64,000 nt of DNA from contig NZ_WVNW01000001.1 in the NCBI RefSeq assembly GCF_013179285.1, positions 1,240,001 through 1,304,000 of the forward strand, written 5' to 3'. The notes below the pieces were generated by a model. That model had not been told where the DNA came from. It did not search any database and was given only the letters and a program-made list of their open reading frames with translations. The DNA is from Roseobacter sp. HKCCD6576-2 (GTDB lineage: Bacteria > Pseudomonadota > Alphaproteobacteria > Rhodobacterales > Rhodobacteraceae). Positions 1-64,000 of this stretch are shown here, in pieces. Both the position numbers and the translations under genes were made by a program. Numbering within the stretch: position 1 is the first letter of the stretch; each line of letters opens with the position of its first letter.

Positions 1-417
1 GAACATGCTTTCGCCGAAAAACGCGGCACCCAACGTGACGCCATAGACACCGCCAACCAATTCCGTCCCATCCCAGACTTCGAGGGAATGGGCGTAACCT
101 GCGGCGTGAAGTTGTTGATAGAGAGCGAAAATTTCGGCGTTGATCCACGTCTCTTCCCGATCGGCGCACCCCTCTACGGTGGCGTCAAAATCGCTGTTCA
201 CCCGGATATCAAACGGTTCCGCCTTAATCCGCCGCGCCAAGCTGCGCGACATGTGGAACCCATCAAGCGGCAGGATGCCCCGACGCTGCGGATCGACCCA
301 GAAGAGATTGGGGTCGTTGCGCCCCTCAGACATCGGAAAAATACCCGCCGCATAAGCGCGGAGCAGAAGATCGGCCGTTAGGGCCGGGCGGCGGGTTGGT
401 CGCACATCATGGGGCAT
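1..417 (-). CDS. aat: Leucyl/phenylalanyl-tRNA--protein transferase (partial, N-terminal 139 residues)
   Basis: Aat transfers Leu or Phe from charged tRNA to N-terminal Arg/Lys of proteins, marking them for ClpS/ClpAP degradation. The visible 139 residues carry family hallmarks: AAGIFPM near the start, [34 protein letters not shown], the HSLEVWDG stretch and [10 protein letters not shown] followed by FFGESMF. The gene runs off the left edge, so the C-terminal third is missing. The start is ATG at 417, as the preceding frame offers no homology. Its first 16 codons and leader are duplicated at 1272-1375. In related bacteria aat lies close to accC; here about 4.8 kb separates them. Confidence 0.93.
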
Positions 418-472
418 TGATGGGATGATAAGGCGATGCCGCGAAAAAATCTCGCATGTTTTTCCTAAAGAT
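370..472. repeat. Direct repeat copy A (aat leader and first 16 codons)
   Basis: This segment matches 1272-1375 in the same orientation at roughly 75-80 percent identity by eye, with long shared words such as GGGCCGGGCGG and CATGGGGCATTG. It holds the first 16 aat codons plus about 55 bases upstream. Copy A is attached to the intact aat gene. Confidence 0.8.
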
Positions 473-492
473 CGGCCGGGTGTTTTCGGCCG
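473..492 (-). other. Short inverted repeat downstream of the transglycosylase-like gene
   Basis: CGGCCG occurs at 473-478 and 487-492, separated by eight bases containing TTTT. It lies between the 3' end of the minus-strand transglycosylase-like gene and the aat leader. It could form a small hairpin, but the arms are short and no clear T-tract follows in the minus direction. Confidence 0.3.
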
Positions 493-601
493 CCGAAGGT
501 CCGCTTTGCAAGACGGATTTGCCGTTGGTCCTTGAACGGAAAACGCCAACTCTCATGCTGATGAAAACCTAGTCCGGTGCGTCTTCCAGGGCGTGCAGGC
601 C

Positions 602-1258
602 CTAAGCGCAACCGTCCAGCCAGACATCTCTCTGGCCGTCGGGGCGGCAATCCCCTGATACAAGCCGCGCGATCCGTGACGCGCGATCCGCGAGCGCTTC
701 ATCTTCTTCAAGCAATCGATATTGGCCTGGCGCAATAAGGACAGCCAAAAGACGATGATATTCCTGATCGGAAAGCTCCGAGGGAGGCCGACCATAGATG
801 CTTTGACTGGAATGGAAGAGGCCCGTCATCCACCCATCGGGACCGCGCCCCATCTCGACGGTATCGAGCCAGAGTGCAAGGATTTGCTCTTTGCTAAGAC
901 GGCTCTCCAGACCGAAAGCGAAACCGGTCTGGCGTATTTTGCCAATGCCCGGGCGAAATTCCTCAAATCCCAGTCGTTTGGAAACGGATTGGGAAATGGT
1001 CGTCAAACCGGCCCCTCCTGTGGAAAGATCAATGCCGCCATGTTCCAGATAGCCAGGGTCCTGAACCAAAATGAGCTGTCGCAGGCGTTCGGCTCCCAAG
1101 TCCGCCGGTCCCCGTCCATCTGCAATCAGAGCATTCGCGCGCGTTGCGTATTCATCCGACTGACGAACAGCATCCCAAAATCCAAAAGCGCCGTAGCCGA
1201 GCACCCCGGCAAAGAAGAGGCTGAGTGCGAGCGTTGCTATCTTGAATACTCTTTTCAT
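602..1258 (-). CDS. Transglycosylase-like (GT51 fold) membrane protein, probably inactive
   Basis: The 218-residue protein has an N-terminal membrane anchor (about residues 5-27) and a domain resembling the peptidoglycan glycosyltransferase (GT51/MtgA) family: LVQDPGYLEHGGID at 64-77 matches motif I, GLTTISQSVSKRL at 84-96 motif II, and GKIRQTGFAFGLESRLSKEQ at 106-125 motif III. The motif I Glu (normally E-D-x-x-F) is Gln66, and the motif III Glu (normally R-K-x-x-E) is Gln110; these correspond to the two catalytic glutamates of PBP1b-type enzymes. The segment between motifs I and II is also shortened. It is therefore likely non-catalytic, perhaps a lipid II or glycan binder (inference). Start ATG 1258 has AAGGA five bases upstream and sits just inside the duplicated aat leader. 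Confidence 0.7.
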   Translation of the reverse strand: MKRVFKIATLALSLFFAGVLGYGAFGFWDAVRQSDEYATRANALIADGRGPADLGAERLRQLILVQDPGYLEHGGIDLSTGGAGLTTISQSVSKRLGFEEFRPGIGKIRQTGFAFGLESRLSKEQILALWLDTVEMGRGPDGWMTGLFHSSQSIYGRPPSELSDQEYHRLLAVLIAPGQYRLLEEDEALADRASRIARLVSGDCRPDGQRDVWLDGCA

Positions 1259-1271
1259 GATTGTCCTTGAA

Positions 1272-1375
1272 ATCGGCCCTCAGGGCCGGGCGGAGAGTTG
1301 GTCGCCGTTCATGGGGCATTGGTGGGATAATAGGGCAACAACGTGAAAAAAAACCCGGATGTTTTTTACAAAGAT
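1272..1375. repeat. Direct repeat copy B (aat leader remnant)
   Basis: This is the second copy of 370-472. Read on the minus strand, the ATG at 1319 opens a frame whose first residues, MPHERRPTLRPALRAD, mirror aat's [16 protein letters not shown]; similarity then ends, about 14 bases before the transglycosylase-like gene. It is a remnant of the aat start carrying the same upstream sequence, and it probably supplies the leader and possibly the promoter of that gene. Confidence 0.8.
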
Positions 1376-1466
1376 GGTGGACTGTTCCAGGTTGCCGAGA
1401 GGCGGTTTTGCGGACTTTTCTGACCCTCGCTGTGGCTGCGTCAATGTCTGTTTCTGCAGTTTCAGA

Positions 1467-2336
1467 TCAGCTCATTTCGTCTTTCAGCCAAGTCACGAAA
1501 GATCGCACAGATGGCTTTTCGAATGCCTCCGGAAGTGCCACGGCGTAGTAAGCAAATTTGGTTGGCCACACGGTCTCCAAAGCACGTACCAGCGCACCCG
1601 AAGCCAAGCCTTCCTTGACATAAAGATCATTGAGTAAGGCCAAACCTTGGCCTTCGGTCACTGCTTTGACGGTTAGAAAGTCATCTCCATATTGCGGACC
1701 ATAGCGTGCGGTTGTGGCATCAACGTCTTGGGCTTCAAACCAGATCGACCAATCTTTGCCAGTTGCATCGGGCAGCAGATTGTAACGTAAACAATCTGCA
1801 GGTTGTGCAAGTGGGCCATGCTCTTCCAGCAAGGCGGGACTTGAGACCAAGACGAGCTCGGGCGCACAAAGCCATTCGGCACGAAGGCCGGGATACCTGC
1901 CGAGACCATGGCGAATGGCAAGGTCAATCGGTTCGGATTTGAGATCGACCAGTCGATCCGCCGTTTCAACTGAAACCCTGATCGTGGGATACTTTTCTGA
2001 GAACCGACCGACGCTAGAGACCAGCATAGATTGCGCGAAGGTTGCCGATGCGCTGATCCGCACCGTGTTAAGATAGGTTGAGAAATGCTCTTCGTGGGCA
2101 GCTTCAATCTTGGAGAACGCAGCCCCCACATCGGATTGCAGTGCCAGCCCTGCTGCTGTCAGTGTGATCCCATGCTTGCTGCGGTCAAACAGACGCAAAC
2201 CGTGACGCTCTTCGACCTCCCGGATACGCTGGCTGATGGCACCGGGCGTGACACCAAGTTCATGCGCCGCGTCCTGCATCGCGCCAGTTCGGGCAACAAC
2301 ATGAAATGTATAGAGGTCTTGGATACGGATGGCCAT
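1467..2336 (-). CDS. LysR-family transcriptional regulator
   Basis: A 289-residue LysR-type regulator. An N-terminal winged HTH (about residues 5-65) reads TGAMQDAAHELGVTPGAISQ followed by IREVEERHGLRLFDR, then the periplasmic-binding-like effector domain. The layout resembles the GcvA branch. The open frame extends upstream, but ATG 2336 is chosen because homology begins with MAIRIQDLYTF and longer forms would cross the operator at 2342-2360. It is divergent from the MFS transporter at 2428 and probably controls it. The effector is unknown. Confidence 0.9.
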   Translation of the reverse strand: MAIRIQDLYTFHVVARTGAMQDAAHELGVTPGAISQRIREVEERHGLRLFDRSKHGITLTAAGLALQSDVGAAFSKIEAAHEEHFSTYLNTVRISASATFAQSMLVSSVGRFSEKYPTIRVSVETADRLVDLKSEPIDLAIRHGLGRYPGLRAEWLCAPELVLVSSPALLEEHGPLAQPADCLRYNLLPDATGKDWSIWFEAQDVDATTARYGPQYGDDFLTVKAVTEGQGLALLNDLYVKEGLASGALVRALETVWPTKFAYYAVALPEAFEKPSVRSFVTWLKDEMS

Positions 2337-2341
2337 ATTTA

Positions 2342-2360
2342 ACTTTAGATCACCTAAAGT
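2342..2360. promoter_or_regulatory. LysR-type operator (19-bp palindrome)
   Basis: ACTTTAG-ATCAC-CTAAAGT is a perfect inverted repeat with 7-base arms and a 5-base spacer, lying five bases upstream of the LysR start in the divergent intergenic region. It fits the T-N11-A class of LysR boxes. Its position over the regulator's own leader suggests autorepression plus control of the transporter. Confidence 0.65.
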
Positions 2361-2427
2361 CATGTGACCAGCATATCGTTCGTCAAAGCGCGGGCTTGAT
2401 GGCATCTGGACATCAAGGAGACGCTTC

Positions 2428-3654
2428 ATGTCAGATACACGCACCCATTCGTCACGCCAAAACTGGACCGTTGTTGCGTTTGGTTTTCTGGCGCTATCGC
2501 TGGCCTTTTCCAGCCGCGCTGCACTTGGGCTCATCATGCCAGTCTGGCAAACGGAGTTTGGTTGGACCAGCAGCTATATCTCAAGTGTGGGGGCCGCCGC
2601 TCTGGTCGTCATGGCCGTTGTTGCCCCCTTTGCCGGGCGGCTCGTGGACAGGCGCGGAACGCAGTTCACGCTCAACCTTGGCATGGGGCTTCTTGGGGTT
2701 GGATGCGCCATCGTCGCGTTGATGAATAGCAAGCTGATGTTTGTCATCGGCTTCGCGGGGTTCAGCGCGATTGGTTTTGGGATTGTCGCCACGCATGTTG
2801 TGGCCACAGCCGTCACCCGTAGTTTTTCCGAAAATCAGGGCCTGGCGACCGGCATCGGCACATCTGGCGCGACAGGCGGGCAGTTCCTCATTGTGCCGCT
2901 GATTGCGGCATTACTGGCATTTGCAAGTTGGCGGTGGAGTTTTGGTGCTTTGTCTCTCGCCAGCCTCGCCCTCATTCCCTGTATCCGTATGAGTATGCGG
3001 GCAGATACCCCGCTGGATGAGAGAACCGATGCCGAGGCCCCGTCCTCCTCAATGCGTCAAGACCTTGCCGTGATCGTTCGACAACCAGCATTCCATTTGC
3101 TGTTTTGGAGCTTTCTGATCTGTGGGTTCACGACAACTGGGGTGATCGAGACTCATTTACTCCCGTTTGCTGCATTCTGTGGCTTTCCTCCGATCCCAAG
3201 TGCAACTGCCTACGGCCTTCTGTCACTGGTAAACTTGATTGGCATGATCGCTGCGGGCTGGCTGACGGATCGGGTCAATCGTCCAATGCTTCTGGCCTCA
3301 ATCTATATGCTGCGTGCGTTGACATTCATTCTGCTCGGCAGCCTTCCAGGCACATCCATCGAAATGCTTTTCCTGTTCGCAGTTCTGTTCGGGGCGGTCG
3401 ATTATTCGACCGTTCCTGTCACGGCCAGCCTGGTGGCCAGCCATGTTGGCATCAAGATGATGGGTCTCGCGATGGGTATGATCTCAGCTGGGCACGCGAT
3501 TGGCGGTGCCATGGGTGCATTTGCCGGTGGCTATCTGTTTACCGCGACACAGACCTACGATCTTGTTTGGACCGGTTCAGTCTGGCTCGCTGTTGGCGCA
3601 GGTGTGCTGGCGCTCTTCCTAAGCGCGCAACCCACAAGCAAAGCTACTGCATAG
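2428..3654 (+). CDS. MFS transporter (12 TM)
   Basis: A 408-residue, very hydrophobic protein with about twelve membrane segments, typical of the major facilitator superfamily. The motif between TM2 and TM3 is visible as GRLVDRRGTQ, and a second copy between TM8 and TM9 as GWLTDRVNRP. Overall it resembles the monocarboxylate/oxalate-formate antiporter-like group. The substrate cannot be told from sequence. AAGGAG eight bases upstream supports ATG 2428. It is divergent from a LysR regulator with a shared operator. Confidence 0.88.
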   Translation: MSDTRTHSSRQNWTVVAFGFLALSLAFSSRAALGLIMPVWQTEFGWTSSYISSVGAAALVVMAVVAPFAGRLVDRRGTQFTLNLGMGLLGVGCAIVALMNSKLMFVIGFAGFSAIGFGIVATHVVATAVTRSFSENQGLATGIGTSGATGGQFLIVPLIAALLAFASWRWSFGALSLASLALIPCIRMSMRADTPLDERTDAEAPSSSMRQDLAVIVRQPAFHLLFWSFLICGFTTTGVIETHLLPFAAFCGFPPIPSATAYGLLSLVNLIGMIAAGWLTDRVNRPMLLASIYMLRALTFILLGSLPGTSIEMLFLFAVLFGAVDYSTVPVTASLVASHVGIKMMGLAMGMISAGHAIGGAMGAFAGGYLFTATQTYDLVWTGSVWLAVGAGVLALFLSAQPTSKATA

Positions 3655-3799
3655 CAGTCGTTCGTGCGGCGTGCAGCATCTGGTACACTGGGCTCGTGCC
3701 GGACGCCGGGTGTAGAACATTTTCAGCGCAAGACTTGCCAACCTCGTTGCATTCTAGAGATAAACACCGCCAAGGAGCTCGGAGAAGGTTTGAAGGCCC

Positions 3800-4342
3800 A
3801 TGAACGCGAATGACGTCATCGCAGAGTATCAGTCGTCTCTTCGCGCCTTTCTCCTATCACGTATGCGAGATCCATCAGATGTTGATGATGTTCTACAGGA
3901 TGCTCTTACCAAGACGTTTCAGAATCTTCATACGCTGCAATCAGAAGAAAAGATCAAGCCTTGGCTGTTTCAGATCGCTCAAAATGCAATGATGGATCAC
4001 CATCGTCGGAGAGGTCCTGAGGCTTCGATTAAGGCCGGTGATCTTTGATATAGTGAACCAGTCGAAGCACGGGAACACGCCTTCGAAGGATGCGTCGCGC
4101 CGTTCTTGGACGCGCTACCGAGCGAGGCGGCCGATTTGCTTCGTGCTGTAGAGCTGCAGGGCATCTCGCAAAAGGAATATGCCGAGAAAGCCGGGATCAG
4201 CTACTCGACTCTTAAATCTCGAGTTCAAGCCAGCCGAAGACAGCTACGTCAACTCTTCGATCAGTGCTGTGATATCGCTTTCGCGTCCGATGGCTCAATC
4301 ATGGACTACAGCAGAAAATCGACAGGTTGCGATCGCTGCTGA
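3800..4342 (+). pseudogene. SigZ-like ECF sigma factor interrupted by an in-frame TGA
   Basis: The first 82 codons encode sigma region 2 (MNANDVIAEYQSSLRAFLLS onward, with DVDDVLQDALTKTF and IKPWLFQIAQNAMMDHHRR). TGA at 4046-4048 then stops translation. The same frame continues without other stops to 4342 and encodes region 4 (ISQKEYAEKAGISYSTLKSR) and the SigZ-type tail with LFDQCCDI and GCDRC. The full unit would be 180 residues, a normal SigZ size. A single nonsense change, natural readthrough or a sequencing error are all possible. Because both halves remain in one frame with good homology, the lesion is probably recent. Confidence 0.82.
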
Positions 4343-4442
4343 CCGCTCAGGTCCTCTTCTCAAAGAATAATCCGACGATGTTTCGTCTTTTCCTGATGTC
4401 GCCCGTCTCACTTGTAGACATCGACATTGAAAGGACAAACCG

Positions 4443-5153
4443 ATGATCAAAATTGTGAGCTTCAAAATCTGCCCCTTCGTTCAGCGCGTGACCGCATTGC
4501 TGGAAGCCAAGGGAGTTCCCTATGACATTGAGTTCATCGATCTCAGCGACAAACCGCAATGGTTTCTGGACATGTCACCCACCGGGCAGGTGCCGATGCT
4601 GATTACTGATGACGGTGATGCTCTCTTCGAGAGTGACGCAATCGTCGAATACATCGAGGAAGTCACGCCGCCGTTAGTGCCCGAAGTCACTCCAGTGCAA
4701 CGTGCGAAAGATCGCGCATGGAGTTATCAGGCCTCCAAGCATTACCTCGTTCAATGCAGTACGATGCAGAGTAAGGACCAAACTGTCCTAGCGGAACGCG
4801 AAGCCAAACTGACCAAGGCGTTCGAAAAAGCCGAAAAGCAACTTGGCAAAGGCCCTTTCTTTAATGGTGACATTCTCGGGAACGTGGATATTGCCTGGCT
4901 CCCGCTACTCCACCGAGCTCAGATCGTCCGAGAACATTCCGGCTACGACTTCCTTGCCGACTATCCCAAAATCCGAGCTTGGCAGTCTGCGCTGGCCGAT
5001 ACCGGCCTTTATGCAAAGTCTGTCGCGGACGACTTCCAAGAGACGTTCTCGGACTTCTATCTCGCCGACCGCACGTTCCTTGGCCGTGGCGCTGACTTTT
5101 CGGAGCCTGTTCCAGAAGTGCCGCAAGGGAACACTGCAAGTTGCTGCGGCTAG
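4443..5153 (+). CDS. Glutathione S-transferase family protein with Cys-Cys-Gly C-terminus
   Basis: A 236-residue cytosolic GST-fold protein. The thioredoxin-like N-terminal domain has CPFVQR at residues 11-16, an omega-class-like catalytic cysteine site, and the cis-Pro/Glu-Ser signature PTGQVPMLITDDG then ESDAIVEYIEE. The all-alpha domain follows. An unusual extension ends in NTASCCG, reminiscent of a metal-binding or modified Cys pair. It lies 100 bases after the broken SigZ-like gene, whose tail also has a CC pair. Base composition looks AT-richer than the rest of the window. The substrate is unknown; thiol or glutathionyl reduction is the family expectation. Confidence 0.88.
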   Translation: MIKIVSFKICPFVQRVTALLEAKGVPYDIEFIDLSDKPQWFLDMSPTGQVPMLITDDGDALFESDAIVEYIEEVTPPLVPEVTPVQRAKDRAWSYQASKHYLVQCSTMQSKDQTVLAEREAKLTKAFEKAEKQLGKGPFFNGDILGNVDIAWLPLLHRAQIVREHSGYDFLADYPKIRAWQSALADTGLYAKSVADDFQETFSDFYLADRTFLGRGADFSEPVPEVPQGNTASCCG

Positions 5154-5159
5154 CGACAG

Positions 5160-5186
5160 GGCAGGTCATCGCAACGATGACCTGCC
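5160..5186 (+). terminator. Perfect 12-bp hairpin between convergent GST and accC
   Basis: GGCAGGTCATCG and CGATGACCTGCC are exact complements separated by CAA. The hairpin starts seven bases after the GST stop codon. There is no T-run on either strand, so it may act as a bidirectional mRNA 3'-end stabiliser or a weak terminator rather than a classical intrinsic terminator. Confidence 0.5.
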
Positions 5187-5269
5187 AATCGCCCATCGCA
5201 GACATTGGTAGATGCTGCAGAAAATCGAGGTATGGGCTCCGCAGCAGATGTTCGCGACTTGATCGCCGC

Positions 5270-6616
5270 CTAACCCAAGTTGGTTTCCAACCACTTCTCA
5301 AGCCAGTGGATATTGTATTCGCCGGTTTGCACGGCTCCTTCTTCGACAAGCGCAAGAAAGAGCGGAACCGTCGTGTCTACACCGTCGACGATCAACTCTC
5401 CCAGGGCGCGGCTCAGCCGTGCGAGGGCTTCGGGCCGGTCACGACCATGGACGATCAACTTGGCAATCAGGCTGTCGTAATAGGGCGGAATCGCGTAGCC
5501 GTCATAAAGCGCACTATCCATTCGCACCCCCAAACCGCCAGGCGCGTGATATTGCGTGATTTTTCCAGGGCAGGGGGTGAAGTTCGGCAGCTTTTCGGCA
5601 TTGATCCGCACCTCGATGGCGTGGCCATTCACGGTCAGATCCTCTTGCGCGAAGGACATCGGCTCGCCCGCTGCGACGCGGATCTGCTCGCGCACCAGAT
5701 CGACGCCGAAAATCGCCTCAGTCACCGGATGCTCGACCTGAAGACGTGTGTTCATCTCGATGAAATAGAACTCGCCATTCTCATAGAGGAACTCGATCGT
5801 GCCCGCGCCCTCATAGCCGATCTCGGCCACGGCCTTGGCGCAGGTGGCGCCAATCTCGGCGCGAATCTCGGGCGTGATCGCGGGCCCGGGGGCCTCTTCA
5901 AACACCTTCTGGTGCCGCCGTTGTAGTGAGCAATCGCGCTCGCCCAGATGAACCGCATTGCCGCGCCCATCGCCGAACACCTGAACCTCGATATGACGCG
6001 GCGCGCCGAGGTATTTCTCGATATAGACCTCGTCATTGCCGAAATTGGCCTTGCCTTCGCTGCGTGCGGTACGGAACGCGTTTTCCAATTCATCTGATGA
6101 GCGGGCGAGCTTCATGCCCTTGCCGCCACCGCCGGCGGTCGCCTTGATGATCAGCGGATAACCGGTTTCTTCCGCCACCGCACGGGCTGCGTCCAGATCA
6201 GGCACGCCGCCGTCGGAGCCCGGCACGCAAGGGACGCCCAAGGCCTTCATCGTGTCTTTGGCGGTGATCTTATCGCCCATCATTCGGATATGCTCCGCCG
6301 AGGGGCCGATGAATTTGATGCCGTGATCTTCGACGATCTGCACGAAATTCGCGTTCTCACTCAGGAAGCCATAGCCCGGGTGGATCGCCTCAGCCCCGGT
6401 GATCTCACAGGCCGAGATGATCGCCGGCACGGATAGATAGCTCTGCGTGCCCGGTGGTGGGCCGATGCAAATCGCCTCATCGGCCATACGCACATGCATC
6501 GCGTCACTATCTGCGGTCGAATGCACCGCGACGGTGCCCACACCCATCTCACGCGCGGCGCGGATGACACGCAGTGCGATCTCGCCGCGATTGGCGATGA
6601 GAATTTTGGAGAACAT
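5270..6616 (-). CDS. accC: Acetyl-CoA carboxylase biotin carboxylase subunit
   Basis: AccC carboxylates biotin on AccB using ATP and bicarbonate, the first half-reaction of malonyl-CoA synthesis. The 448-residue length is normal. Visible motifs include [20 protein letters not shown], the glycine-rich ATP loop [32 protein letters not shown], the catalytic [18 protein letters not shown] and [11 protein letters not shown]. It is co-transcribed with accB, 12 bases apart. In relatives aat commonly follows; here an accessory block intervenes. Confidence 0.98.
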
Positions 6617-6628
6617 GCGCCCGCCGCC

Positions 6629-7126
6629 TTATTCGATGATCATCAACGGTGCACCAAACTCCACCGGCGCGCCGTCTTCGACCAGGATACGTTTGACCGT
6701 CCCGCTTTTGGGGGACGGGATCTGGTTCATGGTCTTCATCGCTTCAACGATCATGAGTGTCTGGCCTTCGGCCACTTTGTCGCCGACCGAGACAAATGCC
6801 GGTGTGCCGGGTTCCGGCTGAAGATAGGCGGTCCCGACCATCGGTGAGGTGACGGCGTTCGGGTCTTGCGCAGGGTCGGTGGCAGGGGCCGGGGCAGCTG
6901 CATCCGCCGGGGCGGCGGGGGCTGCGGCCTGCGGAACAGGGGCGGCAACAGGCGCTGCGGCAGTGACCGCTTGAACCACCTGTTTTTGACGGGATACGCG
7001 GACATTCAGGCTGTCGGCCTCGCCATAGTCGCGTTTGACCTGCAACTCGGTCAGGTCGTTTTCATTCAGCAACTCGGCCAGAGCCTTGATAAAGGCCACG
7101 TCTCCGTCACGGGTGTTTTTGGTCAT
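6629..7126 (-). CDS. accB: Biotin carboxyl carrier protein of acetyl-CoA carboxylase
   Basis: A 165-residue carrier that shuttles carboxybiotin between AccC and AccAD. It has an N-terminal helical region, an Ala/Pro-rich linker at about residues 53-92, and a C-terminal biotinyl domain with EAMKTMN, where Lys131 is the biotinylation site. Most homologues read EAMKMMN, so the Thr is a mild variant. It is first gene of the accBC operon and diverges from preT across a 262-base region. Confidence 0.97.
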
Positions 7127-7309
7127 TTCGCTCCTCGCCCTTATCCCTGGCTTTGCCGCTCTTTACATGAGCCGTGGCGGGGAGAAAAGCGCTTGCGACG
7201 GGAAAAGCGCTCGGAACGTCCCCCTTTATCGGGCTGCAACGAGTGCCCAGGAAACGCGCAAATCCGGCGGTCTGCGGGCATTTATCAGCAAAAAAGGCCT
7301 GACAGAGAA

Positions 7310-7325
7310 TTTACCATTTGATCAA
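7310..7325. promoter_or_regulatory. Probable RutR-binding site upstream of preT
   Basis: TTTACCATTTGATCAA matches the RutR consensus TTGACCA-NN-TGGTCAA at 12 of 14 specified bases. It lies 63 bases before the preT start, between preT and accB. The perfect copy at 11893-11908 and the rutR gene nearby make a shared regulon likely. RutR is released from DNA by uracil or thymine in E. coli. Confidence 0.65.
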
Positions 7326-7388
7326 AAAACGGATCCGTGCCAGCGTTTGTTGGACAGCAGCCATTCGATCAGGGAGGGAAAACGCCCC

Positions 7389-8732
7389 ATGACGAACAGC
7401 CCCTTTACCCCCGGTATCGCCCCGGGTCGGCTAGATGACGCCGAGTATGAGGCGAATTTCGCCGATCTGCATGCGCCCCTGGACGGGCACGAGGCTCTTG
7501 TGGCCGCCGATCGATGTTATTTCTGCCATGATGCGCCGTGTATCACGGCCTGTCCGACGGAGATCGACATTCCGCTCTTCATCCGGCAGATCGCGACCGG
7601 CACGCCAGAGGCGGCGGCCAAGACGATCTTTGACCAGAACATTCTGGGTGGGATGTGCGCTCGTGTCTGCCCGACGGAGACGCTCTGCGAAGAGGCTTGT
7701 GTGCGGGAGTTGGCCGAGGGCAAGCCGGTTCTGATCGGACAATTACAGCGCTATGCGACCGACACCGTGATGGAGGCGGGCGTCCATCCCTTCACCCGCG
7801 CCGCGCCGACCGGCAAATCCGTCGCGGTGGTGGGGGCGGGGCCGGCGGGCCTGGCCTGCGCGCATCGGTTGGCGATGCATGGCCATGAGGTGACGATCTA
7901 TGATGCGCGACCCAAGGGCGGCGGCCTCAATGAATATGGGATCGCGGCCTATAAGACCGTGGACGGTTTTGCCGAGGCGGAAGTCGACTGGCTGATGAAG
8001 ATCGGCGGGATCACCTTGGAGACCGGCAAGGCGCTTGGCGTCGATATGACGCTCGACAGTCTGAGGGCCGAGTTCGATGCCGTGTTCCTCGGTATGGGAT
8101 TGGCTGGCGTGAATGCGCTCAGAGCCGATGGTGAGGACAAAGCCGGCGTTCTCGATGCGGTCGGGTTTATCTCCGATCTGCGGCAAGCGGGCGATGTCGC
8201 CTCGCTTCCAATTGGTCGCAATGTGGTGGTGATCGGTGGCGGGATGACCGCGATTGATGCCGCGGTGCAATCGAAGCTTCTGGGCGCGGAGAGTGTGACG
8301 ATCCTCTATCGCCGCGACCGTGACGCGATGCCTGCGAGCCGTTACGAGCAAGATCTCGCGGCCTCGAAAGGCGTGCGGATCGTCTTCAACGCGATGCCAG
8401 TCGCCGTTCTAGGCAATGGCTCTGTCACAGCTGTGAAGGCGGAGTATACGCGTGCCGAGGGCCAAAGCCTGGTCGGCACGGGCGAGACTTTTGAAGTTCC
8501 TGCAGATCAAGTTCTGAAAGCGATTGGTCAGACCTTGGAGGGCACACCCGATGGTCTGACTCTGGATGGCGGCAAAATCGCGGTGACCGGCGCCGGGCAG
8601 ACCAGCTTGGCGGGCGTGTGGGCCGGTGGCGATTGTGCCTCCGGCGGCGAAGACTTGACGGTGACCGCCGTCGCTGAAGGGCGCGATGCAGCCGAGGATA
8701 TTCACATCGCATTGATGGGAGAGAACGGATAA
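7389..8732 (+). CDS. preT: NAD(P)-dependent dihydropyrimidine dehydrogenase, PreT subunit
   Basis: PreT passes electrons from NAD(P)H through FAD and Fe-S centres to PreA for uracil/thymine reduction. The 447-residue protein starts with the GltD-like cysteine region (CYFCHDAPCITACPTEIDIP and MCARVCPTETLCEEAC), then the FAD-binding GAGPAGLACAHRL, and an NADPH site at NVVVIGGGMTAIDAA. An open frame reaches further upstream, but ATG 7389 is preferred: GAGGGAAA precedes it and the family begins there. It is followed directly by preA. A RutR-like site lies upstream. Confidence 0.95.
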   Translation: MTNSPFTPGIAPGRLDDAEYEANFADLHAPLDGHEALVAADRCYFCHDAPCITACPTEIDIPLFIRQIATGTPEAAAKTIFDQNILGGMCARVCPTETLCEEACVRELAEGKPVLIGQLQRYATDTVMEAGVHPFTRAAPTGKSVAVVGAGPAGLACAHRLAMHGHEVTIYDARPKGGGLNEYGIAAYKTVDGFAEAEVDWLMKIGGITLETGKALGVDMTLDSLRAEFDAVFLGMGLAGVNALRADGEDKAGVLDAVGFISDLRQAGDVASLPIGRNVVVIGGGMTAIDAAVQSKLLGAESVTILYRRDRDAMPASRYEQDLAASKGVRIVFNAMPVAVLGNGSVTAVKAEYTRAEGQSLVGTGETFEVPADQVLKAIGQTLEGTPDGLTLDGGKIAVTGAGQTSLAGVWAGGDCASGGEDLTVTAVAEGRDAAEDIHIALMGENG

Positions 8733-10034
8733 ATGGCTGATCTATCAACGAATTTCTTAGGCATAAAATCCCCAAATCCCTTCTGGCTGGCTTCGGCGCC
8801 GCCGACCGACAAGGAGTATAATGTCGTCCGCGCCTTTGAGGCCGGGTGGGGTGGCGTGGTCTGGAAGACGCTTGGCGAAGACCCCCATGTGGTGAACGTC
8901 AACGGCCCGCGTTATGGCGCGATCTATGGCGCCGACCGGAGGCTTTTGGGCCTTAACAATATCGAGTTGATCACGGATCGCCCGCTCGAGACCAACCTGC
9001 AGGAGATCAAGGCGGTCAAACGCGCCTGGCCCGACCGGGCGATGATCGTGTCCTTGATGGTCCCCTGCGAGGAGGCCTCGTGGAAACGCATCCTGCCGCT
9101 GGTCGAAGATACTGGCGCAGACGGGATCGAGCTGAATTTCGGTTGCCCGCATGGGATGAGCGAGCGCGGCATGGGCTCCGCCGTGGGCCAAGTGCCGGAA
9201 TATATCGAAATGGTGGCGCGCTGGTGCAAGGCGAATACGCGGATGCCGGTGATCGTGAAGCTAACGCCGAATATCACCGATATCCGCTATCCGGCGCGCG
9301 CGGCCAAGGCCGGCGGGGCCGATGCGGTCAGCCTGATCAATACGATCTCGTCGATCACGTCGGTCAATCTCGACACGATGAGCCCGGAGCCCTCGATTGA
9401 CGGCAAAGGCTCCCATGGCGGCTATTGTGGCCCGGCGGTGAAGCCGATTGCGCTCAACATGGTGGCGGAGATTGCCCGAGACCCCGAAACAGCCGGTCTG
9501 CCGATCTCCGGTATCGGCGGCGTGACCACTTGGCGCGACGCGGCGGAGTTCCTGGCGCTTGGCGCGGGGACTGTGCAGGTCTGCACGGCCGCCATGACCT
9601 ATGGCTTCAAGATCGTCGAAGAGATGAAGTCGGGTCTCAGCCAGTGGATGGATGAGCAGGGCTACACATCCATCGACGAGGTGGTGGGACGCGCGGTGCC
9701 GAATGTCACCGACTGGCAATATCTCAACCTCAACTACGTGGCCAAAGCGAAGATCAATCAGGATGCCTGCATCAAATGTGGTCGGTGTTACGCCGCCTGC
9801 GAAGATACCTCGCATCAGGCGATTTCGATGTCGGAGGATCGGGTGTTCGAGGTGATTGATGCGGAATGCGTGGCCTGCAATCTCTGCGTCAATGTCTGCC
9901 CGGTGGAGGATTGCATCACCATGGTCGAGTTGGAGCCTGGCGTGACCGACACCCGCACCGGCAAAGTGGTGGAAAAGGAATACGCCAACTGGACGACGCA
10001 CCCCAACAACCCAGGGGCTTGCGCCGCCGAGTAA
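8733..10034 (+). CDS. preA: NAD(P)-dependent dihydropyrimidine dehydrogenase, PreA subunit
   Basis: The catalytic subunit reduces uracil and thymine to their 5,6-dihydro forms, step one of reductive pyrimidine degradation. The 433-residue protein has an FMN-binding dihydroorotate-dehydrogenase-like barrel, with the active-site cysteine in LNFGCPHGMSERGMG and later GGYCGPAVKPIAL and ISGIGGVTTW. Two C-terminal 4Fe-4S motifs follow (CIKCGRCYAAC and CVACNLCVNVCPVEDC). The ATG follows the preT stop directly. A strong terminator follows it. Confidence 0.96.
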   Translation: MADLSTNFLGIKSPNPFWLASAPPTDKEYNVVRAFEAGWGGVVWKTLGEDPHVVNVNGPRYGAIYGADRRLLGLNNIELITDRPLETNLQEIKAVKRAWPDRAMIVSLMVPCEEASWKRILPLVEDTGADGIELNFGCPHGMSERGMGSAVGQVPEYIEMVARWCKANTRMPVIVKLTPNITDIRYPARAAKAGGADAVSLINTISSITSVNLDTMSPEPSIDGKGSHGGYCGPAVKPIALNMVAEIARDPETAGLPISGIGGVTTWRDAAEFLALGAGTVQVCTAAMTYGFKIVEEMKSGLSQWMDEQGYTSIDEVVGRAVPNVTDWQYLNLNYVAKAKINQDACIKCGRCYAACEDTSHQAISMSEDRVFEVIDAECVACNLCVNVCPVEDCITMVELEPGVTDTRTGKVVEKEYANWTTHPNNPGACAAE

Positions 10035-10043
10035 GTCAGTTTG

Positions 10044-10074
10044 AGGCCCCAGGCGAACGTTTGGGGCCTTTTTT
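10044..10074 (+). terminator. Intrinsic terminator after preTA
   Basis: AGGCCCCA at 10044-10051 pairs with TGGGGCCT at 10062-10069 across a 10-base loop, followed by a run of six Ts. It begins ten bases after the preA stop. Confidence 0.92.
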
Positions 10075-10083
10075 AGATTCTAT

Positions 10084-10112
10084 TTGAGGATAAAGTTTAT
10101 CCTGGATAAAAT
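10084..10112 (+). promoter_or_regulatory. Promoter with Rrf2-type operator
   Basis: TTGAGG at 10084-10089 and TAAAAT at 10107-10112 are 17 bases apart and form a plausible sigma-70 promoter for the Rrf2 gene at 10140. Between them AGGATAAA-G-TTTATCCT (10087-10103) is a perfect 17-base palindrome overlapping the -35 box, and GGATAAA recurs at 10104-10110. The position suggests repression, most simply autorepression by the Rrf2 protein. Confidence 0.65.
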
Positions 10113-10139
10113 ATATCTACGAATCAGAAGGTGACGATC

Positions 10140-10640
10140 ATGAAGCTTGGAGACGGTGTTGAGGCCGCCATTCACTGCGCCACAGCGCTTGCGGCCCTGG
10201 AAGATGGCGCGGTCATGCCCGGCGCCGCTCTGGCGGAGTTTCACGGGCTGTCCCCCAGCTATTTGGTGAAACATCTCAACGCCATGGTCGGCGCGGGGTT
10301 GGTGCACTCCATACCCGGTCGCAATGGCGGCTACCGATTGGCCAAGACGCCAAACGCAATCACGCTCTTGGATATCGTTCTGGCTGTCGAAGGCCCCGGT
10401 TTCGCATTCCAATGCCAGGAAATCCGCAAACGGGGGCCTAACCCCTTGCCGGAGGAGGTGTTTTCCAGCCCTTGCGGGATCAAACTGGCCATGCTCCGCG
10501 CCGAACGGGCCTATCGGGCTGCATTGGCCGAAACGACGCTCGCCTCGATCATCGAGGACCACGTCAGCACCGCAGACCCGCGGGTGATGCAGCGCGGCTG
10601 CGCCTTTCTCGACCTGCATCGCCGACCACAATCCACCTAA
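10140..10640 (+). CDS. Rrf2-family transcriptional regulator
   Basis: A 166-residue Rrf2-type regulator: an N-terminal winged HTH with GLSPSYLVKHLNAMVGAGLV and the wing SIPGRNGGYRLAK, then a dimerisation helix. Cysteines occur in FQCQEI, SSPCGIKL and RGCAFL. Three cysteines recall Fe-S sensing members such as NsrR and IscR, but the spacing is wider than the usual cluster loop, so a redox thiol switch is equally possible. ATG 10140 is preferred over GTG 10131 because AAGGTGA lies just upstream of it. It probably controls itself and the AhpD-like gene that follows. Confidence 0.88.
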   Translation: MKLGDGVEAAIHCATALAALEDGAVMPGAALAEFHGLSPSYLVKHLNAMVGAGLVHSIPGRNGGYRLAKTPNAITLLDIVLAVEGPGFAFQCQEIRKRGPNPLPEEVFSSPCGIKLAMLRAERAYRAALAETTLASIIEDHVSTADPRVMQRGCAFLDLHRRPQST

Positions 10641-10665
10641 CCTCTCAACCGAAAGGAGACACGAT

Positions 10666-11124
10666 ATGGAACCGCGCATCGAATACTGGGCAGCGGCCCC
10701 GGAGCTGATGAACGGGCATCTGGCCCTGAATACACAGATCGAGGCCTCTGGGCTTGAAAGGAGTCTGCTGCATCTGGTCAAACTGCGGGTGTCGCAGATC
10801 AATGGCTGTGCCTTCTGTGTCGATATGCACAGCCGTGAAGCCCGGTCCGATGGGGAGACGGAGCAGCGGCTCTATCTGACCTCCGCATGGCACGACAGCT
10901 TTCTATTTTCCCCGCGGGAGCGTGCAGCCCTGGCCTGGGCCGAGGCGCTGACCCGTTTGGGGGATAACGGACCGGATGACGCGCTTTTCGCCGACACCCA
11001 ATGGGAGTTCCCCGGCGACGAGATTGTGAAACTGACCACGGTCATCACCATGATCAACACTTGGAACCGGCTGTCGATTGCGTTTCGTGCGGTGCATGCC
11101 GCGCCGGAAAGTGCCGCCGCCTGA
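10666..11124 (+). CDS. Carboxymuconolactone decarboxylase / AhpD-like alkylhydroperoxidase
   Basis: A 152-residue AhpD-fold protein. The active-site pair is in NGCAFCVDMHSREAR (CxxC followed by His), the standard signature for peroxidase or peroxiredoxin-reducing activity. The short all-helical domain occupies most of the length. It lies 25 bases after the Rrf2 regulator with its own AAAGGAG site, a common pairing in which the regulator senses an oxidant and induces the AhpD protein. The substrate is unknown. Confidence 0.9.
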   Translation: MEPRIEYWAAAPELMNGHLALNTQIEASGLERSLLHLVKLRVSQINGCAFCVDMHSREARSDGETEQRLYLTSAWHDSFLFSPRERAALAWAEALTRLGDNGPDDALFADTQWEFPGDEIVKLTTVITMINTWNRLSIAFRAVHAAPESAAA

Positions 11125-11733
11125 TCAGGGGGTGAGCAACCGTCGATAAAGCGTTTCGAGAAACGCGGGGGCGGCGTCGAACGGATCGTCGTCGCCCATC
11201 AGTGTCCGGACCTGAACATCGAAATCAGCATAATGCTGCGTCAGCGACCAGATCGAGAAAATCAGATGATGCGGATGAACCCGGGCAATTTGGCCGGCCT
11301 CCATCCAGCGGTTCAAAAGCGCCACTTTTTCGTCCACCAACTCTTTCAGATCGGTGGCCAAAGCCTCTTGCATCCGCGGGGCGCCTTGCACGATCTCATT
11401 GGCGAAGAGACGTGACTCGCGCGGCATATCCCGGCTCATTTGCAGTTTGCGGCGGACGTAGCCAAGCAGTTCTTCCACCGGGTCGCCCTCTGGGTCCATC
11501 TCGCGGAGCGGGTCGAGCCAGGTATCCATCAACTGGCTCAGCAGCGTGACGTGGATCGCTTCTTTCGAGGGAAAATAGTAGAGCAGATTGGGTTTCGACA
11601 GTCCCGCCTCGGTCGCGATCTGATCCAGTGTCGCGCCGCGGAACCCATGTTGCGAGAACACCTCCAGCGCGGCGTTCAAAATGGCTTCAGTATTCTTGCG
11701 CTGAATACGGGTGCGCGGCGGTTGAATATTCAT
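11125..11733 (-). CDS. rutR: TetR-family pyrimidine utilization regulator RutR
   Basis: RutR represses pyrimidine catabolic genes and is released by uracil or thymine. The 202-residue protein matches E. coli RutR throughout: HTH with HGFRGATLDQIATEAGLSKP then NLLYYFPSKEAIHVTLLSQL, and in the ligand domain LQMSRDMPRESRLFANEIVQ and HPHHLIFSIWSLTQHYADFD. ATG 11733 fits the family start; the open frame upstream has no homology. It is divergent from the aminotransferase operon, with a perfect RutR box 160 bases upstream. Confidence 0.93.
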   Translation of the reverse strand: MNIQPPRTRIQRKNTEAILNAALEVFSQHGFRGATLDQIATEAGLSKPNLLYYFPSKEAIHVTLLSQLMDTWLDPLREMDPEGDPVEELLGYVRRKLQMSRDMPRESRLFANEIVQGAPRMQEALATDLKELVDEKVALLNRWMEAGQIARVHPHHLIFSIWSLTQHYADFDVQVRTLMGDDDPFDAAPAFLETLYRRLLTP

Positions 11734-11892
11734 ACCATCACTCTGCCATTCCGCCCCCATGCGGGGCAAGTGCCATGCAAGATGCGCCCAAACGAGCGTC
11801 ATCTCCGCCCGTTTGGCCATCATTTGCCTTGCGATTGGGCAGATTCAGGCGTTCAATTTCTTGACTGACCATGCGCCTCTGCTAGCGTGATA

Positions 11893-11908
11893 TTGACCAG
11901 ATGGTCAA
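11893..11908. promoter_or_regulatory. RutR operator (perfect consensus)
   Basis: TTGACCAGATGGTCAA matches the published RutR consensus TTGACCA-NN-TGGTCAA exactly and is a 7-2-7 palindrome. It lies in the divergent region between rutR and the aminotransferase operon, 57 bases upstream of the latter's start. TTGACT at 11861 could be the -35 element of the rightward promoter, placing the operator near its start point. Confidence 0.9.
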
Positions 11909-11964
11909 AACATTAACTCCAGCCGCCCGGTGGCGCACCGGCGCTGCCAGATAAGGTGGGCCCC

Positions 11965-13290
11965 ATGGCACTCGACCGTTCCAATCCGAACGACCTCTCA
12001 GCGTTTTGGATGCCATTCACCGCGAACCGACAGTTCAAACAGACCCCACGCATGTTTGTCGCCGCTGAAGGCATGCATTACACCACGGGCGACGGGCGAC
12101 AGGTGCTGGACGGCACGGCCGGGCTCTGGTGCTGCAATGCGGGCCACAAGCGGCCAAAGATCGTCGAGGCGATCCAGGCGCAGGCGGCGGAGTTGGATTA
12201 CGCCCCGGCCTTCCAAATGGGCCACCCGAAAGCCTTTGAGCTGGCGACCAGGTTGCGCGATATGGCGCCCGAGCCGATGGAGCATGTGTTTTTCACCAAT
12301 TCCGGCTCCGAAAGCGTCGAAACCGCCCTAAAAATCGCCATCGCTTATCAGCGGGCGATTGGGCAGGGGACACGGACCCGGCTAATCGGGCGAGAGCGCG
12401 GCTATCACGGGGTGAATTTCGGCGGCATCTCGGTCGGCGGGATCGTCAACAACCGCAAGTTCTTCGGCACCCTGATGACGGGCGTCGATCATTTGCCACA
12501 TACGCATTTGCCGGATCAGAACGCGTTCACACGCGGCCAGCCGGAACATGGCGCCTATCTGGCCGAAGATTTGGAACGGATCGTTGCCTTGCATGGGCCC
12601 GAGACCATCGCGGCGGTGATTGTGGAGCCGATGGCGGGCTCCACCGGCGTTTTGATGCCGCCCAAGGGCTATCTGGAGCGGCTCCGCGAGATTTGCACGC
12701 AGCACGGCATCTTGTTGATCTTCGATGAGGTGATCACCGGGTTCGGGCGGCTCGGCTCAAGCTTTGGGGCCGAGCATTTCGGGGTGATGCCGGATATGAT
12801 CACCTGCGCCAAAGGCCTGACCAATGGGGTGATCCCGATGGGGGCGGTGCTGGCAACAAAGCAAATCCATGATGCCTTCATGACCGGACCGGAGCATCTG
12901 ATCGAGCTGTTCCATGGCTATACCTATTCCGGCAATCCGATGGCGGCCGCCGCCGGTCTGGCGACGCTGGAAACCTATCGTGAAGACGGTCTCTTTGAGC
13001 GGGCCTCTGATTTGGCAGGTTATTGGGAGGATGGGCTGCACTCCTTGCGCGATTGCCCGCATGTGATCGACATTCGAAACATGGGCCTGATCGGAGCGGT
13101 GGAACTGGAGCCGATTGCGGGGGAGCCCACAAAACGCGCCTTCCAGGCCTTCCTTGATTGTTATGAGAAGGGTGTGTTGATCCGCACCACCGGAGACATC
13201 ATCGCGATGTCGCCGCCCCTGATCATCGAGAAACCGCAGATTGATCAACTGTTTGGAACGCTCAGAGATGTGCTGATGGCTCTGGATTGA
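11965..13290 (+). CDS. Beta-alanine (omega-amino acid):pyruvate aminotransferase
   Basis: A class III PLP aminotransferase of 441 residues. It would convert beta-alanine, the end product of uracil degradation (or 3-aminoisobutyrate from thymine), and pyruvate to malonate semialdehyde and alanine. Motifs: LSAFWMPFTANRQFKQTPRM near the N-terminus, TNSGSESVETALKIA, RERGYHGVNFGG, LIFDEVITGFGRLG, and the PLP lysine K283 in ITCAKGLTNG. ATG 11965 is preferred to the in-frame GTG at 11956 because AGGTGGG sits between them as ribosome-binding site. It is first gene of the operon and lies next to a perfect RutR box. Confidence 0.93.
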   Translation: MALDRSNPNDLSAFWMPFTANRQFKQTPRMFVAAEGMHYTTGDGRQVLDGTAGLWCCNAGHKRPKIVEAIQAQAAELDYAPAFQMGHPKAFELATRLRDMAPEPMEHVFFTNSGSESVETALKIAIAYQRAIGQGTRTRLIGRERGYHGVNFGGISVGGIVNNRKFFGTLMTGVDHLPHTHLPDQNAFTRGQPEHGAYLAEDLERIVALHGPETIAAVIVEPMAGSTGVLMPPKGYLERLREICTQHGILLIFDEVITGFGRLGSSFGAEHFGVMPDMITCAKGLTNGVIPMGAVLATKQIHDAFMTGPEHLIELFHGYTYSGNPMAAAAGLATLETYREDGLFERASDLAGYWEDGLHSLRDCPHVIDIRNMGLIGAVELEPIAGEPTKRAFQAFLDCYEKGVLIRTTGDIIAMSPPLIIEKPQIDQLFGTLRDVLMALD

Positions 13291-13329
13291 GACTGCGGCC
13301 GAGCCAAAAGAAATACTTGGGAGAAATCG

Positions 13330-14580
13330 ATGTCGGCACCTGGCGAAAACCTGAAGATCAATGGCGAGCGCCTGTGGGACTCGTTAATGGAGATGGCCAA
13401 AATCGGGCCGGGTGTGGCGGGCGGCAACAACCGTCAGACTCTGACAGATGAAGACGGCGAAGGCCGCGCCTTGTTCCAAAGCTGGTGCGAAGCGGCCGGA
13501 TGCGAGATGGGGCTGGACCAGATGGGCAATATGTTCGCCCGGCGCGCGGGAACAGACCCTGATGCGCTACCGGTCTATGTGGGCTCGCATCTCGACACGC
13601 AGCCGACGGGCGGAAAATATGACGGCGTGTTGGGGGTGCTCGGAGGGCTAGAGATCATCCGCTCGCTCAACGATCTCGGCATCAAAACCAAGCATCCGAT
13701 TGTGGTGACGAATTTCACCAATGAGGAGGGGACGCGCTATGCCCCGGCGATGCTCTCCTCCGGCGTATTCGCGGGCATTCATACCCAGGAATGGGCCTAT
13801 GACCGCGAAGATGCGGAGGGCAAAAAATTCGGCGCCGAGTTGGAGCGGATCGGTTGGAAAGGCGACGAAGAGGTGGGCGCGCGCAAGATGCATGCCTTCT
13901 TTGAGTTGCATATCGAGCAGGGGCCGATCCTGGAGGCCGAAGGCAAAGAGATCGGCGTTGTGACTCATGGCCAGGGCCTGAGTTGGACGCAAGTAACGAT
14001 CACCGGCAAAGACAGCCATACCGGTTCGACTCCCATGCCAATGCGCAAGAATGCTGGTCTCGGCATGGCGCGGGTTCTGGATCTGGTGGATGAGATTGCT
14101 TGGTCCCATGCACCGCATGCGGTTGGGGCGGCGGGGCATATCGATGTGTATCCCAACTCACGCAATGTGATCCCCGGCAAGGTCGTCTTCACCATTGATT
14201 TCCGGTCGCCCGAGCTTGCGGTGATCGAAGATATGGAAAGCCGCCTTCAAGCCGGTGCATCTGAAATCTGCAAGGAAATGGGCCTGGAAGTGGCGTTTGA
14301 GAAGGTTGGGGGGTTCGATCCTGTAAGGTTTGACGAGGCCTGCGTAACTGCCGTGCGAAGCGCGGCGGGACGCCTGGGCTACTCCCACCGCGATCTGATT
14401 TCGGGCGCGGGCCATGACGCTTGCTGGATCAACCGGGTCGCACCAACTGCGATGGTGATGTGCCCCTGCGTTGACGGGCTGAGCCATAACGAGGCAGAAG
14501 AGATCAGCCCGGATTGGGCCGCAGCGGGGGCGAATGTCTTGTTCCATGCTGTCGTCGAAACAGCTCAGATTGTGGAGTGA
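13330..14580 (+). CDS. Beta-ureidopropionase / N-carbamoyl amino acid amidohydrolase (M20 family)
   Basis: A zinc-dependent hydantoinase/carbamoylase-family amidase of 416 residues. In this operon it should hydrolyse N-carbamoyl-beta-alanine to beta-alanine, CO2 and ammonia. Metal and substrate motifs: YVGSHLDTQPTGGKYDGVLG, TNFTNEEGTRYAPAML, FFELHIEQGPILE, GKDSHTGSTPMPMRKN in the lid domain, and GAGHDACWINRVAPTAM near the C-terminus. It is the third enzymatic step of the pathway whose other enzymes flank it. The stop overlaps the next ATG. Confidence 0.93.
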   Translation: MSAPGENLKINGERLWDSLMEMAKIGPGVAGGNNRQTLTDEDGEGRALFQSWCEAAGCEMGLDQMGNMFARRAGTDPDALPVYVGSHLDTQPTGGKYDGVLGVLGGLEIIRSLNDLGIKTKHPIVVTNFTNEEGTRYAPAMLSSGVFAGIHTQEWAYDREDAEGKKFGAELERIGWKGDEEVGARKMHAFFELHIEQGPILEAEGKEIGVVTHGQGLSWTQVTITGKDSHTGSTPMPMRKNAGLGMARVLDLVDEIAWSHAPHAVGAAGHIDVYPNSRNVIPGKVVFTIDFRSPELAVIEDMESRLQAGASEICKEMGLEVAFEKVGGFDPVRFDEACVTAVRSAAGRLGYSHRDLISGAGHDACWINRVAPTAMVMCPCVDGLSHNEAEEISPDWAAAGANVLFHAVVETAQIVE

Positions 14581-14843
14581 TGACTTTGAAGAAATTCTTG
14601 ATTTTAGGTGGCGTCTTGGCATTGGCGGCCTGCGAGCCGGCCCCGCCCGCCGACCCCAACGCCCCGTCGGTTGAGTTTTCCGAGGAAACGCTGGCGCTTT
14701 TGCCGCCGGGCCAGGATCTGCGGAATGTCGTTCTGCAGGACGACAATTGCTATTGGTATCTGCACAGCGGACCCGTCGAAGACACCTATATCCCGCTCTT
14801 GACGACCGAAGGTCGGGGCATCTGCACGCAAGCGCCGAGTTGA
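14580..14843 (+). CDS. Small lipoprotein within the pyrimidine operon
   Basis: An 87-residue protein with a type II signal peptide, LILGGVLALAAC, where the Cys is the lipidation site, then a short Pro-rich linker and a roughly 60-residue domain with LLPPGQDLRNVVLQDDNCYW and a second Cys pair partner near the end (GICTQAPS). The ATG overlaps the amidase stop (TGATG), so it is translationally coupled. No function is known. Placement suggests a periplasmic role in pyrimidine or hydantoin uptake, but this is inference only. Confidence 0.82.
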   Translation: MTLKKFLILGGVLALAACEPAPPADPNAPSVEFSEETLALLPPGQDLRNVVLQDDNCYWYLHSGPVEDTYIPLLTTEGRGICTQAPS

Positions 14844-14862
14844 CCGAAAGGGGAGAGATGAC

Positions 14863-16326
14863 ATGAGCAAAGTGATCAAGGGCGGCACAATTGTCACCGC
14901 CGACCGTCAGTTCAAAGCCGATGTGCTGATCGAAGGCGAGAAGATCGCTGAGATTGGTGAGAACCTCACCGGCGACGAGGTGATCGACGCAGAGGGCGCT
15001 CATGTCATCCCCGGCGGTATCGATCCGCACACCCATCTGGAAATGCCGTTTATGGGCACCACGGCGGCGGAAACCTTCGAGTCCGGTACCTTTGCGGCGG
15101 CGGCTGGAGGGACGACGATGTTGGTCGATTTCTGCCTGCCCGGTGAGGATGGCAGCTTGCTCACCGCGCTTGATGAGTGGGATCGGAAGTCGAAAGATCA
15201 GATATGCACCGACATCTCGTACCACATGGCCATCACCGATTGGAATGAAAGCATTTTCAATGAGATGGAGGCCGTTGTTAAAGAGCGCGGCGTGAACACG
15301 TTCAAGCATTTCATGGCCTATAAGGGCGCGTTGATGGTGGAGGATGACGAGATGTATGCCTCCTTCAAGCGCTGTGCTGAGCTAGGAGCGTTGCCGCTGG
15401 TCCACGCGGAAAACGGCGATATCGTCCAGGAGTTGCAGAACAAATACCTGGCCGAAGGTGTGACAGGCCCCGAGGGGCACGCTTATTCTCGCCCGCCTGA
15501 GGTCGAAGGGGAGGCCGCGAACCGGGCGATTATGATCGCGGATGCCGCAGGCACGCCGCTCTATATCGTGCATGTTAGCTGCGAGCAGGCGCATGAGGCG
15601 ATCCGGCGGGCCCGGCAAAAGGGCATGCGGGTTTATGGCGAGCCGTTGATCCAGCATCTGACCTTGGATGAGACGGAATATTTCAACAAAGACTGGCAAT
15701 ATGCGGCGCGGCGCGTGATGTCGCCGCCTTTCCGGTCAAAGGACCACCAAGACTCGCTTTGGGCGGGTTTGTCAGCGGGCTCTTTGCAGGTTGTGGCGAC
15801 GGATCATGCGGCGTTCACTGATGAGCAAAAGCGGATGGGGTTGGACAATTTCACGACGATCCCGAACGGAACCGGCGGGCTTGAGGAACGCATGGCGATG
15901 CTCTGGACGCGAGGGGTTGAGACTGGCCGTCTGACACCTGAGGAGTTTGTGGCGGTGACCTCCTCCAACATCGCGAAAATCCTGAACATCTACCCGATGA
16001 AGGGCGCTTTGGTGCCTGGCGCGGATGCCGATGTCGTGGTTTGGGATCCGACGATTTCCAAGACCGTGCATGTGAGCACCCAGAAATCCATCATTGATTA
16101 CAATGTTTTCGAGGGCATGGAGGTGACGGCGCAGCCCCGCTACACGCTCTCCCGGGGCGATGTGATCTGGGCTTATGGTCAGAACTCACAGCCGCAGCCG
16201 GGGCGCGGCCGATTTGTGAAACGCTCACCATATGCCAGTGCGTCCAAGGCGCTCAGCAAATGGAAATCGCTGAACACGCCGCGGAAGATCGAGCGTAATC
16301 CAATGAACATTCCGAGCGGGGTGTGA
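14863..16326 (+). CDS. hydA: Dihydropyrimidinase (D-hydantoinase)
   Basis: This enzyme hydrolyses dihydrouracil/dihydrothymine to N-carbamoyl-beta-amino acids, step two of the pathway. The 487-residue amidohydrolase has the metal motif GGIDPHTHLEMPF, carbamylated Lys154 in HFMAYKGAL, LVHAENGD and IVHVSCEQAHEA, TDHAAFT, and the substrate loop TTIPNGTGGLEERMAML. Length and motif order are standard for the dihydropyrimidinase group. AAAGGGGAGAG precedes the ATG. It overlaps the downstream ABC ATPase start. Confidence 0.96.
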   Translation: MSKVIKGGTIVTADRQFKADVLIEGEKIAEIGENLTGDEVIDAEGAHVIPGGIDPHTHLEMPFMGTTAAETFESGTFAAAAGGTTMLVDFCLPGEDGSLLTALDEWDRKSKDQICTDISYHMAITDWNESIFNEMEAVVKERGVNTFKHFMAYKGALMVEDDEMYASFKRCAELGALPLVHAENGDIVQELQNKYLAEGVTGPEGHAYSRPPEVEGEAANRAIMIADAAGTPLYIVHVSCEQAHEAIRRARQKGMRVYGEPLIQHLTLDETEYFNKDWQYAARRVMSPPFRSKDHQDSLWAGLSAGSLQVVATDHAAFTDEQKRMGLDNFTTIPNGTGGLEERMAMLWTRGVETGRLTPEEFVAVTSSNIAKILNIYPMKGALVPGADADVVVWDPTISKTVHVSTQKSIIDYNVFEGMEVTAQPRYTLSRGDVIWAYGQNSQPQPGRGRFVKRSPYASASKALSKWKSLNTPRKIERNPMNIPSGV

Positions 16327-17147
16327 TGGCGGGCGAGGCAGCACATCGGATGGTGAGTACCCAGACGCAATCCCCCGTGATTGAAGCGAAAAGCCTTGAT
16401 CTCACCTTCCAAACCAATGACGGCCCGGTCCAGGCGTTAAAAGACGTCAATCTGACGATCAACAAAGGTGAATTTGTCAGCTTCATCGGGCCGTCTGGCT
16501 GCGGTAAGACCACGTTTCTGAGAGTCGTGGCCGCGCTGGAGCACCCAACGGGCGGCGAGATCACTGTGAACGGGATGAGCCCCGATGAGGCGCGGCGCCA
16601 GAGGGCTTATGGCTATGTGTTTCAGGCCGCGGGGCTTTATCCGTGGCGGACGATTGAAAAGAACATCAAGCTGCCGCTGGAGATCATGGGGTTCAGTGCC
16701 TCGGAACAAGCGGAACGTGTAAAGAACGTTCTGCAATTGGTCGATCTCGAAGGGTTTGGCAAGAAGTACCCCTGGCAACTATCCGGCGGCATGCAGCAAC
16801 GGGCGAGTATCGCGCGGGCGCTGGCCTTTGATGCTGATCTGCTGTTGATGGACGAGCCTTTTGGGGCGTTGGATGAAATCGTCCGCGACCATTTGAATGA
16901 GCAGCTGCTCGACCTTTGGGCGCGGACGGAGAAGACGATTGGTTTCGTGACCCACTCGATCCCCGAAGCGGTCTATCTTAGCACCAAGATCGTTGTGATG
17001 TCGCCCCGGCCCGGGCGGATCACAGACGTGATCGAGAGCGATTTGCCGAAGGAGCGCCCGCTCGATATTCGCGACACGCCAGAGTTTCTGGCCATTGCCC
17101 ATCGGGTGCGCGAGGGGTTGCGCGCGGGGCATGCTTATGACGACTGA
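16326..17147 (+). CDS. ABC transporter ATP-binding protein (nitrate/sulfonate/taurine-type)
   Basis: A 273-residue ATPase of the SsuB/TauB/ThiZ class. Walker A GPSGCGKTT at residues 55-63, Q-loop YVFQAAGLYPWRT, signature LSGGMQQRASIARAL, Walker B LLLMDEPFGALDE and H-loop VTHSIPEAVYLS. The ATG overlaps the hydantoinase stop (TGATG). It energises uptake together with the two permeases and binding protein downstream; a pyrimidine or dihydropyrimidine/hydantoin substrate is inferred from context. Confidence 0.94.
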   Translation: MAGEAAHRMVSTQTQSPVIEAKSLDLTFQTNDGPVQALKDVNLTINKGEFVSFIGPSGCGKTTFLRVVAALEHPTGGEITVNGMSPDEARRQRAYGYVFQAAGLYPWRTIEKNIKLPLEIMGFSASEQAERVKNVLQLVDLEGFGKKYPWQLSGGMQQRASIARALAFDADLLLMDEPFGALDEIVRDHLNEQLLDLWARTEKTIGFVTHSIPEAVYLSTKIVVMSPRPGRITDVIESDLPKERPLDIRDTPEFLAIAHRVREGLRAGHAYDD

Positions 17148-17580
17148 GGCCATCTCCATACGGCGCGCCGAGATCGGCGATGTCCCGGCCTGCGCGGCGG
17201 TGGCCAACTGGTGGATTGACGACACAGATTGGTTGCCGCGCGATTATCCGCCCGAGGCCATCGAGGGGATGATCCGCGACGCGTTGCCGACCCGCGAGAT
17301 TTGGGTCGCGGGTGATCCGGTGGAGGCGTATCTGTCCTATGATCCCGAAAAGAAACGCGTCGGCGCATTGTTTTGCCGCCATGGTGGGCGCGGCGTTGGA
17401 AAGGCGCTTATGGATCGGGTGAAAGAGGGGCAGGATTATCTTTGGCTGACCACCCATGAACCCAATCTCCGGGCGCAGAAATTCTATATCCGCGAAGGCT
17501 TTACGGAGGTGGAGCGGTTTATACCCGAGCCGCCGGAGACCGTACGCGAGGTGAAGATGGAGTGGCGCGCCAATGACTGA
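17137..17580 (+). CDS. GNAT-family N-acetyltransferase embedded in the transporter operon
   Basis: A 147-residue GNAT-fold protein: ISIRRAEIGDVPACAAVANW at the start, the acetyl-CoA loop HGGRGVGKALMDRVKEG, and NLRAQKFYIREGFTEVERF at the end. It starts inside the ABC ATPase gene (ATG 17137; ATG 17131 also possible) and its stop overlaps the next permease, so it is tightly coupled. The substrate is unknown; acetylation of a beta-amino acid or a toxic intermediate would fit the location. Confidence 0.88.
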   Translation: MTTEAISIRRAEIGDVPACAAVANWWIDDTDWLPRDYPPEAIEGMIRDALPTREIWVAGDPVEAYLSYDPEKKRVGALFCRHGGRGVGKALMDRVKEGQDYLWLTTHEPNLRAQKFYIREGFTEVERFIPEPPETVREVKMEWRAND

Positions 17581-18535
17581 CGTCGCCCAAGCCAGACACG
17601 CTTCAACCGGCCGGAGCCTTCTTGGCCGAAGCGTCGCCGGGGCTGTGCATCACGTGATGCCGGTATTGGTCGTGGTCGCCTGTATCGTCGCGTTTTGGTA
17701 TGCCGCCAGCGTCGGCATGAACCGGGCCTGGACCCTGGATCAGGCAGAACGCGCTGGGGTGGAACTCAGCGCAGGCGAGGTGATCGCCGATGCGATGAAC
17801 CAAGAACGGCCGGTATTGCCGACCCCGCATCAGGTCTTTGCAGAGCTTTGGAATACAACGGCGGGGGAGGCGATGTTCCGCGAGCGGCGGGGCGAGTTGC
17901 GCGGCAATCCGCGCTCGCTGTTCTTCCATGCGTATCAGACCCTTGCGCCGACCCTGCTCGGCTTTCTCTTCGGCACTGGGCTGGGCATTCTTCTGGCGGT
18001 TGGCATCGTCCATAACCGTGCCATGGATATGTCGGTGATGCCCTGGGCGATTGCATCGCAGACCATCCCGATCTTGGCCATCGCGCCGATGGTGATTGTG
18101 GTGCTCAATTCCATCGGGGTAGAGGGGCTGCTGCCGAAGTCCCTGATCTCGGCTTATCTGAGTTTCTTCCCTGTGGTGGTTGGCATGGTGAAAGGGCTAC
18201 GCAGCCCCGGCCCGATGGATTTGGACCTGCTGAAAACCTATTCGGCCAGTCACGCTGCGACCTTCTGGAAACTGCGTCTGCCCGCCTCAGCGCCGTTTCT
18301 GTTCACCTCGTTGAAGGTCGCCATCGCGGCGGCGCTGGTCGGGGCGATTGTCGCGGAGCTGCCGACAGGCGCTCGGTTTGGGCTCGGCGCGCGGCTGCTG
18401 ACCGGGAGCTACTATGGGCAGACGATCCAAATCTGGTCGGCGCTTTTCATGGCGGCGATCTGCGCGGCGGTGCTGGTTGGCGGGCTGGGTTTGATTGAGC
18501 GGTTGACCTTGAAGCGGATGGGGATGGCGCGATGA
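17573..18535 (+). CDS. ABC transporter permease 1
   Basis: A 320-residue binding-protein-dependent permease of the SsuC/TauC/ThiX type, with about six membrane segments and the EAA-like loop reading LLKTYSASHAATFWKLRLPA. A periplasmic insertion of about 90 residues sits between the first two membrane segments, longer than in permease 2. It overlaps the GNAT gene upstream and permease 2 downstream (ATGA overlap at 18532-18535). Confidence 0.93.
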   Translation: MTDVAQARHASTGRSLLGRSVAGAVHHVMPVLVVVACIVAFWYAASVGMNRAWTLDQAERAGVELSAGEVIADAMNQERPVLPTPHQVFAELWNTTAGEAMFRERRGELRGNPRSLFFHAYQTLAPTLLGFLFGTGLGILLAVGIVHNRAMDMSVMPWAIASQTIPILAIAPMVIVVLNSIGVEGLLPKSLISAYLSFFPVVVGMVKGLRSPGPMDLDLLKTYSASHAATFWKLRLPASAPFLFTSLKVAIAAALVGAIVAELPTGARFGLGARLLTGSYYGQTIQIWSALFMAAICAAVLVGGLGLIERLTLKRMGMAR

Positions 18536-19443
18536 CGGGGATTATGCGCAACCCCTTGATCGGGCCCGTTGTTGCGGCATTGGTGGTGTTTGTCGGCTTA
18601 ATGACGGACCAGGGTCTGGGGCTGATCCTCGCGGTTTGGCTTCTCGCTTGGGGGATGAACATCTGGCTTTCTGCCGATGGGCGCGGGGCGGTTGGACGGT
18701 TTCTGGTGCCGGTACTCTTTGGCGTGACCTTGCTTGTGCTTTGGGAGATGGCCGTTCGTCTTTATGAGATTTCGCCTGTTATTTTGCCCGCACCCTCGGC
18801 GATCTGGGTGCGGCTGATTTCTTCAACCGATGTGCTTTGGGCCGATTTCATCCAGACCATCGTGAAGGGCGCGATGTCGGGATATGTGATGGGCTGCGCG
18901 GCGGCCTTCGCCGTGGCCTTGGCCGTGGATCGGTCGAATTTCCTGCAACGCGGCCTCTTGCCGGTGGGCAATTTCATCGCGGCGCTGCCGATTGTCGGCA
19001 CCGCGCCGATCCTGGTGATGTGGTACGGGTTCGGCTGGCAATCGAAGGCCGCTGTGGTCGTCGTGATGGTGTTCTTCCCAATGCTGGTGAACACGGTGCA
19101 GGGCTTGAAGGCCAGCGAGGTGATGCAGCGCGACCTGATGCGGACCTATGCGGCAAGTTATTGGCAGACGCTTTTCAAGCTGCGGCTGCCAGCGGCCATG
19201 CCCTTCATCTTCAACGGGTTGAAAATCTGCACAACCCTTGCGCTGATCGGGGCGATTGTGGCGGAATTTTTTGGCTCACCCACTGTTGGCATGGGCTTTC
19301 GGATAAAAATCGAGGTGGGGCGGCTGGCCATGGATATGGTCTGGTCATCGATCACCGTGGCCGCATTGGCCGGGACGGGGTTTTATGGGTTGATGGCCCT
19401 GGCGGAGAAGAGGCTGACCTTCTGGCATCCGTCGCAACGGTAA
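18532..19443 (+). CDS. ABC transporter permease 2
   Basis: A 303-residue permease paralogous to its neighbour. The cytoplasmic ATPase-contact loop reads DLMRTYAASYWQTLFKLRLP. About six to seven membrane segments. A heterodimeric permease pair of this kind is typical of pyrimidine-precursor (ThiXYZ-like) and related uptake systems. Confidence 0.93.
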   Translation: MTGIMRNPLIGPVVAALVVFVGLMTDQGLGLILAVWLLAWGMNIWLSADGRGAVGRFLVPVLFGVTLLVLWEMAVRLYEISPVILPAPSAIWVRLISSTDVLWADFIQTIVKGAMSGYVMGCAAAFAVALAVDRSNFLQRGLLPVGNFIAALPIVGTAPILVMWYGFGWQSKAAVVVVMVFFPMLVNTVQGLKASEVMQRDLMRTYAASYWQTLFKLRLPAAMPFIFNGLKICTTLALIGAIVAEFFGSPTVGMGFRIKIEVGRLAMDMVWSSITVAALAGTGFYGLMALAEKRLTFWHPSQR

Positions 19444-19500
19444 AGAGTGATAAGAAACGCACCAACAGAGATAACAACGAACCAACTTGGAGGGAAAACA

Positions 19501-20484
19501 ATGAAAAAACTGATGACATCCGCGCTGGCGCTCGGCCTGGCCACGGGCGCCGCGGCGGCTGACGAGGTGACGCTGCAACTGCAATGGGTCACGCAGGCGC
19601 AATTCGCGGGCTATTATGTGGCGCTCGAGAATGGCTATTACGACGATGAAGGGCTCGATGTGACGATCCAGCCCGGCGGCCCTGACATCGCACCACCGCA
19701 GGTGCTCGCCGGCGGTGGCGCTGATGTGATGCTGAACTGGATGCCCTCGGCACTTGCTGCGCGGGAGCGTGGTCTGCCGGTGGTGAACATCGCGCAGCCC
19801 TTCGCGTCCTCGGGGCTGATGCTGACCTGTTGGGCCGATGCGGGTATTGAAGAGCCTGCTGACCTGGCCGGTCGGACCATCGGCGTGTGGTTCTTCGGCA
19901 ATGAATACCCGTTCCTGAGCTGGATGAGCCAGTTGGGCATCTCGACCGAAGGTGGCGAGGACGGCGTGACGGTGCTGCAGCAGGGTTTCAACGTTGATCC
20001 GCTCTTGCAGCGTCAGGCCGATTGCATCTCGACCATGACCTATAACGAGTATTGGCAGGTGATCGATGCGGGCGTGAGCCCAGATGATCTGATCACGTTC
20101 AAATATGAGGATCAGGGCGTCGCGACGCTGGAAGACGGGATGTGGGTTCTGGAAGAGAACCTGGAAGACCCAGAATTCGTCGACCGGATGGTGCGGTTTG
20201 TCCGGGCCTCGATGGAAGGCTGGAAATGGGCCGAAGCAAACCCGGATGAGGCGGCGCTGATCGTGCTCGATTATGACGAGACCGGCGCGCAGACCGAAGA
20301 GCACCAGACCCGGATGATGGGCGAGGTGGCTTTGCTGACTGCGGGCTCCAATGGGGCGCTGGACGAGGCTGCTTATGAGCGGACCGTCGCCACGCTTCTT
20401 GCCGGAGGCTCTGACCCAGTCATTACCGCCGCGCCCGAAGGGGCCTGGACCCATGTGATTACCGACCAAGCGCTGAGCGAGTAA
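19501..20484 (+). CDS. ABC transporter substrate-binding protein (NMT1/THI5-like)
   Basis: A 327-residue periplasmic binding protein with a Sec signal peptide (about residues 1-19, ending in Ala-rich TGAAAA). The mature part begins VTLQLQWVTQAQFAGYYVAL, the classic NMT1/THI5 signature of hydroxymethylpyrimidine-like binders, followed by YYDDEGLDVTIQPGGPDI. The family binds pyrimidine precursors, so the operon context points to uracil/thymine breakdown compounds or hydantoins. GAGGGAAAAC precedes ATG 19501. It is last in the operon. Confidence 0.93.
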   Translation: MKKLMTSALALGLATGAAAADEVTLQLQWVTQAQFAGYYVALENGYYDDEGLDVTIQPGGPDIAPPQVLAGGGADVMLNWMPSALAARERGLPVVNIAQPFASSGLMLTCWADAGIEEPADLAGRTIGVWFFGNEYPFLSWMSQLGISTEGGEDGVTVLQQGFNVDPLLQRQADCISTMTYNEYWQVIDAGVSPDDLITFKYEDQGVATLEDGMWVLEENLEDPEFVDRMVRFVRASMEGWKWAEANPDEAALIVLDYDETGAQTEEHQTRMMGEVALLTAGSNGALDEAAYERTVATLLAGGSDPVITAAPEGAWTHVITDQALSE

Positions 20485-20508
20485 GCGTCGTTACATCTTG
20501 GCGACAGA

Positions 20509-20534
20509 GGGCCGTCCCATGCGAGGGGCGGCCC
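20509..20534 (+). terminator. Terminator hairpin after the pyrimidine operon
   Basis: GGGCCGTCCC at 20509-20518 pairs with GGGGCGGCCC at 20525-20534 (one G-U pair) across a 6-base loop. TTCTTCGTT follows, a modest U-rich tail. It lies 25 bases after the binding-protein gene. Confidence 0.75.
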
Positions 20535-20617
20535 TTCTTCGTTGAAAGTGGATTTTCTGGTGAACCGATTTCCGGTTTCGAGGCACCTTATCCCTGCAAG
20601 ACGGAAAGATAAGGCAG

Positions 20618-21169
20618 ATGAGACAGGCAGGCCGGATTTTTGAAGAGATGCTTGTGACGCAGGCCCAAGCCGGAGACCGGGCCGCGCTGGCGGAGATCGC
20701 AGAGTTGCGCGGACCTCGACTCTTGGCCCATGCAACCCGGCTCTTGGGCGACCGGGAGCTTGCGCGGGATGTGGTTCAGGAGGCCTGGGTCGAAATCTTA
20801 CGCGGCCTGCCGAAGCTGCGTGAACCTGTGGCCTTTCCGGCCTGGGCAACGCGGATCGTCACGCGGCGGGTGGCTCGACAGATCAAGACCCAGATCGCCG
20901 CGCGCGATTTGATGCGAGAGGCCGCAGTAGAGATGGCCGCTGAGGTTTCTGAGGCTGGCCCAGAAGCCGCGGATGCCCGTGCCATACGGGCGGCGATTGC
21001 GGCGTTGCCATCGGATCACGCGGCCACGGTAGCGCTGTTCTATCTCGAAGACATGAGTGTGGCCGAGGTGGCCATCGCACTCGATATCCCTGTGGGCACG
21101 GTTAAATCGCGGCTGGTCCATGCGCGGGCGAAACTGAAAGAGGCGTTGAAAGGAGAAGAGGATGAGTAA
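20618..21169 (+). CDS. ECF-type RNA polymerase sigma factor
   Basis: A 183-residue extracytoplasmic-function sigma factor. Region 2 shows LLGDRELARDVVQEAWVEIL and a W-A-T-R-I-V-T-R-R motif; region 4 shows ALPSDHAATVALFYLEDMSV and the HTH ending GTVKSRLVHARAKLKEAL. It overlaps the start of the next gene, a small membrane protein likely to be its anti-sigma partner. The regulon is unknown. Confidence 0.93.
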   Translation: MRQAGRIFEEMLVTQAQAGDRAALAEIAELRGPRLLAHATRLLGDRELARDVVQEAWVEILRGLPKLREPVAFPAWATRIVTRRVARQIKTQIAARDLMREAAVEMAAEVSEAGPEAADARAIRAAIAALPSDHAATVALFYLEDMSVAEVAIALDIPVGTVKSRLVHARAKLKEALKGEEDE

Positions 21170-21524
21170 GCTTGACCAACTGATCGAAGAGGCGCTGAGA
21201 ACGGAAGATCGCGCCATTTTGGAAGCGACCGAGGAACAAGGCTGGTTCCAACTGGGCCGGGCGCAGTTCCGGGGCAAATTGGGCTGGGTCACTTGGGTGG
21301 TGATGATTGTGCAAGTCGCGCTGTTTGTGATTGGTGCGTATTGCGCGGTGCAGTTCTTTGCCGCAGGTGACATGCTCCTGGCGTTGAAATGGGGCCTGCC
21401 CAGTACGGTGCTGATTTTGATGGCGCTGCAGATGAAATTGAGCCTCATGCCGCAGATCCAGGCCGACCGCGTGCTGCGCGAGTTGAAGCGCACGCAGTTG
21501 ATGCTGGCCGAACGGCGCGGCTGA
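21162..21524 (+). CDS. Small two-TM membrane protein, probable sigma-factor partner
   Basis: A 120-residue protein with two membrane helices at about 43-66 and 72-92 and cytoplasmic ends. The N-terminus, MSKLDQLIEEALRTED, resembles the helical segments by which membrane anti-sigma factors hold ECF sigmas. From memory, the layout fits the DUF6768 family found next to ECF sigmas in alphaproteobacteria. It overlaps the sigma gene by eight bases, which indicates co-translation. Anti-sigma function is inferred, not shown. Confidence 0.75.
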   Translation: MSKLDQLIEEALRTEDRAILEATEEQGWFQLGRAQFRGKLGWVTWVVMIVQVALFVIGAYCAVQFFAAGDMLLALKWGLPSTVLILMALQMKLSLMPQIQADRVLRELKRTQLMLAERRG

Positions 21525-21539
21525 CCCTGCACAGATTGA

Positions 21540-21571
21540 GACACCGCGCTTCCAAAGGGGCGCGCGGTGTC
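21540..21571 (+). terminator. Hairpin after the ECF sigma pair
   Basis: GACACCGCGC at 21540-21549 pairs exactly with GCGCGGTGTC at 21562-21571 across a 12-base loop. It starts 16 bases past the membrane-protein stop and has no T-tract. A terminator or 3'-end stabilising hairpin is likely. Confidence 0.55.
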
Positions 21572-21730
21572 GGCGCGAATGGGTCCTCAGTGGCGGCACC
21601 CTCTGAGAGTCATCGACTGCTCAAAGAGTACCTTTTGAGAGAGGCGGCCTCTGCGACGACGAGGGGCGTTGAGTTTGACGCCTCGGTCTGTAAAGGTTTT
21701 GACACCTTCGCAGGATCGTAGCAGGCCCCG

Positions 21731-23050
21731 ATGACGAAACCGCCCAGTTCGCACCGCCGCCACACCCTCACCGGGAGCCGCATTCGGGAGCGGCGCACGG
21801 TCATGGGTTTGAAGCAGACCGCATTGGCCGAGGCGGTGGGCATTTCGGCAAGCTATCTCAATCTGATCGAGCATAATCGGCGCCGGATCGGCGGGAAGCT
21901 CTTGATCGATTTGGCAAAACGGCTTGAGGTTGAGCCCGCCGCGTTGAGCGAAGGGGCCGATGCAACACTGTTCGATGCGCTACAGGGGGCGGCTGCGGAA
22001 ACGGCGACCAGCTTTGGCCCAACGCCTGAGACGGATCGGATTGACGAGATTGCGGGCCGGTTTCCGGGTTGGACCGGCTTGATCGCGGCGCAGCATAAGC
22101 GGATTGCCGGGTTAGAGGGGCTAGTCGATGGTCTGCATGACCGGTTGAGCCATGATCCGGTTCTGGCCGAGGCGATGCATGAAGTGCTCTCCACCGTTGC
22201 GGCGATCCGGTCCACGGCCGACATTCTTGTCCGTGAGCCGGACATTGAGCCGCAATGGCGCACACGGTTTCACCGCAACCTGCATGAAGAGGCGGAGCGG
22301 CTTTCGACCCGGGCGACAGCTATGTTGGCGCATTTTGAAGACCAAGGCCGCCGGAAAGGCACGCCATCGACGCCGCAAGAAACGGTCGAGGCGCTGTTTG
22401 ATGCGGCTGATCATCATTTTCCGACAATTGAGGCCGGAGGGGTGGCGGCGATCCCCACGCTTTTGGCAGACGCGCCCGGGATGGAGGATGAGGCCACGCG
22501 AGTCTTGGCCAACCAACTCTTGCAAGGCTACGCCGAAGACGCCGTGCGTCTGCCGATCAAACCATTCTTAGAAGCTGCCATTGCGGCCGAATTCGCGCCT
22601 GAGCCGCTTTTGCCAAAGGCAGGGGGGGATGTGGCGCTTGTCCTACGGCGCTTGGCGACGCTGCCGCGCAGCAGCGGCGCGCCAGCGCTCGGCCTGGCGG
22701 TATGCGATGCGGCGGGGGCATTGCTCTTCCGCCGCCGGATCAATGCCTTTTCAATCCCGCGCTTTGGGGCGGGCTGTCCGCTCTGGCCGCTCTATCACGC
22801 GCTGAGCCGTCCGATGGTGCCGGAGACCGCCATTTTGGACTTGCCCAACGGGGCGCAGTTTCAAGCCTGGGCGATTTGCCAGCCGATTGCGCCGGTGGGC
22901 TTTGGCACAGAGCCGGTGATGCGGGCGACGATGTTGCTCAAGCCCTTGGACGATGAGCAGTACAGGGATGCACAACCGGTTGGCCCTGGCTGCGCTGTCT
23001 GCCCGCGTGCCGAATGTGGTGCGCGGCGAGCGGCCAGTTTGGTGAGTTGA
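21731..23050 (+). CDS. ScfR-like XRE transcriptional regulator (DUF2083 family)
   Basis: A 439-residue regulator: an N-terminal XRE HTH (LKQTALAEAVGISASYLNLI), a helical middle part with TVAAIRSTADILV, and a C-terminal DUF2083 region ending in the cysteine motif PGCAVCPRAECGARR. ScfR/RamB-type proteins sense acyl-CoA or short-chain fatty acid status and control genes such as isocitrate lyase. Here it precedes a response regulator and a symporter-type sensor kinase, which suggests a carboxylate-responsive module. Confidence 0.88.
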   Translation: MTKPPSSHRRHTLTGSRIRERRTVMGLKQTALAEAVGISASYLNLIEHNRRRIGGKLLIDLAKRLEVEPAALSEGADATLFDALQGAAAETATSFGPTPETDRIDEIAGRFPGWTGLIAAQHKRIAGLEGLVDGLHDRLSHDPVLAEAMHEVLSTVAAIRSTADILVREPDIEPQWRTRFHRNLHEEAERLSTRATAMLAHFEDQGRRKGTPSTPQETVEALFDAADHHFPTIEAGGVAAIPTLLADAPGMEDEATRVLANQLLQGYAEDAVRLPIKPFLEAAIAAEFAPEPLLPKAGGDVALVLRRLATLPRSSGAPALGLAVCDAAGALLFRRRINAFSIPRFGAGCPLWPLYHALSRPMVPETAILDLPNGAQFQAWAICQPIAPVGFGTEPVMRATMLLKPLDDEQYRDAQPVGPGCAVCPRAECGARRAASLVS

Positions 23051-23134
23051 GGTCATGGGGCGGAGGCGTTTGACATTGCACCGAAATCGGGCAGTGTGAG
23101 AGTTGGGAGCGCCTGACCAGTGGAGGAGAGTGGT

Positions 23135-23542
23135 TTGGGCACGCGAGTCTTATTGGTCGAGGATGAGGCCAACATTCTGGAAGCCATCAGCTTTATCCTG
23201 TCGCGTGACGGATGGGAGGTGCATGGCCATGGCAATGGCGCAACCGCGCTGGACGCGGTGATGCGGGTCGAACCGGATGTGGTGGTGCTGGATGTTATGC
23301 TGCCCGGCCGGTCGGGCTTGGACATTCTGCGCGAGTTGCGAAGCGGTGCCGAAACCGAACATCTGCCGGTTCTGATGTTGACCGCGAAGGGGCAGGCCAA
23401 GGATCGCGATATGGCCTTGGCACTTGGCGCGAACGCCTATCTGACAAAACCGTTCTCCAATTCTGAAATGCTGGACACCTTACGTCATGTGGCTGGGAAA
23501 GACGGTGCCGACGAGGTCAGTGGTCAAGGGATCGCGTCGTGA
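23135..23542 (+). CDS. Single-domain response regulator
   Basis: A CheY-like receiver of about 135 residues with no output domain: acidic pocket LLVEDEANIL, phosphorylated Asp in VVVLDVMLPG, switch Thr in LMLTAKGQ and Lys in YLTKPFS. No ATG is available. TTG 23135 is chosen because GGAGGAG lies six bases upstream; GTG 23120 is the alternative. It is probably the partner of the histidine kinase at 23855. Confidence 0.9.
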   Translation: MGTRVLLVEDEANILEAISFILSRDGWEVHGHGNGATALDAVMRVEPDVVVLDVMLPGRSGLDILRELRSGAETEHLPVLMLTAKGQAKDRDMALALGANAYLTKPFSNSEMLDTLRHVAGKDGADEVSGQGIAS

Positions 23543-23853
23543 GCCGCGACAAACCCAATGGGACTGCGCCAGAGTCGCGCAAGGCTCTTAAGCAGCGCGT
23601 GTTTTTGGAGCGCCGAACCTATCGGCGGAACCGACTGCAAGATGCGGCCAAGTTGCTGCCGGTCTTGGGGGCGCTGATGTTTTTCGGGCCGGTCTTTATT
23701 CTCACCACCGATTCTGGTGTCGGTGGCGGCACCGCCCGTTGGCTTGTCTATTTCCTGGTGGTTTGGCTGATTTTGATTGGGGTGGCCGCCGGTTTGGCCG
23801 CGGCGCTGAACCGGATCACCCCGCGCGGCCCGGACCAGCCGGACGGTAGCTAA
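23539..23853 (+). CDS. Small membrane protein in the sensor kinase operon
   Basis: A 104-residue protein with a basic N-terminus (LERRTYRRNRLQDAAKLLPV) and two membrane helices at about 40-57 and 67-90. The GTG start overlaps the response regulator stop, and the next gene begins one base after its stop. Such small proteins commonly sit beside actP/symporter-type kinases. No specific function is recognised. Confidence 0.75.
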   Translation: MSRDKPNGTAPESRKALKQRVFLERRTYRRNRLQDAAKLLPVLGALMFFGPVFILTTDSGVGGGTARWLVYFLVVWLILIGVAAGLAAALNRITPRGPDQPDGS

Positions 23854-23854
23854 C

Positions 23855-26536
23855 ATGTTGTCCTTCAATGGCTTGGTTGCGGTTTGCATTGTCTACGTGG
23901 CGGGGCTCTTTTGGGTCGCGTTCTGGGCGGAAAGACGGGCCTCTTTGGGCAAGGCGAGATGGCTGAGTTCGCCTTTGGTCTACACGCTGAGCCTGTCGAT
24001 CTATACCACCGCGTGGACCTTCTACGGTGCGGTCGGCTCGGCGGTGCGGTCCGGCCTCGAATTCATGACGATCTATCTGGGGCCGACGCTGGTCTTTATC
24101 GGCTGGTTTTGGCTGCTGCGGAAGATGGTACGGATCGGGCGGGCGCAGCGGATCACCTCGATCGCCGATATGATCTCAAGCCGCTATGGCAAATCCGGCG
24201 GTCTGGCGGCGCTGGTCACGGTCCTGGCGGTGATCGGCACGACGCCCTATATCGCGCTTCAGTTGCAATCGGTGACGCTTTCTTTCTCGGTTTTCGTCCG
24301 ACCGGGAGCATTGGGACAGCCGGATGCCGAGAGCACTGCGATCTGGGTCGCCGGTGGTCTGGCGCTGTTCACAATCATCTTTGGAACCCGGTCGCTCGAT
24401 GTGAATGAGCGTCATCCCGGGCTCGTCTCAGCGATCGCATTGGAAGCGATTGTGAAGCTTTTTGCGCTGATCGCGGTTGGCGCTTTCGTTGTCTGGGGCT
24501 TGGCCGATGGGCCAGCGGATATTCTGGCGCGGGTCGAAGATAGTCCGATCGCGAAATGGACCTCCAACGGCGCGCGTTGGGTCGGGCTGACCGTGCTCAG
24601 CGGCGCAGCCATCTTATGCCTGCCGCGCATGTTTCAGGTCCTGGTCGTGGAAAATGCCGATGAGCGGCATCTGGCGACGGCGAGCTGGGCCTTCCCGCTC
24701 TATCTGCTGCTTATGAGCCTCTTCGTGATCCCGATTGCGGTGGTTGGGTTGCAGATGATGCCCGCGGGCGCGAACCCCGATCTGTTCATGCTGACCCTTC
24801 CACTGGAACTGGGGCAGGGTGGGCTTGCGCTTTTTGCCTTTCTGGGTGGGTTTTCGGCCGCAACTTCAATGGTGATCATTGCCGCGCTGGCGCTGAGCAC
24901 GATGGTGTCGAACCACATCATCGTGCCGCTTTGGATGCGGGCCACGAAAGGCGAAAACCCGATGTCGGGGGACATGCGCCGCGTGGCCCTGATGGCGCGG
25001 CGGTTGAGCATCGCAGGCGTTTTGACGCTTGGCCTGCTCTACTACAGGCTCTCCGGCGGCGATGATGCGCTGGCCTCGATCGGCTTGATCGCGTTTCTCG
25101 GGGTGGCGCAGGTCTTACCCGCGCTTTTGGGCGGGATTTTTTGGCGAGGCGCGACGCGACCCGGGGCTGCGGCGGGGATTGGACTGGGCTTCTTGATCTG
25201 GGGTTGGGTGCTTTTGGTCCCCAATGCGGCAACCGCCGGGTTGATGCAGGGCGTGTTGGAGAACGGGCCTTTTGGCATTGCCTGGCTCCGCCCGGCAACC
25301 CCTTTGGGCCTTGATGGCGCCGACCCGCTTTTGACCGCGATGATCCTGTCGCTTGGGGTGAACACCTTCGCGTTTGTCCTGGTCTCGCTCTTCACCTTCC
25401 CGAGTCCGATGGAGCGGCTCATGGGGGCGCAATTCGTCAATGTGTATGAGCATTCGCAGACCCCTCTGGCCTGGAAGGGCAGCGCCGGTACGGCGGATGA
25501 TCTGCTGATCATGGCGCAGCGGATATTGGGGGCAGGGCGCGCCGCGCGGCTCTTTCGGGATGCGGCGGCCGGGCAAGGGCGGGAGGCGCAATTGCCAGAG
25601 CCGACGCCGGATTTCTTGGAGCACTTGGAGCGGGAGTTGGCCGGGTCCGTCGGGGCGGCCACTGCAAATGCCATGGTCGGGCAGATCACCGGTGGCGCCA
25701 GCGTCTCGGTTCGGGATCTCTTGGCGGTGGCCGATGAAACAGCGCAGATGATGGAGTATTCTAGCCAGCTTGAGGCGAAGTCCGCCGAACTGGCGCAGAC
25801 GGCTGCAAGGCTTCGTGAGGCAAATGAGAAACTCACCGAGTTGTCGGTTCAAAAAGACGCGTTTCTCAGCCAGATCAGCCATGAGTTGCGCACACCGATG
25901 ACATCGATCCGGGCGTTTTCGGAAATCTTGATGCAAAGCGATGGCTTGGATAGCGCGGGGCGCGCGCGCTTTAGCCGGATCATTCACGACGAGAGCCTCA
26001 GACTGACTCGCTTGCTGGATGATCTGTTGGACTTGAGTGTGCTCGAAGACGGGCGGGTGACGCTGAACGAAGGGGAGACAACGCTCAGCAATGTGTTGGA
26101 TCGCGCGGTCGACGCGACCAGTGCACTGGAACACGGCGCGCGATTGAAGATCATTCGACAGCAAGACCAGGAAGATTTGCCGCTTTGGACGGATGCGGAC
26201 CGTCTGGCGCAGGTCTTCATCAATCTGATCTCGAACGCTCAGAAATATTGCGATGCAGAGGCCCCGGAGCTTCGGATCACACTCAAGCAGTTACCGGGCC
26301 GAGCCGAGGTTGAGTTTGCCGATAACGGCTCGGGCATCCCGGCGCGCCAACACGCTCTTATATTTGAAAAATTCGCACGGGCCGATACGGCGCGGGAGGC
26401 CCCGGGCGCGGGGTTAGGGCTGGCGATCAGCCGCGAGATCATGGCCCGTTTGGGCGGCGGCCTGGTGTTCTTACCAGGCCAGTCCGGAGCATGTTTCCGA
26501 GTGCGTCTGCCGGGGCGTGCCCTTAGGGCTGCATGA
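23855..26536 (+). CDS. Sodium:solute symporter-type sensor histidine kinase (CbrA/CrbS-like)
   Basis: An 893-residue membrane kinase. Residues 1 to about 530 form a sodium/solute symporter-like domain with about 13 membrane helices. A linker with a coiled-coil (about 625-670) leads to the HisKA box QISHELRTPMTSIRAF, with phospho-acceptor His676. The HATPase domain shows LINLISNAQKYC, EFADNGSGIPARQ and GAGLGLAISREIMARLGG. Kinases of this design couple binding or transport of carboxylates or amino acids to phosphorylation. The ligand is unknown; the adjacent ScfR-like regulator suggests acetate or other short-chain acids. Confidence 0.93.
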   Translation: MLSFNGLVAVCIVYVAGLFWVAFWAERRASLGKARWLSSPLVYTLSLSIYTTAWTFYGAVGSAVRSGLEFMTIYLGPTLVFIGWFWLLRKMVRIGRAQRITSIADMISSRYGKSGGLAALVTVLAVIGTTPYIALQLQSVTLSFSVFVRPGALGQPDAESTAIWVAGGLALFTIIFGTRSLDVNERHPGLVSAIALEAIVKLFALIAVGAFVVWGLADGPADILARVEDSPIAKWTSNGARWVGLTVLSGAAILCLPRMFQVLVVENADERHLATASWAFPLYLLLMSLFVIPIAVVGLQMMPAGANPDLFMLTLPLELGQGGLALFAFLGGFSAATSMVIIAALALSTMVSNHIIVPLWMRATKGENPMSGDMRRVALMARRLSIAGVLTLGLLYYRLSGGDDALASIGLIAFLGVAQVLPALLGGIFWRGATRPGAAAGIGLGFLIWGWVLLVPNAATAGLMQGVLENGPFGIAWLRPATPLGLDGADPLLTAMILSLGVNTFAFVLVSLFTFPSPMERLMGAQFVNVYEHSQTPLAWKGSAGTADDLLIMAQRILGAGRAARLFRDAAAGQGREAQLPEPTPDFLEHLERELAGSVGAATANAMVGQITGGASVSVRDLLAVADETAQMMEYSSQLEAKSAELAQTAARLREANEKLTELSVQKDAFLSQISHELRTPMTSIRAFSEILMQSDGLDSAGRARFSRIIHDESLRLTRLLDDLLDLSVLEDGRVTLNEGETTLSNVLDRAVDATSALEHGARLKIIRQQDQEDLPLWTDADRLAQVFINLISNAQKYCDAEAPELRITLKQLPGRAEVEFADNGSGIPARQHALIFEKFARADTAREAPGAGLGLAISREIMARLGGGLVFLPGQSGACFRVRLPGRALRAA

Positions 26537-26618
26537 TGGGTGGCGGTTGAGAGATTTTTAACCTTGCCGGGCGCATAAGGTCTGAACGGCTGCCACACTG
26601 TAAACGGGAAGGCTCGAT

Positions 26619-27626
26619 ATGGCGGAACCCGCCAATCTCTCGGCGATACAACGGATGACAAGGCGGGCGCATGCGACGCCCGCGCCGGATCGCGGAACCC
26701 GGGCAAAGCGGGCGTTTCAGCGTGCGGTTCGTCGGGCTGGCGCACCGTTTCCAGGGCTGTCGCCCGAGCCGAAAAGGGAAGAGGTGAACTGGGGCCTCCC
26801 ATTGGGCGATTTGCTAACCGAGCTTCCCGATGGAGGCTTGTTGATTGGCTTGGATGCGCCGCAGAATGGGCGCGGCTTGTGCCTGCTGCAGCAGCCTTTG
26901 GTTGATGCGCTGATTGAGGTTCAAACGACCGGTCGGGTAGATCGGGTGCAGGGGCCGGGCCGCCCCGTGACCAAAATCGATATCGCACTGACCCGGGATT
27001 TCGTCGAACTGTTTCTTTCGGCCTTTGCAGCTGAACTGGACGGGGTTTCGGGCGTTGATTGGCCCCGGCGCTTGAGTTTCGGTGGAGTGCTCTCGGATCG
27101 GCGTCAATTGCCGCTTTTGATGCCTGATGTCGGATATCACCGGTTTGGGGTCGACGTGGCCCTGGGGGAAGGCGCAAAATCCGGGTCCTTGCTTCTTGCC
27201 GTGCCGGCTGCTGCCGACGGAGCGATGACATCGGAAGCGGCGGCATCGGTCGACCCAGACCCGGCGTGGCAGGCCGCCTTTCGTCGGGCTGTTGGGCAGG
27301 CAGAGGTGCCAGTTGGCGTCATCTTGACCCGAGTACGCCGGAGTTTTGCAGAACTGGAAGCACTGGCCCCTGGTGATCTGATTGGGTTTGATCCGGCGGC
27401 TTTAACCAAGGTTGGCCTAGAAGACACGGCCGGGCAAACGATATTTCGTGGGAGGTTGGGGCAGCAATATGGGCGCCGCGCGATGTTGATGACGACCGGA
27501 CCCGCACCTGTGCCGAAGGCGCAACCTGTCAATGAGCCGCCGGTGACGCCACGCCCGCCCGAGGCAGCCCCGCCAAGCGTGCCACTGCCCGATGTCGTGG
27601 AGTCGGAGAGTGATGAAGCGGACTAA
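26619..27626 (+). CDS. FliM/FliN-type (SpoA-domain) protein, orphan
   Basis: A 335-residue protein with a FliM-like middle region (LIGLDAPQNGRGLCLLQQPL then ALTRDFVELFLSAFAAEL) and a C-terminal SpoA/FliN domain at about 228-290 (VPVGVILTRVRRSFAELEAL, then LAPGDLIGFDP). A Pro-rich acidic tail follows. In flagella this family forms the C-ring switch. No other motility gene is in the window, so it may be an isolated motor subunit or a repurposed paralogue. Confidence 0.8.
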   Translation: MAEPANLSAIQRMTRRAHATPAPDRGTRAKRAFQRAVRRAGAPFPGLSPEPKREEVNWGLPLGDLLTELPDGGLLIGLDAPQNGRGLCLLQQPLVDALIEVQTTGRVDRVQGPGRPVTKIDIALTRDFVELFLSAFAAELDGVSGVDWPRRLSFGGVLSDRRQLPLLMPDVGYHRFGVDVALGEGAKSGSLLLAVPAAADGAMTSEAAASVDPDPAWQAAFRRAVGQAEVPVGVILTRVRRSFAELEALAPGDLIGFDPAALTKVGLEDTAGQTIFRGRLGQQYGRRAMLMTTGPAPVPKAQPVNEPPVTPRPPEAAPPSVPLPDVVESESDEAD

Positions 27627-27701
27627 ATCCCCGCAATTGCATTCCGATCCCGATCCGGTCAGGTTGCCCAGGAGGAAAGCAGGATCACCTGAGGCAGGGG
27701 C

Positions 27702-28466
27702 ATGGCAAGCACAACGTTCAAATCGAAGATCGCATCGGGTCAGGTTATGGCCGGAACCTTCATGAAAACGCCCGCAGTCGATGTGATGGAGGTTCTGATG
27801 CTCTCGGGCCTCGATTTTGTTTGTATCGATGCCGAACACGCGCCTTTCGATCGTCTAACGCTCAACAATTGCCTCGCCGTGGCGCGGGCTGCCGGGTTTC
27901 CGGTCTTGGTGCGGGTGCCGTCCGCTGCGCCGGAACATATTTTGCAGGCCTTGGACGCCGGTGCCACGGGCATCGTCGTGCCTCATGTCATGAATGGCGA
28001 AGATGCGTCGCGGATCGCCAAGGCCGCCCGGTTTGGCCATGGCGGGCGCGGCTATGCGGGCTCGACCCGATGGGCGGGGTTTGCCACCCGCGCGATGCCA
28101 GAATTGCTGGCGCAAAGCGCCAAGGAAACGGTCGTGATCGCACAAATCGAAGACCCCGAGGCGGTGGATCAGGCCCACGCGATTGCCAAGACCGATGGGA
28201 TAGATGCGCTTTTCCTCGGGCCGGCCGACCTGAGCGTGGCGTATGGCAAAATGAACCAAGACAGCCCGGAATTGATGGCCGCCATGGCGGCGGTTGGAGA
28301 CGCAGCGAAATCGGCTGGCAAAGCGTATATGACCTTCACGCCAAATGCCGAGAAGGCAGCGGCGCTCCGCCAATATGGGTTCAGCGCGTTTTTCATTGCC
28401 TCGGAACACGCTTGGATGTTGTCCGGCGCCAGAACCGAGGTCGCTGGTATTCGGAAGATCGACTAG
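27702..28466 (+). CDS. HpcH/HpaI-type class II aldolase
   Basis: A 254-residue TIM-barrel aldolase of the 2-dehydro-3-deoxyglucarate aldolase / 4-hydroxy-2-oxoheptanedioate aldolase family. Markers: MAGTFMKTPAVDVMEVL, FVCIDAEHAPFDR, VVPHVMNGEDASRIAKAARF, the metal ligands in AQIEDPEAVDQ and LFLGPADLSVAYG. It would cleave or form 2-oxo-hydroxy acids to pyruvate plus an aldehyde. It is paired with an FAH-family hydrolase 13 bases downstream, a common arrangement in aromatic or sugar acid degradation. Confidence 0.9.
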   Translation: MASTTFKSKIASGQVMAGTFMKTPAVDVMEVLMLSGLDFVCIDAEHAPFDRLTLNNCLAVARAAGFPVLVRVPSAAPEHILQALDAGATGIVVPHVMNGEDASRIAKAARFGHGGRGYAGSTRWAGFATRAMPELLAQSAKETVVIAQIEDPEAVDQAHAIAKTDGIDALFLGPADLSVAYGKMNQDSPELMAAMAAVGDAAKSAGKAYMTFTPNAEKAAALRQYGFSAFFIASEHAWMLSGARTEVAGIRKID

Positions 28467-28479
28467 AAGAGGACGCGCG

Positions 28480-29304
28480 ATGCGATTTGTAAGATATGGG
28501 GCACCGGGGATGGAGAAGCCCGGGGTGTTGGACGCAGCGGGCCAAGTTAGGGATCTTTCGGGACAAGTCGCAGATTTGAGCGGCGACGTGTTGACCCGAT
28601 TGCCCGACCTCACCGCCGACGGCCCACTTGTGCCCGGCGCGCCACGACTTGGGCCACCACTCACCGGCACGGGTAAAATCATCTGTATCGGATTGAACTA
28701 TGCCGATCACGCGGCGGAGACTGGGGCCACGCCGCCGCCTGAACCTCTGATCTTCATGAAGGCGACTTCGGCCATCACTGGGCCGAATGATACAATCTAT
28801 ATCCCGCGCGGGTCGGTGAAAACCGATTGGGAGGTGGAATTGGGCGTGGTCATCGGCAAACCTGCAAAACATGTGACCGAAGCGGAGGCTCTCAATCACG
28901 TCGCGGGGTATGTGGCGGTCAATGATGTCTCAGAGCGTGACTTTCAGAAACATCGCGCCGGACAGTGGACCAAAGGTAAGAGCTGCGACAGTTTTGCGCC
29001 GATCGGGCCTTGGTTAGTGACGCCGGACGAGGTGGGCGACCCACAGAAACTGGGCCTCCGACTTCGGGTCAATGGTGAGACGCGGCAAGATGGGTCGACC
29101 GAGCAGATGATTTTCGGCGTCCCAAAACTCATCTCATATCTCAGCGATTTCTTCACATTGCAGCCTGGTGACATCATCGCCACGGGCACGCCGCCAGGTG
29201 TGGGCGCGGGCATGACACCACCGGTGTTTCTTGCCCCAGGTGATGAGATCACGCTGGAAATCGACGGGTTGGGTCAACAAAAAATGACGGTTGAAGCAGG
29301 CTGA
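28480..29304 (+). CDS. Fumarylacetoacetate hydrolase (FAH) family protein
   Basis: A 274-residue FAH-fold protein of the ureidoglycolate lyase / 2-hydroxyhepta-diene-dioate isomerase type. Motifs: ICIGLNYADHAAETG, EPLIFMKATSAITGPND, metal ligands in WEVELGVVIGK, GYVAVNDVSERDFQK, and IIATGTPPGVGAGM. ATG 28480 is chosen because homology starts at MRFVRYG and GAGGACG precedes it. It is co-transcribed with the aldolase upstream. The exact substrate cannot be assigned. Confidence 0.9.
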   Translation: MRFVRYGAPGMEKPGVLDAAGQVRDLSGQVADLSGDVLTRLPDLTADGPLVPGAPRLGPPLTGTGKIICIGLNYADHAAETGATPPPEPLIFMKATSAITGPNDTIYIPRGSVKTDWEVELGVVIGKPAKHVTEAEALNHVAGYVAVNDVSERDFQKHRAGQWTKGKSCDSFAPIGPWLVTPDEVGDPQKLGLRLRVNGETRQDGSTEQMIFGVPKLISYLSDFFTLQPGDIIATGTPPGVGAGMTPPVFLAPGDEITLEIDGLGQQKMTVEAG

Positions 29305-29464
29305 TGCCCGTCAGTTACGCCGATTTTCGCCGTATTTAGAACAGGGTTTCATCACCAAAACGCCCAGTCAACGCACCATCGGTATCCCAATCCGGCCCCT
29401 TTTGGGGGCTATTTCTGCTCTTAGAGTCCCACCGAAACCCAGGAAAATGGGTAGGAGGAAGAGC

Positions 29465-30094
29465 ATGAAACGATTGATTCCCTTCATCATTCTGGGTTTT
29501 GGCCTAGCCGTATCGGCATGTGCCACACCGGATCCCGTGAGCCGCGCCGCGCCGCTCGATTTCTCGCCCGCTGGACAAGCCGCGCCATCGGCTTTGGCGA
29601 TTCAGGCGCAGAATTGGCAGGTTTCGGCGTTGCGGGTGGATGTGCCCGGTGCGCTTACGGTCTCTGAGGCCAACTCGATCAAACCCCGTGCAGATATCGT
29701 CTGGCGCGAGGATCCGATTGGCGATCGTCACCAGCAGGTCGCCAATGTGATGACGCCGCCGCTTGAAGCTGCCTTTTCCGGCTTGCAAGGCGAGGTGCCG
29801 GTGCAGGTTCAGCTTGTGGTGACACGGTTCCACGCTCTGACCGAACGCACGCGTTATACCTTTGGTGGCGAACATGAGGTCGAGTTCGATCTGACCGTGC
29901 GCCATGCGGAAACCGGCGCGCTCTTGCACGGTCCGGAGCATGTGGATTTGACCTTCCGCGCGTTTGGCGGGTCCGAAGCCATCGCCGCAGAACGACAAGG
30001 CATTTTTCAACGGGATCGTATTCAGGCGCGGTTGCAGACCTGGGTATCAGAAACCTTTGCACCCGCACCTGTCATGGCCAGTTTGACCAACTGA
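29465..30094 (+). CDS. Lipoprotein of unknown function (possibly DUF6778)
   Basis: A 209-residue protein with a lipoprotein signal, ILGFGLAVSAC, lipidated Cys at about 21. The mature domain contains WQVSALRVDVPGALTVSEAN and FSGLQGEVPVQVQLVVTRFH with alternating beta segments. From memory it matches a Rhodobacteraceae lipoprotein family listed as DUF6778; this is not certain. It lies 160 bases after the FAH gene and 40 before the RNA methyltransferase. Confidence 0.75.
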   Translation: MKRLIPFIILGFGLAVSACATPDPVSRAAPLDFSPAGQAAPSALAIQAQNWQVSALRVDVPGALTVSEANSIKPRADIVWREDPIGDRHQQVANVMTPPLEAAFSGLQGEVPVQVQLVVTRFHALTERTRYTFGGEHEVEFDLTVRHAETGALLHGPEHVDLTFRAFGGSEAIAAERQGIFQRDRIQARLQTWVSETFAPAPVMASLTN

Positions 30095-30133
30095 TCCCTT
30101 TTCGCCATCGATAAGGCAAGATAGAGGGGGCGC

Positions 30134-31342
30134 ATGACAGCGCCCCTTTCCACATTACCCGCCCTGAGATTGAAACCGAAAGCCGACGCGCGCCGTTTGC
30201 GCCATGGCTTTCCCTGGGCCTGGGCCGATGAGCTGGTGTTGGATCGTCGCTCGCGCGGATTGACGGCCGGGGCTTTGGCGGTACTTGAAGATGCAGAGCG
30301 GCGGCCACTTGGGATGGGCGTGGCCACGACCGGCGGCAAAATCGCCTTTCGGATGCTGGATCGCGATCCCGACGCGGTCATAGACGAGACGTGGATCAGG
30401 GGCCGCGTGCGCGCCTCTCTGGCATTACGCAACCAGCTCTTTGAAGCGCCATTTTACCGGTTGATCCATGCCGAGGGCGATGGCGTGCCGGGGCTGATCG
30501 TGGATCGGTTTGGCGACACGCTGGTGATGCAACCGAATGCGATCTGGCTGGAAGAGCGGTTGGAGGTGTTTGCCGATGTCTTGCTCGACCTGACCGGCTG
30601 CACCACGCTGATCAAAAACGGCAGCGGTCGCGCGCGCGCGGCCGAAGGCCTGCCGGAAGAGATGACGGTGTTGCGGGGGGCGGCCCCTGAGGCCCCGATA
30701 CAGGTCTCAATGAACGGGGCGACTTATCTGGCCGATGTGATCGGTGGCCAGAAAACCGGCCTGTTTTACGACCAACGCCCGAACCACGCATTTGCGGCCT
30801 CTTTGGCCCGCGATGCGCGGGTTTTGGATGTATTTTCCCATGTCGGCGGGTTCGGTTTGGCCGCACTGGCAGGCGGCGCAAGCGAGGCGATGGCCGTGGA
30901 CGCGTCGGCACCCGCGTTGAGCCTGGCCCAGGCCGGCGCAGCAGCAATTGGGGCCGAAGCGCGGTTCCAGACTCGCGCGGGAGATGCCTTTGACGTGATG
31001 GAGGCGCTCTCAGGGGAGGGCGCGCAGTTCGATCTGGTTGTTGCCGACCCGCCCGCCTTTGCACCGTCGAAACCGGCGCTTGAAAAGGGGCTTCGCGCTT
31101 ATGAACGTGTGGCGCGCCTCGCGGCGCCTCTGGTCGCGCCGGGCGGCGTCTTGATCCTGTGCTCCTGTTCTCACGCCGCGGAGCTGCCCAAGTTCCGTGC
31201 GGCCTGTTTGCGCGGGATCGGGCGCGCGGGCCGGGTGCCGAGATTGATCTATACCGGTTTTGCGGGGCCGGATCATCCGCAACATCCTGATCTGAGCGAG
31301 ACAGGGTATCTCAAAGCGCTGGCGTTTCGGTTGATGCCATGA
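30134..31342 (+). CDS. Class I SAM-dependent RNA methyltransferase (RlmI-like, RSP_2647 type)
   Basis: A 402-residue protein: an N-terminal PUA-like domain (LKPKADARRLRHGFPWAWAD), then the RlmI-type central domain with GDGVPGLIVDRFGD and GGQKTGLFYDQR, and a Rossmann methyltransferase with the SAM motif VLDVFSHVGGFGLAALAGG and VVADPPAFAPSK. The catalytic cysteine is probably in LILCSCSHAA. The family methylates C5 of rRNA cytosine. It overlaps the PIN gene by four bases, as in Rhodobacter sphaeroides RSP_2647/2648. Confidence 0.9.
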   Translation: MTAPLSTLPALRLKPKADARRLRHGFPWAWADELVLDRRSRGLTAGALAVLEDAERRPLGMGVATTGGKIAFRMLDRDPDAVIDETWIRGRVRASLALRNQLFEAPFYRLIHAEGDGVPGLIVDRFGDTLVMQPNAIWLEERLEVFADVLLDLTGCTTLIKNGSGRARAAEGLPEEMTVLRGAAPEAPIQVSMNGATYLADVIGGQKTGLFYDQRPNHAFAASLARDARVLDVFSHVGGFGLAALAGGASEAMAVDASAPALSLAQAGAAAIGAEARFQTRAGDAFDVMEALSGEGAQFDLVVADPPAFAPSKPALEKGLRAYERVARLAAPLVAPGGVLILCSCSHAAELPKFRAACLRGIGRAGRVPRLIYTGFAGPDHPQHPDLSETGYLKALAFRLMP

Positions 31343-31881
31343 GGCTGTGCCTCGACGCCTGCGTGCTCTATCCAACGGTTCTGCGCGAGATCCTGATTGG
31401 CGTGGCGGAGGCCGGGCTGATCCAGCCGCTTTGGTCGGCGCGGATCTTGGAGGAATGGGCGCGCGCTGCAGCGCGGCGAAACACGGCAGATGACGTCATT
31501 GCGCGAGGTGAGATCGCTGTTCTGCGGAGCGCATGGCCCGAAGCCGAGATCGCGCCGCAGCCCGATTTGGAGGCGCAACTCTGGCTTCCCGATGCGCATG
31601 ACATCCATGTGCTGGAAACGGCGATTGCGGGCTGCGCTGAGGCAATTTTGACCTTCAATCTCAAGGATTTTCCGGCGCGGGAGCTGCACGGTCATGATTT
31701 GCAAGCCATCCATCCCGATGCCTTGCTCTATCGGCTTTGGCAGGAGCAACCAGATATCATCGCCGAAGTGATTAATCGGGTGCATGGCCAGGCAGAAAGG
31801 CTCTCGGGCGAGAGGCTTGATTTGCGAAAGCTGATGAAGCGGGCGCGGCTGCCCCGATTGGGAAAAGCGCTTTCGACTTAG
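31339..31881 (+). CDS. PIN-domain protein (RSP_2648 type)
   Basis: A 180-residue PIN-fold protein. The acidic residues expected for a metal-dependent RNase appear in MRLCLDACVLYPTVL, LPDAHDIHVLETAIAG and ILTFNLKDFPAREL. It overlaps the RNA methyltransferase (ATGA), so the two are coupled. No antitoxin-like partner is present, which argues against a VapBC toxin and for a conserved RNA-processing role with the methyltransferase. It converges with the DUF2267 gene, overlapping by four bases. Confidence 0.88.
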   Translation: MRLCLDACVLYPTVLREILIGVAEAGLIQPLWSARILEEWARAAARRNTADDVIARGEIAVLRSAWPEAEIAPQPDLEAQLWLPDAHDIHVLETAIAGCAEAILTFNLKDFPARELHGHDLQAIHPDALLYRLWQEQPDIIAEVINRVHGQAERLSGERLDLRKLMKRARLPRLGKALST

Positions 31882-32336
31882 GTGATCTGCCGCGCCAACT
31901 CCGACGGATCGGCCACATCCACGTGCCAGAACGCTTCGGCCTCCGGACCGATTGCTGCCAAGACCCGGGCAAGGTCGATCGGGTTTGTGTGGCGGTGGAG
32001 CGCATAGGCAACCGCCGCGATGGCGTTGTCGGGGGTCAGGTTGTGATGCGGGCGCACCGATTTTGCCTCCGCGGTCATCGTGGCGCGATCCGCGAAGGGC
32101 AGGGGCACCGCCGCACTGTCGTAGCGGGCGAGAAACAGCGCATGGGCGACGGCGGGCAACAAATCCGCGAATTCTAGCGCTTGGGCCACGGTCAATCGGC
32201 GGCGGAACACCTGAAACACCGCGTCGATGGCCGTATAGGTCGAGTTGTCCGAGATCAGCCCCATCTGATCTTTCGCATCGGCCAAGAAGGCTTGCCAATC
32301 CTTGGTCGCGTGGCGATAGGTGGTGGGCATCGGCAT
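31878..32336 (-). CDS. DUF2267 domain protein
   Basis: A 152-residue soluble helical protein matching DUF2267: TYTAIDAVFQVFRRRLTVAQ, ALEFADLLPAVAHALF and VAYALHRHTNPIDLARVLAA. The family has no established function. ATG 32336 or 32330 could be the start. It lies four bases after the M48 peptidase gene, in the same operon. Confidence 0.82.
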   Translation of the reverse strand: MPMPTTYRHATKDWQAFLADAKDQMGLISDNSTYTAIDAVFQVFRRRLTVAQALEFADLLPAVAHALFLARYDSAAVPLPFADRATMTAEAKSVRPHHNLTPDNAIAAVAYALHRHTNPIDLARVLAAIGPEAEAFWHVDVADPSELARQIT

Positions 32337-32340
32337 CGGG

Positions 32341-33039
32341 TTACTCGCTTGGCAACTCTCGGGCCCAACGGGCCTCGAGCGCCTCGATCGCTGCGATCCG
32401 GTCCTGCGTCTTGGGATGGCTCATAAGCCAGGCGGGCATACCCCGCCCACCCATGCCGGTTAGCCCTTCGAGCTTGGCAAACAGTGTCTTTTGCGGGCCG
32501 GTCCCGATGCCCGCTTTCACCAAAAGTGCCGAGGCATAGGCGTCAGCTTCGTATTCATCCTGTCGGCTGAGCCGGGCCATCAGAAGCGAGGCCAGCATAT
32601 TGGCGATCCAAACGCCGACGCCCGGTATGAGGCGACCCAGAACCGTGGCGAGGGCTACTCGGACGGCGTTTTGCCCGGAGAAATCGATCATCCGGCGGCG
32701 CGTATGGCCAAGCGCCACATGGCCCAATTCATGGGCGATGACGCTCGCAATCTCTTCGGCGCTGACCTCGCCCAACCGGTATTTGTTGTAGAACCCGCGC
32801 GTGAGGAAAATCCGCCCATCGGGCGCGGCCAATCCGTTCACGGGATCGATTTCATACAGGTGGACCTTGATCCGCTCGATCCCAAGGGCGCGTGCCATTT
32901 GATCGGTCAAACCGCGCAACCGGGCATCGGCCAACTCGCTGGAGCGTTGATCCAGTTCCCGCCGCGTCCGCCAGGCCGAAAACTGATACATCGCAAGCGC
33001 GTAGAGAATGGCCAAAAGGATCGGGGTGAACTTCAGCAT
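32341..33039 (-). CDS. M48-family zinc metallopeptidase (HtpX/Ste24-like)
   Basis: A 232-residue membrane-anchored peptidase. An N-terminal helix (residues 2-17) is followed by the zinc motif VIAHELGHVALGH and the third-ligand segment DEYEADAYAS. LIPGVGVWIANMLASLLMA forms a second hydrophobic segment. ATG 33039 is preferred; the upstream open frame has no homology and would overlap the divergent TetR operon's promoter. It could degrade misfolded membrane or periplasmic proteins (family knowledge). Confidence 0.88.
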   Translation of the reverse strand: MLKFTPILLAILYALAMYQFSAWRTRRELDQRSSELADARLRGLTDQMARALGIERIKVHLYEIDPVNGLAAPDGRIFLTRGFYNKYRLGEVSAEEIASVIAHELGHVALGHTRRRMIDFSGQNAVRVALATVLGRLIPGVGVWIANMLASLLMARLSRQDEYEADAYASALLVKAGIGTGPQKTLFAKLEGLTGMGGRGMPAWLMSHPKTQDRIAAIEALEARWARELPSE

Positions 33040-33081
33040 ATAGGGGATATGGGGCCTTTGGAGGAGGGCGGCAATAGGCGG

Positions 33082-33110
33082 TTGACATACCGTTCGGTAT
33101 GGTATGTATA
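33082..33110 (+). promoter_or_regulatory. Promoter with TetR-type operator
   Basis: TTGACA at 33082-33087 and TGTATA at 33105-33110 are 17 bases apart. Between them ATACCG-TT-CGGTAT (33087-33100) is an inverted repeat typical of TetR-family operators, and GGTATGT at 33101-33107 gives an outer match to ACATACC at 33085-33091. Occupancy would block the promoter, so autorepression by the TetR gene at 33514 is likely. Confidence 0.75.
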
Positions 33111-33139
33111 TCGCCGTAACATTTGAGTCGAGGTCACCC

Positions 33140-33517
33140 ATGTCCAGCACCCTCTTCCTTGCGGCCGCAGCGCTTTCAGCCCTTTGGACGGTGGTACATC
33201 TGTTCATGGGTGGGGCGCAGGTGGCTGGTCCATTGCGCCAGAGCCGTGACCTGCCCGCGATGGTGCGAGACACGGCCTATCTCTGTTGGCATCTGGTCTC
33301 GATCACCTTGGCGATCATGGCAGGATTGTTCCTGGCCGCCGGCCTCGGCGCAAGCGGTGCCGCCGGTTTGGCGATGGCAGGTGTGGCCCTGGCGGCGGGC
33401 TTCGCGGCAATCGGTATCCTCCTGCCGCTTGGGATTGGCGCGGGCTATGCGCGTTTGCCTCAAGGCTGGTTGTTTGTGCCGGTTGCGGGGCTGGGTCTTT
33501 GGGGGCTGCTCTTATGA
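33140..33517 (+). CDS. Four-TM membrane protein
   Basis: A 125-residue, highly hydrophobic protein with about four membrane helices (roughly 3-23, 45-67, 72-94, 105-124). ATG 33140 is chosen because the hydrophobic N-terminus starts there and AGGTCACCC precedes it. It overlaps the TetR gene (ATGA), so the regulator probably controls it. No function recognised; an export or sensing accessory role is possible. Confidence 0.75.
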   Translation: MSSTLFLAAAALSALWTVVHLFMGGAQVAGPLRQSRDLPAMVRDTAYLCWHLVSITLAIMAGLFLAAGLGASGAAGLAMAGVALAAGFAAIGILLPLGIGAGYARLPQGWLFVPVAGLGLWGLLL

Positions 33518-34101
33518 CCGGGTCGCGCAAACGCTTCTACCGGGAAGATTGGCTTGATCTTGGGTTGAAGCTCTTGAGCGCCGATGGGCCCGATGCCCTG
33601 CGTGTTGATCGGATCTGTGCCGAGGCGGGGGTCACTAAAGGCTCTTTCTATCATCATTTTGAGGATCTTAGCAGCTTCCTCATAGCCTTGGCCAAGCAGT
33701 GGCGGGTGCTCTACACCGATATCTTCGTGGAGCAGTTCAACCCGGCGACGCTCACCGACACACAGCTTGCCGCGCTGATTGAAGAAGCTTTGGAAATCGA
33801 CATTCATTTGGAGCTTAACATTCGTGAGTTGGCGAAGCGAGATGACCGAATTGCGGCCTTGCTGGCGGAGACCGAAACGGCGCGGCTTGCCTTTGTCGCC
33901 GAGGTCTACAAATCGCGTTTCGGTGTTGATGAAGAGACCGCGCGCGACCTGTCGCTCCTGGACTATGGCGCCTTCAGCGGGATCGTTCTGCTAAACCCAG
34001 ATATTTCGATCGATGAGAGAAGACGGATTTATTTGTTGTTTGACGAGTTGCTGCGGGCCCGATTTCAGCCCGCGACGGAAAGGCCCGATGGCACCGTGTA
34101 A
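33514..34101 (+). CDS. TetR-family transcriptional regulator
   Basis: A 195-residue TetR regulator with the HTH GPDALRVDRICAEAGVTKGS followed by FYHHFEDLSSFLIALAK. The C-terminal ligand domain is unremarkable. It is translationally coupled to the four-TM protein upstream, and a TetR-type palindrome lies in the promoter of this two-gene operon. Confidence 0.9.
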   Translation: MTGSRKRFYREDWLDLGLKLLSADGPDALRVDRICAEAGVTKGSFYHHFEDLSSFLIALAKQWRVLYTDIFVEQFNPATLTDTQLAALIEEALEIDIHLELNIRELAKRDDRIAALLAETETARLAFVAEVYKSRFGVDEETARDLSLLDYGAFSGIVLLNPDISIDERRRIYLLFDELLRARFQPATERPDGTV

Positions 34102-34146
34102 GCCATGACGGGCGGAGAGATTTGAGACGCGAGTGGGAGAAAAGAC

Positions 34147-34827
34147 ATGGGAAAGATGATTGTACGATTGTGGCGGCGCGGGTTTTTGAGCGCTTTGAAT
34201 CGCGGTGGTGACCCGCACATATCCGACGAAGATTTGACTGCGCGTGCGAGGCATTTGGCTGCTCGGCGGCATTTGGTGGCCGAAGATGGGCAGACCGAAC
34301 TGACTCATGCATTGGCCACCGGGCTACATGCGGCGACAGAATTGTTAGAAGAGGCGGGACTAAGCCGTCGCGACGCGCGGGACCGGGCCGGGGTCGCATT
34401 TCTGAAATCCGGTCAAAACCTGGCGCGCTGGTCGATGCGGCTTTGGCTTTGGGTCACGCCGGACCCGGTTGGCCACGCGAAAGCGGGCAACAAACTGGCC
34501 GAACGAGCGCGGATGGCTTGGGGAAGCGGGTTGACGGTTCATCAGGAGAATGGCCCGGATCATGCGACTTTGATGGTCACAGAATGCGTGTTTGTGGACT
34601 ATTTCTGGGATGCCGGGCGCAGCGATCTGACGCCGATCCTCTGTGCCTGGGATGCACAATGGATGGAGATCGTGAATGCGTCCGACAGGCCCGTATCGAT
34701 CAGCCGCTCGGGCACCTTGGCGCAGGGTTGCGAGGCCTGCGATTTTTGCTTCAAACGCAAAGCGAAACTGGTCTACTCCGCCCCGTTTTGGGACCGCCTA
34801 CGCGGCCCAGGCCACGGGCACGGATAG
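34147..34827 (+). CDS. L-2-amino-thiazoline-4-carboxylic acid hydrolase-like protein
   Basis: A 226-residue protein resembling the ATC hydrolase family, which opens 2-aminothiazoline-4-carboxylate to N-carbamoylcysteine in L-cysteine production. Visible family features are the helical N-terminal region, MVTECVFVDYFWDAG, and the C-terminal cysteine motif GCEACDFCFKRKAKLVY. Its last 30 bases overlap, antisense, the stop of a cytochrome P450 remnant. The assignment rests on the C-terminal motif and size, so it is moderate. Confidence 0.65.
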   Translation: MGKMIVRLWRRGFLSALNRGGDPHISDEDLTARARHLAARRHLVAEDGQTELTHALATGLHAATELLEEAGLSRRDARDRAGVAFLKSGQNLARWSMRLWLWVTPDPVGHAKAGNKLAERARMAWGSGLTVHQENGPDHATLMVTECVFVDYFWDAGRSDLTPILCAWDAQWMEIVNASDRPVSISRSGTLAQGCEACDFCFKRKAKLVYSAPFWDRLRGPGHGHG

Positions 34828-34905
34828 CGGCCCCCGGAAAGCCCAGCCGCCGAATCTGGCCGGGCCGGTCAGGCGCAGATCAGGCAGGGCGTCAAACAGT
34901 GTCGG
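34798..34905 (-). pseudogene. Cytochrome P450 C-terminal remnant
   Basis: On the minus strand, just before TAG at 34798-34800, the frame reads LFDALPDLRLTGPARFGG then WAFRGPLSVPVAWAA, the typical last strands of a bacterial P450 (L-DL-L...RG--S-PV-W). Upstream the expected heme-binding Cys loop is absent, and homology is lost past about 34905, although a GHGA-KGLGQ-like echo appears in another frame near 34930. It looks like the decayed end of a P450 gene. No function expected. Confidence 0.6.
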
Positions 34906-35052
34906 CGGCGTCGAACATCGTATCGTCGTGATTGGCCGAGGCCTTTTGCACCATGTAAGGGCAAGGTGGCACGCATGGAAATTCTCCCGCTTATTTGCGG
35001 ATGAAACTATATCCCGGGCTGGGTTTGACGGGGCGGGAGCCGTTACGACCGA

Positions 35053-36237
35053 TTACCGGCTCAATTCGCGCATGCCTCGGTCGAGCCCTTCCAACGTCAT
35101 CGGCACCATGCGGCCTTGGAAAATCTCGCCGATCATCTGCGTCGATTGGGTATAGCGCCAGTGCTTCTCAGGGGTCGGGTTGATCCAGAGGTGATCGGGC
35201 CATTGCGCGCAAGCGCGTTCCAGCCAGACCTGGCCTGCTTCGGCATTCCAATGCTCATTCGCCCCCCCGGCAAAGGCGATCTCATAGGGCGACATCGCCG
35301 CATCACCCACGAAAATGCATTTGTAATCAGAGCCGTAGGTGTTGAGCACATCGAAAGTCGGCGTTTGTTCGGTCCAGCGGCGGCGGTTGTCGCGCCAGAC
35401 GCCTTCATAGAGGCAATTGTGGAAGTAATAGTGTTCGAGATGTTTGAACTCGGACTTCGCAGCCGAGAACAACTCTTCGACGATCTGCACATGGTCATCC
35501 ATTGAGCCGCCGATATCGAGGAACAGCAGCACCTTCACCGCATTGCGCCGTTCGGGCCGAGTTTGTACATCGAGATAGCCATGCTCGGCCGTGGCGCGAA
35601 TGGTGCCATCAAGGTCCAACTCATCCGCCGCGCCGTCGCGGGCCCATTGGCGGAGGCGTTTGAGCGCAACTTTGATGTTGCGGGTGCCAAGCTCCACATC
35701 GCCGTCGAGGTTTTTGAAGTCGCGCTTGTCCCAGACCTTGACGGCGCGGCGATGGCGCGACTCGTGCTGTCCGATGCGCACGCCCTCAGGGTTGTAGCCA
35801 TAAGCACCGAACGGCGAGGTGCCTGCGGTGCCGATCCATTTATTGCCGCCTTGGTGCCGACCCTCTTGCTCCTTCAACCGCTCACGGAGCGTTTCCATAA
35901 GCTTGTCGAATCCGCCAAGCGCTTCAATCTCGGCGCGTTCTTCCTCCGTCAGGTGCTTCTCGGCCAGTTTCTCCAACCAGTCTTGCGGGATTTCCGTGGC
36001 TTCCAGAACCTGTTCGGGGGTGATCTGCTCCAGCCCGCCAAAGGCATGGGCAAAGGCGCGGTCGAACCGATCCAGGTGACGTTCGTCTTTCACCATCGCG
36101 GCGCGGGCGAGGTAGTAAAACCCGTCCACATCATAGGTCACCAAACCGGCGGAAACACCTTCCAGAAACCCAAGATACTCCCGCAGGGAGACTGGGATGC
36201 GCGCCATGCGCAGGGTTTCAAAAAACGGCAGGAACAT
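35053..36237 (-). CDS. VWA-domain (CoxE-like) protein
   Basis: A 394-residue protein with an N-terminal helical part (MFLPFFETLRMARIPVSLRE) and a C-terminal von Willebrand A domain with the MIDAS motif LLFLDIGGSMDDH and FVGDAAMSPYEIAFAGGA. Such CoxE-like proteins work with MoxR-type AAA ATPases in assembling or activating target complexes. A MoxR ATPase lies 3 kb upstream on the same strand (39256-40095), probably its partner. Confidence 0.9.
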   Translation of the reverse strand: MFLPFFETLRMARIPVSLREYLGFLEGVSAGLVTYDVDGFYYLARAAMVKDERHLDRFDRAFAHAFGGLEQITPEQVLEATEIPQDWLEKLAEKHLTEEERAEIEALGGFDKLMETLRERLKEQEGRHQGGNKWIGTAGTSPFGAYGYNPEGVRIGQHESRHRRAVKVWDKRDFKNLDGDVELGTRNIKVALKRLRQWARDGAADELDLDGTIRATAEHGYLDVQTRPERRNAVKVLLFLDIGGSMDDHVQIVEELFSAAKSEFKHLEHYYFHNCLYEGVWRDNRRRWTEQTPTFDVLNTYGSDYKCIFVGDAAMSPYEIAFAGGANEHWNAEAGQVWLERACAQWPDHLWINPTPEKHWRYTQSTQMIGEIFQGRMVPMTLEGLDRGMRELSR

Positions 36238-36250
36238 AGGCGCCAGCCTG

Positions 36251-36415
36251 TCACGCAGGGGCGGGGATCACAAGCATTGCGAAGGCACCGATGATGAAGC
36301 CAATCAACCCATAGATCGCCGCATAATGGAGCATATCCAACCGGTTGCCGCCGCGGCGCCGCGCGGTCCAGAACCCGAGGGCTGCCCCAACCGCCAAGCC
36401 GATAAAATTCAACAT
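36251..36415 (-). CDS. 54-residue membrane protein
   Basis: Reading on the minus strand from ATG 36415: MLNFIGLAVGAALGFWTARR, then RGGNRLDMLHYAAIYGLIGF, then IIGAFAMLVIPAPA and TGA at 36251. Two membrane helices are separated by a basic Arg/Gly loop. AAGGGGG lies upstream. It sits between the VWA and DUF2927 genes in the same orientation. Length, ribosome-binding site and hydrophobic pattern support a real gene; the function is unknown. Confidence 0.78.
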   Translation of the reverse strand: MLNFIGLAVGAALGFWTARRRGGNRLDMLHYAAIYGLIGFIIGAFAMLVIPAPA

Positions 36416-36437
36416 AGTCGCCCCCTTCCGCTCCCGA

Positions 36438-37802
36438 TCAGGCTGGCGGGCTGAGCCCGGCCACCTCGGTTAGCCGGGCCTGCACGGCCTCGGTCCGGCC
36501 GAAGCCATAACGGCCCCAGGCAAGACTGTCGAGCCGAACCGCACGGGCCTCTGACGCGCGCCCGGCCGCATCCAATGCTTCGGCGCGGATCATCAACAGC
36601 GTGGCCAAGAGACTGGCGTTTTCGGCCCGTGTGGCGGCGGGCATCGCACCCCCGGTCAAGGCGAGCGTTTGGTCGATCCGGCCAGAGGAGAGAGCGAATG
36701 CCGCCAGTTGCATATCCACATGCGCTAACTGGATGCCATTTGGGTCAATCTCGCGATAGAGACGCCCAGCATTCAAAAAAGAGGTGAGGGACAGGTCTGG
36801 ATCCCGGGCCAGCGTCAGGCGGCCCAAAGCGAAATAGGAAAACGCCAGGCGACCGTCGTGGAGCCCGGCGGACTGTGCCAAAGCTACCGCTTGCTGCGCG
36901 GCGAATAGTCGGCGCGGGCCGCTGGTTCCAGTGCCAAGGGCGGTTTCGATGGCGTTGATCCAGGCATCCGGGCTGCGTGGTGCGGCGGGGCCCGCGCTGC
37001 GATTGCCGCGCGGGTTCAGGCGCGACAGCAGGCCGGGCAGGCGATTGGCCACCTCGGCGCGGGTCATCCCCGACCGTAAGCTGTCATCGTAATAAGCGCG
37101 GAGGACCAGCATATCGAACCCGGTCAAGACCGCGTTGAAATTGTCATCGTTGAAGATGCTATCGGACAGGCGATAGAGGTCGTTGAGCGGGCCGATCGCT
37201 TGGCTCACTTCTTCATGTAGGCAGTCGCGTATCTCTTGCGGGGAAACGTCAGAGGGGATGAACACCGCCACCTGCTCGCGGGTTGCAAGCGTTGTCCAAT
37301 CCAGATCGCGCGACGTGCGGGCGCGGCGGAATTCTTGCCAGCTTGATACCCGGGGCACCACGAAACAGGCGGCTTGTGGCACGATCCGCTGCATCTGGGC
37401 ACGCGGCAGGGTTTCGATCGTGATCGACGCGGGCCCTGTGCCGCGTTGCACTCGGGAGATGTTGATATCGGCCTCGCGGCGCAGGCGCGCCAAAAGCCGG
37501 TCGAGATCTGGGCCAAGCGAGGTGGGTGCCCCCGGGGCGACGGCCACCGTAATTGGGCCTTCGAACCGGCTAATCCGGTCGATGTGCCGGCCGCTTTCCA
37601 TCTCGAAGCTGAGCTCCAGAAAATCGCGAGCAATCTCGATATTCGACCGTCTCGGAGCCGCCGCCGCGCGGAGCGAGAATTGCGCCATCGGTGGCAGCGC
37701 GGTCGGCAGTGTGGCATCGCGACGTTCGGGCAAGTCAGAGACCGCCGCAGGCACACAACCGCAAAGCGCGACGCAAGCAGCGAGAAGAGACAATCGAAAC
37801 AC
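36438..37802 (-). CDS. DUF2927 lipoprotein, long form
   Basis: A 454-residue secreted protein with a lipoprotein-type signal (LLAACVALCGC). The DUF2927 region (about 50-265) contains CLHEEVSQAIGPLNDLYRLS, a HEExxQ motif recalling a metallopeptidase site, and SIFNDDNFNAVLTGFD. The C-terminal part (about 290-450) is helical and TPR-like. A shorter paralogue at 50525-51475 shares the HEEV-Q-G and SIFNDD motifs. Function is not established. Confidence 0.82.
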   Translation of the reverse strand: MFRLSLLAACVALCGCVPAAVSDLPERRDATLPTALPPMAQFSLRAAAAPRRSNIEIARDFLELSFEMESGRHIDRISRFEGPITVAVAPGAPTSLGPDLDRLLARLRREADINISRVQRGTGPASITIETLPRAQMQRIVPQAACFVVPRVSSWQEFRRARTSRDLDWTTLATREQVAVFIPSDVSPQEIRDCLHEEVSQAIGPLNDLYRLSDSIFNDDNFNAVLTGFDMLVLRAYYDDSLRSGMTRAEVANRLPGLLSRLNPRGNRSAGPAAPRSPDAWINAIETALGTGTSGPRRLFAAQQAVALAQSAGLHDGRLAFSYFALGRLTLARDPDLSLTSFLNAGRLYREIDPNGIQLAHVDMQLAAFALSSGRIDQTLALTGGAMPAATRAENASLLATLLMIRAEALDAAGRASEARAVRLDSLAWGRYGFGRTEAVQARLTEVAGLSPPA

Positions 37803-38254
37803 TAATTGGTCCTTTGATATTTCATAAAATCCGTCGGGGTCGCGACGCGATCATAGAGCGCGCGGGCCGGTGTGTTGCCGATCTGTGTAAGCCAGTAGAC
37901 CGATGGGCGCCCCGCGGCATCCGCATCGGCATAGACGGTTTCGATCAACGCCCGCGCCACGCCTTTGCCGCGCGCCGCGGGCGTGGTGAAGAGGTCTTGC
38001 AGATAGGTGACGGGCTCGGCCTTCCAGCCATGGGGATGCGCGATTGCGTGAACCAGACCGACCGCCATTGTTGTGTCCCAACCGAGCCAGGCGCGCATGT
38101 CTTGTCGGGTGGTATCGGTGTAGCGCGCGAACGTCAGGTCATAAATCTCCGATGGGAGGGTGGTGTCGTAGAACGCCAGATAGTCCCGCCACAGGTTAAC
38201 CCAGACCGCCTTGTCATCTGATGAAAGCGGGCGAATGGAAATGTCAGATGTCAC
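37802..38254 (-). CDS. GNAT-family N-acetyltransferase
   Basis: A 150-residue GNAT protein: ISIRPLSSDDKAVWVNLWRD at the start, the acetyl-CoA site LFTTPAARGKGVARALIETV, and VYWLTQIGNTPARALYDRVA at the end. There is no ATG in frame; GTG 38254 fits the family start, while GTG 38314 would add about 20 unconserved residues. The substrate is unknown. Its last base coincides with the start of the DUF2927 lipoprotein gene. Confidence 0.88.
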   Translation of the reverse strand: MTSDISIRPLSSDDKAVWVNLWRDYLAFYDTTLPSEIYDLTFARYTDTTRQDMRAWLGWDTTMAVGLVHAIAHPHGWKAEPVTYLQDLFTTPAARGKGVARALIETVYADADAAGRPSVYWLTQIGNTPARALYDRVATPTDFMKYQRTN

Positions 38255-38347
38255 TGGAAAACTGTCCCATTCGGTCCGTGGTGGAGGTGTTGAGCTATGG
38301 TTCAAATGTGGCACAAATTTGGTCGGTTGCCAAAAACGGATTGTTTC

Positions 38348-39256
38348 CTAAGCGGTTAAAACTGCAAGCGACAGGATCGAAAGCACGGTCGAGATCAGAA
38401 CCGCCTTCGCAATCGCCTCGGTGCGAACGCCGTATTGCGTGGCGATCACGAACGGCATCGCGCCGCAGGGGCCGGCAGCCACCAAAAGCGTGATGTCGGT
38501 CGTGAGTTGGCTGACCGTCACCAGGGACAGGAGGCCCCCAACCAAGGCCGGATGCACCAACAGTTTCACCGTTGTCACGATCCAAACCTCGGGACCGATG
38601 CGGGCGAGGGAGGAGCCCGCAAGCGTGACCCCAAGGGTAAAGAGCAACACGGGCGCCGCCGATGCCCCGGCAAACTCCGCGAAGGTCATAATGCCCGATG
38701 GGGCCGCCTCGCCCAACAGGCCCAAGGCGATGCCGATGGGCGAGGCATAGACAAATGGGTTCTTCAGGATCAGGCCCGCCATGCCGGATCTGGTCTCACC
38801 CTTGGCTGTCAGAAGGGCCGTGGCCAGAACGGTGGCCGGAAAGATCACGCCCGCATCCAGCATGACCAACCCGGCCATCGGCACGCCAGCATCCGGGCCA
38901 ACCAAGCGTTCGGCAATCGGTAAAACAAAGAAGACATGGTTGACGAAGCTGGCCGCCATGCCGAGCAAAAGCGCTTCAGCCGTCGGCAGGCGGAGGACGA
39001 TTTTCAGTAGGGCAAATGTGCCCAGATAGAGCATCATCTGCACCACAAAATAGACGCCGACAGCCGCCCATTCAAAGTCTCCGATGGGTGCCTTGCCGAC
39101 GACCGAGACGATTAGCGCAGGCACCGCCAGATAGAAGGCGAACTTGTTGATCGCAGCGGCATGGGCGGCCTCCATCACGCCACCTTTGCGCAGAGCATAT
39201 CCCGTCACCAGCGCCAGAAAAACTGGTAGAATCGGGTCTGCAAGGGTTTGCAGCAC
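38348..39256 (-). CDS. AEC-family (auxin efflux carrier-like) transporter
   Basis: A 302-residue transporter with about ten membrane helices, in the two five-helix repeats typical of AEC/BART permeases. Conserved-looking segments are GMAASFVNHVFFVLPIAERL and VAAGPCGAMPFVIATQYGVR. The GTG start overlaps the MoxR stop codon (TAGTG), so the two genes are coupled. The substrate may be a dicarboxylate or amino acid; nothing in sequence decides. Confidence 0.88.
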   Translation of the reverse strand: MLQTLADPILPVFLALVTGYALRKGGVMEAAHAAAINKFAFYLAVPALIVSVVGKAPIGDFEWAAVGVYFVVQMMLYLGTFALLKIVLRLPTAEALLLGMAASFVNHVFFVLPIAERLVGPDAGVPMAGLVMLDAGVIFPATVLATALLTAKGETRSGMAGLILKNPFVYASPIGIALGLLGEAAPSGIMTFAEFAGASAAPVLLFTLGVTLAGSSLARIGPEVWIVTTVKLLVHPALVGGLLSLVTVSQLTTDITLLVAAGPCGAMPFVIATQYGVRTEAIAKAVLISTVLSILSLAVLTA

Positions 39257-40095
39257 TAGCGCTGTCCGCGCGCCATGAAGGCCAGTCGTTCAAACAGGGC
39301 GACGTCTTGTTCGTTTTTGAGGAGCGCGCCATGTAGTTTCGGCAACGCATTGGCCCCGTCGCGGCGCAAGTCTTCCGGATCCAGGTCTTCGGCCAACAGC
39401 AGTTTCAGCCAGTCGAGAACCTCAGATGTTGAGGGTTTCTTCTTCAACCCCTGTTGGTCGCGGATCTCATAGAACTGCGTCAGAGCCGTGGTCAGAAGCG
39501 CCTGCTTGATGCCCGGATGATGCACCTCGACAATCTGTTTCATCACCTCCATCTCGGGGAATCGGATGTAGTGGAAGAAACAGCGGCGCAAAAACGCGTC
39601 CGGCAGTTCTTTTTCGTTGTTCGAGGTGATGATGACGATGGGTCGCTGGCGGGCTGTCACCGTCTCGCCGGTTTCATAGACAAAGAACTCCATACGGTCG
39701 AGTTCTTGTAGAAGATCGTTCGGGAACTCGATATCCGCCTTATCGATCTCGTCGATCAACAAGACCACCCGTTCCTCGGCGGCGAAGGCCTGCCAGAGCT
39801 TCCCGCGCTTGATGTAATTGGCCACATCATTGACCCGCTCATCGCCCAACTGGCTGTCGCGCAGCCGGCTAACGGCGTCATATTCGTAAAGGCCCTGCTG
39901 CGCCCGCGTTGTCGACTTGATATGCCATTCGATGATTGGCAGGCCCAAGGCGCCAGCCACTTGCCGCGCCAGTTCGGTCTTGCCGGTGCCGGGTTCGCCT
40001 TTGACCAGAAGCGGGCGTTCCAATGTCACGGCGGCATTGACCGCAACGGTCAAATCTTCGGTCGCCACATAGTCTTTTGTGCCGCTAAATTTCAT
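39256..40095 (-). CDS. MoxR-family AAA+ ATPase
   Basis: A 279-residue AAA+ ATPase: Walker A VKGEPGTGKTELARQVAG, Walker B VVLLIDEIDKADIEFPNDLL, sensor ITSNNEKELPDAFLRRCFFH. MoxR proteins act with VWA-domain partners as chaperones for complex assembly; the VWA protein at 35053-36237 is the probable partner although three genes and a small ORF intervene. It is the first gene of the leftward operon. Confidence 0.93.
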   Translation of the reverse strand: MKFSGTKDYVATEDLTVAVNAAVTLERPLLVKGEPGTGKTELARQVAGALGLPIIEWHIKSTTRAQQGLYEYDAVSRLRDSQLGDERVNDVANYIKRGKLWQAFAAEERVVLLIDEIDKADIEFPNDLLQELDRMEFFVYETGETVTARQRPIVIITSNNEKELPDAFLRRCFFHYIRFPEMEVMKQIVEVHHPGIKQALLTTALTQFYEIRDQQGLKKKPSTSEVLDWLKLLLAEDLDPEDLRRDGANALPKLHGALLKNEQDVALFERLAFMARGQR

Positions 40096-40130
40096 GCAAC
40101 CCCCTCAAAAAAATGGCGCTTCACGCGTTT

Positions 40131-40144
40131 CTGACCGACGTCAG
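40131..40144. promoter_or_regulatory. Inverted repeat upstream of moxR and dksA
   Basis: CTGAC-CGAC-GTCAG is a perfect 5-4-5 dyad in the divergent region between the MoxR gene and dksA. Its spacing resembles CRP/FNR-type sites (compare TTGAC-N4-GTCAA at 47616), but the outer bases differ. Function is uncertain. Confidence 0.3.
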
Positions 40145-40278
40145 CCTTTCTTTCGCCATAGCGGCACATTAGGTGCGTGACAAGCAAGAGACATTCCGAT
40201 AATCGGACCCCGGGGAGTAGCCGGATGGGCGCGACACAAGACATGATTGAGCAATCCGGCCCCGACAAGGGGAGTGAC

Positions 40279-40701
40279 ATGAAAGTCGAAGTCTTTCTGC
40301 CTGAAGATTATCGTCCCGCAGAGGACGAACCGTTTATGAACGAGCGCCAGGTGGAGTATTTCCGCCGCAAGCTGATTTCCTGGAAAGAAGACCTCCTGGC
40401 CGGAAGCCGGGATACGGTTGCGGGCCTGCAAGACGGCACGCGCAATATTCCGGATGTCGCCGACCGGGCGTCGGAAGAAACCGACCGGGCGCTTGAGTTG
40501 CGGACACGTGACCGCCAACGCAAGTTGATCGCCAAGATCGATTCGGCGCTGCGCCGGATCGAAGAAGGCGAATACGGTTATTGCGAAGACACGGGCGAGC
40601 CGATCTCGCTGAAACGGCTGGATGCCCGCCCGATCGCGACGATGAGCCTCGAGGCGCAAGAACGTCACGAGCGGCGTGAGAAGGTCCACCGCGACGACTA
40701 A
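40279..40701 (+). CDS. dksA: RNA polymerase-binding transcription factor DksA (single-cysteine type)
   Basis: DksA binds the RNA polymerase secondary channel and with ppGpp reprograms transcription. The 140-residue protein has the coiled-coil segment with DVADRASEETDRALELRTRD, and ends with a degenerate zinc-finger region YGYCEDTGEPISLKRLDARP and MSLEAQERHERREK. Only one of the usual four cysteines remains, as in Rhodobacter sphaeroides DksA (RSP2654), which works without zinc. ATG 40279 is chosen from the family start and AAGGGGAGTGAC upstream. Confidence 0.93.
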   Translation: MKVEVFLPEDYRPAEDEPFMNERQVEYFRRKLISWKEDLLAGSRDTVAGLQDGTRNIPDVADRASEETDRALELRTRDRQRKLIAKIDSALRRIEEGEYGYCEDTGEPISLKRLDARPIATMSLEAQERHERREKVHRDD

Positions 40702-40735
40702 CCGCGCGCGGACATGAACGGATAAATCTAATGAG

Positions 40736-40771
40736 AGGGCAGGGCTGCACAGGCGCTGCCCTTTCTTTTTT
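40736..40771 (+). terminator. Intrinsic terminator after dksA
   Basis: AGGGCAG at 40736-40742 pairs with CTGCCCT at 40756-40762 and is followed by TTCTTTTTT. The ribosome-binding site of the next gene (TGGAGG) begins right after the T-tract. Confidence 0.88.
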
Positions 40772-40780
40772 GGAGGCATT

Positions 40781-41950
40781 ATGCTGATCGGACGCGAGAT
40801 CACGGTTCTGGGCGCAGGGATCGCAGGGTTGGCCGTGGCCACAGCGCTTGCCCAACGTGGTGCACAGGTCCGCGTGCTGGAACAGAGCGACCGGATCACC
40901 GAAGTTGGCGCGGGCCTCCAGATCAGCCCCAACGGAGCGGTTGTTTTAAAAGCGCTTGGTCTAGGCGAGGCGCTGTTACAAGCGGCGCCCCTGGCGCAAG
41001 CGGTGCGGTTGCGGGATTTCCGCCGCGGTGCCGAGGTGTTTCACCTGCCACTCTCGCGTCCCGACCGGCCCTATCACCTTATGCACCGCGCCGATTTGAT
41101 TGAGATGCTGCGCCAAGCCGCTGTCTCGGCAGGCGTCAACGTCGAACTGGGCCGCGCGATAGCGGCGGTGACCGAGGCCCCAGGTGGCATGGAACTCCAT
41201 TTCGCCACAGGTGAAACCGAGATTGTGACCTGTCTGATTGCCGCTGACGGGCTGCATTCGCCGACCCGCGCCGCGCTCAATCCCAAGACTCAGCCGTTTT
41301 TCACCGGGCAGGTGGCGTGGCGGTGCACGATCCCGATGGATGCGCCGGACACACCAGCCGAAGCGCAGGTCTTTATGGGCCCCGGGCGTCACCTGGTGCG
41401 CTATCCGCTCCGCCATGGCGCGGAGATGAATGTTGTGGCCGTCGAAGAACGAGATGGATGGGCAGAGGAAGGCTGGAACCATCGAGATGACCCGGCCAAT
41501 CTCCACCGCGCGTTCCGAGATTTCGCGCCCGAGATTCGCGAGATGTTGGCGCGGGCCGATGATGTCTTCCTCTGGGGGCTCTTCCGTCATCCGCTGGCCA
41601 AAACCTGGCACAATGACCATGCCGCACTCCTCGGCGATGCGGCCCATCCGACGCTGCCCTTCCTGGCGCAGGGCGCGAACATGGCGCTTGAGGACGCGTG
41701 GGTATTGGCGGACAGCTTGGCCAAAGAGGATGATCTCTCGACCGGCTTCGCCCGCTACGCCGCCACACGCCGCCCCCGGTGCGCGCGGATTGTCGATGCG
41801 GCTTCAAAGAATGCCGAGAACTATCACCTGCGGCCCGGCCCCTACCGCACTGCCGCGCATACGGCTCTGCGTCTGGCCAGTCGTTTTGCACCTCAAATGG
41901 CGTCGAACCAATTCGAATGGCTCTATGGCCACGACGTCACAGACGGCTGA
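40781..41950 (+). CDS. FAD-dependent monooxygenase (salicylate hydroxylase-like)
   Basis: A 389-residue class A flavoprotein monooxygenase. FAD motifs: VLGAGIAGLAVATALAQRGA at the N-terminus, LIAADGLHSPTRAAL (DG motif) and ALLGDAAHPTLPFLAQGANM (GD motif). It hydroxylates an aromatic ring using NAD(P)H and O2; the best-known relatives act on salicylate or 3/6-hydroxybenzoates. The precise substrate is unclear. It starts only nine bases past the dksA terminator. Confidence 0.9.
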   Translation: MLIGREITVLGAGIAGLAVATALAQRGAQVRVLEQSDRITEVGAGLQISPNGAVVLKALGLGEALLQAAPLAQAVRLRDFRRGAEVFHLPLSRPDRPYHLMHRADLIEMLRQAAVSAGVNVELGRAIAAVTEAPGGMELHFATGETEIVTCLIAADGLHSPTRAALNPKTQPFFTGQVAWRCTIPMDAPDTPAEAQVFMGPGRHLVRYPLRHGAEMNVVAVEERDGWAEEGWNHRDDPANLHRAFRDFAPEIREMLARADDVFLWGLFRHPLAKTWHNDHAALLGDAAHPTLPFLAQGANMALEDAWVLADSLAKEDDLSTGFARYAATRRPRCARIVDAASKNAENYHLRPGPYRTAAHTALRLASRFAPQMASNQFEWLYGHDVTDG

Positions 41951-41959
41951 CACGCCTCC

Positions 41960-41999
41960 CTTCTCTGCTTTAAAAATATCCCCACTGGAGGCATCCGAA
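41960..41999 (-). other. Rhodobacterales-type intergenic gene-end motif
   Basis: Read on the minus strand this region gives GCCTCCAGTGGGGATATTTT then TAAAGCAGAGAA, close to a sequence at 63724-63750 on the plus strand (CTCCGGCGAGGGGTATGAAG then CAAAGATA). Similar sequences recur after genes in this order, from memory. It includes a G/C-rich 5' part able to pair with GGAGGC/GCCTCC. The surrounding 162-base gap holds nothing else recognisable. Confidence 0.35.
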
Positions 42000-42112
42000 A
42001 TCTCAATGATCGTCCTGGCCTCGTTACGTCAGACGAGCATCACCAGATGGCCGTGGCAACGCGGCGCGGCGATGGCTCCCGCTAGGGGGCCTGAGCCGAG
42101 TCGCCGCCGCTC

Positions 42113-42853
42113 TCACTCCATTGAATAAGACGGCAGGCTCTGAAACGCCTCCCGCAAGGCGGCGCCCCACCGAGATGAGATCATCTCGAAATATGCATCG
42201 TCGCGCTCGATCCGTCCTTGCCGCCCATGCCGGAACGTATCGGCCTCATAAAGATGCATATCGAGCGGCAACCCGACCGAGAGGTTCGCTTTGATGGTCG
42301 AATCGAAACTCACCATCAAAAGCTTCACCGCCTCTTCAAAACTCATCTCTGAGTCATAGGCCCGGACCAGGATCGGCCTGCCATATTTGGTCTCGCCGAT
42401 CTGGAAAAATGGCGTATCGCTGCTGGCCTCAACAAAATTTCCTTCCGGATAGATCATGAAAAGCCGCGGATCGCCGCCCTTCACCTGTCCGCCCAAAATC
42501 ATCGAGGCGCCAAAGGTGCTCTCGCTCGCGGGGCCGCCCTCGCCAGCCTGATCCACAATCACCTCGCGCAGGGTCTCACCCACCAAACGCGCCACTTGAA
42601 ACATCGAGGGCGCTTCCAAAATCGAGGGTTGTCCGCGCTCCTCGGCTGGCTTTGCGCGCTCGTTCAACAGGCTGACCACGGCCTGGGTGGTCGCGAGGTT
42701 GCCCGCCGTCATCAATGTGATCGACCGTTCCCCCTCGGTTTCCCAAAGAAACATCTTCTTGAAAACGCTGATATTATCGACACCGGCATTGGTCCGTGTG
42801 TCCGACATCATCACAAGCCCGCGGTTCAACCTGAGGCCCACGCAATAGGTCAT
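42113..42853 (-). CDS. Anbu / bacterial proteasome-homologue peptidase
   Basis: A 246-residue Ntn-hydrolase of the Anbu (ancestral beta subunit, BPH) family. The catalytic Thr is residue 2 after Met removal (MTYCVGLRLNRGLVMMSDTR), and SDTRTNAGVDNIS forms the conserved early motif. The family assembles into open helical rings with a proteasome fold. It ends a four-gene operon with a transglutaminase-like protein, an alpha-E protein and a circularly permuted ATP-grasp protein, the classic Anbu neighbourhood. Confidence 0.93.
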   Translation of the reverse strand: MTYCVGLRLNRGLVMMSDTRTNAGVDNISVFKKMFLWETEGERSITLMTAGNLATTQAVVSLLNERAKPAEERGQPSILEAPSMFQVARLVGETLREVIVDQAGEGGPASESTFGASMILGGQVKGGDPRLFMIYPEGNFVEASSDTPFFQIGETKYGRPILVRAYDSEMSFEEAVKLLMVSFDSTIKANLSVGLPLDMHLYEADTFRHGRQGRIERDDAYFEMISSRWGAALREAFQSLPSYSME

Positions 42854-42892
42854 GCCTGTTCGTCCCTTACGCTTGCGCGCCTGCCCGCGCCA

Positions 42893-43696
42893 TCACTGCT
42901 GCTGTACTTGTATATCGACCATCATCGCTTCGCCAGCCGTGCCGAAGCGCAGACCCGAGATCGGGGCCGCCTCAGTGTAATCAAGCCCTGTCGCAACCCG
43001 CACATAGCGCGGATCAGGTGAAATGCCGTTGGAGATGTCAAATCCGACCCAGCCCAAGATTGGCACATGCACCTCGGCCCAAGCGTGGCTGGCGTCTTGA
43101 TGCACGCGGTCATCCATCATCAGATACCCCGAGACGTAGCGCGCCGGATATCCCAGGGCACGGGCGGCGGCGATGAAGATATGGGCGTGATCCTGGCACA
43201 CGCCCCCGCCATGCTCGATCGCTTCCTCGGCGCTGGTCGCGGCATGGGTCGGGCCAATCTCATACGGCACCGCATCCAGAACGCGGGCCGAGAGGGCATG
43301 GAGCCTGGGGATGTCCTCCTCGTATTCGTCTTTCAACCCCTTAGCCAAGCGGCGCACATGGGCACCGGCGCGGGTCAGCTCGGTCGATTGTTGGAACAGC
43401 CAAAGCGGCGCGAAACCGCCATGTTTGCCGATCACACCGCCCTCATCGGCGGTTTCTACCTCGCCGCGGCAATGTACAACGATCGAGGTTGCATCTGGAT
43501 CGAAGGAAATCAAGGACACCCGGTTCAGATGATGATCGTTGAATTCGGTCTGCGCCCGACCGCCTTCGATCTCCATTTCCCAGCTCATCACCTGCTGCCC
43601 GGCGCGGCTCTTCGGGATCAACCGCAACTGTTGCAGCCCGTAAGGCACCGGATGATCAAAATGATAGGTCGTGGTGTGAAGGATGGTGAGCCGCAT
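42893..43696 (-). CDS. Transglutaminase-like cysteine peptidase (Anbu operon)
   Basis: A 267-residue protein starting with the beta-rich N-terminal domain MRLTILHTTTYHFDHPVPYG, then the transglutaminase core with catalytic Cys in HGGGVCQDHAHIFIAAARAL, His in ASHAWAEVHVPILGW, and Asp in VGFDISNG. It is predicted to act as a peptidase or amide ligase on peptides made by the ATP-grasp partner. Confidence 0.92.
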   Translation of the reverse strand: MRLTILHTTTYHFDHPVPYGLQQLRLIPKSRAGQQVMSWEMEIEGGRAQTEFNDHHLNRVSLISFDPDATSIVVHCRGEVETADEGGVIGKHGGFAPLWLFQQSTELTRAGAHVRRLAKGLKDEYEEDIPRLHALSARVLDAVPYEIGPTHAATSAEEAIEHGGGVCQDHAHIFIAAARALGYPARYVSGYLMMDDRVHQDASHAWAEVHVPILGWVGFDISNGISPDPRYVRVATGLDYTEAAPISGLRFGTAGEAMMVDIQVQQQ

Positions 43697-43701
43697 ATCC
43701 G

Positions 43702-44643
43702 CTATCCCAAAAACCGATAATCGCGGTCGATCTGGGCGCCCAATTGCCCCAGATCGCGCAGGAATTCGATAATGAACTCATGCAAGCCGTCATCAAACAC
43801 CTGCTCAATCGTGGTTGTCGTCAGCTGCGCCGCCAACTGATCGGCCAAATCCTGGCAGAGATGCCGGTCACCATATTCTCGCTCAAGGTAGCTCAGATTG
43901 TTGGTCAATTTGCCAACCGTGAAGCGCAGGCTGCGCGGCATCCGCCCGTCGAAAATCAGGAAATTCGCGATCCCGATTGGGCTCGACTCCCCGCCGCTGA
44001 TCCAACGATAAGCCCGTTGCCCGGCGACCGAGCGCAAGATCGTCTCCCACTGCACGTTGTCCAGGCTGGAGCCGATCTGACTGATCGAGGGCAAGAGCAC
44101 ATAGTATTTGACGTCCAGAATGCGCGCGGTGTTGTCGGCGCGTTCCAGGAACGTGCCGATCCGGCAGAAATCAAACACATCATTGCGGAGCATCGTGCCA
44201 TGCATCGCGCCGCGGACCAGGGCCGAATGCTGCCGAACCATGCCGAGTATCGCAGGCAGGTTTCGGGGCGCGACGGGCCGGGAGAGCGTCTGCTTCAAGG
44301 TCATGTAAGTGTCATTCACCGCCTCCCAGACCTCGCGGGTGATCGCGGTGCGGACCAGCCTTGCATTCTGCCGTGCGGCGGAAATCGCGGAGAGAACCGA
44401 AGAGGGGTTGGCGGTGTCGCGCAGCAGAAAATCGATCACTCGGGCCGCATCGATCCCGTCATGACGGCTACCATAGAGATCTGTCACCCCGGCGGTTTGC
44501 AATATGCTGGCCCATTCATCATCGGCCCCGTCCGGTCGGGTGAGCGCGATACGAAATCCGGCCTCAAGCAACCGCGCGGTGTTTTCCGAACGCTCCAGAT
44601 AGCGGAACATCCAAAACAGGCCCCCTGCGGTTTTGCCCAGCAT
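43702..44643 (-). CDS. Alpha-E domain protein (Anbu operon)
   Basis: A 313-residue all-helical protein of the alpha-E family: MLGKTAGGLFWMFRYLERSE at the start, REVWEAVNDTYMTLKQTLSR, and FCRIGTFLERADNTARILDV, with repeated Y/F-LERa-NTAR motifs. The family always accompanies the circularly permuted ATP-grasp protein; its role is unknown. It lies five bases after the ATP-grasp gene. Confidence 0.93.
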   Translation of the reverse strand: MLGKTAGGLFWMFRYLERSENTARLLEAGFRIALTRPDGADDEWASILQTAGVTDLYGSRHDGIDAARVIDFLLRDTANPSSVLSAISAARQNARLVRTAITREVWEAVNDTYMTLKQTLSRPVAPRNLPAILGMVRQHSALVRGAMHGTMLRNDVFDFCRIGTFLERADNTARILDVKYYVLLPSISQIGSSLDNVQWETILRSVAGQRAYRWISGGESSPIGIANFLIFDGRMPRSLRFTVGKLTNNLSYLEREYGDRHLCQDLADQLAAQLTTTTIEQVFDDGLHEFIIEFLRDLGQLGAQIDRDYRFLG

Positions 44644-44647
44644 CGGC

Positions 44648-46075
44648 CTATTCCTCCAAGACCCAGGTGTCTTTGGTGCCGCCGCCTTGCGACGAGTTGA
44701 CCACCAAAGAGCCTTTCTTGAGCGCCACCCGCGTCAGCCCGCCGGGCGTGATATTGATCCGATCGGGGGCAACCAGAACGAAGGGCCGCAGATCCACATG
44801 CCGCGGCGCGAGGCCCTTCTGCGTCAAGATAGGCACGGTGGAGAGCGCAAGCGTGGGCTGCGCGATATAGTTGCCCGGTTTCGCTTCGAGCTTGGTGCGG
44901 AACGCCGCGAGTTCCTTCTTCGAGGCGGCGGGACCCACCAACATGCCATAGCCACCCGAGCCATGGACCTCTTTCACGACCAACTCGCTGAGATGGTCGA
45001 GCACATAGGCGAGCGCGTCAGGTTCCGAGCAGCGATGCGTCGGCACGTTCTGCAAGATCGCTTTCTCGCCGGTATAGAACTCCACGATATCAGGCATATA
45101 GCTGTAGATCGCTTTGTCATCGGCAATCCCGGTGCCGGGCGCATTGGCAATCGTGACCCCACCCGCGCGATAGACATCCATGATGCCGGGCACGCCCAGC
45201 ATCGACTCCGGGTTAAAGTTCAGCGGATCGAGGAAATCGTCATCGACCCGGCGATAGAGGACATCAATCGGCTTATAGCCCTGGGTTGTGCGCATCGCGA
45301 TCCGGCCATCGATGACACGCAGATCGCTGCCTTCGACCAGCTCCACACCCATATGATCGGCCAAGAACGCATGTTCGAAATAGGCTGAGTTGTGGATACC
45401 AGGGGTCAGAACGGCGACGGTACAGCCACCGGCGGCGGCTGGTGGCGCGCAGGCGGCCAGTGATCGGCGCAACTGCACAGGGTAGTCCTGCACCTCGCGG
45501 ACTTTGATCCGGCTGAACAGCTCCGGGAACATCTGCAGCATCGTCTCGCGGTTCTCCAGCATGTAGGAGACGCCGGAGGGTGTGCGGGCGTTGTCTTCGA
45601 GGACATAGAACTCATCCTCGCCAGTGCGCACGAGATCGACCCCAACGATATGGGTGTAGATGTTGCCGGGCGGGGCGACGCCGATCATCTGCGGCAGGAA
45701 AGCGTCGTTGCGCGCGATCAGTTCTTTCGGCACACGGCCCGCGCGCAAGATCTCCTGCCGGTGATAGATGTCATAGAGGAAGGCGTTGATCGCGCGGACC
45801 CTCTGCTCAATGCCCTTAGTCAGGCGCGCCCATTCGCGGCCCGAGATGATCCGGGGCACAATGTCGAAAGGGATCAGGCGCTCATCGGCCTCGTCCTGGC
45901 CATAAACATTGAAGGTGATGCCGGTGCGGCGGAAAAACCGTTCGGCCTCGATGGATTTCTTGCGTAACTCGCGCAGGTCTTCGTTTTGAAACCAGGCTTC
46001 ATATGGCTGGTAAGGCGCACGTGCGGCGTCTGCGCCGCCGCTCATTTCATCGAAGAAAACAGGCCCTTCCGTCAT
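44648..46075 (-). CDS. Circularly permuted type 2 ATP-grasp protein (Anbu operon)
   Basis: A 475-residue ATP-grasp enzyme with conserved stretches RRTGITFNVYGQDEADERLI, FDIVPRIISGREWARLTKGI, FYVLEDNARTPSGVSYMLEN, and ALAYVLDHLSELVVKEVHGS then GGYGMLVGP. It is predicted to form peptide or amide bonds. ATG 46075 is chosen over the TTG at 46111 because the family starts near MTEGPVFFDEM. It is first gene of the Anbu operon. Confidence 0.92.
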   Translation of the reverse strand: MTEGPVFFDEMSGGADAARAPYQPYEAWFQNEDLRELRKKSIEAERFFRRTGITFNVYGQDEADERLIPFDIVPRIISGREWARLTKGIEQRVRAINAFLYDIYHRQEILRAGRVPKELIARNDAFLPQMIGVAPPGNIYTHIVGVDLVRTGEDEFYVLEDNARTPSGVSYMLENRETMLQMFPELFSRIKVREVQDYPVQLRRSLAACAPPAAAGGCTVAVLTPGIHNSAYFEHAFLADHMGVELVEGSDLRVIDGRIAMRTTQGYKPIDVLYRRVDDDFLDPLNFNPESMLGVPGIMDVYRAGGVTIANAPGTGIADDKAIYSYMPDIVEFYTGEKAILQNVPTHRCSEPDALAYVLDHLSELVVKEVHGSGGYGMLVGPAASKKELAAFRTKLEAKPGNYIAQPTLALSTVPILTQKGLAPRHVDLRPFVLVAPDRINITPGGLTRVALKKGSLVVNSSQGGGTKDTWVLEE

Positions 46076-46177
46076 GGATATACAGCCTATCGGCTGAATC
46101 TCGGACTGCAACTATTTGCATCATTGGCGGGCTTTTGCCCTGTTTTTCCAAGAGATTCCGCCAATTTCGCCCAATAA

Positions 46178-46627
46178 TTAGGCAGATTGACCCGTGTCGA
46201 GCCAAATCGTGACCGGCCCGTCATTGACCAGGCTCACGGCCATATCGGCGCCGAATGCGCCGGTTTCGACGGAGAGGCCCAACCCTCGCAAGGCCGCGGC
46301 GAAATGCAGATAGAGCCGTTCGCCGTCAACGGGCGAAGCCGCGCTTGAGAAACCGGGGCGGTTGCCGCGCGAGGTGTCGGCGGCCAGCGTGAACTGGCTG
46401 ACCACAAGCGCACTGCCGCCGGTGTCGATCAGGCTGCGGTTCATCTTGCCCGCGTCGTCCTTGAAAATCCGGAGTTTGGAGATTTTCGACGCGAGGGTTT
46501 CGGCCTCGGTCTCGCCATCGCCCTGCATCGCGCAGACCAGGATCAGCAAGCCGGGACCGGTCTGGCCGATCAGGTTACCATCGACTTTGACACTGGCCTC
46601 GGCGACGCGTTGGATCAGCGCCCTCAT
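46178..46627 (-). CDS. dtd: D-aminoacyl-tRNA deacylase
   Basis: Dtd removes D-amino acids (and Gly mischarged on tRNA-Ala) from tRNA. The 149-residue protein has the usual start [20 protein letters not shown], the conserved [17 protein letters not shown] (SQ-F-T motif and the NRPGF segment), and the Gly-cisPro motif in [11 protein letters not shown]. It overlaps the PfkB kinase gene by four bases. Confidence 0.96.
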
Positions 46628-47550
46628 GACAGGTCCGCCCGCATCGGTGGGTTCGCCCCTGCGCGCGACACCGTGACAGCGGCGGCTTTCACGCCGAGGG
46701 TGAGGGCGGCGGTCAGAACCGCGTCATCCAATCCAGTCGCCAGTGCGGATTTTGTCAGACAGCCCGCATCGGACAGACCCGCAAGGAACCCCGCATTAAA
46801 CGTGTCACCTGCGCCGACCGTATCGACAACTTCGACCGGCTCAGCGGGCACATGGACCTGACCCTTGGCCGAATGGGCCGTGACCCCGGCTCTGCCTTCG
46901 GTGATCAGCACCAGTTTCGGCCCTTTGGCCAACAGGCCTTGCGCCAGATCGCTGATCTCACCCGCGCCTTCCAGCCAATGCAGATCTTCGTCGGACAGCT
47001 TCACGATATCCGCCACCGCGATCATCCGCGCCAGGCGCGCGCGATAGCGATCAGCATCGGCGATGAAATCGGGGCGGATATTGGGGTCGATCATGATCAG
47101 CCGGGCGTTCGGGTCCCGCAAGCAAAGCGCCTCATACGCCTCGGCGCAAGGTTCCACCGCAAGGCTGATCCCGCCGAAAAACAGCGCGTCGATGCCGCTC
47201 AGATCATCGGGCAAATCGCTGGTGCTGAGCATCCGCCCGGCGGTGTTCTCATCGTAAAACGCGTATTCGGCTTGGCCGTCGGTCAGCGTGACGAAGGCAA
47301 GAGTTGTGAGCCGATCCGATCGAGCGGCAAGCCCGCTTTCCACGCCGTTGAGTTGTAAGACGGCCTCCAGCCGCGCGCCAAAAAGATCGCGAGATAACCC
47401 GGTAAAAAGCCCGGTTCCCACGCCCAACCGCGCCAGCGCCACGGCGGTATTGAACACCGCGCCGCCAGGGTAGGGGGCGAAGCTCGCCTCTCCGTCCTCG
47501 GTTTTGCGCGGCAACATGTCGATCAGCGCTTCGCCACAACACAGGATCAT
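46624..47550 (-). CDS. PfkB-family carbohydrate kinase (fructokinase-like)
   Basis: A 308-residue ribokinase-fold kinase: [20 protein letters not shown] at the N-terminus, the first PfkB signature in [19 protein letters not shown], and the second [17 protein letters not shown] with the catalytic Asp. The N-terminal part fits fructokinase-type members best. It is coupled to dtd downstream by a 4-base overlap. Confidence 0.92.
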
Positions 47551-47615
47551 CGCAGGGCTCCTTCAAAGCTCTGCCGTATTGCCTAACGGCAAGTGACCGC
47601 CCGGGCCAGCCTGAT

Positions 47616-47629
47616 TTGACGCACGTCAA
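47616..47629. promoter_or_regulatory. FNR/CRP-type dyad upstream of hsp20
   Basis: TTGACG-CA-CGTCAA is a perfect palindrome (core TTGAC-N4-GTCAA) located 69 bases upstream of the Hsp20 start. It resembles FnrL/Dnr sites (TTGAT-N4-ATCAA), with C/G replacing the inner T/A. Oxygen- or NO-dependent control of the chaperone is plausible. Confidence 0.55.
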
Positions 47630-47697
47630 TGAGGGGGCAAGACAGAACGCCTATGACTTTCGCGTACAGAGAGTTTGACCGAACTGAGGAGGCGATC

Positions 47698-48117
47698 ATG
47701 GTCGAGAAATCTCATACCACAGGTTTTTGGCCCTCACTTTATGATCCTTTTCGCACAATGGGCGCGCGAGTAGCGGATTGGTTTGCGCCTGCATCCGAGG
47801 CCGCGACCAATGGCGATGCCTACAAGATCGTCATGGAACTGCCAGGGGTCGATGACAGTGACATAGACCTCTCGGTCGCTGATGGCGTCATCACCGTGAA
47901 AGGCGAGAAGAAATCGCAGCGCGAAGAGAAGGGCGAGACCTGGTATTTCAGCGAACGGGAATACGGGGCGTTTTCGCGGAGCTTTCGCCTGCCGCCCGAT
48001 GCGGATTCGGGCGGCGTTTCAGCCGATCTTAAGGATGGTGTTCTGACCATTACAGTGCAGAAGATCGCGCCGGTCCCTGATGAGGGCACGCAAAAAGTCA
48101 CGATCAAGCGTGGCTAA
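47698..48117 (+). CDS. Small heat shock protein (Hsp20 / alpha-crystallin)
   Basis: A 139-residue Hsp20 chaperone. The N-terminal arm contains WPSLYDPFRTMGARVADWF; the alpha-crystallin domain covers about 40-130 with VMELPGVDDSDIDLSVADGV, ITVKGEKKSQREEK and the GVLTI motif LKDGVLTITVQK. GAGGAGGC before ATG 47698 fixes the start. It binds unfolded proteins without ATP. A palindromic FNR-like site upstream suggests low-oxygen induction. Confidence 0.93.
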   Translation: MVEKSHTTGFWPSLYDPFRTMGARVADWFAPASEAATNGDAYKIVMELPGVDDSDIDLSVADGVITVKGEKKSQREEKGETWYFSEREYGAFSRSFRLPPDADSGGVSADLKDGVLTITVQKIAPVPDEGTQKVTIKRG

Positions 48118-48128
48118 GGCGCCACCGC

Positions 48129-49292
48129 TTACTTCGTCTCGATACTGAGACCGCCAGCGGGCAAAAGCTGCCCGCTGCTCCCTTCGCCATAGACTCTGTA
48201 GAGATACGCCCCGCCCGCGATGAGGATCAGGGCGATCAGCACGGCAAAGGCGATTTTCCAAGCGGAATAGGGGCGCTCGCCCTGCACTTTGCCGGTCTGT
48301 CCATTGACCACGAAGCGATAACTCTTCTCCCGGTATTTGTAGGCAGCAAGCCAAACCGGCAGGAGGATGTGTTTGAAGGTCACGCGACTCAGCTGCGCGT
48401 GCATCTGAGTGATCTGTTGCAGATCGCCGCCAATATCGCGGCGGATATCCTGGCGGATCGTCTGCTCCATGATCTCTTTGGCTTCGTCTTTGCCCTCTTG
48501 CAGGTCGACCGTGTACCCCTCGGCCCGAAATCCGGCCAGGAATTCAGGCGCATAGGCATCGAGCTCGGACAGGTTCCAAGGCGCCAAACGGTCGGTGTAG
48601 CGTTTCGGCAAGCTGCGCGAGGCAAGGACCAGCACATCGTCGAAAAACCGGCTGACGCGGCCCGAAACCGGGCGCCAACGGACCCGACGCTCGCGTCTGG
48701 TGCCGCCTTTGCCATCGGGCACCGAGACATAATAATAGGTGCCGCGTCGGCCGGAATAACGCGTGTTCGTGTCGGCATCGAAGGTCCAATAAGGACTGTA
48801 GATGCCGTCAAGCTTGCGGCCCTTACGGGCATATTCCTTAAGCCCATTTGGCGCGAACCAAAGCTTGCCCAGCCATGTGGTCATGGCATCGCGCGCGGCC
48901 TCTTCGTCCAGTTTGAACGGGATGACACCTTTGGGTTTGATATGCCGATGCGTCCCGGTATCGGTGACGACGGGTGTCGCGCAAAACGGGCACTCTTTGG
49001 CGTGGATATCGGCGCTGAACTCGACCTGCGCACCGCAATTGGGGCATTGCAGAACCCGGGTCTCCTCCATCTCCTGCGCCGGAAGCTGGTTCTCTATCGC
49101 GTCGCGGAAATCCAACTCGCGGATCGCGCCATTGCCCCAGGGGCCGCCCGGCCCCTCGATCTCTTGCTCATTGCCGCAATGGTCGCAGACAAGCCGCCCG
49201 GCTTCCGGGTCAAAGCGGAAGTCGGCGCCGCAATTGTCGCAGGGAAACCGATGTTCCTCGGTCGGCGGGGCGGGGGGCGGGCCGTCTGCCAT
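48129..49292 (-). CDS. Zinc-ribbon membrane protein (TelA/SPFH cluster)
   Basis: A 387-residue protein with two zinc ribbons at the N-terminus: CDNCGADFRFDPEAG plus CDHCGNEQ, then CPNCGAQVEFSADIH plus CPFCATPVV. A large middle domain includes APNGLKEYARKGRKLDGIYS and PYWTFDADTNTRYSGRRGTY. A membrane helix follows at about 346-368 (IAFAVLIALILIAGGAYLYR). It resembles proteins annotated as primosomal-N'-like because of the ribbons, but no helicase is present. It is the last gene of the leftward cluster. Confidence 0.85.
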   Translation of the reverse strand: MADGPPPAPPTEEHRFPCDNCGADFRFDPEAGRLVCDHCGNEQEIEGPGGPWGNGAIRELDFRDAIENQLPAQEMEETRVLQCPNCGAQVEFSADIHAKECPFCATPVVTDTGTHRHIKPKGVIPFKLDEEAARDAMTTWLGKLWFAPNGLKEYARKGRKLDGIYSPYWTFDADTNTRYSGRRGTYYYVSVPDGKGGTRRERRVRWRPVSGRVSRFFDDVLVLASRSLPKRYTDRLAPWNLSELDAYAPEFLAGFRAEGYTVDLQEGKDEAKEIMEQTIRQDIRRDIGGDLQQITQMHAQLSRVTFKHILLPVWLAAYKYREKSYRFVVNGQTGKVQGERPYSAWKIAFAVLIALILIAGGAYLYRVYGEGSSGQLLPAGGLSIETK

Positions 49293-49361
49293 GGGGTCGT
49301 GCCTCGGGCGGGTGTGGTGGTTTCCTAAAGTTCGGGGCGGACTGCGGGCCCCCGGGGTCGA

Positions 49362-50492
49362 TTAGCCCGCGGGCGGCGGTGGCGGAGGCGGTGGCGGCAG
49401 CACGGTGAAGAGTTGTGCCAGTTCCTGCACATCGTCGGCTTTCATCCAGCCGTCTTGCCCTTGGGTCCAGACCAGCGTTTCGCGGGTCAGGCCGCCCTCC
49501 TGCGCCATACGGCCAAGGGCGGCTTTGGAAAACGGGCCTTTGGTCGCGCCGTTCTCGGCGATGTGCCAGACATGTTCCACGGGTGGCGGAGGTGGCGCGG
49601 CAGGCGCGGCCTGGGGTTGCGGCTGTGCGCCCCAAGGGCCGGATTGGGCCATCTGATTGGCCATGGCCATGCCCATTCCCATGCCGAGCCCGGCGCCCAT
49701 GCCGCCGCCGCCGCTTGGGTTTTCTGCCGCCGCGCGCATCGCTTCTGCGGTCTGGAACTGCTGATATTTGTTCAGATCACCGACCACGCCCATGGATGTG
49801 CGTTTGTCGAGGGCTTCCTCCACAGCCGGAGGCAGCGAGATGTTCTCGATATACAGCTCGGGCAGGGTCAGCCCGTATTGATCGATCGTCTCGGAAATCT
49901 TCTGCGCGATGAGGCCCCCGAACTCGCCGGTATTGGCCGCCATATCGAGCACGGGGATGCCGGAACCCGCGACCGTCTGACTGAACTGCTGCACGATGAT
50001 GTTGCGGATTTGGAAGGTGACTTCATCCTTTGTGAACTCGCCATCTGTGCCGACAATCTCGGTCATGAAGCGCGCGGCATCTTTGACCTTGACCGTGTAG
50101 GTGCCAAAGGCGCGGATGCGGGTCGGCCCAAATTCCGGGTCGCGCAGCATGATCGGATTTTTCGTCCCCCATTTCAGATCCGTGAAACGGTTGGTCGAGA
50201 CGAAATAGATCTCGGATTTGAAGGGCGATTTGAAGCCGTGATCCCAGTGCTGAAGCGAGGTCATAATCGGCATATTGTTCGTCTCAAGCATGTAGAGCCC
50301 GGGCGTGAACACATCTGCCAGTTGGCCCTCATGAATGAAGACCGCCATCTGACCTTCGCGCACGGTCAGCTTGGCGCCGTACTTGATCTCATGGCCGTGG
50401 CGCTCAAAGCGATAGACCATCGTGTCGCGGGTATCATCGGTCCATTCGATGACGTCGATGAACTGGCCGGAGAGAAAATCGAAAATCGGCAT
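49362..50492 (-). CDS. SPFH-domain protein with C-terminal GYF_2 (DUF4339) domain
   Basis: A 376-residue protein. The SPFH (band-7/virion core-like) domain covers about 10-220, beginning MPIFDFLSGQFIDVIEWTDD, followed by helices, a Gly/Met-rich segment (GMGAGLGMGMGMAMANQMAQ) and a Pro/Ala linker. A GYF_2/DUF4339 domain ends the protein (HVWHIAENGATKGPFSKAAL onward) before a poly-Pro tail. SPFH proteins organise membrane microdomains; the GYF_2 domain binds proline-rich partners (family knowledge). Confidence 0.9.
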   Translation of the reverse strand: MPIFDFLSGQFIDVIEWTDDTRDTMVYRFERHGHEIKYGAKLTVREGQMAVFIHEGQLADVFTPGLYMLETNNMPIMTSLQHWDHGFKSPFKSEIYFVSTNRFTDLKWGTKNPIMLRDPEFGPTRIRAFGTYTVKVKDAARFMTEIVGTDGEFTKDEVTFQIRNIIVQQFSQTVAGSGIPVLDMAANTGEFGGLIAQKISETIDQYGLTLPELYIENISLPPAVEEALDKRTSMGVVGDLNKYQQFQTAEAMRAAAENPSGGGGMGAGLGMGMGMAMANQMAQSGPWGAQPQPQAAPAAPPPPPVEHVWHIAENGATKGPFSKAALGRMAQEGGLTRETLVWTQGQDGWMKADDVQELAQLFTVLPPPPPPPPPAG

Positions 50493-50524
50493 AAGCGGTC
50501 TCCTTTGAAATCAATTTAGGCGGC

Positions 50525-51475
50525 TCAACTCGGCCCGCCAAGTAGCTCATCGGCCAGGGTCCGCAGAATAGGGCGGGCTTCGGCTGGCAACATGCCGGGG
50601 CGCAGACGGTCGTCATAGAGCATTTCGAGCAGCAATTCGTCATGCCGGGTCAACAGCGCAAATTCTTCATCGTCATTGAAGATTGAGGGCCGTGCGACCG
50701 GGCTGTCATTGGGCAGGCCCAGACCTTGGGCAACCTCTTCATGTACGCAGGATCGGCGCAGAAGGTCGGGATGTTCGGTGCGGATGATCGCGATGGCCGT
50801 CACATAGGTCGGATTGTCGCCCGCTTGCGAGAAGGCATAGACCGAGCAGAAGGTGAAGCGCGGCAGGCTGGTGATCTCATTCACGGTCTCCTCACCGATG
50901 CTGGGCAGAATCTGTCGGAGTATAGGGCCAGCGGCGCGTTGCTCATCGCGATTGAGATAGAGGACGTGGAAATTGCCGCCAGTTGACACTTGGCGGATCG
51001 GATGCCCGGTGACCCGCGCCAGCCGTGTGGCATAGGTGCCCAAGATCGACCGATCTCGGTCGCGCGTGGCTTCGGGGACCGAGGCGCCGAAATGCGCTTG
51101 CAAACGAACAGGCCCCTGCCAACGGCGCAGTTGCGACGGCGTTTGCTGCTGTATGAAGCGCCCATTGGTAAGCGTATATTCGTCAAAAAGGGCGATGCGC
51201 TCGAAATTCGCCACCAGATTGCGGGTGGTAATTGGTGTGTCGGGTCCGCCACCGTCGGTGCGCAAAAGACCGTCGGAAACCAGCCGTTGCTGCACGCTGG
51301 CATAGTAGCGCGCGAAAGACTGGCTCTCGGGCGAGGGCTCGGGGATTTCGGCTGTCTCGGACACGTCGCGCGGAACGGGGCGCTGAGGCGGCTCGCCCGG
51401 GTCCAAGAGGTCGCACCCCGCCAAAGCTAGCGCTGCAACCATCCCGGTCCAGATTCGGCCCTTACCTATCGCCAT
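50525..51475 (-). CDS. DUF2927 lipoprotein, short form
   Basis: A 316-residue lipoprotein with signal GMVAALALAGC, then a Pro-rich linker and a DUF2927 domain with CVHEEVAQGLGLPNDSPVAR, SIFNDDEEFALLTRHDELLL and LYDDRLRPGML. It parallels the long form at 36438-37802 in motif order, but lacks that protein's helical C-terminal half. It is embedded between the SPFH and TelA genes, so it probably serves the same envelope-stress unit. Confidence 0.83.
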   Translation of the reverse strand: MAIGKGRIWTGMVAALALAGCDLLDPGEPPQRPVPRDVSETAEIPEPSPESQSFARYYASVQQRLVSDGLLRTDGGGPDTPITTRNLVANFERIALFDEYTLTNGRFIQQQTPSQLRRWQGPVRLQAHFGASVPEATRDRDRSILGTYATRLARVTGHPIRQVSTGGNFHVLYLNRDEQRAAGPILRQILPSIGEETVNEITSLPRFTFCSVYAFSQAGDNPTYVTAIAIIRTEHPDLLRRSCVHEEVAQGLGLPNDSPVARPSIFNDDEEFALLTRHDELLLEMLYDDRLRPGMLPAEARPILRTLADELLGGPS

Positions 51476-51504
51476 GCCCCGTTCCTATGCCTGTCGTTGG
51501 GCTC

Positions 51505-52701
51505 TTAGCCCGCCGGGTTTACGGCACCGCCCACATTGCTGCCGGTGCCATCGCCCCGCGCGCTGGCGGCGGCAAGCGTATCGCGCAGTTCGCTCTCCAT
51601 CTTCTCCATTTCGACCTCGGCGGCGGCGCGGCGCGCTTTGCCTTCATCGGCGATGGCGAGGCTTTCCTCGATCGTCGCGATCAATTCGGCATTGGCCTGT
51701 TTCACCGCTTCGATGTCGAAGACGCCACGCTCCATCTCTTCGCGCACCATGCGATTGCTCTCGCGCAGGTTCGCGGCATTGGACGTCAGAAGCTCATTGG
51801 TCAGATCATTGGCCTCGCGCACCGCTTTGGCGGCCTCTGTCGAGCGCTGGATCGTCACGGCTTGCGCCAATTGGGTTTCCCAAAGCGGCACGGTGTTGAC
51901 GAGTGTCGAGTTGATCTTGGTCACCAGGGACTTGTCATTCTCCTGCACCAGCCGGATCGAGGGCAGGGATTGCATCGTTACCTGACGGGTCAGTTTCAGG
52001 TCATGCACCCGGCGTTCCAGATCATCGCGGGCGGCGCGTAGATCGCGCAACTCCTGCGCCTTCATCACCTGATCGTTCTCAGGCGCGGCCTGAACTTCGG
52101 CCTCTTTGGCGGGAATCTCTTCCTCATCCAGAACCTTCAGCTTTTCCTCACCCGCGGTGATGTAGAGGGCCAATTCGTCATAGAAGGCGAGCGTTTTGTC
52201 ATAGAGCTGATCGAGTGATTTGATGTCTTTCATCAGTGTGTGCTCATGGGCGAGCAACTCATCCGTGATCTTGTCGATCTGGCCCTGCACATCCTCGTAC
52301 TTCGCCATGAAATCATGGATTGGCTTGGCCTTACCAAAAAGCCGCTCCCACCAGCTCTGCTTGCGGTTTGGATCCAACTCATCGACCGAGAAGCCCCGGA
52401 TCGTGCCCACAATATCGCGCAGGCTGTTGCCCGCCGGGCCAACGTCTTTGTTCTTGACGCCTTGCAACATGGCCTGAGAGATCGTTTGCAACTCGGCCTG
52501 CGCGTTGGAGCCAAAACTCACGATGGAGTTCGTGTCGCTTATGTCGATCTCGGCCATCCGGGTGCGGATCTCTTCGGCGGTCGGTGGTTCGGCCTCGGCC
52601 AGAGGCACCAACTCGGTTGAGGGTTCGGGCAATACGGTCGCGTTGATTTCATCGACCATTTTGGCCGCCGCTTCGGCTTGCTGCCGGATGGTGTCACTCA
52701 T
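51505..52701 (-). CDS. TelA-family (toxic anion resistance) protein
   Basis: A 398-residue mostly helical cytoplasmic protein of the TelA/KlaA family: KNKDVGPAGNSLRDIVGTIR, MAKYEDVQGQIDKITDELLA, LMKDIKSLDQLYDKTLAFYD and MQSLPSIRLVQENDKSLVTK, all in family order. Linked in relatives to tellurite and colicin/stress resistance with XpaC. ATG 52701 is chosen over 52719 because GAGGAC lies eight bases upstream; it overlaps the end of the XpaC gene. Confidence 0.92.
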   Translation of the reverse strand: MSDTIRQQAEAAAKMVDEINATVLPEPSTELVPLAEAEPPTAEEIRTRMAEIDISDTNSIVSFGSNAQAELQTISQAMLQGVKNKDVGPAGNSLRDIVGTIRGFSVDELDPNRKQSWWERLFGKAKPIHDFMAKYEDVQGQIDKITDELLAHEHTLMKDIKSLDQLYDKTLAFYDELALYITAGEEKLKVLDEEEIPAKEAEVQAAPENDQVMKAQELRDLRAARDDLERRVHDLKLTRQVTMQSLPSIRLVQENDKSLVTKINSTLVNTVPLWETQLAQAVTIQRSTEAAKAVREANDLTNELLTSNAANLRESNRMVREEMERGVFDIEAVKQANAELIATIEESLAIADEGKARRAAAEVEMEKMESELRDTLAAASARGDGTGSNVGGAVNPAG

Positions 52702-53617
52702 GCGTCTGTCCTCGCTCATGAATTAGATTGTCGCGGTTCAGGCGGTCCCTGAGGACCTCAATTTCCACATCCAGATCGCTGCGATCATCCAGCAGCATCC
52801 TCTGAGTGCGGGCGGAAAAATTGGTTTCCAAATCGTCTAACAAAGTCACGTAATCGGCACGCACCTGCGGGTCGCGCCCGCGGCCATAGATATCGGCAAA
52901 CTTCACCGTCGCATCGCGGGCGCCTTGCAAATAGACGCCGAGATATTTGCGGGCCCCGGTCAAATCGCGCGGGTCGTCTTCGACGGTGCGAAACATCTCG
53001 CGCACGGTGGCCTGAAACCCATCGACGCGGGCCTCCAACTGTCTGTCCCGGGCGCGATGGATGGCATCCTTCATTGCTTCCAGAACGGTCTCGGCCTCTT
53101 CGATCTTGCGGGCGACCCGGTTGGTCTGGAATTGATCGACCCCTTCGAGCCCTTTGTCTTTCATCGGGTCGGGCTGGAAAATGAACAAGTGGAGCGCGCC
53201 GGCGACTACGGCCGCGATCAAGGCCGAGGCGGGGTTCCATTGCCCGCCGAACACCAAGAGCCCGACGCCAACGGCCGTCAGAATGCTGGCGAAGACTTTC
53301 CGGGGGATCGCGGGACGCCGTGCAACTTTCCGCTCGTTATAGGCATCTTCTGCCCGAATGCCGTCGCGCAGCAACCACGCTGCCAAAAGCAAAATGGCGC
53401 CGCCCGCCAGATCGGTGACCATCGCAACAGTCGGTTGAAAGAACGCGGTGAGAAACACGCCAAGCGGCGCGATAAACAGCAGATTGATCTTAGCGCCATG
53501 CCGTGCAGGCGCGCGGCCTTTGAAGCTCGCCTCAAGCGGGCGCGCAGGCGGCGCAGTCACGCTCTCGCGGCTGCTCTCGCCCTGTGGGCTGAACTCTCCA
53601 CCGTAACGCTTGGCCAT
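52694..53617 (-). CDS. XpaC-family (5-bromo-4-chloroindolyl phosphate hydrolysis) protein
   Basis: A 307-residue membrane protein. Two to four membrane helices lie at about 45-85 and 110-145 (LLFIAPLGVFLTAFFQPTVA and VGVGLLVFGGQWNPASALIA), followed by a helical XpaC domain with ARKIEEAETVLEAMKDAIHR, RTVEDDPRDLTGARKYLGVY and RVDGFQATVREMF. XpaC and TelA are a recurrent gene pair. It overlaps TelA by eight bases. Confidence 0.88.
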   Translation of the reverse strand: MAKRYGGEFSPQGESSRESVTAPPARPLEASFKGRAPARHGAKINLLFIAPLGVFLTAFFQPTVAMVTDLAGGAILLLAAWLLRDGIRAEDAYNERKVARRPAIPRKVFASILTAVGVGLLVFGGQWNPASALIAAVVAGALHLFIFQPDPMKDKGLEGVDQFQTNRVARKIEEAETVLEAMKDAIHRARDRQLEARVDGFQATVREMFRTVEDDPRDLTGARKYLGVYLQGARDATVKFADIYGRGRDPQVRADYVTLLDDLETNFSARTQRMLLDDRSDLDVEIEVLRDRLNRDNLIHERGQTHE

Positions 53618-53707
53618 CTACAGCCCTCCAAACCCGCCAAAGACGGACATCACGATGATGATCAACAAGGCCGCAAAGGCCACGCCGCGTATGGTCTCTA
53701 GGCTCAT
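53618..53707 (-). CDS. 29-residue membrane peptide
   Basis: On the minus strand, ATG 53707 opens MSLETIRGVAFAALLIIIVM then SVFGGFGGL and TAG at 53618. One membrane helix (about 8-22) ends in a Gly/Phe-rich tail. AAAGGGG lies nine bases upstream, and the XpaC ATG follows the stop directly. It is first in the cluster and very likely a real small gene in the operon; function unknown. Confidence 0.7.
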   Translation of the reverse strand: MSLETIRGVAFAALLIIIVMSVFGGFGGL

Positions 53708-53867
53708 AAAAGACCCCTTTCGATCAACAGAATAGGCATTTCGCATGACAAAAACTAGACATGACCGGTGATCCTGTGACCGCAAACGCCGCACTGCCGC
53801 GTGGTAACCTCAACAGGGCTTGGGTTTGGGCGCTTATCGGTGGGGAGTGGCGCGCGCATTTTCCCCG

Positions 53868-54569
53868 TCACTTCTGTTTGAAAAGCCTGTCTTGCGCGGC
53901 CTTGTCATGGGTCTCGCCGCGCTTCTCTGCGGCAAGCGCCCGCCCACGTTGCACGCCGGGACGCGCGGCCATCATGTCGAGCCATCGCGCCATGTGTGGT
54001 TTGTCGTCTAGCGTTTGTTGCTGACCTTCCCATAGGCTGGCCCAAGGCCAAATCGCCATATCCGCGATGGAGTAGAAATCGCCTGCGACAAATTCATTAT
54101 CAGCCAGTTGTGTGTTCAGGACACGATAGAGGCGCCCCGTTTCGCCGCGATATCGGTCTTTTGCATAAGGCAGGTCGTTCGGCGGCTCCATATTGGGCGC
54201 GTATTTCAGAAAATGATGCGCCTGGCCCGCCATCGGCCCGACGCCGCCCATCTGCCACATCAGCCATTGATCGACGGTGATCCTGTCGCGTTCGGTCGGG
54301 CCGCCGAACCGGCCCGTCTTGCGGGCCAGGTATTGCAGGATTGCGCCCGACTCGAAGATCGAGATTGGCGCACCGTCGGGGCCATCTGGGTCCACAATCG
54401 CGGGCATACGATTGTTCGGCGAGATTTTGAGGAACTCCGGCGCAAATTGATCGCCCGCGCCAATGTCGATGAGGTTCAGCTTATAGGGCAGGTCCATCTC
54501 CTCCAGGGCGATAGCGACTTTCCAGCCATTTGGCGTGGGCCAGAAATAGAGATCAATTGGGGCTGTCAT
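53868..54569 (-). CDS. Glutathione S-transferase family protein (YfcG-like)
   Basis: A 233-residue GST-fold protein: N-terminal domain IDLYFWPTPNGWKVAIALEE with catalytic-type Thr/Asn in TPNGWK, PNNRMPAIVDPDG, and ESGAILQYLARKTGRFG. In the helical domain MWQMGGVGPMAGQAHHFLKY is typical of the YfcG/Ure2-like disulfide oxidoreductase branch. It likely reduces disulfides with glutathione. It lies 162 bases upstream of the 29-residue peptide gene, so it is transcribed separately or leads the cluster. Confidence 0.9.
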   Translation of the reverse strand: MTAPIDLYFWPTPNGWKVAIALEEMDLPYKLNLIDIGAGDQFAPEFLKISPNNRMPAIVDPDGPDGAPISIFESGAILQYLARKTGRFGGPTERDRITVDQWLMWQMGGVGPMAGQAHHFLKYAPNMEPPNDLPYAKDRYRGETGRLYRVLNTQLADNEFVAGDFYSIADMAIWPWASLWEGQQQTLDDKPHMARWLDMMAARPGVQRGRALAAEKRGETHDKAAQDRLFKQK

Positions 54570-54629
54570 GGACTTGTCCTTTGCTGCGCGCGCGGCAGCA
54601 TCAACCAGAATGTCTGACGGAACAAGAGC

Positions 54630-55532
54630 CTAGGGTCGGGCCGTGCCGCGCCAGGGATTGGCAAGTCCATAGAGCTGTGGCCGGTACCGTGCTTTGCGGG
54701 ACGGCAGGGCGTCGCCAAGTCGATCGAACAGCCCATCTTGGGCGGGGTCGAATAGCCCGCGATAGAGGGGGAACAGGCCAGGCCGGAGATACCCCGACCA
54801 ATGGCAGATCCGGGTGCTGGGCGAACGGGTGGCAAAGCCCAACTGGGTCAGCACGGCGCGATGCTCGGCTGCATCGATCGCCAGATCAATCCAGCGCGGC
54901 GTGGGCCGATCAAGCCCCGCAGCCAAAGGTCGATCGGTCCAGCTTGGGGCGCGGATCAAGGCGCGAAATAAGGCATCAAACATTGCGTTTTCGCCGCTGG
55001 TGACATTCAAAATCCGCGCGCCTTTGCCCGCGATGGCGGCGGCGGCAATGCTGCGATACTCCGCGCCTGAGAGCAGGACCATTTGCCGGACGGCGCCGGG
55101 TGCCGATGCCGCCAATGCCGCCAGAGCAACCCGCGCGCCGAGGGAATGAGCCATCAGGTTGATTTTCAGGTCGGGCCGGACATCCCGGATGATGCGAATG
55201 GCCTCGGCCAGGGCGTCTCCGGCCACAAACGCATGAGCTGCGACTTCCGCCAGACGCCCCCGCGCCGGCCAGCCGAAAGCGATGCCCAGCCCCGCGCCGG
55301 GCCGATTGAGATGCAAATGTCGTGGCCAACTCACAGCCTTCCAACACCTGGCCTGGGGTGTCAGCGACAGAATATGATGATGCGGATTGTCCCGGGCGCT
55401 GAACGGACAGAACCGATAGCCATGCACCATGAGGGTGACAGTCTCGTTCGTAGCCCGATCTGCCAAGGTGGACTGGAGCGCATCCGGCGAGTCTATCTGG
55501 GCATCCTGAGCATTCAAAGCGAGAACGGGCAT
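54630..55532 (-). CDS. Alpha/beta hydrolase (serine esterase-type)
   Basis: A 300-residue alpha/beta hydrolase. The oxyanion segment is TLMVHGYRFCPFSA, the nucleophile elbow INLMAHSLGARVALAAL (Ser in G-x-S-like AHSLGA), and HRAVLTQLGFATRSPS may carry the late His. It resembles DUF900-type hydrolases. No signal peptide. Substrate unknown. Confidence 0.85.
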   Translation of the reverse strand: MPVLALNAQDAQIDSPDALQSTLADRATNETVTLMVHGYRFCPFSARDNPHHHILSLTPQARCWKAVSWPRHLHLNRPGAGLGIAFGWPARGRLAEVAAHAFVAGDALAEAIRIIRDVRPDLKINLMAHSLGARVALAALAASAPGAVRQMVLLSGAEYRSIAAAAIAGKGARILNVTSGENAMFDALFRALIRAPSWTDRPLAAGLDRPTPRWIDLAIDAAEHRAVLTQLGFATRSPSTRICHWSGYLRPGLFPLYRGLFDPAQDGLFDRLGDALPSRKARYRPQLYGLANPWRGTARP

Positions 55533-55652
55533 GGCACGACCCCCACAAGGTTTGGGGTGTGGATAAAGCCTGTCCGCAACATTTAGGTGACATCGGAGCG
55601 ACAGATGCGTGACGCGCCCATGAAGCCAAGATGACAGCCCGTGGATTGCGGC

Positions 55653-55681
55653 TTGACCAAACTGTTGGCGCGGCCTAATCC
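55653..55681 (+). promoter_or_regulatory. Sigma-70 promoter for metZ
   Basis: TTGACC at 55653-55658 and TAATCC at 55676-55681 are separated by exactly 17 bases. The predicted start is near 55688, the first base of the riboswitch P1 stem. Confidence 0.7.
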
Positions 55682-55687
55682 AGCTGT

Positions 55688-55742
55688 CGTGGCGATTTGT
55701 TTACCGGATTGCGGGCCACGTAAAACATCCCGCTAAAGAGGT
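55688..55742 (+). promoter_or_regulatory. SAM-II riboswitch (metA-type)
   Basis: The P1 stem is CGTGG at 55688-55692 with CCACG at 55716-55720. The loop CGATTTGTTTACCGGATTGC carries the conserved GAUUU and AUUGC elements, and downstream the strand TAAAACATCCCGCTAAAGAG carries the AAA and GCUAAA-AGG elements of the H-type pseudoknot. The arrangement matches the known SAM-II structure motif by motif. It senses S-adenosylmethionine to lower metZ expression. Confidence 0.9.
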
Positions 55743-55768
55743 CGAAGGTGCTTTTGATGAGATGCGCG

Positions 55769-55798
55769 CCCCGGCCACCCCAGGTCCGGGGTCTTTTT
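55769..55798 (+). terminator. Intrinsic terminator between SAM-II and metZ
   Basis: CCCCGG at 55769-55774 pairs with CCGGGG at 55786-55791, followed by TCTTTTT. It lies 27 bases after the riboswitch and 28 before metZ. CCGGA at 55704-55708, inside the riboswitch loop, could pair with TCCGG at 55785-55789, giving a candidate antiterminator pairing. Confidence 0.8.
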
Positions 55799-55826
55799 AT
55801 GCCCGGACGCGCATGGAGATGAGACA

Positions 55827-57020
55827 ATGAAAGACACCACAGGGCGCCGTTGGAACCCCCGAACCCGCGCCGTGCATGCCGGCACCCGGCGCAGCCAATA
55901 TGGCGAGGTTAGCGAGGCGCTGTTCCTGACCCAAGGCTTCGTTTACGACACCGCCGAACAAGCCGAGGCGCGGTTTATCGAGGCGGGCGAGGATGAATTC
56001 ATCTATGCCCGCTATGGCAACCCGACGGTTAGGATGTTCGAAGAGCGGATCGCCGCGCTGGAAGGCACCGAAGACGCCTTTGCGACGGCCAGCGGCATGG
56101 CGGCGGTCAACGGCGCGCTCACCTCGATGCTGAAGGCGGGCGATCACGTGGTCAGCGCACGGGCGCTGTTCGGCTCCTGTCTTTACATCCTAGAGGAGGT
56201 GCTGGCGCGTTATGGCGTCGAGGTGACCTTCGTTGACGGCACAGATCTGGATCAGTGGAAAGAAGCCGTCCGGCCCGATACGAAAGCGGTGTTTTTCGAG
56301 GCGATCTCGAACCCGGTTTTGGAAGTGATCGACATCGCTGCCGTGGCCGAAATCGCCCATGCGGTCGGGGCTTTGGTGATTGTCGATAATGTCTTTGCCA
56401 CGCCGGTGTTCCAAGACACTGTGGGTCTCGGCGCCGATGTGGTCGTTTATTCCGCGACCAAACATATCGACGGGCAGGGCCGGGTTCTGGGCGGTGTGAT
56501 CTGCGGCAGTCGAGAGTTCATCCGCAAAACGGCGGAACCCTATCTGAAACATACCGGCGGCTCGATGTCGCCGTTCAACGCCTGGGTGATGCTGAAATCG
56601 CTTGAAACCGTGGATCTCCGGTGCCGGGCGCAGGCCGCGAGCGCCTTGGCCCTTGCAACAGGCCTCGAAGGCATGCCGGGCTTGAAACGGGTGCTCTACC
56701 CCGGGCTTGCCAGCCATCCGCAACATGCGCTGGCCAGTCGGCAGATGGAGCAGGGCGGCACCGTCCTTGCTCTGGAGGTTGAAGGCGGGCGCGAGGCGGC
56801 GTTCCGGTTGCTGAATGCGCTGGAAATCGTGACCATTTCCAACAATCTGGGCGATGCCAAATCGATCATCACCCATCCCGCCACGACCACCCATCAACGG
56901 CTGACGGAAGAGCAACGCGCCGCCCTTGGGATCAGCGATGGGGTTTTGCGTCTGAGCGTCGGGTTGGAAGATGTGCAAGACTTGCTCGACGATCTCACCC
57001 AAGCCATGGAGCGTGTATGA
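55827..57020 (+). CDS. metZ: O-succinylhomoserine sulfhydrylase
   Basis: MetZ makes homocysteine directly from O-succinylhomoserine and sulfide (methionine synthesis). The 397-residue PLP enzyme starts with TRAVHAGTRRSQYGEVSEAL, has YARYGNPTVRMFEERIAALE, DNVFATPVFQDTVGLGADV, the PLP Lys212 in YSATKHIDGQGR, and GGSMSPFNAWVMLKSLETV. Regulation is by the SAM-II riboswitch just upstream. It overlaps the GATase gene by four bases. Confidence 0.95.
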   Translation: MKDTTGRRWNPRTRAVHAGTRRSQYGEVSEALFLTQGFVYDTAEQAEARFIEAGEDEFIYARYGNPTVRMFEERIAALEGTEDAFATASGMAAVNGALTSMLKAGDHVVSARALFGSCLYILEEVLARYGVEVTFVDGTDLDQWKEAVRPDTKAVFFEAISNPVLEVIDIAAVAEIAHAVGALVIVDNVFATPVFQDTVGLGADVVVYSATKHIDGQGRVLGGVICGSREFIRKTAEPYLKHTGGSMSPFNAWVMLKSLETVDLRCRAQAASALALATGLEGMPGLKRVLYPGLASHPQHALASRQMEQGGTVLALEVEGGREAAFRLLNALEIVTISNNLGDAKSIITHPATTTHQRLTEEQRAALGISDGVLRLSVGLEDVQDLLDDLTQAMERV

Positions 57021-57751
57021 AACCGTTTCTGGTCATCCAACTCCGCCCTGAAGACGAGGCTGCGGATGAAGAATATCACGCGCTGCTGGCGCGTGGTGGG
57101 ATGGCCGAAGCGGAGACCCGGCGCGTCCGGCTGGATCAGCAGACACTCCCGGCGATGCAGCTTGAGGAGTACAGCGGCGTGATTGTCGGCGGCGGCCCGG
57201 GCTGCGTTAGCGACGCGCCCGAGGAAAAAGACCCGCTGGAAGCGCGGATCGAGGCCGATATCCTATCGCTCATGCCCGAGATCACGGCCCGCGACATGCC
57301 GTTTATGGGCTGCTGCTATGGCCTAGGCATCTTGGCCAAACATCTGGGCGGCGAGGTCAGCAAAGCGCGCTATGGTGAGCCGATTGGCGCGGTGGACTGC
57401 GCCCTGACCGTGGATGGGGTGAGCGACCCGCTCATGACGGATTTGCCACGTTCGTTCAAAGCCTTCGTTGGTCACAAAGAGGCCGTGCAAGCCCTTCCGC
57501 CCGGCGCGGTGCATCTGGCCAGCTCTGGCCCATGCCCGTTTCAGATGATCCGGGCGGGTCAAAATGTCTATGCCACCCAATTCCACCCCGAAGCCAATGG
57601 CGAAAGCTTCGCCACGCGGATCGAGATTTACAAAGACCGGGGCTATTTCGCGCCGGATGAGGCCGAGGCATTGAAGGTCGCGTGCCGGGCTGAGGATGTA
57701 ACGGTGCCGGAAAAGATGCTGCACTCCTTTGTGACGCGATATCGCGGCTAA
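57017..57751 (+). CDS. Class I glutamine amidotransferase-like protein
   Basis: A 244-residue GATase1 protein. Nucleophile Cys in FMGCCYGLGILAKHLGGEV, His/Glu in YATQFHPEANGESFATRI. It resembles GuaA-like stand-alone amidotransferases acting on small molecules. It overlaps metZ (ATGA), so it is co-expressed under SAM-II control, but a direct methionine link is not known. Confidence 0.88.
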   Translation: MKPFLVIQLRPEDEAADEEYHALLARGGMAEAETRRVRLDQQTLPAMQLEEYSGVIVGGGPGCVSDAPEEKDPLEARIEADILSLMPEITARDMPFMGCCYGLGILAKHLGGEVSKARYGEPIGAVDCALTVDGVSDPLMTDLPRSFKAFVGHKEAVQALPPGAVHLASSGPCPFQMIRAGQNVYATQFHPEANGESFATRIEIYKDRGYFAPDEAEALKVACRAEDVTVPEKMLHSFVTRYRG

Positions 57752-57893
57752 ACCCGCGCCCCGAGAGAGTTTTTTCGCGGCGCGATGATCCGGCCTGCCC
57801 CGGCCTGCGTATCCTTTCTTGAGATCAAGTATTTGAATAATTCTGCATTTGGCCCATATGCTGAGGCCGGAGCAGGGCGCAAAGGGGCCTCAA

Positions 57894-58988
57894 ATGAATG
57901 TCTTTGTCACACCGACCTCGGATGGACCAAGCCGCGAGGAGGCCGCTGACGCGCTTCGCGTGTTGAAAGCCTGGGCCGAGACCGCGGGGAAGGAAGAAGT
58001 GGCGGCGCTGCATCCTGCGGCGGCAGAGCTTCTGACATCCGAGGGCTATACCGATTTTGCGCGCGACTATCCGGCCGATTTCAAAGTGGATGCCGCTTAT
58101 AAAGCGTCACTGCCGGATCTTCAGAACGGCCCGGCCTCGCTCATCAAAGGGGCGAACCGGCAAATCCAGCATGTGGGGATTTCGAATTTCCGCCTGCCGC
58201 TTCGGTATCACACGCGGGATAATGGCGACCTGACCCTCGAAACCTCTGTCACCGGCACGGTGAGCCTGGAGGCGGAGAAGAAGGGCATCAATATGAGCCG
58301 CATCATGCGGTCCTTCTATGCCCATGCGGAGCGCACCTTCAGTTTTGAGGTGATCGAGGCCGCGCTTGATGATTACAAAGCCGATTTGGAAAGCTTCGAC
58401 GCGCGCATTCAAATGCGCCTGAGCTTTCCAATGAAGGTCGAAAGCCTGCGCTCCGGCCTGGCAGGTTATCAATATTACGATATCGCCTTGGAACTGGTTG
58501 AGAAGGCCGGCGTACGCAAGAAGATCGTCCATTTGGACTATGTCTATTCTTCGACGTGTCCCTGTTCTCTCGAACTTGCCGAACATGCGCGGATGACCCG
58601 GAACCAACTCGCCACACCACATTCGCAGCGCTCTGTTGCGCGGCTGTCGGTGGAGGTGAACTGCGCCGAGAATTGCCTGTGGTTCGAAGACATCATCGAT
58701 ATGGCCCGCGCCGCCGTGCCGACCGAAACTCAGGTGATGGTCAAGCGTGAAGATGAGCAGGCCTTTGCCGAGTTGAACGCGGCCAATCCAATCTTTGTTG
58801 AAGACGCTGCGCGGCTCTTTGCTGAGCAATTCCAAGCGGATGCGCGGATCAAGGATTTCCGTGTGGTGGCCAGCCATCAAGAAAGCCTGCACAGCCATGA
58901 TGCGGTGAGCGTTTTGACCGAAGGGGACAGCTTCGCAGCCGATAGTCTGGACCCAAAGCTGTTCGCAACGCTCTTTCATGTCGGTTAA
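57894..58988 (+). CDS. folE2: GTP cyclohydrolase FolE2
   Basis: FolE2 (COG1469, type IB) opens GTP to dihydroneopterin triphosphate for folate synthesis. The 364-residue protein has the expected HVGISNFRLPLRYHTRDNGD, NMSRIMRSFYAHAERTFSFE, the catalytic Cys motif YSSTCPCSLELAEHARMTRN and QRSVARLSVEVNCAENCLWF. ATG 57894 is chosen because AAAGGGGCC precedes it. FolE2 can use several metals and often replaces zinc-only FolE under zinc starvation; no Zur-like box is obvious upstream. Confidence 0.95.
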   Translation: MNVFVTPTSDGPSREEAADALRVLKAWAETAGKEEVAALHPAAAELLTSEGYTDFARDYPADFKVDAAYKASLPDLQNGPASLIKGANRQIQHVGISNFRLPLRYHTRDNGDLTLETSVTGTVSLEAEKKGINMSRIMRSFYAHAERTFSFEVIEAALDDYKADLESFDARIQMRLSFPMKVESLRSGLAGYQYYDIALELVEKAGVRKKIVHLDYVYSSTCPCSLELAEHARMTRNQLATPHSQRSVARLSVEVNCAENCLWFEDIIDMARAAVPTETQVMVKREDEQAFAELNAANPIFVEDAARLFAEQFQADARIKDFRVVASHQESLHSHDAVSVLTEGDSFAADSLDPKLFATLFHVG

Positions 58989-59028
58989 AGCCGCTGGCGG
59001 ATAGGCGTGTCCGTGCTAGGCTGCACGG

Positions 59029-60264
59029 ATGACGCATGTGCCGAACTATTTGGATCAGTATTGGCCGATCACCCAGGATTTCGGGGTCATCGACGCGCCG
59101 ATCAACGACGTGACCGCTGCCTATATGAGCTGGTGGTCGCTGACCGGCAAACCCGCGACACGCCAGGATGTTCCGGGAGGGCTCGGCGCGGCTTTGGAGG
59201 CGTTGTTCCCGCTCAACAAGCGGCTAGACCGCAGGATTTTGGTGCCTTGCGCTGGCAATCGCACGGCATTTTTTCAGAACGGGTTTGATGGCTCCGCACC
59301 AGCGATGACGATGCGCTCGCTGGCGCGCAAGCTGCGCGTTCGGGCGTATAGAATTTGCCGCAAGTCCGGGCAATTCACTGCGCCTGAAACCGTGTTGGAG
59401 ATTTATGCGCCGAAACAACTTGGCGGGGATGACACAGGGTTCCGGCGGAGTCTTCGGGCCTGGAAAGAGGAGGGCGTGTGGCATTTTGCCGAGCGCGGGA
59501 CGCCTCTTCGTTTCGAAGCGGCAGAGCAGCCGGAGGCGGGGTTCGACCCGGATATGTTAGGGCGTTACTTGGCGCATCTTGGGCTAGACGCCCTGTCGGA
59601 TGCGTTCTTCGATGGCTCAACAGACACAGCCGCGCAGCTGTTCCAAACCAACACCACCCGTGCCGATACGCCGGGTTATTCGATGCTCGACGTCCTGAGT
59701 GGCGCGCCCTGGGCCGGGAGCGCCAAAAAATACATGCTTAGCGGTGCGCGGTGGTTAGCTGCCGCGGCCAAACCCGACCGGATCGGTGATGGGGCCATTA
59801 TCCCTATCGGTGATCCCGGTACGGAAGCTGCGCCGCCCACCGCGGCCATTGCCCACCGGATCGGTGATTGGTCCGTTATCCGCATCGGTGATGCCCGATC
59901 GGATCGGGGTGAAGCTGCCATTGCCGCCGCCGCGACCAAACCCGCCCGGATCGGTGATCGGGCCGTTGTCGGCATCGGTCAGCCCGGTTCTGGAGGAGCG
60001 CAATCCTCCGCGTCCGACGCCGCCCGGATCAGTGATCGGGCCATTATCTCGATCTGTAACGCCGGTGCCAATCGTGGCTGGCACAACGACACAGCCGCTC
60101 AACCCAAGGCCGACCGAACCGATGCCAAACCCCTGCAGGATGCGGCGTCTGCTGAGGCCGCGCCGTGTTTCAATCTGATCATCGTCCAAGCTGGTCAGCT
60201 TGGGAGTTTTGTCTTCTTTGCCGTCTTTCATAGTCCCACCTCTGGCTATTGCTGCCGAAGCTGA
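59029..60264 (+). CDS. Conserved hypothetical protein, C-terminal half antisense to a Tat repeat gene
   Basis: Residues 1 to about 240 look like a genuine soluble domain (YWPITQDFGVIDAPINDVTA, RRILVPCAGNRTAFFQNGF, MTMRSLARKLRVRAYRICRK, HFAERGTPLRFEA). From about 243 to 411 the frame runs antisense through the minus-strand repeat gene at 59755-60231 and becomes a low-complexity RIGD/IGDPG mirror of its repeats, with no homology expected. Either the ancestral stop near 59755 was lost and the repeat gene supplies a long open antisense frame, or the two genes truly overlap. The domain itself is not recognised. Confidence 0.6.
   Translation: MTHVPNYLDQYWPITQDFGVIDAPINDVTAAYMSWWSLTGKPATRQDVPGGLGAALEALFPLNKRLDRRILVPCAGNRTAFFQNGFDGSAPAMTMRSLARKLRVRAYRICRKSGQFTAPETVLEIYAPKQLGGDDTGFRRSLRAWKEEGVWHFAERGTPLRFEAAEQPEAGFDPDMLGRYLAHLGLDALSDAFFDGSTDTAAQLFQTNTTRADTPGYSMLDVLSGAPWAGSAKKYMLSGARWLAAAAKPDRIGDGAIIPIGDPGTEAAPPTAAIAHRIGDWSVIRIGDARSDRGEAAIAAAATKPARIGDRAVVGIGQPGSGGAQSSASDAARISDRAIISICNAGANRGWHNDTAAQPKADRTDAKPLQDAASAEAAPCFNLIIVQAGQLGSFVFFAVFHSPTSGYCCRS
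59755..60231 (-). CDS. Tat-exported lipoprotein with four TD-x-DNG repeats (copy B)
   Basis: A 158-residue protein. The signal has the twin-arginine motif LSRRRILQGFG and a lipobox GLGLSGC (Cys47), so it should be a Tat-exported lipoprotein. From residue 57 to the end it consists of four units of 26, 30, 26 and 20 residues with consensus G-x-TD-x-DNGPITDP-x-G-x-GRGG, joined by Arg/Ser-rich linkers. The D-x-DNG-xxx-D spacing recalls calcium loops. ATG 60231 is chosen for AGAGGTGGG upstream. A paralogue lies 114 bases upstream. No function known. Confidence 0.8.
   Translation of the reverse strand: MKDGKEDKTPKLTSLDDDQIETRRGLSRRRILQGFGIGSVGLGLSGCVVVPATIGTGVTDRDNGPITDPGGVGRGGLRSSRTGLTDADNGPITDPGGFGRGGGNGSFTPIRSGITDADNGPITDPVGNGRGGRRSFRTGITDRDNGPITDPVGFGRGS
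59758..60063 (-). repeat. Four coding tandem repeats in copy B
   Basis: The DNA shows repeated words such as GGATCGGTGAT and CGGGCC every 78-90 bases. The repeats are in frame and encode the G-x-TD-x-DNG units, ending at the stop codon. Confidence 0.8.
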
Positions 60265-60344
60265 GGCCAACCGGGTCGCCGTCCCTCGTCAGAACACAAA
60301 AAGGGACGGGTCGGGTGCGACCGCAGATGTGCCTCTGTCGTCGC

Positions 60345-60779
60345 TCACCCGCGGCCGTTGCCGCCCGGATCAGAGCAATTGCCGCCGTCCGCATCAGTGA
60401 TGCCGCTGGCGGCGTTGCGCGGGTTGCCACGGCCCGCGCCGCCCGGATCGGTCCAGGAGCCGTTGTCGCGATCAGTATAGCCTGCACGCTGTTGACGGCC
60501 ATCGCCGCGGCCATTGCCGCCCGGATCGCGCCAGGTGCCATTGTCTTGGTCTGTCACGCCAGAACCATAGGCGCGGCAGTAGCCGCGGCCACGACCGCCA
60601 GGATCAGTGATCGCGCCATTATCGTTATCCGTGCCCGCCTCGGCAGTTCCTGCGCTGACACCAACGATCGTCGCGCCAAGCGCCGCAGTTCCAGCACCAC
60701 GCATCATGCCGCGTCGGCTGACGGAGGTGATAATATCGCTATCGGAAAGGGATGGTTTCTTGTCGTCTTTATCGCTCAT
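60345..60779 (-). CDS. Tat-exported protein with four TD-x-DNG repeats (copy A)
   Basis: A 144-residue protein with a twin-arginine motif SVSRRGMMRGAG and a signal peptidase I site after GTAEA (about residue 48). The whole mature part is four units (spacing 25, 26, 26): GTDNDNGAITDPGGRGRG, GVTDQDNGTWRDPGGNGRG, GYTDRDNGSWTDPGGAGRG and GITDADGGNCSDPGGNGRG. Cysteines 68 and 135, in the first and last units, could pair. GGGAG lies upstream of ATG 60779. It is the paralogue of copy B but not lipidated. Function unknown. Confidence 0.8.
   Translation of the reverse strand: MSDKDDKKPSLSDSDIITSVSRRGMMRGAGTAALGATIVGVSAGTAEAGTDNDNGAITDPGGRGRGYCRAYGSGVTDQDNGTWRDPGGNGRGDGRQQRAGYTDRDNGSWTDPGGAGRGNPRNAASGITDADGGNCSDPGGNGRG
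60348..60635 (-). repeat. Four coding tandem repeats in copy A
   Basis: Repeated words of the type GCCCGGATC and CCATTGTC recur every 75-78 bases in frame, coding for the four G-x-TD-x-DNG units that make up the mature protein. Confidence 0.8.
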
Positions 60780-61010
60780 AATACACTCCCAATGGCGAAA
60801 GGCAGCACAGATATCTGCCGGCTATGATGAGTTGCGGGCGGACATCCCGCCAAAAAAAGAACAAAAATATACTGACTTAGCGGCAGGCTAGCTTGCTTGC
60901 CCTATCAACTCAATAGGAATAGCGGGAATGGTGCCATGTTTTCACGCTGCGGTTGCATCGCCTCTGGTCCTGCTTGACAGGCCAGCGTCGGCGCGCCAAC
61001 GCTCGGCCTC

Positions 61011-62459
61011 ATGTTTGACCTGCGCCCTGTCGGCTACGTTCTGGGACTTTTGGTGTCGGTGCTGGGCGCAACGATGTTGCTGCCCATGGTGGTGGACCTT
61101 TATCTGCAAAATGGTCACTGGTTGATCTTCGCGGAAAGCGCGTTGGTGACCATGGTGATCGGCGGATTGCTAACGCTGGCCTGCGCCAATGCGGTGACCA
61201 AGGGCTTGAGCTTGCAGCAGACCTTTGTGCTGACCACTGGTGTCTGGCTGGTCTTGCCGATTTTTGGCGCGCTACCTTTCGTCTTCGGGGCCACGGAAGC
61301 ACAATATGTCGATGCGTTTTTTGAGGCGATGTCGGGGTTAACGACGACCGGCTCGACCGTGTTCACCGGGTTGGACGCTTTGCCCGAGGGTCTTTTGCTC
61401 TGGCGCGGTCTTCTGCAATGGTTTGGCGGTATCGGGATCATCGTTGTTGCGATGGTGTTTCTGCCTGAGCTTCGTGTCGGCGGGATGCAAATCTTCCGCT
61501 CGGAAGGCTTTGATACCTTTGGGAAGATCCTACCTCGTGCAACGGAGATCGCCAGTCGGATTTCGGTCATCTATATCGCGCTCACCCTGGCCTGCGCGGG
61601 GGCATATTCCGTTCTGGGCATGGGGGTCTTCGACGCCATCGTTCATGCGATGACGACGGTGGCCACCGGCGGATTTGCCAATTCGGACACATCCTTTGCC
61701 GATGTCGCGCCGGGCGTCGAATATGCGGCGGTCATCTTTATGCTGCTCGCGGCGCTCCCCTTCGTGCGCTATGTGCAATTGATCGCTGGATCGGCCCGCC
61801 CATTCTGGCAAGACAGTCAGATTCGGGCGTTTTTTGCCACGGTGGCCATCCTCACCGCCGTTATGGGCACATGGCTTGTGATGGGCGAAGGGCAGGCGCA
61901 GGAGATTGCCCTGCGCAAAGCCCTTTTCAACACAGTCTCCATCGTGACAGGCACGGGATATGCCAGCGCGGATTATATGCAATGGGGCGCCTTTGCTGTC
62001 GTGCTGTTCTTCTTCGCTGGCTTGATCGGTGGTTGTGCGGGCTCGACCTCCTGCTCGATCAAAGTCTTCCGTTATCAGTTGCTGATGACGTCCATCTCGA
62101 CCCAGGTGCGGCGGCTCTATGCGCCGCATGGTGTTTTTGAGCCGCGATATCAGGGGCGCCCGGTGGCCGAAGATGTCCTGAATTCGGTCATGGCGTTTTT
62201 CGTCCTGTTCTTTGTGACATTGGGCGTGGTGGCGATTCTGCTTGGGTTGACCGGGCTTGATTTCATTACTGCGATCTCTGGTGCGGCCACTGCGCTGGGC
62301 AATATCGGCCCGGGTCTTGGCCCGGTGATCGGCCCGGCAGGCACCTTTGCCGAGCTGAATGACACCGCGAAATGGGTTCTCTCCGCCGCGATGCTGATTG
62401 GGCGTCTGGAGCTGATGGCGGTTTTTGTGTTGTTCACTGCTGCGTTTTGGCGCGGGTGA
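61011..62459 (+). CDS. trkH: TrkH-family potassium uptake protein
   Basis: A 482-residue K+ transporter subunit with the four pore loops expected: GLTTTGSTVFTGLD, TVATGGFANSDTSF, SIVTGTGYASADY and TALGNIGPGLGPV. It needs TrkA for activity; none is in the window. ATG 61011 opens the hydrophobic start MFDLRPVGYVLGLLVSVLGA. The 230 bases upstream contain promoters for both strands presumably, but no recognisable site. Confidence 0.93.
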   Translation: MFDLRPVGYVLGLLVSVLGATMLLPMVVDLYLQNGHWLIFAESALVTMVIGGLLTLACANAVTKGLSLQQTFVLTTGVWLVLPIFGALPFVFGATEAQYVDAFFEAMSGLTTTGSTVFTGLDALPEGLLLWRGLLQWFGGIGIIVVAMVFLPELRVGGMQIFRSEGFDTFGKILPRATEIASRISVIYIALTLACAGAYSVLGMGVFDAIVHAMTTVATGGFANSDTSFADVAPGVEYAAVIFMLLAALPFVRYVQLIAGSARPFWQDSQIRAFFATVAILTAVMGTWLVMGEGQAQEIALRKALFNTVSIVTGTGYASADYMQWGAFAVVLFFFAGLIGGCAGSTSCSIKVFRYQLLMTSISTQVRRLYAPHGVFEPRYQGRPVAEDVLNSVMAFFVLFFVTLGVVAILLGLTGLDFITAISGAATALGNIGPGLGPVIGPAGTFAELNDTAKWVLSAAMLIGRLELMAVFVLFTAAFWRG

Positions 62460-62495
62460 GCCCTGGACCTCGCAAGAGGTTTGGCCGGAAAACGG

Positions 62496-63689
62496 CTACT
62501 GCTTGGCGGTGATCGCACGCCCCGCCGCGACGCCGGATGACCATGCCCATTGGAAGTTGTACCCCCCAAGCCAACCGGTCACGTCCATCACTTCACCGAT
62601 AAGGTAAAGGCCAGGGATGCGAGAGGATTCCATGGTTTTGGAGCTGACCTGATCCGTTGCGACGCCGCCAAGGGTCACCTCAGCCGTGCGATATCCTTCC
62701 GACGAAGTCGGCGTCAGGTCCCATTGGGTTAAGGCCTTTGCGAGGGTCTGCAGGGCGGTGTCCGACATATCGGCCAGATTGCCACCGAGACCCCACTCCG
62801 TTGTCAGATGCCGCGCCAGTTTCTGCGGCAGCAGTTCGGCCAAACAGGTGCCAATTGCTTTGCCGCCCGCCGTCGCGCGGCGCGCCCGCAGATGGGCAAA
62901 TAGGTCCTGGTCCGGCAAAAGATGGACCGATAGCCTGTCGCCCTCGCGCCAGTAGGACGAGATTTGCAGGATCGCCGGGCCGGATAGCCCGCGATGCGTG
63001 AAGAGCATCGCCTCCTCGAAAGCGGTGCCGTTGCAGCTAATCCGGGTGTTGACCGCCGTGCCGGAGAGCGCCGCGAACTCCGTCTTGGCTGGGTCATTGA
63101 AGGTGAGCGGCACCAGGGCCGGGCGGGTTTCCGTCAGCCGGTGGCCGAATTGCTCGGCGATTTGGTACCCAAGACTGCTGGCCCCCATTTTCGGGATCGA
63201 TTTGCCGCCGGTGGCAATCACGAGATTTTCTGCGGTCACGGTGATCGGCCTACCGTCCCGGACCAACGACACCCGAAACGCGATCCCGTCATGGGCGACC
63301 TCGCCCACAGAGGTCTGCAGCCAAAGCTCGGCAGGCTGCATTTCCGCCAGGAGCATCTGGATGATGTCCTTGGCCGATCGGTCGCAGAAGAGCTGCCCCA
63401 GGGTTTTCTCATGCCAAGGGATTTGGTGCCGCCCAACGAGATCAAGGAAATCCCATTGCGTATACCGGCTCAGCGCTGACTTGGCGAAATGTGGGTTCTC
63501 CGACAGAAAATTCTCTGCCGCGCAGCCCATATTTGTGAAGTTACACCGGCCGCCACCCGAGATGCGGATCTTCTCGCCTGGCGCCTTGGCGTGATCGATA
63601 ACCAATGTGTCCGGGCCTGCATATGTCGCGCATAAAAGCCCGGCAGCGCCTGCTCCTAAGATAAGTGTTTTGACGTGTTTCGCGCTCAT
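62496..63689 (-). CDS. HI0933-family flavoprotein (BaiN-like NAD(P)/FAD oxidoreductase)
   Basis: A 397-residue FAD protein: TLILGAGAAGLLCATYAG at the N-terminus, ISGGGRCNFTNMGC, NLVIATGGKSIPKMGASSLG, and the C-terminal TGWLGGYNFQWAWSSGVAAG. The family includes aminoacetone oxidases and BaiN-type reductases; the exact reaction is unknown. Confidence 0.9.
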   Translation of the reverse strand: MSAKHVKTLILGAGAAGLLCATYAGPDTLVIDHAKAPGEKIRISGGGRCNFTNMGCAAENFLSENPHFAKSALSRYTQWDFLDLVGRHQIPWHEKTLGQLFCDRSAKDIIQMLLAEMQPAELWLQTSVGEVAHDGIAFRVSLVRDGRPITVTAENLVIATGGKSIPKMGASSLGYQIAEQFGHRLTETRPALVPLTFNDPAKTEFAALSGTAVNTRISCNGTAFEEAMLFTHRGLSGPAILQISSYWREGDRLSVHLLPDQDLFAHLRARRATAGGKAIGTCLAELLPQKLARHLTTEWGLGGNLADMSDTALQTLAKALTQWDLTPTSSEGYRTAEVTLGGVATDQVSSKTMESSRIPGLYLIGEVMDVTGWLGGYNFQWAWSSGVAAGRAITAKQ

Positions 63690-63723
63690 TGCATGGTCAT
63701 GTCTTGCAGCAACGGTCGACGTC

Positions 63724-63750
63724 TCCGGCGAGGGGTATGAAGCAAAGATA
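63724..63750 (+). other. Gene-end motif copy
   Basis: CTCCGGCGAGGGGTATGAAG followed by CAAAGATA resembles the minus-strand sequence at 41960-41999. It lies in the 80-base gap between the HI0933 gene and the J-domain gene. Confidence 0.3.
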
Positions 63751-63769
63751 CAGCGAGCGCGACGTGCCG

Positions 63770-64000
63770 TTAGTCTTTGAAATTCCGGCTTTCTTTGATC
63801 TGGTCCCAGGCCCAGACGACCTCTTGCAACCGGTCTTCGTCGGTCCGATCACCGCCATTCATATCGGGGTGCAAGATTTTGATCAGGGCTTTGTAGCTCT
63901 TGCGGATCTCCGCCTTGGCCCAATGGTCCTTGGCCTCAAGAATATCGAGGGCCCGACGCTCCGTCGGCGGAAGCTTTCGTGTCCCGGTGATCGATTTGCC
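63770..64000 (-). CDS. J-domain (DnaJ-like) protein, partial C-terminus
   Basis: The last 76 residues of a J-domain protein run off the right edge. Visible are PTERRALDILEAKDHWAKAE, IRKSYKALIKILHPDMNGGD with the HPD motif that triggers DnaK ATPase, and the end DQIKESRNFKD. The J-domain being C-terminal matches a short alphaproteobacterial J-protein type. TAA at 63770-63772. The N-terminal part is outside the window. Confidence 0.88.
   Translation of the reverse strand, partial: GKSITGTRKLPPTERRALDILEAKDHWAKAEIRKSYKALIKILHPDMNGGDRTDEDRLQEVVWAWDQIKESRNFKD

Follow-up and report, generated by a model that had tools for sequence, protein, structure and literature searches.

Tat-exported, Asp-rich repeat proteins of Roseobacter and their relatives as candidate substrates of a dedicated JmjC_2 oxygenase

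What acts on two small exported proteins that consist of little more than one Asp- and Gly-rich repeat, and why should they travel through the Tat pathway? This question is raised by a pair of minus-strand genes, A and B, which both lie inside positions 59755-60779 of a 64,000-nucleotide stretch of contig NZ_WVNW01000001.1 from Roseobacter sp. HKCCD6576-2 (the whole stretch is referred to as the window) and each encode a twin-arginine signal followed by four repeats (Table 1). In the reading that we prefer, and to which we assign a probability of roughly 0.6 from comparative sequence analysis, both proteins would be exported multi-site substrates of a dedicated JmjC_2 Fe(II)/2-oxoglutarate hydroxylase, probably modified at Asp and perhaps binding metal.

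The original prediction described two related Tat-signal proteins with four repeats each, one a lipoprotein and the other soluble with two cysteines, whose mature parts are made nearly entirely of the repeat unit, and all of this is borne out by the sequence. Gene B displays SRRGMM followed by a signal-peptidase-like AEA site with both cysteines downstream of it, and gene A displays SRRRIL followed by an LSGC lipobox; twin arginine, hydrophobic stretch and peptidase site or lipobox are present in both proteins, with the signal peptides and the lipobox called by eye. R22 and R23 are invariant in alignments of 10 and 18 rows. For gene A, an alternative upstream TTG start would yield a protein of 171 aa. 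The 17-residue repeat core reads T-D-x-D-x-G-x3-D-P-x-G-x-G-R-G and occurs in four copies per gene, DNG being replaced by DGG in repeat 4 of gene B. A search of all six frames of the 64-kb window with the pattern D-x-D-x-G-x3-D-x2-G-x-G-R-G gave 4 + 4 matches, all within A and B, and shuffling the residues of each mature part 10,000 times never produced it. As Tandem Repeats Finder detected no DNA array at the period of the repeat unit, the repeat is maintained at the protein level. Both frames are under purifying selection and conserved in relatives: ten comparisons with orthologues afforded pS values of 0.56-0.68, pN values of 0.095-0.276 and dN/dS ratios of 0.08-0.29.

Table 1 Features of genes A and B (positions in the window)
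Feature	Position	Strand	Basis
Gene B, soluble Tat-signal protein, 144 aa, four repeats, two Cys (residues 68, 135)	60345..60779	-	sequence, dN/dS, pattern search
Gene B N-terminal region and Tat signal, residues 1-48, end ..GTAEA	60636..60779	-	sequence, by eye
Gene B leader motif LSDSDI, residues 11-16, before twin arginine	60732..60749	-	sequence/alignment
Gene B twin arginine, residues 22-23	60711..60716	-	sequence/alignment
Gene B repeat 1, TDNDNGAITDPGGRGRG	60582..60632	-	pattern search
Gene B repeat 2, TDQDNGTWRDPGGNGRG	60504..60554	-	pattern search
Gene B repeat 3, TDRDNGSWTDPGGAGRG	60426..60476	-	pattern search
Gene B repeat 4, TDADGGNCSDPGGNGRG	60348..60398	-	pattern search
Gene A, Tat-signal lipoprotein, 158 aa from ATG, four repeats	59755..60231	-	sequence, dN/dS, pattern search
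Gene A N-terminal region, Tat signal and lipobox to Cys47 (LSGC)	60091..60231	-	sequence, by eye
Gene A leader motif LDDDQI, residues 15-20	60172..60189	-	sequence/alignment
Gene A repeat 1, TDRDNGPITDPGGVGRG	60007..60057	-	pattern search
Gene A repeat 2, TDADNGPITDPGGFGRG	59929..59979	-	pattern search
Gene A repeat 3, TDADNGPITDPVGNGRG	59839..59889	-	pattern search
Gene A repeat 4, TDRDNGPITDPVGFGRG	59761..59811	-	pattern search

Two minor features of the region may be mentioned. A weak terminator-like stem-loop (60309-60322, minus strand) is located between B and A; with 2 such sites in the region versus 1.1 expected from shuffles, it is on its own no evidence for a terminator. On the plus strand, an open frame of 411 aa (59029-60261) looks like a plausible protein at first and continues through the antisense of gene A; it gave no match in a Pfam scan, and its resemblance to L054-L056 is confined to the part antisense to the repeats, as judged by match length.

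The suggestion that the repeats belong to no characterized family agrees with the profile searches, as no Pfam or NCBIfam model covers them. At E values up to 1, neither A nor B matched any Pfam family, the RTX, EF-hand and thrombospondin type 3 models included, the sole NCBIfam match (formate_TAT) is located on the signal region and far under the cut-off, and a PDB sequence search with gene B returned nanobodies alone (E 0.048 and 0.41). The repeat family is real. A scan of named genomes revealed 13 loci in Boseongicola, Rhodophyticola, Roseicyclus, other Alphaproteobacteria and three delta/Myxococcota MAGs, and the loci gathered from all searches up to that point yielded 43 distinct proteins of two or more units, ranging from 2 to 14 units each. 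Across 138 distinct long units, in which D1, D3, G5 and G12 are fixed by the search pattern, D9 is found in 98%, R15 in 94% and G16 in 87%; a short form, T-D-x-D-x2-D-x2-G-x-G-R, is also present, with Arg in 85% of 28 units. The repeat stretches contain approximately 25% Gly, 14% Asp and 10% Arg, hardly any His (0.5%), Glu (0.3%) or Lys (0.2%), and few hydrophobic residues. A lipobox is present, by eye, in gene A and in the Myxococcota repeat proteins, and one repeat protein (L027 1234-2043; G184 C63) carries a C-terminal PG_binding_1 domain (E 1.6e-18), the single domain fusion seen in the family. Lipoboxes and PG_binding_1 domain together suggest that the repeat proteins may be used in the cell envelope.

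A candidate for the enzyme acting on these repeats is encoded beside repeat genes of the family. At five distant loci (L058, L060, L061, L062 and L065), the neighbour of the repeat gene codes for a JmjC_2 protein of approximately 390-410 aa, and all five enzymes scanned matched PF08007 with 90-103 bits against a curated cut-off of 22. In the PDB, the enzyme comes closest to NO66 (E 1e-32), MINA53 (2e-26), YxbC and a YcfD-like enzyme, and the best Foldseek matches are NO66 (3e-27), MINA53 (8e-23) and YcfD (2e-15); by Foldseek and phmmer alike, the enzyme is closer to NO66 and MINA53 than to YcfD. The Fe(II) ligands H146, D148 and H209 (HxD...H) as well as K161, N132 and Y134 are kept in all 24 repeat-linked enzymes. 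In a quick maximum-likelihood tree, which excludes the enzymes of the family sample (248 genomes), these 24 enzymes lie on one side of a branch and 28 others on the opposite side, with an SH-aLRT support of 89, under the 95 mark. The genome of the window harbours one such enzyme (G000:C1:178786-180183, minus strand, corresponding to L080 6787-8184), which is oriented divergently to a third, two-unit repeat gene and lies some 1.1 Mb away from A and B. Genes A and B themselves do not adjoin the enzyme gene, so that they would be modified in trans.

The repeats co-occur with this one enzyme subfamily. Among 61 relatives, one enzyme query matched exactly the 8 repeat-bearing genomes and none of the 53 others, and G005, from the same genus, has neither enzyme nor repeats. 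Within the family sample, both were found in the identical 8 of 248 members, which represent eight different genera, and a ninth enzyme match (G707) scored 20 bits. JmjC_2 matches at E 0.001 were obtained in 60 of the 385 genomes of the class sample, and their scores are split: 13 matches of 387-599 bits fall in 12 genomes, and all others reach at most 186 bits. The strong enzyme and a repeat match were each present in 12 of 385 genomes, 11 being common to both, whereas none of the 48 genomes with weaker JmjC_2 matches alone had a repeat match. For G314, which has the enzyme without a repeat profile match, a repeat gene was predicted, and inspection revealed a divergent one of 12 units that overlaps the gene of the enzyme; the match in G377, which has no strong enzyme match, is a Tat-signal protein without repeats. 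In the phylum sample, the strong enzyme was found in 6 and repeats (E 0.001) in 7 of 299 genomes, with 5 common to both; exceptions are again G314 and, furthermore, G634 and G643. The weak profile matches in G377, G634 and G643 were rejected as unrelated Tat-signal proteins that match by their signal peptide alone. Fisher tests, which ignore relatedness and were applied to overlapping samples, gave 3.4e-10 for the relatives, 2.4e-19 for the class and 6.5e-9 for the phylum. The search alignment contained enzymes from 7 of the 12 class genomes, and several of the genomes supplied alignment rows. Co-occurrence is partly owed to common descent.

Enzyme and repeat genes are also neighbours. A repeat gene adjoins the enzyme gene in 13 of 13 strong class matches and likewise in all 13 genomes without proteins in either search alignment (G238, G267, G274, G280, G314, G578, G603, G738, G797, G837, G858, G871 and G891), adjacency in G238 depending on a 141-base identical overlap of two contig ends. 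By a strict adjacency rule, 17 of 24 linked enzymes versus 0 of 28 other JmjC_2 enzymes have a repeat neighbour, the remaining 7 having been settled by inspection; under a loose rule, the figures are 23 of 24 versus 1 of 28, with a flank of just 1-1.5 kb at most of the 28 control loci. The link extends over Rhodobacteraceae, other Alphaproteobacteria and Myxococcota. It is strong computational evidence for a substrate relation, a step that, taken by itself, we consider very probable. A mobile module of enzyme and repeat genes without any such relation would explain the patchy spread, each of the 8 carriers among 248 family members belonging to another genus. This is highly improbable, however, as further repeat genes reside at unlinked sites (the window pair, four contigs in G039 and six contigs in G267) in genomes with one strong enzyme match each, and searches of phages, plasmids and viral contigs with gene B or alignment A1 as query found no relative.

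The enzyme might recognize its substrate by a short motif, L-x-[DANES]-x-x-I, that precedes the twin arginine in most repeat proteins. This leader, scored by eye, is present beside 18 enzymes and missing beside 6 (G039, G175, G274, G280, G314 and G361), and the latter form one clade with a support of 91. When 17 enzymes of the first group were compared with these 6 (L072, which ends at a contig end, being excluded), the ratio of between-group to within-leader-group identity was 0.78 for the catalytic, 0.78 for the dimerisation and 0.50 for the C-terminal (winged-helix) region. AlphaFold2, applied to the L065 enzyme (mean pLDDT 72), models this C-terminal region as strands followed by three helices (pLDDT 75-94). 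The co-divergence, one event on the tree, fits a winged helix that reads the leader in the manner of an RRE, without proving it.

This co-divergence also bears on the possibility that the repeats bind metal unmodified, in the style of RTX or thrombospondin type 3 proteins, with the enzyme just co-regulated or acting on the ribosome. Asp-rich D-x-D spacing would agree with such a role, and known ROX enzymes (YcfD/RoxA, NO66/RIOX1, MINA53/RIOX2; PF08007), which the partner enzyme resembles by Foldseek, target ribosomal proteins (PMC4295552, PMC6006756). In contrast to those members, the present clade is linked to exported repeat proteins nearly devoid of His, and the link concerns one enzyme clade instead of JmjC_2 proteins in general (0 of 48 class genomes with other JmjC_2 matches only have a repeat match) across Rhodobacteraceae, other Alphaproteobacteria and Myxococcota. 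Together with the parallel change of leader and winged helix, this renders unmodified repeats rather improbable.

A leader followed by multiple cores is likewise what a RiPP-like precursor would offer, whose repeat cores would be modified and then cut into small peptides, for example metallophores. JmjC hydroxylases are indeed part of RiPP pathways, as stated for BipG of biphenomycin (PMC12707348) and for PbsQ (PMC12257519), and in these systems, too, the JmjC enzyme is encoded next to a leader-bearing precursor. They differ, however, in their short precursors, Phe-Arg-Phe cores and several enzymes, whereas here a single enzyme recurs and is accompanied by a Tat signal, by 2-14 repeats and by anchors to the envelope. 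Moreover, no protease or peptide transporter stood out near the genes (25 loci, by eye), and the lipobox of gene A and the PG_binding_1 domain of L027 argue for a retained protein, making release of small peptides a reading of low probability. The precursor-like interpretation proposed originally is advanced by the dedicated JmjC_2 oxygenase that travels with the family; cleavage between the units found no support at the loci inspected. The nearest published hint to the enzyme-repeat pairing is one sentence in PMC12710340, which places the bacterial proteins most closely homologous to RRE-fused eukaryotic JmjC proteins in RiPP-like contexts; section 6 of that paper names no repeat or Tat protein. 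Searches of the open-licence literature (subscription papers and preprints lying outside this scope) found no description of the family or of the enzyme pairing, in line with the earlier statement that none was known, and four unit strings led to papers on other proteins.

Within the preferred enzyme-substrate reading, the residue oxidized has to be considered. His was rejected on composition. NO66 and MINA53 hydroxylate His, and its near absence from the repeats makes a modification of this type unlikely. Among enzyme-linked repeat proteins, G363 C15 has a repeat stretch, GSDYDPNDPIGGGSDTDPVDPIGEG, without Arg, and the protein of G238 has no GRG, but both keep D-x-D-x-x-D-like cores. Since GRG is lost in these two members while the D-x-D...D core is still common, Asp is ranked first and Arg second. 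Oxidation of the GRG arginine by the same enzyme, comparable to that of Arg81 in L16 by YcfD, would be favoured by the conservation of this residue in long and short units (94% and 85%) and by the fact that the bacterial relative YcfD is an Arg C-3 hydroxylase (PMC4295552). Given the two exceptions and the closer relationship of the enzyme to NO66 and MINA53 than to YcfD, we consider Arg an unlikely target.

For the hydroxylation reading as a whole, the following sequence of events can be envisaged. The enzyme would recognize the precursor, relying in most lineages on the LxDxxI leader, which its C-terminal, RRE-like winged-helix domain would bind. It would then oxidize one residue per repeat, most probably an Asp within the D-x-D-x(2-5)-D core, and would do so in the cytoplasm because 2-oxoglutarate and Fe(II) are at hand there. 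Tat, operating post-translationally, would carry the modified protein to the periplasm, with B free, A lipid-anchored and one relative fused to a peptidoglycan-binding domain. There, clusters of (hydroxy)Asp would act, most plausibly as metal ligands. Export in folded form, as assumed originally, was not supported: AlphaFold2 with 18 sequences gave gene B a mean pLDDT of 37.6 and a pTM of 0.11, supporting no fold, and the composition provides no hydrophobic core. As Tat exports unstructured hydrophilic stretches of 100-120 residues, according to a review (PMC6708511), its use need not mean folded cargo here. We propose order as a simpler reason, the 2-oxoglutarate-dependent step requiring the cytoplasm and Tat export coming after translation. 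Overall, the initial observation was right and even understated, and its interpretation is partly supported.

Regarding metal, RTX, thrombospondin type 3 and EF-hand loops are Asp-rich metal-binding repeats, with GGxGxDxUx as the RTX motif and a Glu at position 12 of the EF-hand. The unit D-x-D-x-G-x3-D-P-x-G-x-G-R-G shares with them Asp at D-x-D spacing in a short repeated unit but has neither the RTX motif nor that Glu; calcium-like binding is conceivable. Some siderophores, such as cupriachelin, coordinate iron through beta-hydroxy-Asp (PMC10484230), hence the putative role of the modified repeats in metal binding.

If the main reading is true, bacterial NO66/MINA-like JmjC enzymes gain a non-ribosomal, exported, multi-site substrate, and a route of post-translational modification is joined to Tat export, for which there would be a simple reason in that the 2-oxoglutarate-dependent step must precede it. 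The question of the substrate of this enzyme clade would become directly testable with two small genes. In animals, collagen is hydroxylated before export, and the modify-then-export order would resemble this by analogy. A far-reaching version along these lines, which we advance only tentatively, would have a dedicated ROX oxygenase, guided by the leader that precedes the Tat signal, produce beta-hydroxy-Asp in every DxD repeat. The product, delivered by Tat to the periplasm, outer membrane or cell wall, would be an oxygen-dependent polymer that binds metal at multiple sites.

Finally, two observations concern the enzyme loci. In this genus, the enzyme of the window's genome and those of the relatives L017, L018, L019 and L071 contain an insert with many TDSD/TDAD-like and His residues, e.g. 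GTDSDTDAAPKPATDSD. It resembles the substrate repeat, is missing in G578 and G603, and might serve as a pseudo-substrate or be modified by the enzyme itself. The gene next to the window genome's enzyme (L080 8307-8597) and enzyme-adjacent genes in other Rhodobacteraceae have in common two units and a C-terminal Cys, with CPRG present in many of them. In this they differ from A and B, and they possibly represent a disulphide-linked or regulatory form.
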